Shown here one piece after another: positions 1 to 34,301 of a stretch of DNA of 34,301 bases. The notes below the pieces were generated by a model, which worked only from the letters and a program-made list of their open reading frames with translations, searched no databases and had not been told where the DNA came from. The stretch comes from a virus. Within the stretch, counting starts at the first letter, position 1; each line of letters begins with the position of its first letter. The stretch is taken from the IMG/VR virus record IMGVR_UViG_3300046168_000021, positions 1-34,301 of that record; one strand, given 5' to 3'. The position numbers were made by a program, and so were the translations under genes.

Positions 1-1
1 C

Positions 2-2590
2 CCTACGATAACATCTATTGATTATCCAGGTACAGCAACAGCAGCAGATCCTGCGGGTGGTGAAAGTGTTATTATTAATGGTACAGAGTTTATTTCAGGT
101 ATAACTTGTACTGTGGGTGGTACATCAGCAGTTACAGCTTTTAATTCTGCTAATCAAATTACAATTACAACTCCAGCTAAAGCAGCTGGTCAATATACTG
201 TAGCTGTAACAAACACAAATGGGGGTACTGCTTCACAAGCAAACTTTATACAATATAGCGGCGTACCCGTGTGGTCAACAGCTTCAGGTAGTTTAGGTAG
301 TGTTCAAGAAGGAGCTTCTGCTTCTTTTCAAGTAACAGCAACAGAAGGCAGTGACACTATAGAATATGCAGTAACTACAGGTAGTTTACCAACAGGTTTA
401 TCACTTAATACAAATACAGGGGCTATAACAGGTACAGCACCTTCTGTGTCAGCAGATACAACAACAACATTTAGTATCACCGCTACAGATGATGAAAATC
501 AAACTAGTTCTGAAAGATCTTTTAGCATAACTGTAACTAATGATAATCCTAGTAATTATTTTGATACTATTTTATACAATGGTAATGGAAGTTCTCAATC
601 TATAACAGGTTTAAATTTTTCTCCGGATTTTGTATGGATAAAAGCAAGACAAGCAACCGCTGGACATCAAATTTTTGATACAATTAGAGGGGTTCACAAA
701 TCTTTAGGCTCAAATGGTAGTGATCAACAATATAACAACTCACCTTATTGTTTAACTTCTTTTGATTCTAATGGTTTTGCTGTTACTGATCAAACCAATG
801 GAGGTTACGGTGTTAATGGAGCACCAGGACAAACATATACGGGCTCAAATGCAAATTATGTAGCTTGGTGTTGGAAAGCTGGAGGAACTAAAGTAGCAAA
901 TACACAAGGATTAATAAATACTAATGTTAGTGCTAATACTACTTTAGGATTTAGTATTGTTGAGTATAATGGAGCTACTAATGCAACTAATGATCAAAGT
1001 AATAACAGTGGTAACTATTGGTCTGTAGGCCATGGATTAGGAGCAACCCCAGATCTTGTTATAGTAAAAAAATTAAATGATGTTGGAAGTTGGTATGTAG
1101 GTGGAGCTGCACTTAGTTCTTCAGGTACAAATGGTAACCATTTAGTATTAAATGCCAGTTCTTCAATGGCAACACAATCTAATATATTATGGGGAGGTTC
1201 TCAAACTTTTAACAACAACACTTTTGGACTTGGTGGATGGGATGTAGTAAATAGAAATGGAGATTCTTATATTGCTTATTGTTTTACATCAAAAACAGGT
1301 TTTAGTAAAGTAGGTACTTATACAGGAAATACATCAAACCCGCCAATAGTATCTACAGGATTTGAACCTGCATTTTTAATGATAAAATCCGTAAATTTAA
1401 GTGATAGTTGGTTTATGGTTGACAACAAAAGAGAAACTACAAATCCTAGAGGTGATAGATTATTTGCCAACAGTGGAGCAGCTGAAGCTAGCGAGCCAGG
1501 TGCTCAAGTTAATTTTTTATCTAATGGTTTTCAACTAACAGGTTCTGGTGCAGGTGCAGGTCAAACAAATAATAATGGAACTACTTATTTATATTTAGCT
1601 TTTGCAGCAGACGGCTCTACAACAACACCTAGTTTAGCTAATAGTTTTGCCGCTGAACTTTACACAGGCAATGGTGGAACTAAAACAGTAACAACTGGAT
1701 TTAAAACAGATTTAGTGTGGTTAAAAAGTAGAACTGCAGCATATCCTCCGTATATGGCAGATAGCGTAAGAGGTACTTTAAAAGTTTTAAGATCTAGCGA
1801 ACAAGATGCACAAAGTACAGGTACTGGTGTAAGTTCTTTTGGTTCTACTTCTTTTGATGTAACAGGAGGTGGTGAAAATCAATCGGGAGGAAGTTATGTA
1901 TCATGGAACTGGAAAGCAGGAGGAACACCTTCTATTAATACAGATGGAACACTGACTGGTGTGGTTTCAGCTAATCAAGCTGCTGGATTTAGTGTTGTAC
2001 AATGGATTGGCAACGGTACTGTTGGTGCAACGGTAGGTCATGGACTTAATGCTGCTCCTGAATTATTTATTACTAAAAACATAGAGGCTACTAATTTAAA
2101 TTGGGCAACATATAGTGTAACAACTGGAAACAGCGCAAGACTTACATTAAATGAAAGTGCTGCTGTTAATACTGGAAGAGTTGAATGGAATAGCACAACT
2201 CCAACTTCATCAGTTGTAACTTTTAGTGATCATCCATGTGTTAATTCAACTGGTGTTAATTATATAGGATATGCATTTACATCAATACCAAATTACCAAA
2301 AATGTGGTTCGTATGTTGGAAATGGGACTTTGGGTCATAGTATACCAGTGGGCTTTGCGCCTGATTTTGTTATGCTTAAAATGACTACTGCAACAGGAGA
2401 TTGGTATATGTTTGATAGTAAAAGGAAAACAGGTGTATACTCTGATCAACTTGAAGCAAATGATAATGCGACGGAAGCAACAGGTACTTATGTTGAGTTA
2501 ACTTCTACCGGATTTAATCTAAATACTACTTTATCTAGTATAAATAACAATGGCGAAACATTTATATACTTAGCAATAAAAGAAAATTAA
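2..2590 (+). CDS. Tail appendage / receptor-binding protein, 5' truncated by window edge
   Basis: The frame is open from base 2, so the gene begins left of the window. The GTG at 113 is only an internal valine codon and not a real start. The visible part has a TIG/IPT-like beta domain (about 2-255, ending near ANFIQY), then a putative Ig/cadherin-like domain (about 265-535, with GLSLNTNTGAITGTAP, typical of He_PIG-like folds). After these come two copies of a W/G-rich domain (about 555-1630 and 1640-2590). Each copy carries the landmarks LYxGNG, VWxKxR, D(S/T)xRG, WxWKAGG, GFSxV, (V/G)GHGL and a closing YxYLA(F/I). I recall this domain (possibly DUF7483 in Pfam) from marine phage tail proteins. 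It is followed 6 bp later by another tail-fibre-like gene. A role in host surface recognition is inferred from domain type and position; no enzymatic motif is seen. Confidence 0.75.
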   Translation, partial: PTITSIDYPGTATAADPAGGESVIINGTEFISGITCTVGGTSAVTAFNSANQITITTPAKAAGQYTVAVTNTNGGTASQANFIQYSGVPVWSTASGSLGSVQEGASASFQVTATEGSDTIEYAVTTGSLPTGLSLNTNTGAITGTAPSVSADTTTTFSITATDDENQTSSERSFSITVTNDNPSNYFDTILYNGNGSSQSITGLNFSPDFVWIKARQATAGHQIFDTIRGVHKSLGSNGSDQQYNNSPYCLTSFDSNGFAVTDQTNGGYGVNGAPGQTYTGSNANYVAWCWKAGGTKVANTQGLINTNVSANTTLGFSIVEYNGATNATNDQSNNSGNYWSVGHGLGATPDLVIVKKLNDVGSWYVGGAALSSSGTNGNHLVLNASSSMATQSNILWGGSQTFNNNTFGLGGWDVVNRNGDSYIAYCFTSKTGFSKVGTYTGNTSNPPIVSTGFEPAFLMIKSVNLSDSWFMVDNKRETTNPRGDRLFANSGAAEASEPGAQVNFLSNGFQLTGSGAGAGQTNNNGTTYLYLAFAADGSTTTPSLANSFAAELYTGNGGTKTVTTGFKTDLVWLKSRTAAYPPYMADSVRGTLKVLRSSEQDAQSTGTGVSSFGSTSFDVTGGGENQSGGSYVSWNWKAGGTPSINTDGTLTGVVSANQAAGFSVVQWIGNGTVGATVGHGLNAAPELFITKNIEATNLNWATYSVTTGNSARLTLNESAAVNTGRVEWNSTTPTSSVVTFSDHPCVNSTGVNYIGYAFTSIPNYQKCGSYVGNGTLGHSIPVGFAPDFVMLKMTTATGDWYMFDSKRKTGVYSDQLEANDNATEATGTYVELTSTGFNLNTTLSSINNNGETFIYLAIKEN
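1901..1998 (+). repeat. Flank repeats, uninterrupted copy
   Basis: TCATGGAACTGGAAAGCAG (1901-1919) and GCTGGATTTAGTGTTGT (1982-1998) lie 62 bp apart in the second tail-domain copy of the first gene. The same two strings occur at 4781-4799 and 5504-5520 in the LamG gene, 704 bp apart, flanking the inserted LamG domain. Confidence 0.7.
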
Positions 2591-2596
2591 TAAAAA

Positions 2597-3040
2597 ATGG
2601 CTTTAACAAAAGTAACAAGTAACGTATTAAATGACGACGCAGTCACAACATCAAAAATAGTTAATGCTAATGTAACTTCTAGTAAATTAGCCGCGGCTAG
2701 TGTTACTAGTACTAAAGTAGGTACTGAATTTACAACAGCTACTGCTTTAACACCAGCAGCTACAATTGATGTAAGCTATACAGCAGCTCAGGTATTTACA
2801 TTAACACCTAATGCTAATACTACACTTAATATAACTAATCCTGTGATCGGTGTAACTAAAGCTATAGTTGTAACCGGTGCAGGTGGTTCATATACATTAG
2901 GTTTTACAGTAGGCGGATCAGCAGGTACATTTAATAAAATATCTGGTGACTATAGTGATACTGCAGCTGCTAAAAATTTTATACAAATCACATGTGTAGG
3001 TGCCACTGAGTTTTGGTATACTATATCTCAAATAGCTTAA
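2597..3040 (+). CDS. Small tail fibre-like protein
   Basis: A 147-residue protein whose first 40 residues (MALTKVTSNVLNDDAVTTSK, then two 'xVTSxK' echoes) match the N-terminal pattern common in phage tail fibre proteins, where short V-T-S-x-K-(L/I/V) units form a fibrous stalk. The rest is Thr/Ala/Gly-rich and looks like a beta structure. It lies 6 bp after the first appendage gene and 3 bp before the LamG gene, so the three are probably co-transcribed. The start is preceded by TTAATAAAAA with no Shine-Dalgarno box. The function is inferred from the N-terminal pattern and neighbours. Confidence 0.6.
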   Translation: MALTKVTSNVLNDDAVTTSKIVNANVTSSKLAAASVTSTKVGTEFTTATALTPAATIDVSYTAAQVFTLTPNANTTLNITNPVIGVTKAIVVTGAGGSYTLGFTVGGSAGTFNKISGDYSDTAAAKNFIQITCVGATEFWYTISQIA

Positions 3041-3043
3041 AGT

Positions 3044-5977
3044 ATGTTTGGACAAAGTCTGTTATCAGCTTTTGGAATTGCGTGTACAACGGACACAGAT
3101 CAGTTATTTGCAACTAATCAATCAGTTACATCTATAGCTACATATCAGTTAAACGCATCACCAGTTACTTCTATACCAGGTAATAACTATCCTGGTACAG
3201 CAAGCAATATAACATTCGCAGCTGGTAAATTTGGTAATGCTGCTGTTTTTAATGGTAGTAATAGCAAAATTATAGCAAATGGCAAGCCATTAAATAATAA
3301 CACCTCTATAACTATATCTTTTTGGGCAAGAAACATTAGTTCTTCTGATTGGAAAACGCTATTAGGAGAAGGTGGAGATAGTGGAAATACACCTGGATAT
3401 AAAATTTATACTAGTCCTCCGTCAGTTGCAAATAGTAATTATCTTTGGATGGCAAGAGCTGATAATTCTGGTTATGTATTTGATACTTATGATGGTTCAG
3501 CAGCTAACAAAGGTGGTGTTGATATGGGTGTTGCAGGAAGTACATGGGTGCATTGTGTTTTTACAGTTTCTCCAACTCAACTTATTGTTTATAAAAATGG
3601 AGTTAATGTAAAATCTTTAAGTATATCTAATACATCATCTGTAGCTGGTTATTATGATTTTCAATTCATGTATGATACTAAATATAATAGATACTTACAA
3701 GGAGAATTAGACCAAGTAAGATTATTTGATACTACTTTATCTCAAGCCGCTGTAACAGCTTTATATAACGAAACAACTACAACAGCTACAAGCGCTAGTG
3801 TAGATTATCAACTTGCTAACCCTAATAGTGTTGCATATTATAAAATGTCAGATGCTACAGATCAGTTAGGTAATTACAATGGTACAGCTACTAATGTAAA
3901 CTTTAATACCGAAGGTAAGTTTGGATTTGCTGGATCATTTAATGGTAGCAGTAGTTATATTCAAATACCTAATAATTCTTTTAACTATTCAACAATGGCA
4001 TTTAGCGCATGGGTAAATCCAAGTGCTAATGACACTTATAATTATATATTTCAAAACGGAATGTATGACAATAGAATAGGTGGTTCAATAGGATGGTATG
4101 TACGAAGAGAAGCAGGAGGTTCACTTTTAGCTAGAGGTTTTTCAGCTAATTCTCTTTCTACTGCTGAGTTTGATGTAACATCATCAGGAGGGAATATTAT
4201 TCCACTTAATACCTGGACTCATGTTGTGTGTGTTTTAACACCAACAAGTTTTAATATATATATAAATGGAAGTTCAACAGCAGTTGCATCAGCTACTTTT
4301 TCAAACGCTATAACATATTCGGCAAGCCAACCTGCAGCTGTATATATTGGAGCTACTTATTATTATTATAATGCTAGTATTTATGAATCTTGGTGGGAGG
4401 GTAAAATAGATCAAGTAAGAATATATGATGCAGCACTATCAGCATCAGATATATCTACACTTTACAAAGAAGTTGAATGTGAGCCAGCAGCTATAAATGC
4501 TTTAGATCACTTTAATACTGTTTTATATACAGGTAATAATACTACAAATGTAATAAATACAGTAGGTTTTGAGCCTGGGTTATTATGGGTAAAAACTAGA
4601 GATGATAACAAAAATCATGTTTTAGTAGATACTGTAAGAGGGATTAGCAGCGTATTAGAGGCTGATACACCAGCTGCTGCTGTTACAGGGTATACAGATG
4701 TTACAAGTTTTGATCCAAACGGGTTTACTTTAGCAGCAACTAGTGCTGTTTATATGAATCCGGCTGGTATAGATATGGTTTCATGGAACTGGAAAGCAGC
4801 TTTAGCTAATTTATCAACTAACTTTAACGGTAGTAGCAGTTATATTGAGTTAGCTTTTGCTTCTCTTAATGTAAACAATAATTTTACTTGGTCTTTTTGG
4901 ATTAAATTTAATAGTTTTACACTTTACGATACGCCTATAGGTTTTTTTATGAATGGTTATACTAATTTTATAGACTTAGTTGATGTAAATGGTCAATTGT
5001 CTTTTTATGATGGACAAAGTAGGTTAAATACTCCTGGTAGCACTTTTGCAACAGGATCATGGTATCATGTAGCTGTTACTAAAAGTTCTACTAACGGTAG
5101 AAAGTTTTATGTAAACGGTTCGGAAGTAGCAAGCAATTCATCTAATTCAAATTCAGGATCTTCATCTGGTGGTAGAAACCTATTAGGAGCTTATTCATCA
5201 TCAGGTAATCCAACTACTGCACTTTTAAATGTAGATGGTGATATGGCACAGGTTAGAATATTTCACAGCGCATTAACAGCAAGTCAAATTTCTGATCTAT
5301 ACGCAGAACCAGCTGCAAGTAATAATACATTAAATTATCCTGCGGGTGCAGGCTGTATCGCAGCTTATCCATTACAAACAAATGCAGTAGATTTAAGTGG
5401 TAATTACAGTGGTGCATCTAGTAATGTAACATTTGGTCAGCCAGGTTATTTAACTCAGAATACTTATGGTACAATACCAAGTACGGTAGCAGCAAATCAA
5501 GAAGCTGGATTTAGTGTTGTGAAAACGGGCACAAGCAATTCAAATGAAACTGTAGGACACGGACTTGGTTTAGTTCCTAAACTCATAATTTCAAAACCTC
5601 TTGATGTTAGCGCTGATTGGACTGTTTGGACAGAAGGATTTACTAACCTTCAAGGTATATCACTAAATAACAATGCTGCAAAATATACAAATGGAAGTTT
5701 TGAGACAGTTACTTCGGTTTCAACTACTACAATAGGATTAGGGAGACAAATGTTAAGTAGTATTCATTTTGGTGGGGCGAGTGGTGAAATAATCCATTAT
5801 ATTTTTGCAGACATCGCAGGTTATAGCAAAATAGGTTCTTATACTTGCCAACTAGCTGGTGTTACTATTTATACTGGATTTCAACCACGATTCATAATGG
5901 TTAAATCAACCAGTAATGTAGAAAATTGGGCTATACTTGATGCAGTAAGAGGTAGCGGAAAATGTTTAAAACCCTAA
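3044..5977 (+). CDS. LamG-domain tail appendage protein (zero-frame product; continues to 6116 in +1 frame)
   Basis: The zero frame gives 977 residues starting MFGQSLLSAFGIACTTDTDQ. Two LamG/concanavalin-like domains come first (about residues 50-245 and 258-475), with F(N)GSxSxI, a SFW or SAWV strand, W(V/T)HVV-type strands and (D/Q)VRxxDxxLS near their ends. From about residue 490 the domain repeated twice in the first gene of the window begins (FNTVLYTGNN, LLWVKTRDD, DTVRG, SWNWKA). It is interrupted by a third LamG domain (about 600-775) and then resumes (NQEAGFSVVK, GHGLG). The zero frame stops at TAA 5975-5977 inside the last strand region; the missing 46 residues are present in the +1 frame. 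LamG folds usually bind sugars or protein ligands, so this is probably an adhesin. Confidence 0.75.
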   Translation: MFGQSLLSAFGIACTTDTDQLFATNQSVTSIATYQLNASPVTSIPGNNYPGTASNITFAAGKFGNAAVFNGSNSKIIANGKPLNNNTSITISFWARNISSSDWKTLLGEGGDSGNTPGYKIYTSPPSVANSNYLWMARADNSGYVFDTYDGSAANKGGVDMGVAGSTWVHCVFTVSPTQLIVYKNGVNVKSLSISNTSSVAGYYDFQFMYDTKYNRYLQGELDQVRLFDTTLSQAAVTALYNETTTTATSASVDYQLANPNSVAYYKMSDATDQLGNYNGTATNVNFNTEGKFGFAGSFNGSSSYIQIPNNSFNYSTMAFSAWVNPSANDTYNYIFQNGMYDNRIGGSIGWYVRREAGGSLLARGFSANSLSTAEFDVTSSGGNIIPLNTWTHVVCVLTPTSFNIYINGSSTAVASATFSNAITYSASQPAAVYIGATYYYYNASIYESWWEGKIDQVRIYDAALSASDISTLYKEVECEPAAINALDHFNTVLYTGNNTTNVINTVGFEPGLLWVKTRDDNKNHVLVDTVRGISSVLEADTPAAAVTGYTDVTSFDPNGFTLAATSAVYMNPAGIDMVSWNWKAALANLSTNFNGSSSYIELAFASLNVNNNFTWSFWIKFNSFTLYDTPIGFFMNGYTNFIDLVDVNGQLSFYDGQSRLNTPGSTFATGSWYHVAVTKSSTNGRKFYVNGSEVASNSSNSNSGSSSGGRNLLGAYSSSGNPTTALLNVDGDMAQVRIFHSALTASQISDLYAEPAASNNTLNYPAGAGCIAAYPLQTNAVDLSGNYSGASSNVTFGQPGYLTQNTYGTIPSTVAANQEAGFSVVKTGTSNSNETVGHGLGLVPKLIISKPLDVSADWTVWTEGFTNLQGISLNNNAAKYTNGSFETVTSVSTTTIGLGRQMLSSIHFGGASGEIIHYIFADIAGYSKIGSYTCQLAGVTIYTGFQPRFIMVKSTSNVENWAILDAVRGSGKCLKP
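4781..5520 (+). repeat. Flank repeats bracketing an inserted LamG domain
   Basis: The two strings listed for 1901-1998 recur here at 4781-4799 and 5504-5520, but with 704 bp between them. The difference of 642 bp equals 214 codons and keeps the frame. The inserted stretch encodes a complete LamG-like domain plus linkers (about 4800-5455). Confidence 0.7.
5969..5977 (+). other. Candidate +1 frameshift site AAA-CCC-TAA
   Basis: In the zero frame the codons are AAA CCC TAA. A peptidyl-tRNA on CCC can re-pair with CCT after moving one base forward, and the next codon is then AAT. The Listeria phage PSA is a known precedent for +1 shifting at a proline codon next to a stop. No convincing pseudoknot or upstream Shine-Dalgarno stimulator is visible, so a simple indel is a strong alternative. 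Confidence 0.4.
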
Positions 5978-6116
5978 TTTAGCTAACGCAGAAAGTGATA
6001 GTACATTAAATACATTTACAACAACAGCTACAGGCTTTTCATTTCCACATCAAAATACTGCTGATGCAATGTTAAATGAAAATGGTTATGAATATATATT
6101 TTTAGCAATAGCATAA
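5976..6116 (+). CDS. +1-frame C-terminal continuation of the LamG tail protein
   Basis: Reading +1 from the CCC codon at 5972-5974 gives PNLANAESDSTLNTF and so on to ...YEYIFLAIA, stopping at TAA 6114-6116. This supplies what the domain lacks: the paralogous copies in the first gene run R-x(n)-D-x-L-E/F-A-N-x-x-A-x-E-A then T/S-x-GF then NNNG-x-x-(F/Y)-(I/L)-YLA. The corrected protein would be about 1023 residues. The shift could be programmed or come from one extra A in the AAAA run at 5968-5971. I cannot tell from the sequence which is true. Confidence 0.7.
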   Translation, partial: NLANAESDSTLNTFTTTATGFSFPHQNTADAMLNENGYEYIFLAIA

Positions 6117-6126
6117 ATTAAATAAA

Positions 6127-6552
6127 ATGAGTGAAAAAAAGAAACCTTTTAAAGATACAGGTGTCGGACGGTTTTTAATCGAAAAGGCACCAAGTATTCT
6201 AGGAATGGTCGGCGACGCAATATTGCCGGGAAATGTAATATCAGAACTAATTAGTGGTAACTCTCAGCTTTCAGAAAGCGATAAACAAGTTGCACTAGAA
6301 AAGTTAAGAATAGAAAGAGCCGAAATTGATGGCACAACCAAAAGATGGGTAGCAGATGCTCGAAGCGGAAACTGGCTTGCGTCCAACGTCCGACCATTGG
6401 TTCTTGTATTTTTAACAATATCATATGTTATAGGGTGGTACGCCGGCTATTCACTGGAATCAGTCACTTCATTATTAACAATAGTCATCGGAGGCTATTT
6501 TGGATCTCGCGGCGTCGAGAAGGTATTTGGAAATAATAAACATAAACAATGA
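6127..6552 (+). CDS. Holin-like protein (3TM / gene-transfer-agent holin type)
   Basis: A 141-residue protein. The N-terminal half is soluble (FLIEKAPSILGMVGDAILPG, then a charged helix), followed by RWVADARSGNWLASNVRPLV leading into a hydrophobic segment VLVFLTISYVIGWYAG, and a second one LLTIVIGGYFG ending SRGVEKVFG. The motif order (W-x-A-D-x-x-S-x-x-W-L-x-x-N-x-R-P, then YFGSRGxEK) is what I know from the GTA_holin_3TM family. It probably forms the membrane lesion that lets the neighbouring peptidase reach the cell wall. Its coding sequence is visibly richer in G and C than its neighbours (27/60 by hand count at 6361-6420), suggesting a different origin. The stop overlaps the start of the next gene (ATGA). 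Confidence 0.7.
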   Translation: MSEKKKPFKDTGVGRFLIEKAPSILGMVGDAILPGNVISELISGNSQLSESDKQVALEKLRIERAEIDGTTKRWVADARSGNWLASNVRPLVLVFLTISYVIGWYAGYSLESVTSLLTIVIGGYFGSRGVEKVFGNNKHKQ

Positions 6553-6701
6553 TAGAACAAGATTTAAAAATCTTTGGAATTAACGTAGGAGCAATGATAT
6601 TTTCAGTAATACCTGAAATAAACACAGTACTACAGACGGTAGTTTTATTGTTATCAATAGGATACACAATATTAATGATAATAAAAAAAGCAAAAGAATA
6701 A
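6549..6701 (+). CDS. 50-residue membrane protein in the lysis cassette
   Basis: A short gene beginning at the ATG of an ATGA overlap with the holin-like gene and ending 4 bp before the peptidase start. It encodes MIEQDLKIFGINVGAMIFSV, then a short loop (IPEINTVL), a hydrophobic stretch QTVVLLLSIGYTILMII and a basic tail KKAKE. One or two membrane segments with a positive C-terminus fit a small holin, antiholin or lysis accessory protein. The tight coupling on both sides supports it being real despite its length. The exact role is not determinable. Confidence 0.65.
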   Translation: MIEQDLKIFGINVGAMIFSVIPEINTVLQTVVLLLSIGYTILMIIKKAKE

Positions 6702-6705
6702 TACA

Positions 6706-7050
6706 ATGAAATATTTTAATGAATCTGAATTTAATAACTTTGACAAAATGGACCCTAAGCTTCTTGAGATGCTAGATAATCTTAGAGAAACATATGGATA
6801 TCCAATTACATTAACGTCAACATATAGATCACCTCAGCATCCAATAGAGGCGCGTAAGTCTAGTCCAGGTGAGCACACTTATGGTGCCGCTGTAGATATA
6901 GCTTGTGTAGGAGGTGAAGCTACTTATAAATTAGTAAAAGCAGCTATTGAAGTAGGTTTTACTAGAATAGGTATAAGTAGAAAAAACAATTTTGTTCATG
7001 TAGGTATAGGCTATGACGGTGCTCCACCTATGACAATATGGACATACTAA
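6706..7050 (+). CDS. M15-type peptidase, endolysin candidate
   Basis: A 114-residue protein with the peptidase M15A zinc-site pattern: STYRSPQHP, then H57-T-Y-G-A-A-V-D64, then H98 in NNFVHVGIG. H57, D64 and H98 would bind zinc. The length suits the compact M15 (PF08291-like) family, which cleaves peptide crosslinks in peptidoglycan; the canonical HVD is HVG here. No signal peptide is seen, so release would depend on the holin genes directly upstream. Some related proteins are virion structural parts, so a non-lytic role is possible. Confidence 0.75.
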   Translation: MKYFNESEFNNFDKMDPKLLEMLDNLRETYGYPITLTSTYRSPQHPIEARKSSPGEHTYGAAVDIACVGGEATYKLVKAAIEVGFTRIGISRKNNFVHVGIGYDGAPPMTIWTY

Positions 7051-7060
7051 ATTAAATTAA

Positions 7061-7282
7061 ATGGCAAAATTAATACGTAAGATCAGTATAGGTACTGACT
7101 ACAAAAACGAAGCAATGCATTACTCTGTAGGCCAAGAAGTTTATGGAGGACATACTATTTCAGATATATTAGAAGAAGATGGTTCTTATAAAATATTTAT
7201 AACTAAAAACAAAGAGGTATTACCTTGGAAACATTTTAATTCTAACATGGCTGTATCTGTTGAATATAACTTAGATTATTAA
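7061..7282 (+). CDS. Conserved small hypothetical protein
   Basis: 73 residues, with MAKLIRKISIGTDYKNEAMH near the N-terminus and KNKEVLPWKHFNSNMAVSVE near the C-terminus. The strand-rich, compact look and the motif I(S)IGxDY(K)xxAMHYxVGQEVxGG resemble a small hypothetical I associate with marine phages, between lysis and terminase genes. No catalytic motif is visible. It is coupled to the next gene by a TAATG overlap at 7280-7284. Confidence 0.6.
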   Translation: MAKLIRKISIGTDYKNEAMHYSVGQEVYGGHTISDILEEDGSYKIFITKNKEVLPWKHFNSNMAVSVEYNLDY

Positions 7283-7884
7283 TGCAAGCACTTTTTGATT
7301 ATATTATATCTACTGAAAATCGTTACAATAACGTAGTTAATGTTGATGACAAAAAATTAGTTGTTAATACAGAGATTACAGAGAGAGATTACATGTTCGT
7401 TAACAGAATAGGTAAAGTTATTAGTGTTCCAGCTGGTATAAAAACAGAAGTAAGTGTTGGAGATGAAATAATAGTTCATCATAATGTTTTTAGAAGATGG
7501 TTAAACCAACAACAAGAAGAGCGTAACTCAGCTAGTTATCTTGATGAAGATAAATATACTGTTGCGGCGGATCAAGTTTTTGCTTATAAAAAAGATAAAA
7601 AATGGATTGCACTTCCTGGATATTGCTTTGTTGCGCCTATAAAAATGAAAGACAAATGGGCTCTTGATACAGATGAAAATTTAAAAGGGGAACTAGTATA
7701 TACTAATAGCCAATTAAGTTCATTAGGAGCGTCTATAGGAGACGTGGTGGGGTTTACACCTAACTCTGAGTATGAGTTTAATATTGATGGTCAAAAACTT
7801 TATAGAATTTTATCAAATCATATAACTATTAATTATGGACCGAAGAAAAAGAATAATACAAGCAGCGGAAAAAGCATTAGTTGA
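7282..7884 (+). CDS. Tandem GroES-like (co-chaperonin-like) protein
   Basis: 200 residues with two GroES-like halves. Half one (about 1-102) has GKV (44-46), then VGDEIIV (59-65), and ends in YTVAADQVFAY. Half two (about 108-186) has LPGYCFVAPI (matching the GroES N-terminal PLxDRVxV strand), KGELVY (135-140), IGDVVGF (152-158) and LYRILSNHITI (173-183). GroES itself has RGEVLAVG, VGDIVIF and EVLIMSESDILAI in this order. The GroES mobile-loop IVL motif is not obvious. A phage co-chaperonin for capsid folding, like T4 gp31, is an attractive guess because capsid genes follow. The tail beyond 186 is a Lys/Ser-rich extension that overlaps the next gene by 50 bp. Divergence is high, so the assignment is moderate. 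Confidence 0.5.
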   Translation: MQALFDYIISTENRYNNVVNVDDKKLVVNTEITERDYMFVNRIGKVISVPAGIKTEVSVGDEIIVHHNVFRRWLNQQQEERNSASYLDEDKYTVAADQVFAYKKDKKWIALPGYCFVAPIKMKDKWALDTDENLKGELVYTNSQLSSLGASIGDVVGFTPNSEYEFNIDGQKLYRILSNHITINYGPKKKNNTSSGKSIS

Positions 7885-8077
7885 ACTTGAAAAAGTTATT
7901 AAACAAAATATTGATTTATCTGAACTAGATCCTGAAAAAGCTAAAACAGCAGCTCAAGCCAAATGGGTTGCAATAGAAGATTCATTAAAGATTATAGAAA
8001 AAATTGAAGAGTTATCTGATAAAAAATCTAATACAGAATCTAAAACTTTTTTAGGTGTTGAAAATAGAATCAAATAA
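7835..8077 (+). CDS. Probable small terminase subunit
   Basis: An 80-residue, mostly helical, charged protein (MDRRKRIIQAAEKALVELEK; later SELDPEKAKTAAQAKWVAIE). It starts inside the end of the GroES-like gene in another frame and ends in a TAATG overlap with the large terminase. The position directly before terL, the small size and the helical nature suggest the DNA-recognition subunit TerS. There is no decisive motif; a helical accessory protein is the alternative. Confidence 0.45.
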   Translation: MDRRKRIIQAAEKALVELEKVIKQNIDLSELDPEKAKTAAQAKWVAIEDSLKIIEKIEELSDKKSNTESKTFLGVENRIK

Positions 8078-10308
8078 TGTACAAACAAACGCTTTATAAA
8101 ATACACAATGCTCATTTATCTGATAAAAAAATTAAACATCTTAATAAACATAAGAAGTTTGAATATGGATATAATGAAGAATTAGACTGTGTTGTAATAA
8201 GTAAAGATGGTACAATAGGTGATATATATGAAATACAAGGTCTTAAGGTAGCAATACCTAAAACTCCCAACAAAATAGATGGAGAAGACTTAAAACAAAC
8301 AGATCAATATTTTAGAATAAAAAATAAACCAGAATCTTTAAATAAAATAAAAAGCATATATGATTTTCAATCTTACCCAGAGGATATTAAAGAAAAATAC
8401 TACCAATATATTGATAGTGAGTTTAATTATCGTAATGATGGGTATTGGTTCATGTGCAACGGTGCCCCGAACTACATTACAGGATCGCACTATGTCTATT
8501 TATCCTGGACAAAGATCGACGTGGGAGCACCAGATTTTAGGCAGGCAAACAGGATATTTTACTACTTCTGGGAGGCTTGCAAGGCAGATAAGAGATCTTA
8601 TGGAATGTGCTACCTTAAGAACAGACGGTCTGGCTTTAGCTTCATGGCATCCTCAGAGACTGTTAACTTGGCAACAACTTCCAAGGACTCTAGATTTGGG
8701 GTCTTATCTAAAACTGGAGCAGATGCGAAGAAGATGTTTACAGACAAGATTGTACCCATATCAATCAACTATCCATTTTTTTTCAAACCAATACAGGATG
8801 GGATGGAACGACCAAAGACGGAGTTATCCTATAAGATACCGTCAAGAAGACTTACCAGAAACGCCATCAAAGAGACCTATAGTCAGGAGGAATTTGGGAA
8901 GGGGCTCGATACAACAATCGATTGGAAGAACACGGGAGACAACTCGTATGATGGAGAGAAATTACAACTCCTCGTCCATGATGAATCCGGTAAATGGGAG
9001 AGGCCGGACAATATACTCAACAACTGGAGAGTCACGAAAACGTGCCTCAGGCTCGGTGCCAAAGTAGTAGGTAAATGTATGATGGGATCTACATCTAATG
9101 CTTTAAATAAAGGTGGAGATAACTTTAAAAAATTATTTTATAATTCAGATGTCACAAATAGAAACCGCAATGGCCAGACTACAAGTGGACTATATTCTTT
9201 GTTCATACCTATGGAGTGGGGATACGAAGGGTTTATTGACAAATACGGATATCCTGTCTTCGATACACCATCAGACCCGATTGAAGGAATTGATGGGGAA
9301 AAAATATTTACGGGAGTCATTGATCATTGGGAAAATGAAGTAGAAGGATTAAAAAAAGATAGTGATGCTTTAAATGAATATTACAGACAATTTCCAAGAT
9401 CTGAAAAGCATGCTTTTAGAGATGAAACAGTTAATTCATTATTTAATTTAACTAAAATATATGAGCAAATAGATTTTAACGAAGAAATGGCTATTAAAGG
9501 TTATGTTGTTCGTGGAACTTTTGCTTGGCAAAATGGTATAAAAGATACTAAAGTTATATGGGTTCCTAGTAAAAATGGTAGATTTAAAATATCATGGATA
9601 CCGCCAGATAACATACAAAATAATATAATCATAAAAAATGGTATTAAATATCCTGGTAATGATGGCTTCGGAGCCTTCGGGTGTGATAGTTATGACATCA
9701 GCGGTACTGTTGGGGGTGGTGGGTCTAATGGTGCTCTTCATGGATTAACTACTTTTTCTATGGTGAATGACGTGCCTAATACTAAGTTTTTCTTAGAATA
9801 CATAGCACGACCACAAACAGCAGAAATATTTTTTGAAGAAGTATTAATGGCATTAGTGTTTTACGGTATGCCAATACTTGCTGAAAATAATAAACCAAGA
9901 TTATTATATCATTTAAAAAGAAGAGGTTATAGAGGTTTTTCTATGAACAGACCTGATAAACTTTTAGGTAATTTATCTAAAACAGAAATAGAATTAGGAG
10001 GTATACCAAATACATCTGAAGATATAAAACAAGCACATGCGGCTGCTATTGAATCTTATATAGAAGATTATGTAGGACGTAAAGAAGAAAATCATGGTAA
10101 TATGTATTTTCAAAAAACATTAGAAGACTGGGCGCGTTTTGATATATCAAGAAGAACATCTCATGATGCATCCATAAGTAGTGGACTTGCAATTATGGCG
10201 TGTAGAAAACATATGTATAGGCCTAATATGGAAAGAACAATAAAAAAAATAGATTTTCGTTTTGCAAAATATAAAAACGACGGATCAATGAGTAAGATAA
10301 TACAATAA
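8077..10308 (+). CDS. terL: Terminase large subunit (packaging ATPase/nuclease)
   Basis: A 743-residue protein. A Walker A-like stretch KNRRSGFS sits at 181-188, Walker B LLVHDE with D302-E303. The C-terminal RNase H-like nuclease candidates are D537 (GCDSYD), E603 (AENNK) and D697 (SHDASISSG). It would drive DNA into the procapsid and cut concatemers; the portal gene follows 3 bp later. The segment coding for residues about 122-330 (about 8440-9066) is much richer in G and C than the flanks, with a smaller second patch about 9180-9320. The start is at the TAATG overlap with the preceding small gene. The name is based on motif order plus the portal neighbour. Confidence 0.85.
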   Translation: MYKQTLYKIHNAHLSDKKIKHLNKHKKFEYGYNEELDCVVISKDGTIGDIYEIQGLKVAIPKTPNKIDGEDLKQTDQYFRIKNKPESLNKIKSIYDFQSYPEDIKEKYYQYIDSEFNYRNDGYWFMCNGAPNYITGSHYVYLSWTKIDVGAPDFRQANRIFYYFWEACKADKRSYGMCYLKNRRSGFSFMASSETVNLATTSKDSRFGVLSKTGADAKKMFTDKIVPISINYPFFFKPIQDGMERPKTELSYKIPSRRLTRNAIKETYSQEEFGKGLDTTIDWKNTGDNSYDGEKLQLLVHDESGKWERPDNILNNWRVTKTCLRLGAKVVGKCMMGSTSNALNKGGDNFKKLFYNSDVTNRNRNGQTTSGLYSLFIPMEWGYEGFIDKYGYPVFDTPSDPIEGIDGEKIFTGVIDHWENEVEGLKKDSDALNEYYRQFPRSEKHAFRDETVNSLFNLTKIYEQIDFNEEMAIKGYVVRGTFAWQNGIKDTKVIWVPSKNGRFKISWIPPDNIQNNIIIKNGIKYPGNDGFGAFGCDSYDISGTVGGGGSNGALHGLTTFSMVNDVPNTKFFLEYIARPQTAEIFFEEVLMALVFYGMPILAENNKPRLLYHLKRRGYRGFSMNRPDKLLGNLSKTEIELGGIPNTSEDIKQAHAAAIESYIEDYVGRKEENHGNMYFQKTLEDWARFDISRRTSHDASISSGLAIMACRKHMYRPNMERTIKKIDFRFAKYKNDGSMSKIIQ
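8440..9066 (+). other. GC-richer patch within terL
   Basis: Hand counts of 60-base rows give 28/60 G+C at 8461-8520, 26/60 at 8941-9000 and 33/60 at 9001-9060, against 17/60 at 8161-8220, 19/60 at 9061-9120 and 18/60 at 9781-9840. The codons also change style (AGG, ATC, CTC and TAC become frequent). The borders are abrupt. Recombination with a relative of higher GC is the simplest reading. Confidence 0.7.
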
Positions 10309-10310
10309 CT

Positions 10311-12740
10311 ATGGCAATAACAACAGGACAACTTCCTACACAATTTCCGAGTCAAGCTGTCTCAGATGAAGAAAAAATGTCTTCTGAATATGGTTTATCG
10401 GTTGGAAGGGCTATTGAACAAGAATGGTTCAATAAAGATAATAACCCCGGTATGTATTATCAAACCAATGAAGAGTTTCACAGGTTAAGATTATATGCTA
10501 GAGGTGAGCAGTCTGTTAAAAAATATAAAGATGAATTTGCTATAAACGGTGATTTGTCTTATTTAAATTTAGACTGGAAACCTGTACCTATTATTCCTAA
10601 ATTTGTAGATATCGTTGTAAATGGTATGCAAGATCGACTTTTTGATATAAAAGCTTTTGCGCAAGATCCTATATCAACAGGAAAAAGAACAGATTTTGTA
10701 AATAAAGTTCAAAGAGATATTAATGCTCAATCTTTATTAAAACAAATAGAAGCTGAAGTAGGTGTTGATGCTAGAAATATCAAACAAGATGATATGCCTA
10801 CAAATACAGAAGAACTTGAATTATACATGCAATTAGCATATAAACAAGGTATAGAAATAGCTGAAGAACAAGCTATTAATAATGTTTTTCTAACAAATAA
10901 ATATCCAGAATTAAAAAAACGCGTTGATTATGATTTAGCTGTATTAGGCATAGGAGCTGTAAAAAACACGTTTAACAATACAGATGGTATAAAACTAGAC
11001 TATGTAGATCCCGCAAATTTAGTTTGGTCTTATACTGAAGATCCTAATTTTGAAGACTGTTATTATTTTGGAGAAATTAAAAGAATAAATCTTAACGAAC
11101 TTAAAAAACAATTTCCAAATTTACCAAATGAAGAAATAGCAGAATTTGTTAAAAAAGGTTCTAATTGGGTTGATTATAATAATAACTGGTTTAATAATAA
11201 TTTTAATAGCGAAATAGATAATAATAATACACTTACTGTATTATATTTTAATTGGAAAACTTGGGAAAACAACGTTTATAAAATTAAAGAAACATCTACT
11301 GGTGCTGATAAAGCTATATTAAAAAATGATAAATTTAACCCACCACAAGATAAAAGAACAAGATTTGAAAGAGTAGCACAAGCTAGAGAGGTTGTTTATG
11401 AAGGAGCTTATATATTAGGTAGTAATATACTACTTAAGTGGCAAAAAGCAAAAAACATGATAAGGCCTAGTTCAAATACTAATAAAGTATTAATGAACTA
11501 TACTGTATCAGCTCCAAGAATGTATAAAGGTAATATAAATTCTTTAGTTTCTAAAATGACGCCTTATGCTGATTTAATTCAGTTAACACATTTAAAACTA
11601 CAACAAACAATACAAAGAATGGTTCCATCAGGTGTTTTTATAGATGCTGATGGTATTGCAGAAGTTGATTTAGGTAATGGAACTAATTATAATGCTCAAG
11701 AAGCATTAAACATGTATTTTTCTACAGGTTCTATTATTGGTAGATCTTTAACTGTAGAAGGTGATCCTAATCCAGGTAAAGTGCCAATACAAGAATTACC
11801 TGGAACTCAAGGTAATCAAATACAAATATTAGTAGCAGCATATAATCAGTATCTTCAAATGATAAGAGATATTACTGGTTTAAATGAAGCTAGAGATGGT
11901 TCTGATCCTGATCCAAATTCACTAGTTGGAGTACAGAAATTAGCAGCAGCAAACAGTAATACAGCTACAAGACATATATTATCATCAAGTATGTATATAA
12001 CATTGGCCTTAGCTGAGGCTATATGTTTAAGATTTAAAGATGTATTAGAGTTTCATCCTACAAAAGAAGCTTTTATTGATTCTTTAGGTCAATTTTCAGT
12101 AGGATCTTTAGAAGAAATGAAAAACTTACATTTGCATGATTTTGGTATATTTTTAGAATTAGAACCTGATGAAGAGCAAAAAGCTATTTTAGAAGCAAAC
12201 ATACAAGCTGCATTATCAAGAGATAGTATTAATTTAGAAGACGCTATTGATATACGTGAAATAAAAAATCTTAAACTTGCTAATCAATTACTTAAAATTA
12301 GAAGAGTAAGAAAGCAAAATCAAGATCAAGAAATGGCCAAAGCGGCATCAGCAGCACAAGCTGAAGCACAGGGTCAAGCGCAAATTGTAGTTGAACAAGC
12401 TAAAGCTCAAGCAGAGCAAGTTAAAACAGAATCTAAAATACAATATAGACAAGCTGATATTGAATTTGAAATAAAAAAACTAGAAGTAGAAGCTCAAACA
12501 AAAAAAGAGTTAATGCAATATGAATATGAATTAAATGTTCAATTAAAACAATTAGAATTACAAGCTCAAAAAGAATTAACTCAAGCTAATAATCAAGGAG
12601 CTATGGAAAGAGAAAGTTTAAAGGTTTCTAGTAAATCCGTATCAGGACCACCATCTTCTGGTAAACCAGCGAAATCTTTTGAATCTAAAGGAAATGATGT
12701 TTTAGGTGGTATTGATTTAAGTAGATTTTCACCTAAATAA
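10311..12740 (+). CDS. Portal protein
   Basis: An 809-residue protein directly after terL. The first part contains EFHRLRLYARGEQSVKKY and LDWKPVPIIPKFVDIVVNGM, a pattern I associate with portal proteins of short-tailed phages, including those of Bacteroidota. The middle part is mixed alpha/beta. From about residue 660 to 760 the protein is a long Gln/Ala/Lys/Glu-rich coiled coil (QAEAQGQAQIVVEQAKAQAE and following), which would fit the helical barrel or a lumen-facing extension. Twelve copies would form the DNA channel at one capsid vertex. The length is large but within the range for podovirus portals that carry a barrel. Confidence 0.75.
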   Translation: MAITTGQLPTQFPSQAVSDEEKMSSEYGLSVGRAIEQEWFNKDNNPGMYYQTNEEFHRLRLYARGEQSVKKYKDEFAINGDLSYLNLDWKPVPIIPKFVDIVVNGMQDRLFDIKAFAQDPISTGKRTDFVNKVQRDINAQSLLKQIEAEVGVDARNIKQDDMPTNTEELELYMQLAYKQGIEIAEEQAINNVFLTNKYPELKKRVDYDLAVLGIGAVKNTFNNTDGIKLDYVDPANLVWSYTEDPNFEDCYYFGEIKRINLNELKKQFPNLPNEEIAEFVKKGSNWVDYNNNWFNNNFNSEIDNNNTLTVLYFNWKTWENNVYKIKETSTGADKAILKNDKFNPPQDKRTRFERVAQAREVVYEGAYILGSNILLKWQKAKNMIRPSSNTNKVLMNYTVSAPRMYKGNINSLVSKMTPYADLIQLTHLKLQQTIQRMVPSGVFIDADGIAEVDLGNGTNYNAQEALNMYFSTGSIIGRSLTVEGDPNPGKVPIQELPGTQGNQIQILVAAYNQYLQMIRDITGLNEARDGSDPDPNSLVGVQKLAAANSNTATRHILSSSMYITLALAEAICLRFKDVLEFHPTKEAFIDSLGQFSVGSLEEMKNLHLHDFGIFLELEPDEEQKAILEANIQAALSRDSINLEDAIDIREIKNLKLANQLLKIRRVRKQNQDQEMAKAASAAQAEAQGQAQIVVEQAKAQAEQVKTESKIQYRQADIEFEIKKLEVEAQTKKELMQYEYELNVQLKQLELQAQKELTQANNQGAMERESLKVSSKSVSGPPSSGKPAKSFESKGNDVLGGIDLSRFSPK

Positions 12741-12770
12741 AAATAAGTAACTATTATATTATATAAAATT

Positions 12771-13100
12771 ATGGAAGAACAAGAAAAAGTACAAGTTAAG
12801 GTTGTTGCAGACGATAGTCCAGCACCTACTAAACAAGAACAAGAAGCTGCTGTATTAGATCAAGCAGTAGAAACTGGGGAAGTTGCGTCTGAATATGGCT
12901 TACAAGACGATGGTGTTTATAAAATCAATTTAGATAAACCTCCCGTGCAAAAAGAAGAAAACAATGCCGTTCAAGAGCGAAAAACAGAGGAAGTTTCTGT
13001 GGATGAATCATCCGGAGATAGCAAAGAAGTGGACAAAGAAGTACGGGAGCAGTCCAGTGAACAAAAGCGAAACCGTTCAAAGCTGAAGAAAAAGTATTAG
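12771..13100 (+). CDS. Scaffold-like protein, N-terminal segment (frameshifted gene)
   Basis: 109 residues in this frame, very acidic and Glu/Lys/Gln-rich (for example VADDSPAPTKQEQEAAVLDQ). It stops at TAG 13098-13100 shortly after the reading sense is lost: the last residues KRNRSKLKKKY are unlike the acidic run before. The acidic run continues in the -1 frame from 13061 and returns to this frame at 13332. Joined, the gene would be about 421 residues (12771-14036). A disordered acidic protein between portal and major capsid genes is typical of scaffolds. The stretch 12938-13086 is GC-richer than the sequence around it. Confidence 0.55.
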   Translation: MEEQEKVQVKVVADDSPAPTKQEQEAAVLDQAVETGEVASEYGLQDDGVYKINLDKPPVQKEENNAVQERKTEEVSVDESSGDSKEVDKEVREQSSEQKRNRSKLKKKY

Positions 13101-13339
13101 AAGAAAATGATTCTCCTTTAGAATTAATTAAAGAAGATGAAGAAACTGTTGTTAAAGAAGAAGAACCTTCAATAACAGCAGAGCAAAAAGAAGAAGTTAA
13201 GGAAGCTGAAAAACAAATGCTTCCTGAAAACGTAGAAAAGCTAGTTACATTCATGGAAGAAACTGGTGGTTCTTTAGAAGATTATGTTAATCTAAATAGA
13301 GACATCAGTAAGTACGATAATGTAACTCTTAATGCGTGA
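13061..13339 (+). pseudogene. Scaffold-like protein, middle segment in the -1 frame
   Basis: This frame reads KAEEKVLEENDSPLELIKED, more Glu/Lys-rich sequence, then NVEKLVTFMEETGGSLEDYV and NLNRDISKYDNVTL before TGA 13337-13339. It has no start of its own that would be sensible, and it links the acidic N-terminal part to the C-terminal part. I recall the pattern LVxFMExTGGxLEDYVxLN followed by L(K/R)EYYKxTKPHL as one continuous stretch in marine phage proteins before the capsid gene. The shift into this frame falls between 13061 and 13097 (A runs at 13063-13066 and 13089-13093), and the shift out at about 13330 (one surplus A before ATGCGT). Confidence 0.55.
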
Positions 13340-14036
13340 ATATTATAAAACTACAAAACCGCATTTAAATCAAGATGATATTGAGTTTATTCTTAATAAA
13401 AATTTTGGTTATGATGCAGAGACGGAAGATCCGTCAGATGTTAAAGCTAAACAATTAGCTTTTAAAGAAGAATTATTTAATGCTCAAAACCACTTTAAAA
13501 CAAGTAAGGAAAAATATTATGCTGATCTTAAGTTAAGAAAGCAAAACAATATTGATCCTGAATATAAAAAAGCTTATGAGTATTATAATGAACAACAAAG
13601 TTTAATAAAAGAAAGTGAAACTTTACAAAAAGATTTTTTAAATAAAACAAGTAATGTTTTTTCTGACGATTTCAAAGGTTTTGATTTTAGCGTAGGAAAA
13701 AATAAATATCGTTTTAAAGTAGAAAATCCATCTCAAGTTAAAGAATTTCAATCTGATATTAAAAATTTTGCTAATGAATTTATCGGTAAAGATGGCACTA
13801 TTACAGATGCTAAAGGTTATCACAAAGCTTTATTTGCCGGAAGAAATGCAGATAAAATAGCTAATCATTTTTATGAGCAAGGCCGTGCCGATGCTATAAA
13901 AGAACAAGCTAAAGCTGCAAAAAATATTGATATGTCTCCGAGAGTAGATAATTCTAGTATTGTAAATTCAAATGGTCAAAAAGTTAAAGTTGTTTCTGGA
14001 AATGACTCTTCTAAATTGCGAGTTAAATGGAAATAA
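13332..14036 (+). CDS. Scaffold-like protein, C-terminal segment
   Basis: 234 residues beginning MREYYKTTKPHLNQDDIEFI. The apparent start ATG is probably internal: the upstream -1 frame ends with NVTL exactly where this frame picks up, so the natural protein reads ...NVTLMREYYK. The segment is helical and charged (long Lys/Glu/Gln stretches), ending with a short basic tail KVVSGNDSSKLRVKWK. It lies 22 bp before the capsid gene. Scaffolding or capsid-assembly function is inferred from position and composition only. If the frameshift is real in the phage, this part might be made separately. Confidence 0.55.
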   Translation: MREYYKTTKPHLNQDDIEFILNKNFGYDAETEDPSDVKAKQLAFKEELFNAQNHFKTSKEKYYADLKLRKQNNIDPEYKKAYEYYNEQQSLIKESETLQKDFLNKTSNVFSDDFKGFDFSVGKNKYRFKVENPSQVKEFQSDIKNFANEFIGKDGTITDAKGYHKALFAGRNADKIANHFYEQGRADAIKEQAKAAKNIDMSPRVDNSSIVNSNGQKVKVVSGNDSSKLRVKWK

Positions 14037-14058
14037 ATAATTTTTAAAATCAAAACAA

Positions 14059-15648
14059 ATGGCATTTACAGTAGGCATACCAGCCGCTTTACAACCAACC
14101 CAGAGCAAAACAATGTATCCTGGGAACTATATCGATTTTACTGATGCGAATTTTGCTCAGTGGGGTCAACAATTTTTACCTGATGTATACGAAAAAGAAG
14201 TAGAAAGATATGGAAACAGATCTATCGGTTCTTTTTTACGTATGGTATCAGCGGAAATGCCTTCCACTTCAGATCAAATAATCTGGACTGAGCAAGGTAG
14301 ATTACACACACGTTATGCTAACGTTATTCCTTTAAATAACGCAGGAACGCTTCCAGGTGGAGCTACTCCAGGCGCTATTGTAGCAGGTGTATCAGGTACA
14401 GCACTTAACTTTAGTGTACCAACTGCACAACCAAGAAGCACAGGAATTACTACAGATAAAACTGAGCCTGTAAACTTTAGAGTTGGAGAAACAGTAATGG
14501 TACAAGTTCAAACTACAGCTACATCAGCTGTTGGTGGAACTGGCGAAGTAATAAAAGGAGTTGTAACTGCAGTAGCAGGACAAAACTTTCAAATCAAATG
14601 TTACGTTGCTCACAATGGAATCTTAGTAGGAGATAGAGTAACAGCTATTTCTTATGGATCTGAATTTGCTAAAGGTACAGGTACTTTTACAGAGTCTTTA
14701 AATCCTAGCTACGCTACATTTACCAACTCACCTATTATCTTAAAAGAAAACTATGCAATCAATGGTTCTGACACAGCTCAGATCGGTTGGATTGAAGTTA
14801 CTTCTGAGAATGGTGCTAGTGGGTATTTATGGTATATGAAGTCTGAACACGAAAATAGATTACGTTGGGAAGATTACATTGAAATGTCTATGGTTGAAGG
14901 TGTTCTTAAGACAGGTGGACAAGGTGGTGCTAATGGAATAGCTTTAGGCTATACTACAGGTGCTAGCTCAATTACTGTTGGTGGAACAAACCAAAACGCT
15001 AAAGGTACTGAAGGTTTCTTTGCTGCTCTTGAAGCACGTGGAAATGTATATCAAGGATTTGGATCTCAAGCAGCTGCTCAAGCAGGTGGTGGAGCATTAA
15101 CAGATTTTGATGCAGTACTTAAACAATTAGACAAGCAAGGAGCTATTGAAGAAAACATGCTTTTCTTAAATCGTGAACTTTCTTTAGAGATTGATGACAT
15201 TCTTGCAATGCAAAATGGTGCATATGCTGGAACAGCTAACCACGCTCACGGTACATCTTACGGTGTATTTAACAACAGCGCGGATATGGCATTAAATCTT
15301 GGATTTACAGGATATCGCAGAGGATCTTATGACTTTTACAAAACTGACTGGAAATACTTAAATGACTGGTCAACTCGTGGAGGTTTTGGTGATGTTGAAG
15401 GTGTATTAGTACCAGCAGGAACTTCTACAGTTTACGATCAGCAATTAGGTCAAAATATCAAGCGACCATTCTTACACGTTCGTTATAGAGCTTCAGAAAC
15501 TGAAAACAGAAAGAATAAATCTTGGATTACAGGATCTGTTGGAACTTCTAGCCCTACAACTGACATTGATGAAATGAGAGTTATCTACTTAAGTGAAAGA
15601 TGTCTTATTACTCAAGCTGCTAATAATTTCGTATTATTTAAAGCTTAA
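14059..15648 (+). CDS. Major capsid protein
   Basis: 529 residues, starting MAFTVGIPAALQPTQSKTMY. It has mixed alpha/beta composition, a Gly/Thr/Val-rich inserted beta region near residues 95-225 and a C-terminal part with RRGSYDFYKTDWKYLNDW and KRPFLHVRYRASETENRK. Placement after portal and scaffold, a strong terminator just downstream, and more C-ending codons than the surroundings (usual for very highly expressed genes) support this call. No motif alone proves the HK97 fold. The start is preceded by AAAATCAAAACAA without a Shine-Dalgarno box. Confidence 0.75.
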   Translation: MAFTVGIPAALQPTQSKTMYPGNYIDFTDANFAQWGQQFLPDVYEKEVERYGNRSIGSFLRMVSAEMPSTSDQIIWTEQGRLHTRYANVIPLNNAGTLPGGATPGAIVAGVSGTALNFSVPTAQPRSTGITTDKTEPVNFRVGETVMVQVQTTATSAVGGTGEVIKGVVTAVAGQNFQIKCYVAHNGILVGDRVTAISYGSEFAKGTGTFTESLNPSYATFTNSPIILKENYAINGSDTAQIGWIEVTSENGASGYLWYMKSEHENRLRWEDYIEMSMVEGVLKTGGQGGANGIALGYTTGASSITVGGTNQNAKGTEGFFAALEARGNVYQGFGSQAAAQAGGGALTDFDAVLKQLDKQGAIEENMLFLNRELSLEIDDILAMQNGAYAGTANHAHGTSYGVFNNSADMALNLGFTGYRRGSYDFYKTDWKYLNDWSTRGGFGDVEGVLVPAGTSTVYDQQLGQNIKRPFLHVRYRASETENRKNKSWITGSVGTSSPTTDIDEMRVIYLSERCLITQAANNFVLFKA

Positions 15649-15663
15649 TATTTTTTAACTATA

Positions 15664-15700
15664 GAATACGGGCTCTTCGGAGCCCAGTATTCTTATTTTA
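15664..15700 (+). terminator. Strong intrinsic terminator after the capsid gene
   Basis: GAATAC-GGGCTC (15664-15675), loop TTCG (15676-15679), GAGCCC (15680-15685), one bulged A, then GTATTC (15687-15692). The 12-bp stem with a UUCG tetraloop is followed by TTATTTTATATTATTTTATT. It would cap capsid mRNA and lower read-through into the neck and tail genes. Confidence 0.88.
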
Positions 15701-15712
15701 TATTATTTTATT

Positions 15713-16468
15713 ATGAAAACAAAATTACAGAACCCAGAAAAAAGCTGGGAACTAAAAGATAGAGTATATGTATTAAAAGGTAATATGTCACCTATAACAT
15801 ATACAATACAGACTAGACATACTCCAAGAAAACCTTTATTATATTGGGATGAGGAAAAAGGAATAAATAGAGAATTAAGATTAGCATCTAATCAAACATC
15901 ATTATTTGTGGATGAACAAGATGGTTATTCTACATTACAACATTTAATATTTCAAGATGGAGTATTAAACGTTCCTAGAACAGAACCTTTAGTACAAAAG
16001 TTATTATCTATATATCATCCAAGAAAAATTTGGGAAGAAATAGATGATCAAGTTATAGCAGAAGATGAAATTGAAGATCTAGAGTTTGAACTAGAAGCTT
16101 TAAATTTAGTAAGAACTTTAGATATTTCACATTTAGAAGCTATAATGAGAACTGAATTAGGTTCAAGTGTGTCTACATTATCATCTAAAGAGTTAAAAAG
16201 AGATGCTTATAGATTTGCTAGACAAAATCCAGCTTTATTTATAGAGCTTTCTGAAGATGAAGATATAACTTTAAGAAATTTAGCTAACAGAGCTGTTGAA
16301 TCTGGTATTTTAGAATTAACAGAAGATAATACTGTATTTAAATTTCCTAATGGTAAAAAGGTAATGACAGTACCATTTGATCAACATCCTTATGGTGCAT
16401 TAGCACAATACTTTAAAACAGATGAAGGAGTTGATTTAATGAAATCAATTACTAAAAAGCTTTCGTAG
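15713..16468 (+). CDS. Conserved virion-module protein of unknown function
   Basis: 251 residues: MKTKLQNPEKSWELKDRVYV, then TYTIQTRHTPRKPLLYWDEE, an acidic helical middle (DDQVIAEDEIEDLEFELEAL) and a C-terminal part rich in short strands and helices. I recall similar proteins after the capsid gene in marine phages, but no established function. It follows the capsid terminator and precedes a hairpin, so it may be expressed at a different level from both neighbours. A head-completion or regulatory role is possible; the sequence does not decide. Confidence 0.65.
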   Translation: MKTKLQNPEKSWELKDRVYVLKGNMSPITYTIQTRHTPRKPLLYWDEEKGINRELRLASNQTSLFVDEQDGYSTLQHLIFQDGVLNVPRTEPLVQKLLSIYHPRKIWEEIDDQVIAEDEIEDLEFELEALNLVRTLDISHLEAIMRTELGSSVSTLSSKELKRDAYRFARQNPALFIELSEDEDITLRNLANRAVESGILELTEDNTVFKFPNGKKVMTVPFDQHPYGALAQYFKTDEGVDLMKSITKKLS

Positions 16469-16505
16469 CTTACCTGATGTAAGGTGAGAAATCAACCTTA
16501 CATCA
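16469..16505 (+). promoter_or_regulatory. Hairpin with a competing alternative fold
   Basis: TGATGTAAGGT (16475-16485) pairs perfectly with ACCTTACATCA (16495-16505) over 11 bp around the loop GAGAAATCA. A smaller hairpin, CTTAC (16469-16473) with GTAAG (16479-16483), uses the same bases and excludes the larger one. No U tract follows, so it is not a standard terminator. It may protect or process mRNA, or pause transcription. Confidence 0.6.
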
Positions 16506-16529
16506 ACAAATTAACATAAAAGTAAATAA

Positions 16530-17246
16530 ATGGTAAATATAAACAATGTATACCAATCTGTTCTTGTTATAACAAACAAAGATAATCGTGGTTATATAAC
16601 GCCTGAAGAATTTAATAGATTAGCTGAGCAAGCTCAAAATGAGATATTTGCAAGTTATTTTGTAAGAGAAGCAGGTTATGAGTTAAATGCTTTTTTAACA
16701 AGTGATTTTTCTGATCCTAATACTTATTTAGCAGAAAAAATAAATGTGTTTTATAAAGATAGCACTCTTACTCATGCTAATGGTGAATTTACATATCCTG
16801 CTGACTTATATAGAGTAGGTGTGGTTTCTGTAGATAACGTTGTAGCAGATAGAGCTTCACATGAAGAAGTTAAATACATTAATTTATCACCATTAACAGC
16901 ACCAGTAAAAACACAACCCGTGTATTCATTAACAAACACGGGTGTTGTTGTTTATCCTTCAACTGTAACATCAGGTGTAAAATTAGATTACTTAAGACAA
17001 ACAATTAGACCCAAATGGGGTTATGTGCTTCAAGGCACAATACCTTATTATGATCCAACTGTATTTGATCCAGCTACCGATAGTTATGATGTAGCCGCTA
17101 AATCTTACAATTTTGATTTACATCCTTCAGAAGAAAACAATTTAGTAGTTAAAATACTTAACTATGCTGGAGTTGTTATAAAACAAGGCGATGTAACTGG
17201 ATTTGCACAAGGTAAAGAACAACAAAACGCAGCAACTGAACAATAA
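16530..17246 (+). CDS. Putative head-tail connector / adaptor protein
   Basis: 238 residues: an N-terminal helical part (INNVYQSVLVITNKDNRGYI, then TPEEFNRLAEQAQNEIFASY), a beta-rich middle with YPADLYRVGVV, and a C-terminal helix ending in a Gln/Asn/Ala tail. The pattern NxVYQxVLxxxNKxxRGYITPxEFN is familiar from marine phage structural proteins. Position between capsid and tail-tube genes suits an adaptor ring. It joins the next gene by a TAATG overlap. The exact ring is unknown. Confidence 0.55.
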   Translation: MVNINNVYQSVLVITNKDNRGYITPEEFNRLAEQAQNEIFASYFVREAGYELNAFLTSDFSDPNTYLAEKINVFYKDSTLTHANGEFTYPADLYRVGVVSVDNVVADRASHEEVKYINLSPLTAPVKTQPVYSLTNTGVVVYPSTVTSGVKLDYLRQTIRPKWGYVLQGTIPYYDPTVFDPATDSYDVAAKSYNFDLHPSEENNLVVKILNYAGVVIKQGDVTGFAQGKEQQNAATEQ

Positions 17247-18172
17247 TGGCAATATCAAGAAAACCTTTAGATGTAGATAATTATTCCGCTTTAGATGGCG
17301 GTAATGGATTAGCAGTCCCTGGATATTACAGGAGAACAAACTTAAACGATATAATAAACAATTTTATTGTAGCATATATTGGTGATGGTAAAATTCTTAC
17401 TCAGGTTCCTAGATATGAGGTTGCTTTCTTTGCACAAAAAGCAGTGCAAGAATTTAGTTATGATGTTTTTCATTCTGAAAAAGCCTTAGAAATACAACTA
17501 AGTTCATTAAGACAAATGTCTTTGCCATCAGACTACGTTAATTATATTAGTATAAAATGGACAGATGCTAGCGGCGTGCAAAGAACAATACTACCTAGCA
17601 CAACAACACAAGCAAATCAAGGTGTTGCTCAAGATGAAAATTATCACTACTTATATGATAATGATGGTAATATAATATTTGCTGAAACATCTGAAACAAT
17701 AGATAGATATAAATCTAATAGTCCGGAGGAAAATGAAGAACTTGCAAGTACGTATTACTATGGATATTTTGATGTACCTAATTACTTTGGTTATTTTGGA
17801 GGTCGTTATGGTTTAACACCTCAATTTTCTAATATAAATGGTACGTGTGTTATAGATTTAAATGCAGGACAAATATATTTTCCATCAACAATACCTCAAG
17901 ACACATATATAACATTAAGTTATATATCTGATGGTTTAGGTAATAATGGAGATTTTGACAATGTGTTAGTGCCTAAATTAGCAGAAGAAGCTGTAATGTC
18001 AACAATTCTTTATAGCTTATGTAAAATAAGACCTTCAGCTTCAGGTTTATTACCTTTATATAAAAAAGAAGCAGCTGCTAAAACAAGAAATGCAAAAATT
18101 AGAATAGCTAATATGAAAGTAGATGAAATGACTCAGATATTTCGTAATAAAGCTAAATGGATTAAACACTAA
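17246..18172 (+). CDS. Putative neck/tail-tube ring protein
   Basis: 308 residues. It contains NNFIVAYIGDGKILTQVPRY followed by EVAFFAQKAVQEFSYDVFHS and LPSDYVNYISIKWTDASGVQ. This order (VAYIGxGKI ... VxFxAxxAxQExSxD ... LPxDYVNYxxxxWxDxxG) I associate with neck or tail-tube proteins of short-tailed phages, including Bacteroidota phages. A C-terminal helix rich in Lys/Arg (KKEAAAKTRNAKIRIANMKV) follows. It would form part of the tail tube under the portal. Assigned from pattern and gene order only. Confidence 0.55.
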   Translation: MAISRKPLDVDNYSALDGGNGLAVPGYYRRTNLNDIINNFIVAYIGDGKILTQVPRYEVAFFAQKAVQEFSYDVFHSEKALEIQLSSLRQMSLPSDYVNYISIKWTDASGVQRTILPSTTTQANQGVAQDENYHYLYDNDGNIIFAETSETIDRYKSNSPEENEELASTYYYGYFDVPNYFGYFGGRYGLTPQFSNINGTCVIDLNAGQIYFPSTIPQDTYITLSYISDGLGNNGDFDNVLVPKLAEEAVMSTILYSLCKIRPSASGLLPLYKKEAAAKTRNAKIRIANMKVDEMTQIFRNKAKWIKH

Positions 18173-18181
18173 TAATTTTCT

Positions 18182-21100
18182 ATGCCAGAAATTAAAAGAA
18201 CATTCAATGTCGGTAAAATGAACCGAGATCTGGATGATAGAATAGTACCTGCCGGTGAATATCGAGAAGGTTTTAATATTAATATCGGGCAATCAGAAAG
18301 CTCAGATGTTGGTGCAGTTGAAAATTTATTAGGTAATGAATTAGTAGCACAAAGTGGACTTGCTAATGGTAAATGTATAGGTCAAGTAGCTGATACTGGT
18401 GCAGAAAAAATATATTTTCTTGTTACTACAAATTCAATATATAATGAAACCAACAGTGGTCAGCATGGTTTATTTGAATATGATCAAAAAACAAAACAAC
18501 TTACAGCTTTAATTGTTTCAACACAGTTAAATTTACATCAAAATTATCCTGTAACAGGTATAAATATAGTTGATGACCTTTTATTTTGGACTGATAATAG
18601 AAATTATCCTAGAAAAATAAATGTAGTAACCGCAAGAAACAATACTTCTTACTATACTGCAGCTGCAGATATAGATAATTTAATATCTGTAGCTAAGTTT
18701 ACACCATACGAATCCCCAACTATTGTTGCGGCAACTAGAGAATCTAGTATATCTTCTACTTTTATGGAAGATAAACTTATTAGATTTTCATATAGGTGGC
18801 AGTTTGAAGATAGTGAGTATAGTGTATTAGCTCCATTTTCTCCTATACTTTTTTCAAGATTAAATGAAACTGATACAATAAGTACTTCACTGTCAAATTT
18901 TGGTGAAATAGAAACTTTTGTTAACGCAATAAATCAAGTACAACTACAAATACCTACACCAACCGGATATGGTATTACAAGTGTTGAATTAATATACAAA
19001 GAGTCTGGATCAGGTACTTTATATGTTGTTGATGATCAAGAAATTACAACAGAACCTTTTGTAAACTTTACATATTCTTCAACCGATCCATTTAGAACTT
19101 TGCCAGGTGATCAGCTTACTAGGGTTTATGATGCTGTACCTATTAAAGCTAAAGCACAAGAAGTTGCTGGTGGTAGATTAGTTTATGGAAATTTTTTACA
19201 AAATTTTGACATACCTAATATAGCTTTTAGTGTTGAAAGAACAGGTGAAACATCTGCTAGAAATAATATTTTAACAAATCAATCAGTTAAATCAAGAAGA
19301 ACATATCAGGTTGGTATTGTATTAGCTGATAAATTTGGTAGACAATCACCTGTTATATTATCTAGCTCTGGTACTGATACTGTTTTCATAGATCCAGGTT
19401 ATGGTAATGCATCATCAACAACTGCTTTTAATGCATTGAGAATAGTATTTGCAGACACAACACAGATACCAACATGGGCTTATTCATATAGAGTTGTTGT
19501 AAAACAACGTGAACAAGAATATTATAATTGGATATCTACTATTGATGCTGCTAACACGGTTAATCGTTTTGGCGATAGTATAAATAAAATACCTAGAGAT
19601 CAAACAGCTGCAATACCTCCTAGTACTTCAGCAACAATATCTCCATGTAATGTATCTGTTTATCCTAAGTATTTAGCTGGTGGAAATGTTTATACATCTC
19701 CATATGCGGCTTTAACTTCAGTACAATCTATTTCAAATCCTTCAGGTGATGCAACTGTTACAACTATTGATAATAGCGGTAACGCAGTATCTACTGGTTT
19801 ATGTGTTTTTGAAACAGAACCTGTTAGCTCTGAGTTAGATATATTTTATGAAACATCTACAGGAGGTTTAGTTGAGGATATTCCTGCTACTGCTATTGAT
19901 ATAGAATTTTTTAACTGTATATTGTTAACTTTTACAGCGGGTAATCATGTAGAAATAAATAGAATTAAAGCAGGTTTTAATCAACCGTTTTTTGATGTAG
20001 GTGTTAGAGCTTATGTAGTGCAAGAAAACTTTACTCAAGAAAGAAGAAATAATACTCTTATACATTCTAGTGGACTTTTAAACTCTAGAACTGGTATTAA
20101 CTACATAAATCAATTTAATGAATCTGAGGGTGGTCTAACTATCTCTCTTGATCCACTAAATGGTTCTGTACAGAAAATGTTTGTTGATGATACGCAGATA
20201 TTAATATTTCAAGAAGATAAAGTATCTAGATCACCTATTGATAAAAACTTTATATATGCAGCTGAAGGTGGCGCAGTGCCAGTTACAAGTAATACACAAT
20301 TTTTGGGAACAGTAGCTGCTTATGCTGGTGAGTTTGGTATATCAAACGATCCTCAATCTTTTGCAAGTTTTGGTTTTTCAAGATATTTTACAGATAAAAA
20401 TAGAGGTACTGTATTAAGATTATCTCAAAATGGTATTACTGAAATATCACAAGTTGGTATGGGTGATTTTTTTAGAGATGCTTTAAAACAATCTACGTCT
20501 ATTATAGGATCTTATGATGAGTATAGTCGTATGTATGAATTAACTATTATAGGCCAAGGCTTTGATAGTAATGAAGATACAAATGCAGCTACAGCATCAG
20601 ATGGATATTTAACAGTTACTTTTGATGATAGATCAGGTGGGTGGACAAGTTTTAGAGGTTATAAACAAGAAGGTGGTTTATCATTAAATAATACATATTA
20701 TACTTTTAACGGTGGTCAATTATGGCAACATCACAGTACTAATGTAACTAGAAATAATTTTTATAACTCTGGAACACAAGAGTCTTATGTTATACCTATA
20801 TTTAACGACGCTCCATCGCTTGTAAAACAATATAACAGTTTAAGTTATGAAGGCGATACTGGCTGGGAGTTAGAGTACATAGAAACAGATATAAGCGCTT
20901 CAGGAACACTACCAGTTTTAGCAACATCTTTTACAACAACCCTACAATTAAATGGTGCTGCACCTAATTCTGTATTTAATGGAGCTAATACTGCTCAAGC
21001 TAAGCAAGGTGATAATGTTCAATGGGCTATTTTTGTATCACCATTAAACTCTCAATTTGCTTTTAACAACGTAAACGATATAACATTAACTCCAGCTTCT

Positions 21101-22231
21101 GGAAGTAGTTTAAGTGTAACAAATCCCGTTGGAACTCCTCCGTTTGAATCTACAGATGGAAGATTAGTATTTTTAGTTCAACACACTGTTGGAAACGCTA
21201 ATAGCATACAAACTTTAAACATAGGAGGTACAGGCGCTTCTTTAGCATTTACTGTAGCTTTGTTGACCGTAAACATTATAGATACTGTTTCAAACTCTTC
21301 AATAACTCCAGCTTCACAAGTGTTTAATAATGCTGGAAGTAATAGTGTTATATTTAGTACAGCTGTTGAAAACAACTATTATATAGATACAGCTAACGTA
21401 ACTGTTAGTGTGCTTGGGATGCCAGCTTCTACTAATCCTGGAACTTTAACAAATGTAAGGAGTGGAGTTGGAGGTTGTAGTGCATGTTTGGATAATTTAA
21501 CTTACACTTTACCAATAACAGTTCCTTCAACAGCAACAGCTGGAACAATAACAGTAAATGGATCAGCAACATTAAAATATACCTTACAATTAAATCAAGG
21601 TAATGTAGCGGCACCTACGGGTGGAACTGTTAATTATAGCACACCTGTTCAATCGAGCGGAGCAACAACAACTATAGGTACACCTTTTTATAATTCTCCA
21701 TTTGATTTAGCAAGTACTAGAACTGTTGTTATAACATACACATGTGCAACAACTGAAATACTTGTTGATAATAGTTATGTTTTATCTGGTTTTCCAACTG
21801 GCACTACACCAACTCCTGTTTTAAGTAACGAAGATGGTCAACTAGCGATAACTCAAGTTATACCTATACTTACACAAGATACAGTTGTAACTCCAGTTGT
21901 AGATTCAACAGTAGGAGCAGTTGCAGCAACATTAGGTAATACTTCTACAATAAATCTACCTCAACCTGGTAGTGCACAAACTATAGCTAGTACTTGGAAT
22001 GTTAATGGATCTGCTTCACCAGGTTCTCCAACCGCCTCTTGGTTATCTTTAGATTCTGCTGCTTCTGGCGTAGCTATATCGTTATCTCCAGGAGTTTCTT
22101 TTACAGTTTCTGCTCCAGCTAATAATACCGGAGCTCAAAGATCTACTACTATTGAACTTACAACAACAAACAGTAGAGTAACAGGTTCAGCGGTAGCACC
22201 ACAAACAATAAACGTAATTCAAGCAGGATAA
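18182..22231 (+). CDS. Large tail-tube/stabilisation protein with Ig- and BACON-like C-terminus
   Basis: 1349 residues. The N-terminus carries VGKMNRDLDDRIVPAGEYRE followed by SSDVGAVENLLGNE, the hallmark pattern of the tail tube B / stabilisation (muzzle-like) proteins of short-tailed phages. The next 850 or so residues are beta-rich, consistent with a propeller-like tail nozzle. From about residue 920 the protein changes to Thr/Ser/Val-rich Ig-like sandwiches, including a C-S-A-C pair (GGCSACLDN). The last stretch (about 1277-1349) has ASWLSL, VSAPANNTGAQRSTTIEL and ends QTINVIQAG, which matches the BACON ending 'N(T)xGxxRxxxI ... xxVxQAG'. BACON folds bind carbohydrates or mucin in Bacteroidetes proteins and occur in crAss-like phages. 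It is the largest tail protein in the window. Confidence 0.65.
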   Translation: MPEIKRTFNVGKMNRDLDDRIVPAGEYREGFNINIGQSESSDVGAVENLLGNELVAQSGLANGKCIGQVADTGAEKIYFLVTTNSIYNETNSGQHGLFEYDQKTKQLTALIVSTQLNLHQNYPVTGINIVDDLLFWTDNRNYPRKINVVTARNNTSYYTAAADIDNLISVAKFTPYESPTIVAATRESSISSTFMEDKLIRFSYRWQFEDSEYSVLAPFSPILFSRLNETDTISTSLSNFGEIETFVNAINQVQLQIPTPTGYGITSVELIYKESGSGTLYVVDDQEITTEPFVNFTYSSTDPFRTLPGDQLTRVYDAVPIKAKAQEVAGGRLVYGNFLQNFDIPNIAFSVERTGETSARNNILTNQSVKSRRTYQVGIVLADKFGRQSPVILSSSGTDTVFIDPGYGNASSTTAFNALRIVFADTTQIPTWAYSYRVVVKQREQEYYNWISTIDAANTVNRFGDSINKIPRDQTAAIPPSTSATISPCNVSVYPKYLAGGNVYTSPYAALTSVQSISNPSGDATVTTIDNSGNAVSTGLCVFETEPVSSELDIFYETSTGGLVEDIPATAIDIEFFNCILLTFTAGNHVEINRIKAGFNQPFFDVGVRAYVVQENFTQERRNNTLIHSSGLLNSRTGINYINQFNESEGGLTISLDPLNGSVQKMFVDDTQILIFQEDKVSRSPIDKNFIYAAEGGAVPVTSNTQFLGTVAAYAGEFGISNDPQSFASFGFSRYFTDKNRGTVLRLSQNGITEISQVGMGDFFRDALKQSTSIIGSYDEYSRMYELTIIGQGFDSNEDTNAATASDGYLTVTFDDRSGGWTSFRGYKQEGGLSLNNTYYTFNGGQLWQHHSTNVTRNNFYNSGTQESYVIPIFNDAPSLVKQYNSLSYEGDTGWELEYIETDISASGTLPVLATSFTTTLQLNGAAPNSVFNGANTAQAKQGDNVQWAIFVSPLNSQFAFNNVNDITLTPASGSSLSVTNPVGTPPFESTDGRLVFLVQHTVGNANSIQTLNIGGTGASLAFTVALLTVNIIDTVSNSSITPASQVFNNAGSNSVIFSTAVENNYYIDTANVTVSVLGMPASTNPGTLTNVRSGVGGCSACLDNLTYTLPITVPSTATAGTITVNGSATLKYTLQLNQGNVAAPTGGTVNYSTPVQSSGATTTIGTPFYNSPFDLASTRTVVITYTCATTEILVDNSYVLSGFPTGTTPTPVLSNEDGQLAITQVIPILTQDTVVTPVVDSTVGAVAATLGNTSTINLPQPGSAQTIASTWNVNGSASPGSPTASWLSLDSAASGVAISLSPGVSFTVSAPANNTGAQRSTTIELTTTNSRVTGSAVAPQTINVIQAG

Positions 22232-22232
22232 T

Positions 22233-22472
22233 ATGGCAGCAATAGTAACATTTCCTTTTCAAGAAAAAGAAGGTAAGTATTTTGCACCTATAAGTTCATC
22301 AGAACCAAATTATATTGTTGTCAATGGTACTTTAACACAGACAGACAATAAAATAGTAAGTGGAATTAAAGGTGCATTTGCTTCAATTAAATTAACATTA
22401 CCAACAGCAAACGCTTCAACAAAAAAAGAACTATTTGCTTTAAACGCGGAAGCGGTAAATTCATCAAATTAA
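22233..22472 (+). CDS. Small hypothetical protein after the tail protein
   Basis: 79 residues: MAAIVTFPFQEKEGKYFAPI followed by a beta-rich stretch with VNGTLTQTDNKIVSGIKGAF and a polar C-terminus. It starts one base after the stop of the large tail protein and ends 5 bp before the GNAT-like gene, so it belongs to the same operon. No domain is recognised. A small tail or head decoration component is possible. Confidence 0.6.
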   Translation: MAAIVTFPFQEKEGKYFAPISSSEPNYIVVNGTLTQTDNKIVSGIKGAFASIKLTLPTANASTKKELFALNAEAVNSSN

Positions 22473-22477
22473 ATTAT

Positions 22478-22918
22478 ATGCAATTACAAGTAAGAAAATT
22501 ACAAGAATCCGATTGGGATTTAATACCAAAATGGTGGGAAGCTTATGGAGCCGAAGGCTTCCCTCGTGATATGTTACCTGGATCTTTTAGAGTTGGTGAC
22601 GAACAAGAAGAAAAAAGAAAAGGCTTAGGTGGCTTTATGGTTTGCAAAGGAGATGATCCTATTGCAGCTATGTGGCTGTGGATGACAAACAGTAAGACTG
22701 CGATTCCAGCTGTAGTAGTTAGTGATAAATCTTATCAAGACACGGACAGAAGTGATGCATTGCAACTCTTAGTAAATTTTACAACTGATTTTGCCGAGGA
22801 CATGGGTTATAAATACGCATTTGCTTGGGCAAAAAAAGGAGTGTTATTAGATAAATATAAACAAGCGGAGTATTATTGTGATGAAACTCCGTCTTATGAA
22901 TTAATAATGAAATACTAA
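22478..22918 (+). CDS. GNAT-like acetyltransferase-fold protein
   Basis: 146 residues with the order of a GNAT fold: QVRKLQESDWDLIPKWWEAY at the N-terminus, then GGFMVCKGDDPIAAMWLWMT (strands 2 to 4), then VVVSDKSYQDTDRSDALQLL and a C-terminal helix-strand pair with AFAWAKKGVLLDKY. The acetyl-CoA loop (R/Q-x-x-G-x-G/A) is not well conserved: the corresponding stretch is YQDTDRSDALQL, which may mean altered or lost catalysis. Similar small proteins sit among structural genes of marine phages. It shares a TAATG overlap with the next gene. Confidence 0.55.
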   Translation: MQLQVRKLQESDWDLIPKWWEAYGAEGFPRDMLPGSFRVGDEQEEKRKGLGGFMVCKGDDPIAAMWLWMTNSKTAIPAVVVSDKSYQDTDRSDALQLLVNFTTDFAEDMGYKYAFAWAKKGVLLDKYKQAEYYCDETPSYELIMKY

Positions 22919-24132
22919 TGGGAAGTATAGTAAAAGGAGTTGGATCATTATTTGGTGGTCGAGCTAGAAGAAGAGAAGAAGCAAGCGCACGAACAGAATT
23001 TGAAGGCGCTAAACAAGGATTAAAAGATTTTGAATTTGGAGATTTTTATGGAGATCTTCAAGCAAAAGAATTAGGTGCGGCGCAGCAAGGACAGTTGTCT
23101 CAAGCGCAAGGTGGCACTTTAGGCCCAGCGGGTCAAGCAGCTCTTGTTCAAAGAGGACCAGCTGTTCAGGCTCAGTTAGCTAATTTAGCAGATGCTCAAG
23201 GATACCAAGGTCAAGGTTACACAGCTGGATCTACTAGTGTTGGTCAGCTAGCAAGAGGCGCTGATACTGGTCTTACAAACACAATGAACAACTTACAAGT
23301 GTCTACGGCTGGAGCAGAACTAGCAGCACAAGAAGCAGATCAATCATTAGCAGCTTCTCAAGATTTAGCGGCTCAAGCAGGTACTGGGGCTGGTGGAGCT
23401 ACTGCGTTAGCCGCTGCCGCTGCAAAGTCTAAAGCAGGTATTTCTGCGGATATAGATAGACAAGTTAAATCTAACGAACAAATGAGAGCTGCCGCTGAAA
23501 GTCAATTACAACAAAGTCAATTAGCTCAAGGTAATTTAGCATCACAATTTGATTTAGGTCAACAACAATTTAACGTTGGCGCTGCAAACGATGCTTCAAG
23601 ATTTGGTGCTCAAGCTCAAAATGATGCAGCAAGATTTAGCGCACAAGCGCAAAATCAATTTGCTTTATCTGAATTTCAAGCTGGAAATCAAATGAATCAA
23701 TTTAATGCAGCTGCACAAAATCAAGTTGCTAGAGATAATTTTAATGCCGCTAATGCAACTAATCAGTTTAATGTTGGTGCACAAAACAGATTTTTAGAAA
23801 GTCAATTTGGTGCTGATAACGCTTTTTCTATGGCTAATATGGAGGCTGCAAACAAAATGTCACAGTTTAATGCAGCTGAAGCTAATCAACAAGAAAGAGC
23901 TAATCAATCACAGTTAAATTCATTTATGATAAATCAAGCTGCAGGTCAGGCTGATAGAGCTGAAAGCCAATATGCTCAACAAATGGATCAATTTAACATT
24001 GGATCACAAAGATATGGTCAAGCTCAACAAGCTAGAGCGCAAGCTACTGGTGATTTGTTAGGTGGTATTGGAGGAGTTTTAAGTGCTGCTGCTGGGCCAG
24101 CTGGAGTACTTAAAGGAATTATGGGAGGATAA
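22918..24132 (+). CDS. Probable internal (ejected) virion protein with hendecad repeats
   Basis: 404 residues, rich in Ala, Gln, Asn and Gly. The N-terminus MGSIVKGVGSLFGGRARRRE and C-terminus LLGGIGGVLSAAAGPAGVLK are glycine-zipper-like and may insert in membranes. From about residue 215 to 355 there are 11-residue units such as RFGAQAQNDAA, RFSAQAQNQFA, QFNAAAQNQVA and QFNVGAQNRFL. An 11-residue period usually gives straight, right-handed or near-straight coiled coils. Small Ala/Gln-rich proteins next to a giant one recall the T7 gp14/15/16 ejectosome, but no homology is shown. It lies between the GNAT-like gene and a 475-residue protein. Confidence 0.55.
   Translation: MGSIVKGVGSLFGGRARRREEASARTEFEGAKQGLKDFEFGDFYGDLQAKELGAAQQGQLSQAQGGTLGPAGQAALVQRGPAVQAQLANLADAQGYQGQGYTAGSTSVGQLARGADTGLTNTMNNLQVSTAGAELAAQEADQSLAASQDLAAQAGTGAGGATALAAAAAKSKAGISADIDRQVKSNEQMRAAAESQLQQSQLAQGNLASQFDLGQQQFNVGAANDASRFGAQAQNDAARFSAQAQNQFALSEFQAGNQMNQFNAAAQNQVARDNFNAANATNQFNVGAQNRFLESQFGADNAFSMANMEAANKMSQFNAAEANQQERANQSQLNSFMINQAAGQADRAESQYAQQMDQFNIGSQRYGQAQQARAQATGDLLGGIGGVLSAAAGPAGVLKGIMGG
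23568..23990 (+). repeat. Degenerate 33-bp coding repeat (11-residue units)
   Basis: About a dozen tandem 33-bp units encode F/N/Q/A-rich 11-mers, for example QFNAAAQNQVA and QFNVGAQNRFL. The units are conserved as protein but diverged as DNA, which suggests old duplication under structural constraint. Confidence 0.6.
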
Positions 24133-24148
24133 TTAATAAATTAATATT

Positions 24149-25576
24149 ATGGCAATAAATTCACAATTAGATTTAAGAGCGGTTCAAAATGCTTATGGTA
24201 ATCACATGCAAAATGCTTTATCAAAAGCTGGAGATGATATTGATTTAGACATTGAAAAAACTAGAAAACTTCAAGAAGTAGCTGAAACAAAAGCAAGAAG
24301 AGAATTACAGACAGGTATATTAAAATCTCAACAATTAAAGGGATTAGTAGTTCCTTCAGAAACAGAATTTGAAAGTCTTAATTTATATGCTCAAGATATG
24401 AGCAGACAGCTTGTAGATCAATACAGTACTTTAGTATCTTCATTAGAAAAAAACGAAATAGATTCAAATCAGTTTGCTCAACAAGCTTCTATTATACAAA
24501 TGCAAGTTCCTCAAATTAAAAATTTTGTAAGTGGACTTGAAGAAAGAGCATCTGCATGGAGTGCTGGATTGAAAGACAATACACTAAGTTTAGCTAATCC
24601 ACCAGAGAATGAATCTTTTTTTGCAGCTATAGCTCAAAATAGAGGTGAGTTTGGTATGGATGAAAATGGCGTTTTAGTTTATCAAGGTAAAACAGAAGCT
24701 GGAGAAGATTTTAGTTTTCCAGCAAATAAACTTCAAGACATACCTGTTCCTATAAAAAAAGTAGAAAGTTTTGTTGAAATGAGTGATCCACTTGTTGATG
24801 CTTTGTTAAAACCAAAAGCTTATTTTAATGAAATAACAGGAAAAGAAGAGTTGAGAACAGTTGACAAACAGTCTAAAGATTATGAGCGTGCTGTTAGGCA
24901 AGCTTTTGATGCATTCTTAGGAGCTGATGATGATACTGCCAACTCTAAGCTTAGATCATTAGCTGCAGATCACGTAGGGATGACTAGAGATCAAATTCAA
25001 GATGCTATCAATGATACAAATTATGAAGGTCCTACTGGTGAAACATTTGCAAATAGATTAGAGTATGAAATGGAAAAGCATTTTGTACAAACTGTAGATG
25101 AAAATTATGAGGCTACTAAATATAAAAACTGGAAGCAAGCTCAAGAAGATTTACAGATGCAAAAAATGTATCAACAAAGTCAATTAGCAAGAGAAGCAGC
25201 GTGGCAGGGTAAGACACAAGTAGAAAGAGCACAATATCAAACAGCTAAATATATGAAAGATTTATCTTCTCCAACAGAAGATTTAAACTCTTGGGTATCT
25301 GGAGCTGGAGCTAGTGTTTTAAGAACTTTTGAAAAAGACTTAAAAAAGGATGACGTATTAATACCTGCTGGTTCTATAGCTATAAAAGATAGAGGTGGTA
25401 AAAGTATATTAATTACACCTGAAATACTTGAAGATCCTAATAAGTTAGCTAGCTTTTTGTCATCAAGGTTATATAATCTGCCACCTTATATGCAATCATT
25501 TAATTATAAATCAACAACACCTAAAGATATAAGTCCAATAAAAAAAATTACTAATTTTTTAACTGGTAAAAAATAA
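24149..25576 (+). CDS. Probable internal virion protein
   Basis: 475 residues, charged and helical (MAINSQLDLRAVQNAYGNHM; KTRKLQEVAETKARRELQTG), with few hydrophobic runs. It lies between the hendecad-repeat protein and the giant zincin protein. The central part (about residues 150-330) is more mixed. No enzyme motif is found. The gene order resembles the set of ejected proteins of T7-like phages, where this would be the middle member, but that is only an analogy. Confidence 0.5.
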   Translation: MAINSQLDLRAVQNAYGNHMQNALSKAGDDIDLDIEKTRKLQEVAETKARRELQTGILKSQQLKGLVVPSETEFESLNLYAQDMSRQLVDQYSTLVSSLEKNEIDSNQFAQQASIIQMQVPQIKNFVSGLEERASAWSAGLKDNTLSLANPPENESFFAAIAQNRGEFGMDENGVLVYQGKTEAGEDFSFPANKLQDIPVPIKKVESFVEMSDPLVDALLKPKAYFNEITGKEELRTVDKQSKDYERAVRQAFDAFLGADDDTANSKLRSLAADHVGMTRDQIQDAINDTNYEGPTGETFANRLEYEMEKHFVQTVDENYEATKYKNWKQAQEDLQMQKMYQQSQLAREAAWQGKTQVERAQYQTAKYMKDLSSPTEDLNSWVSGAGASVLRTFEKDLKKDDVLIPAGSIAIKDRGGKSILITPEILEDPNKLASFLSSRLYNLPPYMQSFNYKSTTPKDISPIKKITNFLTGKK

Positions 25577-25582
25577 TCCTTT

Positions 25583-28500
25583 ATGGAAGAAGAATTCGAA
25601 TTTATTACTCTTGATAATTATCAATCATTTACTCCCGAAGAGGAAGAACAAGAATTAGATGAGTTTGGTAATCCAATTATAATAAATCAATTATCAGATG
25701 AGCAAATAGCTAAAAATGAAAAATTAGCCTTTCAAAATGCTTTAAAATCTGTTAGTCCTCAAGGTTTTTGGGCTTTAGATAAAATATCTAATTTTGCAAA
25801 TGTAATACCATCTACTGTAAAAGGAATTTTAAATGCTGGAGATGCTTTAGCTCAAGGTGCTTATGAAATAATTACTGGAGATAAAATAGATTCAATAGAA
25901 AAACAAGAAGCTTTTGATTTAGCTTTAGGTAATGTAAAATCAGTTACATCTCCACAAAACGTAGCGCTTGAAAATTTAGCAGATGAATCTATTGAGACAC
26001 TTTCATTTGGTATAGAAGATAGAAAAGGAGAAGATTTTATTAGTTTAGCTGAAAAAGGAGATTATTTAGAATCAGCCGATGCATTAATGTCTGATTTGGC
26101 ACAAGGTATACCTTCATTATATTTATCTATGGTAGGTGGCGGATTAGGTGCAGCTGCATTAGGTACATCTTCTTTTGGAAGTAAATTTGATGAAGTTAAA
26201 AGAGAAGAAGTTAAAGACGAAGCTTTGTTTCAAGAAGATGCTTTAGGCATGAGTTCATCTTATTTAAATAAAATAACTACTTCTGGTATAACAGGTATAG
26301 GGGATTTTGTAGGTGAGTTAGTTACAGGAAGATTAGGAAAAATAGCTGGAAGATTAGCTCAAACTTTTGGACCTAAAGTTTCAAGTAAAATACTAGGAAA
26401 GGTAATAGGCACAACGGGCGCTAGTATAACAGAAGCGGCTTCTGAAGCTGTTCCTGAGTTTGTAGAGTCTTACTTAGGTGATTATGCTATAGGAGGTGAT
26501 GAAAAAGCTTTAGAAGGTTTAAGCCGTAGAATGTGGAGGAGTGGTATAATTGGAGGTATTTTAGGAGCAGGAGGAGTTAGCTTAAGTAATTTAAATTCAG
26601 AAGCTAAACAAGCTATAAATGTAGCTGTTCAGCCTAAGGTTATTACTAAACAACAGTTAGAAGTTTTTAGAAAAATAAAAGAATTAGAAGCTACGTTAGA
26701 AACAACTGAAGATCCAATAGCAAGAGAAGCTATAGAATTAGAAATAAATGAACTTACACAATCTAGACAAAATTCAATAAATGAAGTAAGCAATAGAGTT
26801 CAAGAGTTATCTACAGATCAATTACAAGAGTTGAATAGCATTAATGGAGATATTGATTTATTTAATAGTGTTGTTAATGATACTAATTCTAGCGAAATAG
26901 CTAAAGAAGCGGCTCAAAATCAAATAAATAATTTAGAAAAAAAAGCTATAGATATTTTTCAACAACCAGAATTAAAAAATATTGAGTTGTCAGAAAAAGC
27001 ACAAGAACTTTATAATGAAAGAGGTGTTGAAGCTAGAGACGAAATAATAGAAACTCAGGAAGGTTTGATAAGACAAGTGGCAATAAATAAATTAAACTCT
27101 TTGCCACAAAACAAAAGAGCTGAAGACAATTATGAGAATTTAGTTAGTCAACTTAAATATGGTCCAGGAAGCGTAGAAGCTCTTATTAACTCATATAACC
27201 CTGAAACAGGAGTACCTATAACTGCATATATAGCAGAACAATTGCCTAAAAGAGCAGATAGAATAGCTAAACAAGTTATATCTCAAGACAATGTAACAGA
27301 TTTTAATTCTACAGAAGTTTCTAATATTTTAACTGAAGATAATTTTGATTTTGAAGTACAAATTGGGTCAAAACTTTTAGCAGATAAATTGAACATGCCT
27401 GTTGGTTTAATAAACAAAGCTTTAAAAGCTGTTGAGCCTGGTTTAGTATCTATAGAATCTATGTTAGATTCTAACAACAAAGAGCTTAGTCCTAAAAAGA
27501 AAGCCTCTGAAATAGACAAAGAGTTTAAAAGAATATTTAACAACAGGCTAGTAAATGATATTAAAAATGAATTTGGAAAAAACACAAAAACAAAAGAAGA
27601 TTTTTCAAATTATTTAAATAAAAATTATATAGGATTGGCTCAAGCTTTTTTAACTCAAAAATCAGGATTGAAAGGTAGGGGTATATCGAAGCAATGGGCG
27701 ATGAATCCTCCTACAAAACAAGAATTTATAGATTATTTTGAAGGAAAGGATGTTAAAAAAAATACTAGAAGCGATAGAAAAGCTGCACTAGCGGAAGCTG
27801 TGTCAAATCAAATAGCTATTGATGCTAGAAATGAATTTTTAGATGCAAATCCAGACCTAAGAAAAGCTTTTAATGAAAGAAATAAAATACAACTAAAAGT
27901 AAATAGAAGCAATAAAGCTCAAGAAGAAGCGTCTAAAGTAATAAACGAAACTTTAATAGCGGATAAAAATGAAGTTGAGTCAATGAAAACTTTAGGAGGT
28001 GGATTTAAAAGTTTTTTAAATGATTTAAAACAATATAAAACAGTTAAAGATGCTTCACAAAAAGAACTAATTGAAAATCCTCAATGGGTTAAAGCTGGTG
28101 TTTCTAGAGGTGATAACATTTACTTTGAAGAAAACGTTGATGTTATGAAAAACGATTTGTCTTCTGTAGTAAGTTCAATTCCAAAAGAATTAGTTGATTT
28201 GTTTGGTTTAGATAGTTTTGCTTTTTTAGGTCAAGCGAATAGAGCTTTAGATCCAGCTTCTACCACTTTAGCTAGTAGACTTGAAGGAGGTAAAGGATCT
28301 CCTAAGTGGCTAATAAAAAAAGATGGAAAAGCTGAAAGAATATTACCTGGTACTCCAGGGGTAGGTTTTGAATATTTTAAAAATGCAAAAGAATCAGCTA
28401 AAGATATTGAAGAATTATATAAAAACAAAGATATAGATTTAAAACTTTATAGACAATTTAAAAATATAAATTTAAATAATGTAGAGTTTCAAAATCTAAC

Positions 28501-31500
28501 TAATCCAGGTAAAAATAACTTTTTAAATGTATTACAAAGAATAGCTTCAGATAAAAAATATAATACTGTAAAACAAAGAATACAAGCTTTAAATGATGCT
28601 GGTTGGAATAAAAAATCAATTGATGCATTAAATAAAGCAAATAACGATTTGATGAAGTTTCAAATAGATCTTCTTAAAAATCAATATGAAAAAGGAAAAA
28701 TAAGTAAAGATGCTTTGTTTACAATGCTACAGTGGCAAACTAATATTAAAAATGGTTTTAGAGGTTTAACTTCTGTAAACAGTTTTTATTTACAAAATGG
28801 TCCAGTTAAATTAACAAAAGGTGAGCACTCTAAGCCTAATGCTTTAACAATGGTTCAAATATATAACTATGTTACTGGCACTAAAAAGTCAAGAACTTTA
28901 GATGATATAATTTCTCAACATACTCAAGACTTTGGAACTAAAGAAAATTTTAATTTAATAGACAATGTTTTTGGAAGTACTACAGCAATGGAAGGAAATC
29001 AAAGATTGTTACAAGGCTTAAGCCCAACTGAATCTGCTAGTTTTTATGATATATCAGGACAAAGTATTTTAAGTAAAAATTTAGAAAAATCATTTAAAGA
29101 AAACGGAGTACCAATTGATGTGGGTTTTGCTCAATTGCAACAAGAATATAAAATTAATGGACCTATAAGTGTTCAAGTTGAAAATAAATTAAATGAAGTT
29201 AATATTAACAAGTTTAATGAAGTTTCTAAACAAGCAAAAGAAGCTAAAGCAAATTTATCTAATACAGAACTAGCTGAGGGAGTTTTGGGTGTTTTAAAAA
29301 ATTCTTGGGGAGGTAATATAAATATAATTACAGATAAAAAAGCAGCAATTGATTTTTTAATAAAAAATAACAACATGACATCTGTTCAAGCTAGATCTTA
29401 TGTTGGTAAAGCCTCTGGATTTAGAGCTGGTAGCACCATATTTGTTGGTTCTAGCTCAGATATGCTTAACACTGCTATACATGAATCTGGACATATTTGG
29501 AATCCAATAATAAAAGAACAAGCTCCTGAACTTTGGAATGATATGGTTCAAAAAGTTAAAGATTCTAATCTGTGGGAAGCTACTGTTGCTGCTATAAGAA
29601 ACGAACCAGAAGCATATCCTCCTGATCAATACACAGATGATTCTTTTGATTTAGAAGATGAAGTTTTATCTATATTAATAGGAAATAGAGGCGAAACTTT
29701 AGTTGAAGAAAAAAATTTAGATAAATCAGCTTTTAGAAAATTTATTGATAGTTTTTGGAAAAATTTAAGAAACATATTAGGATTTGATCCTACCACTAAA
29801 AACTTTCAAGATCTTACAATGAACGAGGTTCTTGATCTAGCTGTTTCTGAAATAATGACAGGAAATCCGCTTTCTAATTTTAGTAAATTAAAAGATGTTA
29901 ACATACCTAAAAAAACATTAAGAACTTTACAAGAAAGTAAAAATCCGTCTATGCGAGCGGTTAGAGATCCTGAATATAAAGCTTTAAAACAACTACAAAA
30001 AGATTATAAAGAAAATGGTAGAGATTTAGCTTTAGCTATAGAAACTTCTTATAGTAATGTAAAAGATATTTTAAGTTTTGATGATTGGTCTGATTTAGTG
30101 AGTTCAACGGTTAAAGAAATTAAAATTGGAAAAACAGCAGAAAGTACTGTAGTTGCCGTTGCAAAAAAAGACGTTGTTAATAATGAAAAAAATAGAAAAA
30201 ATTTAATTAATACAATAAAAAAATTAAATGCTTTTATTGAAGGAGATCAATATTTACCGACTGAAATATTAAACAAAAAAATAAATGATATACAAGATGC
30301 AGCTTTAAAAAATCAAAAAGAAATTGCTGAAAAACAAGCAGAAGGTTTAAATAAAAATTTTAGAAAAATAATAAATTCTGTTACAGGTAAACTAGGTAAA
30401 CCATCAAGATGGTTTATACCACCAAATGCAGAAGATATTAAAGGATTGCTTTATACTTTTTTACCAGGAGGTAAAGAAGGTGTTGAGGCTAAAAAGTTTT
30501 TTAATTCTACAATATTAGATCCATATTCACGAGGAGTAGCTGATTCTGAAGCTGAAATACTTCAAAAAACAAGACAGTTCACTAAATTAATGGAAAATTT
30601 TAAATCAGATTTAAAAGAAGTTATTGATGGAACTCCATATAGCGCTGGTCAAGCTATAAAAGTTTATAATTGGATTAAAAATGGAGTTGATGTTGATATT
30701 GAAAAACAAAGTTATAAAGACGCTTTGGTAGAAGCCGTAGAAACAAATCCTGAGTTAAAGGCTCTTGCTGATCAAATTGAACAAAATTTTCCTATAGAAT
30801 ATAAAGCTACATGGAGAAATGATACTACAATTAATAAATCTATATATGACGCTATAAATTCTGGAACTAGAACTAAACATTTAGCTACTTTTGCAGAAAA
30901 TGTAGATAATATATTTAATAAAGACAACTTGCAAGAAATTGAAAACTTGTATGGTAAAAAGTTTAGACAAGCTTTACAAAATTCATTACAAAGAATGAAG
31001 ACTGGTAGAAACCGCGTAAGCACGGATGCACAGTCAAATGCTTTTTTAAATTGGATAAATAGAGCTGTAGCAACTACGATGTTTGTTAATACTAGATCGG
31101 CCGTATTACAGTTGTTATCATCGTTAAATTTTATAGGTAAACCTAATAATAATATATTTCAAGCAACGGCCGCTATGTTTAGCGATAATTGGAAAAAAGA
31201 TTTTAATACTCTTTGGAACAGTGATTATTTAAAAAACAGAAGAGATGGTGCAAAATTTGATGTATTAGCTGATGAAATGTCAGAAGGTGATGTTAAAGGT
31301 TTAAACAAGATACTTAAGTTTGGATTTTTACCAACAAGAATGGCTGATAGTTTTGCTATAGCTTTAGGTGGGGCCGCATATTATAGAAACACTATGGACG
31401 CGTTGATTTCTAAAGGTATGTCTCAAGCTGATGCTAAAAAAGAAGCTATGAGAATGTGGCAAACAACCGCAGAAGAATCTCAACAATCTTCTGATCCTTC

Positions 31501-32608
31501 TAAAATATCTGAAATACAATCAAGTTCTATTGGGAAGGTTATATATGCTTTTGCAAATACTCCATTTCAATATGCTCGTATAAGTAAAAGAAAATTACAA
31601 GATGTAGTATCAGGAAGATCAGCTGCTGAAGGAGGTGGTAATCAAATAAGAAAAGATCTACAAAGTGTACTTTATTATACAGTAGGTCAAGCCATGGTGT
31701 TTAACGCATTACAAACGGCATTATTTGCCGCTGCTTTTGAAGATGATGAAGATGAAAAAGAAAAACTTGTTGATGAAAAAACTATTTTATCTGTTGAAAG
31801 GGCATTAACTTCTTATGCAAAAAGCTTAGGTAATCCAGGTGCTGTAGTGGGTGCTATATACAACGTTATAGCTGAAGCTAATGAACAACAAGAAAAATTT
31901 GGGTTTATAGATAACCCATATAAAGTTGCTTTAGAAGCTACATCTATATCACCACCTTTAAATACTAAACTAAGAGACATAGTTGCAATAGGTAATATAT
32001 ATAAATACAATGAAAAAGAAATTAAAAATGATCCTTTTAAACTTTCTCCTGACAACAAGGCTTTGGAAATTATTGGTAATGCTGCTTCATTTGGCGGTGT
32101 TCCTTTAGATAGAGTTATAAGGAAAGCTCAAAATTTGTCTGCTATAGCTAATGAAGAGGCAGACGCGTGGCAAAAATTGTTTTTAACATTAGGTTGGAGT
32201 AAATGGGAATTAGGTTTACAGAATAATAATAGAAAATCTGGTTTAGATTTAGATTTAGATTTAGACCTAGACCTAGATTTAGATTTAGACTTAGGGCCTT
32301 TAAACAAAATAAAAAAAACTAGTAGTTTACCAAAAAATGTTTTAGGAAGAGCCAATAATGATGGAACTATTGAAGTAGATCCTTCACTTAAAGGTAAAGA
32401 AAAAAAGAAAGTAATAGCGCATGAGAAAAAACACATGCAAGACATGAAGTCTGGTAAATTAAATTATGATGATAATTTTGTTTATTATAATGGAAACAAG
32501 CATGAGCGTAAAAACGGTAAAATAGACTACAACGGTAAGAAATATATAGAGGGCCATCCTAAACTACCTTGGGAAGCGGCTGCGAATAGGGTAGAAAAAT
32601 CTGCATAA
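25583..32608 (+). CDS. Giant multidomain internal virion protein with two zincin motifs
   Basis: A 2341-residue protein, the largest in the window. Gly/Ala-rich segments near residues 180-200 and 230-340 could enter membranes. A long helical region follows. HESGH at 1300-1304, with a downstream acidic helix (E1360 in LEDEVLSILIG), suits a gluzincin metalloprotease. A region near 1825-2200 carries KVIYAFANTPFQYARISKRK and ends LGWSKWELG, typical of large phage polyvalent proteins. Eight Leu-Asp dipeptides (2221-2236) lead into a second zincin-like domain: VIAHEKKHMQDMKSG with HEKKH at 2280-2284 and E2331 in LPWEAAANRVE. It may be ejected and help the DNA cross the envelope, or cleave host or phage proteins. 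The role is inferred; the motifs are directly visible. Confidence 0.6.
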   Translation: MEEEFEFITLDNYQSFTPEEEEQELDEFGNPIIINQLSDEQIAKNEKLAFQNALKSVSPQGFWALDKISNFANVIPSTVKGILNAGDALAQGAYEIITGDKIDSIEKQEAFDLALGNVKSVTSPQNVALENLADESIETLSFGIEDRKGEDFISLAEKGDYLESADALMSDLAQGIPSLYLSMVGGGLGAAALGTSSFGSKFDEVKREEVKDEALFQEDALGMSSSYLNKITTSGITGIGDFVGELVTGRLGKIAGRLAQTFGPKVSSKILGKVIGTTGASITEAASEAVPEFVESYLGDYAIGGDEKALEGLSRRMWRSGIIGGILGAGGVSLSNLNSEAKQAINVAVQPKVITKQQLEVFRKIKELEATLETTEDPIAREAIELEINELTQSRQNSINEVSNRVQELSTDQLQELNSINGDIDLFNSVVNDTNSSEIAKEAAQNQINNLEKKAIDIFQQPELKNIELSEKAQELYNERGVEARDEIIETQEGLIRQVAINKLNSLPQNKRAEDNYENLVSQLKYGPGSVEALINSYNPETGVPITAYIAEQLPKRADRIAKQVISQDNVTDFNSTEVSNILTEDNFDFEVQIGSKLLADKLNMPVGLINKALKAVEPGLVSIESMLDSNNKELSPKKKASEIDKEFKRIFNNRLVNDIKNEFGKNTKTKEDFSNYLNKNYIGLAQAFLTQKSGLKGRGISKQWAMNPPTKQEFIDYFEGKDVKKNTRSDRKAALAEAVSNQIAIDARNEFLDANPDLRKAFNERNKIQLKVNRSNKAQEEASKVINETLIADKNEVESMKTLGGGFKSFLNDLKQYKTVKDASQKELIENPQWVKAGVSRGDNIYFEENVDVMKNDLSSVVSSIPKELVDLFGLDSFAFLGQANRALDPASTTLASRLEGGKGSPKWLIKKDGKAERILPGTPGVGFEYFKNAKESAKDIEELYKNKDIDLKLYRQFKNINLNNVEFQNLTNPGKNNFLNVLQRIASDKKYNTVKQRIQALNDAGWNKKSIDALNKANNDLMKFQIDLLKNQYEKGKISKDALFTMLQWQTNIKNGFRGLTSVNSFYLQNGPVKLTKGEHSKPNALTMVQIYNYVTGTKKSRTLDDIISQHTQDFGTKENFNLIDNVFGSTTAMEGNQRLLQGLSPTESASFYDISGQSILSKNLEKSFKENGVPIDVGFAQLQQEYKINGPISVQVENKLNEVNINKFNEVSKQAKEAKANLSNTELAEGVLGVLKNSWGGNINIITDKKAAIDFLIKNNNMTSVQARSYVGKASGFRAGSTIFVGSSSDMLNTAIHESGHIWNPIIKEQAPELWNDMVQKVKDSNLWEATVAAIRNEPEAYPPDQYTDDSFDLEDEVLSILIGNRGETLVEEKNLDKSAFRKFIDSFWKNLRNILGFDPTTKNFQDLTMNEVLDLAVSEIMTGNPLSNFSKLKDVNIPKKTLRTLQESKNPSMRAVRDPEYKALKQLQKDYKENGRDLALAIETSYSNVKDILSFDDWSDLVSSTVKEIKIGKTAESTVVAVAKKDVVNNEKNRKNLINTIKKLNAFIEGDQYLPTEILNKKINDIQDAALKNQKEIAEKQAEGLNKNFRKIINSVTGKLGKPSRWFIPPNAEDIKGLLYTFLPGGKEGVEAKKFFNSTILDPYSRGVADSEAEILQKTRQFTKLMENFKSDLKEVIDGTPYSAGQAIKVYNWIKNGVDVDIEKQSYKDALVEAVETNPELKALADQIEQNFPIEYKATWRNDTTINKSIYDAINSGTRTKHLATFAENVDNIFNKDNLQEIENLYGKKFRQALQNSLQRMKTGRNRVSTDAQSNAFLNWINRAVATTMFVNTRSAVLQLLSSLNFIGKPNNNIFQATAAMFSDNWKKDFNTLWNSDYLKNRRDGAKFDVLADEMSEGDVKGLNKILKFGFLPTRMADSFAIALGGAAYYRNTMDALISKGMSQADAKKEAMRMWQTTAEESQQSSDPSKISEIQSSSIGKVIYAFANTPFQYARISKRKLQDVVSGRSAAEGGGNQIRKDLQSVLYYTVGQAMVFNALQTALFAAAFEDDEDEKEKLVDEKTILSVERALTSYAKSLGNPGAVVGAIYNVIAEANEQQEKFGFIDNPYKVALEATSISPPLNTKLRDIVAIGNIYKYNEKEIKNDPFKLSPDNKALEIIGNAASFGGVPLDRVIRKAQNLSAIANEEADAWQKLFLTLGWSKWELGLQNNNRKSGLDLDLDLDLDLDLDLDLGPLNKIKKTSSLPKNVLGRANNDGTIEVDPSLKGKEKKKVIAHEKKHMQDMKSGKLNYDDNFVYYNGNKHERKNGKIDYNGKKYIEGHPKLPWEAAANRVEKSA
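32243..32290 (+). repeat. Hexanucleotide TTAGAY repeat encoding (Leu-Asp)8
   Basis: Eight units TTAGAT/TTAGAC/CTAGAC/CTAGAT in a row, encoding Leu-Asp eight times and followed by TTAGGG (Leu-Gly). Unit changes would not alter the frame. It separates the main body of the giant protein from its C-terminal HExxH domain, so it would vary linker length. Confidence 0.9.
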
Positions 32609-32622
32609 TTAATAATAATAAC

Positions 32623-33546
32623 ATGGCAAAAAAACTTAGTAGAAGAGAAGAAAAATTAGCTAAAATCAGAGAGGCTGACAAACTTCGTGATAGAGAATTT
32701 ACTAGAACAGCTTTAGGAGGCGGAAGAGAAAGAGTAGGACAGTACGTTAGAGATAGAGAAGGTGCTCGTGATACATCGGGCACTCAACTTAAAAATATAG
32801 GTAAAGATAATAAACAAACTTATATTAAATCTGATGGTTCTAGTGAAACTTTTGACGCTGAATTAGCTCCTAAAAGTAAAAGAAAACAAAGATCTTTAGA
32901 TAGAGAAACTTTAAGAGATGCTAGAAAAGAAAGAAGAGCCACTAGAATAGCAGAAAGAAAAGGTATGAGTGTTGGTCAGGCTCAAGACTTTATGAAAAAT
33001 CGTAAAGAAAGATTAAATGCAGCAATGGGTGAGTTTGGTAAAGGTTTGTTGGGTCAAGAACAAAATCTTAGTAGAATAAAAGATAGAGAGTATAGAAAAG
33101 ATGATAGGGGAACTAGATCAGAAGACTATAAACCTTTTGCTGATTCTACCACTAGAACTAAAACTTACTATGATAAAGTTATTGGAAAAGAAGATATGAA
33201 GTTACCAAGCCAATTAGATGGTATTGTTACAGGTGAATTAAAAGCACCTAAAGTTAAACCAATAAAAAAACCTGGTAAACCAAACACAGAACAACCAAAA
33301 CAAACTATTGAATTAACTAAAAGTAATTTAGAAAACACTTTAGAACCTACTACTGTTTATTCAGCAAGAACAACTGGTAATACTTTTGATCCTTCTATTT
33401 TTACAGAATCTCAACAAAAAGAAAATCAAAAGAGAGATCAAGACATGCAAGGTGGTGTTGACAAAGAGTATGTAGGTCCATTTAGTAAATTAGATAGAAG
33501 TACCATGCAGGAAAATATGTCGAGTATTAAAGGCAGAAGAGGATAA
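32623..33546 (+). CDS. Arg/Lys-rich protein at the end of the late operon
   Basis: 307 residues, strongly basic. MAKKLSRREEKLAKIREADK and later RDARKERRATRIAERKGMSV are Arg/Lys/Glu-rich helices. The C-terminal half is Pro/Lys/Thr-rich (KAPKVKPIKKPGKPNTEQPK) and likely unstructured. It starts 15 bp after the giant protein and ends just before a terminator. Basic character fits contact with DNA, inside the virion or not, but there is no known domain that I recognise. An AATAATAATAAC leader replaces a Shine-Dalgarno box. Confidence 0.55.
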   Translation: MAKKLSRREEKLAKIREADKLRDREFTRTALGGGRERVGQYVRDREGARDTSGTQLKNIGKDNKQTYIKSDGSSETFDAELAPKSKRKQRSLDRETLRDARKERRATRIAERKGMSVGQAQDFMKNRKERLNAAMGEFGKGLLGQEQNLSRIKDREYRKDDRGTRSEDYKPFADSTTRTKTYYDKVIGKEDMKLPSQLDGIVTGELKAPKVKPIKKPGKPNTEQPKQTIELTKSNLENTLEPTTVYSARTTGNTFDPSIFTESQQKENQKRDQDMQGGVDKEYVGPFSKLDRSTMQENMSSIKGRRG

Positions 33547-33551
33547 ATAAA

Positions 33552-33586
33552 AAAGGGGAGCAAACCATTACGGCAAGCTCCCCTTT
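33552..33586. terminator. Bidirectional terminator between convergent genes
   Basis: AAAGGGGAGC (33552-33561) pairs with GCTCCCCTTT (33577-33586) around a 15-base loop. The plus-strand side has only TTTAATTATTT. The minus-strand reading ends CCCCTTTTTTATTTATCC, a better T tract. It separates the plus-strand late operon from the minus-strand nrdA unit. Confidence 0.85.
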
Positions 33587-33592
33587 AATTAT

Positions 33593-33814
33593 TTAGAATA
33601 TTAAACCTATTAATATACCTACTATAGGACCTATAACAGCCCAAGCTTCAAGATATTTAATCTTTTTAAGCTCTGCATTTGTAAAAACATTATCAGACGT
33701 ATCTAATATAACATTACCAGCTTTTTGTTTAAGCTCTTCTGTTTTTTGTTTTAACTCTTCTTCTAATTGTTTAATTTGTTTTTTTGCATCCGCAAAAGTA
33801 AATTTACTAGCCAT
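33593..33814 (-). CDS. Small coiled-coil, C-terminal membrane-anchored protein
   Basis: 73 residues on the minus strand. Residues about 8-32 (ADAKKQIKQLEEELKQKTEE and on) form a coiled coil, followed by a short linker, then a hydrophobic end AVIGPIVGILIGLIF that is the last part of the protein. This fits a tail-anchored membrane protein facing the cytoplasm. It starts 21 bp after the nrdA stop and is probably co-transcribed with it. The function is unknown. Confidence 0.65.
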   Translation of the reverse strand: MASKFTFADAKKQIKQLEEELKQKTEELKQKAGNVILDTSDNVFTNAELKKIKYLEAWAVIGPIVGILIGLIF

Positions 33815-33835
33815 TGTTTTAGTTTTAATTATTAA

Positions 33836-34301
33836 TTATCCATCACAGGATATACAGTTTGGATCCATAGCTTTAGCAGCTATATCACCTCTTAGAACTG
33901 ATTCAGTTCTCATATAATAAAGAGTTTTTATACCCCTTTTCCAAGCTTCAAAATGGACTTTATTAACCCATCTTGGCTCAGCCTCCGCCGGAAATGCTAG
34001 ATTTAATGACACTGATTGATCAATATAATCTTGACGTATTCCAGCTTGTCCAACTAACTCCAGTTGGTTTATCTCCTTAAACGTTTTATAAACGTTCTTA
34101 ACAGACTCACCTTCTTCTTGAGTTAGTCGTCCGAGGTGGTCGTAAAACCATCCATCGAGTTCTTTAATTCCTTGAATGGATCCACCATCTTCCAGAATTT
34201 TATCCCAAGTTTCTTTGGTATCAATACCAACTTTCTTAAGTACTTTCCTAAGTTCATTGTTTTTTCTTATAAATGTTCCTTTAGCTGATTGTTCTGTAAA
34301 A
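33836..34301 (-). CDS. nrdA: Ribonucleotide reductase large subunit, C-terminal part (cut by window edge)
   Basis: Minus strand, open at the right edge. The visible 154 residues include VGQAGIRQDYIDQSVSLNLA, then FPAEAEPRWVNKVHFEAWKR and GIKTLYYMRTESVLRG, and end NCISCDG just before the stop (TTA at 33836-33838). 'IDQSxSLNL', 'AWxxGIKTLYYxRTxS' and the C-terminal C-x-x-C are hallmarks of class I NrdA. The terminal cysteine pair shuttles electrons to the active-site disulfide. The enzyme makes deoxynucleotides for phage DNA synthesis; an nrdB gene is expected further right. Opposite orientation fits an early/middle transcription unit. Confidence 0.93.
   Translation of the reverse strand, partial: FTEQSAKGTFIRKNNELRKVLKKVGIDTKETWDKILEDGGSIQGIKELDGWFYDHLGRLTQEEGESVKNVYKTFKEINQLELVGQAGIRQDYIDQSVSLNLAFPAEAEPRWVNKVHFEAWKRGIKTLYYMRTESVLRGDIAAKAMDPNCISCDG

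Follow-up and report, generated by a model that had tools for sequence, protein, structure and literature searches.

A Leu-Asp repeat in the hypervariable charged linker before the zincin-like C-terminal domain of a giant phage protein

The giant gene, its phage, and its relatives

According to our analysis, the 34,301-base virus sequence studied here (the window, taken at its full length) carries on its plus strand, as listed among its open reading frames, the gene P0001 (25583 to 32608), which encodes a giant protein of 2341 amino acids; in what follows, W denotes this protein and L-numbers denote relative loci in other contigs. The body of the protein contains, by motif position, a HESGH at residue 1300 (29480 to 29494), a second HExxH motif absent from the initial annotation of this DNA, and ends, according to the alignment of the relatives, in the conserved stretch LGWSKWELG (32189 to 32215), behind which a hypervariable stretch begins. 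As read from the sequence, the linker opens with LQNNNRKSG (32216 to 32242), continues with a (Leu-Asp)8 tract at residues 2221 to 2236 (32243 to 32290), which tandem-repeat detection also found, and closes with LGPLNKIKKTSSLPK (32291 to 32335), which leads up to a C-terminal zincin-like domain (32336 to 32605) modeled by AlphaFold2 with pLDDT values of 89 to 97 per ten-residue block and 85 at the end. Within this domain lie HEKKH, the HExxH motif at residue 2280 (32420 to 32434), and LPWE (32564 to 32575), and all these features are on the plus strand.

The initial annotation had placed the tract correctly, in frame and with eight units, between the body of the protein and a C-terminal HExxH domain, and only its description of the units as eight TTAGAY needs amendment, six of them being TTAGAY and two CTAGAY (in order, TTAGAT three times, TTAGAC, CTAGAC, CTAGAT, TTAGAT, and TTAGAC), with one extra Leu after (LD)8. 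Tandem Repeats Finder gave the tract a score of 71, with 8.8 copies and 89% matches, which ranks second among its 32 rows in the window, the 33-base repeat at 23586 scoring 91. In the 2341-amino-acid protein, the tract is the sole dipeptide run of three or more and the sole exact tandem repeat of at least 8 amino acids (units of 2 to 7 amino acids), in agreement with the earlier remark that the gene has no other such repeat; weaker, imperfect DNA repeats are also present in the gene, e.g., at 30181 to 30230. The expectation of (LD)8 by chance from composition is 2.7e-15 per protein, and in 2000 shuffles of the giant protein LD runs reached a length of at most 2. Since the assemblies of L001/L002 and L003 carry LD tracts at the same place, the tract is not an artifact of one assembly.

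The terminase of this virus is 62% identical to that of MW202828 (the uncultured record Manatee Spring) and about 45% identical to those of the Flavobacterium "elemo" phages, and it matches 87 records, including 68 Flavobacterium phages and 15 Cellulophaga phages, which suggests hosts among the Flavobacteriia; portal and terminase also match PHROG families. The giant protein has no Pfam family at an E value of ≤0.01. When searched against 50,697 phage records, its first 1639 amino acids gave weak matches to three of them, while its last 702 amino acids, a region of L200, and one of L083 gave none, so that no annotated isolate is available to guide the assignment of function. Residues around the HESGH of the body weakly match proteins of MW202828 and of Tenacibaculum phage Gundel_1. 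A gene of about 11.6 kb in MW202828.1 (741 to 12320) is annotated as "reticulocyte binding/rhoptry protein" and probably encodes a misannotated phage giant protein. Elsewhere in the window, positions 18182 to 22231 encode a 1349-amino-acid structural protein with weak matches, under the curated cutoffs, to a BACON domain and to the C-terminal domain of the crAss muzzle.

Relatives of the conserved region of the giant protein are encoded at at least 573 loci of viral contigs, 80 of which were kept for comparison, and at 16 loci of genome contigs, all titled MAG, with names in 6 of the 16 titles that we take to be those of Bacteroidota groups. LPD38, a family considered for the conserved body region, was not supported by Pfam and is therefore rejected. 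(LD)5 was also rejected as a mark of the family: a scan of viral contigs returned at least 120 such stretches, many of them, judged by eye, in short or low-complexity open frames, and LD repeats per se therefore do not identify relatives. A 378-amino-acid open reading frame at L104, encoding a viral protein absent from the results of the giant-protein search, bears an acidic (LD)5 tail at its end.

Linkers and tails behind the conserved body

Across the relatives, the conserved body terminates in a LGWxxWxLG-like motif. According to a text pattern applied to the 80 loci kept out of at least 573, the motif is followed by a HExxH domain at 11 loci, a Cys/His-rich module at 6, a helical LGLxK module at 10, and none of these at 53; three of the 80 run off the end of their contig, and two of the 53 (L175 and L191) show a variant helical module by eye. 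The Cys/His-rich module replaces the HExxH domain in L159, L181, L195, L196, L205, and L225. The 53 loci assigned no module end 13 to 72 amino acids past the aligned body, with a median of 27. Most tails that lack the domain are basic, with a median net charge of +9 over 61 tails; this class omits 10 tails with other modules and three cut by the contig end but still includes six that bear the helical module, as well as the four acidic tails of L063, L083, L303, and L304. As most relatives end in a variable tail with no module behind it, the LD tract of W sits at the position of a hypervariable tail, to which the HExxH domain is an addition.

Linkers with a HExxH domain behind them were measured in 27 cases, namely, W, the 17 relatives compared in body and domain, eight more, and L014, whose domain is cut by the contig end. 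The count passes over L002 and L008, whose linkers duplicate those of L001 and L004, while L009/L346, excluded from the trees, contributes its linker only. The 27 linkers are 31 to 60 amino acids long, their net charge runs from −14 to +14, and charged residues make up a median of 50% of them, versus 25% of 178 body segments. Short-period repeats are present in 11 of the 27 linkers versus none of the 178 body segments at P < 0.01 and in 15 versus 6 at P < 0.05, the remaining 12 linkers not being repetitive at the latter threshold; because kinship makes the linkers non-independent, the evidence is somewhat weaker than these counts suggest. Five further linkers (L228, L231, L233, L236, and L237), of which that of L228 is longer than 60 amino acids, have no LD tract and no clear repeat by eye, and their inclusion in the statistics, outside of which they stand, would lower the repetitive share.

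LD repeats were seen in 3 of 32 related linkers. Counting their units in relatives had been proposed in the initial annotation as a check on an adjustable linker, and their number does vary, with 8 in W, 5 after LDLS in L001, and 13 in L003. L333, which is 70% identical to W over 362 amino acids of the body, has (KA)6(KP)5 at the place of the LD tract, and other linkers repeat with period 5 (DFKEV in L154), 7 (DFEIxTx in L346), or 10 (L345) or show no clear repeat; beyond (Lys-Ala)6(Lys-Pro)5, the non-LD units are about four to ten residues long. As judged from these sequences, Leu-Asp is not the conserved feature, because relatives use other residues and even the opposite charge. Our computations instead support a tether whose length, residue type, and net charge are hypervariable across the sequences compared and which often consists of short tandem repeats. 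A pentapeptide-repeat fold or beta-helix was considered, period 5 being common in linkers and tails, but was set aside since the units are few.

The C-terminal domain and its exchange

In 42 aligned domains, the H, E, and H of HExxH and the W and E of PWE are invariant, a pattern that would fit a zincin with a Glu ligand, the E of LPWE being the likely third ligand of the zinc. The AlphaFold2 model of the domain consists of strands, a helix at 53 to 72 that holds HExxH, further strands, and a helix at 111 to 122, so that both HExxH with a downstream Glu and a sheet with an active-site helix and a Glu helix, as in zincins, are found in the prediction. Compared with viral predicted structures, the model had 11 matches at an E value of ≤0.001, three of which are named SprT-like; compared with PDB structures, it had none at this threshold, with the abylysin zymogen as the best (E value of 0.29), and the best sequence match among solved structures, with an E value of 0.067, was unconvincing. 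By predicted fold, we class the domain as a SprT-like zincin. It has the HExxH helix and the fold in common with SprT-like and IrrE-like (M78) zincins, but the likeness is one of fold only, as the curated profiles of the SprT and M78 (IrrE) families are not clearly matched: the best E value was 0.015 for the M78 Pfam profile (7 of 14 members) and, likewise short of a clear match, 2.1e-4 for that of DUF6782 (2 of 14 members).

Two models were compared, one covering the final 591 residues (mean pLDDT of 56.3) and the other the tract plus the domain (83.0). In both, the domain is confident and the LD tract falls below a pLDDT of 50 with no secondary structure, a call of disorder that has to be read with the unreliability of AlphaFold2 on simple repeats in mind, and the models thus lend computational support to an unstructured tether. 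When the domain itself was searched for, it was encoded in a short open frame (101 to 145 amino acids, stop to stop) at 63 of 80 loci, and hence it is often a free-standing protein; among the 17 loci with a long frame, five are additional, whereas 12 duplicate contigs included before. We rejected the idea that the domain of W is translated separately, as inspection by eye showed no ATG in frame from the tract to the HExxH motif. At L009/L346 (contig IMGVR_UViG_3300046170_000411), the frame is broken inside the HExxH domain, through either an assembly error or a real loss.

Over 17 relatives, identity to W falls from 90% down to 38% in the body and stays at 53 to 69% in the domain, and the two identities are uncorrelated over 153 pairs (rho of 0.12, P = 0.14; the pairs are not independent). 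L004 and L012 are 41% identical in their bodies and 89% identical in their domains; at the DNA level, identity is 49% at the body end, rises to 59% across the linker, 83% across the domain, and 85% over the 60 bases after the stop, which form a terminator-like hairpin, and drops back to 49% further downstream. Among the 19 chosen pairs for which regional DNA identities were calculated, L004/L172, L012/L154, and L147/L172 resemble L004/L012 in their pattern, while L012/L148, L004/L011, L011/L148, and L148/L172 have the domain in common (71 to 77%) but not the hairpin stretch (46 to 59%), and in L147/L154 the likeness continues past the hairpin (78%). Since the pairs differ in their likeness at and downstream of the hairpin, the ends of the exchanged piece differ as well. 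In approximately unbiased (AU) tests on groups that were picked after the identities had been seen, and whose P values are therefore optimistic, the domain data reject the body pair L004+L154 (p-AU of 0.008) and a 12-member body clade (p-AU of 0.009), the body data reject L004+L012 (p-AU of 6e-55), and the domain data do not reject a clade of W, L001, and L003 (p-AU of 0.35). The computations support a HExxH domain that, to judge from these comparisons, is an exchangeable module, moved between phages independently of the body, and a replacement of the domain in the window's own lineage appears likely.

We propose, tentatively, that the repeat-built seam after the LGWxxWxLG-like motif is the exchange joint itself, behind which a zincin, a Cys/His-rich module, a helical module, or no module is swapped, sometimes together with a terminator-like hairpin, and that a low-complexity tether would fit any body with no interface being required. 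The tips of polymorphic toxins are swapped in a comparable way. We deem this module-exchange seam a more interesting result than (LD)8 itself: if the proposal holds, the phage attaches interchangeable domains to one large protein by means of a charged, unstructured joint of simple repeats, and, as such a joint is rebuilt from these repeats, its exact sequence would hardly matter. The linkers also form a natural series (LD, KA/KP, FKxxD, DFEIxT, and WSDD) in which the effects of tether length and charge on a peptidase-like domain could be tested.

Strong hairpins that resemble terminators and have a CC(A)ATTACGG loop region stand after the giant gene or its neighbor, at 33552 to 33586 in the window, about 5675 to 5722 in L004, 5686 to 5732 in L012, and 5788 to 5835 in L148. 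At gathering scores, Rfam matched nothing in the window. By eye, 17 of 19 distinct contexts are hairpin-like, the four hairpin stretches that were folded gave z values of −5.03 to −7.05, and CCAATTACGG occurs 17 times, versus at most 6 times for shuffled-letter controls, while CCATTACGG occurs 11 times, versus at most 11.

A proposed repeat-built tether and its alternatives

On balance, we favor, with some confidence, the reading that the LD tract belongs to a disordered, highly charged tether which is rebuilt from short tandem repeats and joins the body of the giant protein to an exchangeable zincin-like domain. Tandem duplication would create and resize the tether, and selection would retain its length, charge, and disorder rather than its exact sequence; being long and unstructured, it would allow the domain to fold and to reach its substrate apart from the body, and (LD)n would be the version of it adopted in this lineage. 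As far as sequence comparison indicates, (LD)8 itself is not special to function, and what maintains the alternation of hydrophobic residues and Asp is probably selection acting on the peptide rather than recent slippage.

The initial annotation had instead suggested an adjustable linker driven by slippage, where hexanucleotide units would be gained and lost in replication and the length may vary in a population and be tuned by selection. Part of this view stands, as length and repeat content, including the number of LD units, do differ across relatives, and the linkers of L004 and L154, whose body ends are 89% identical in DNA, differ by exactly one 15-nucleotide repeat unit. The (KA)6 DNA of L333 is, moreover, nearly pure, with a borderline excess of lag-6 identity (0.967 versus 0.854 expected, P = 0.050; P = 0.080 for the whole (KA)6(KP)5K tract). 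Active slippage, however, finds no support in the LD tracts, whose synonymous variation is that of ordinary codon use: in six of them, DNA homogeneity was not in excess of that expected from codon usage (P values of 0.06, 0.31, 0.31, 0.61, 0.97, and 0.99, with low power on short tracts and with the codon use of the window gene applied to L063 and L081), and the tract of W, at a lag-6 identity of 0.881 versus 0.836 expected (P = 0.31; low power with 8 units), lacks the excess of a slippage-prone microsatellite. The tracts of L001 and L002 (99.8% identical over 7004 nucleotides) are identical, differences in unit number being seen only between more distant relatives, L304, L305, and L306 (99.97 to 100% identical) have one common hydrophobic-Asp tail, and among relatives the repeat residues change, not the length alone. 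The unit difference between L004 and L154, the codon-like tracts, and the sameness of L001 and L002 together suggest a turnover of units on an evolutionary time scale, with fresh slippage unseen, and we regard a slippage-driven linker as unlikely.

Slightly more doubtful is a third reading, in which the hydrophobic-Asp stretch is a specific binding element, such as a beta strand or an acidic tail that would dock to a partner in the virion or shield a basic surface, and the domain became attached behind it later. It draws on distant relatives in which such stretches are free C termini at the same place: L083 ends in (LD)8DDIFD, L081, the neighboring DNA of which matches the L083 group, in LELDEIFD, and L063 in (LD)11LEL, all with no domain behind, so that a tether cannot be the sole role of the LD tract. 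In L303 to L308, which are 84 to 86% identical to L083, the alternation is kept with Phe or Ile in place of some Leu (LDFDFD and LDIDLD), which hints, at the level of sequence, at selection on the peptide pattern in that group and a specific peptide function. The distant relationship of L083 to W is given by BLASTP of the bodies without the tract (E value of 1e-6), which is also the independent evidence for L303, whose match to the family profile A1 is partly circular because A1 includes its near relative L083; L063 is a moderate match only, with a probability of 70%. For the alternation of hydrophobic residues and Asp, 7 of 18 linkers that bear a domain reach P < 0.05, as do 5 of the 61 tails described above. 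Against a binding element speak the basic charge of most tails without a domain, the predicted disorder of the LD stretch, and the flip of net charge between the sister linkers of L005 and L007 (−3 versus +5), which are 72% identical in DNA behind body ends that are 95% identical. A neutral junction, in which the stretch would be a functionless and unconstrained remnant of the fusion and exchange of C-terminal modules, is highly improbable. In its favor, the stretch is hypervariable, lies at the boundary of an exchanged module, and has a variable counterpart in relatives with no module; against it, dN/dS is below 1 in nine pairs (0.12 to 0.58 from uncertain linker alignments, versus 0.04 to 0.15 in the last 450 nucleotides of the body), charged residues are twice as frequent as in the body, and none of the 27 measured linkers is shorter than 31 amino acids.

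The tethered zincin-like domain recalls the polyvalent proteins, which, according to their description (Iyer et al. 2017, PMC5512222), have in common with W very large size in a phage protein, HExxH motifs, one of them C-terminal, and shuffling of modules; W, by its sequence, offers 2341 amino acids, the HEKKH domain at residue 2280, and the HESGH motif at residue 1300. For zincin-like metallopeptidase domains of polyvalent proteins, self-processing before or after injection has been proposed in that work (PMC5512222), and, by analogy, the zincin of W may act on the giant protein itself or, once injected along with the DNA, on proteins of the host. The word "linker" is absent from the main text of the same paper (PMC5512222). 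Pfam domains of large polyvalent proteins were detected neither at an E value of ≤1 in 13 members nor at ≤10 in P0001, and, lacking such an associated domain, the giant protein is not classed among them.

Borg elements, according to their description (PMC9879509), are mobile elements that likewise bear in-frame tandem repeats creating intrinsically disordered regions, but their repeats are reportedly mostly perfect at the DNA level, whereas the LD tract combines degenerate DNA with a perfect peptide. In TolA of E. coli, as reported (PMC3477136), the copy number of a repeat varies among strains and alters function; TolA, however, is a cellular protein with a measured contraction frequency, and the LD tract is known from sequence alone. 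Our literature search, covering titles and abstract openings, found no Leu-Asp repeat linker in a phage. In TonB, a dipeptide repeat of Lys-Pro and Glu-Pro forms an extended charged spacer. This spacer resembles the (KA)6(KP)5 linker of L333, although the protein is unrelated and the LD tract has no proline.
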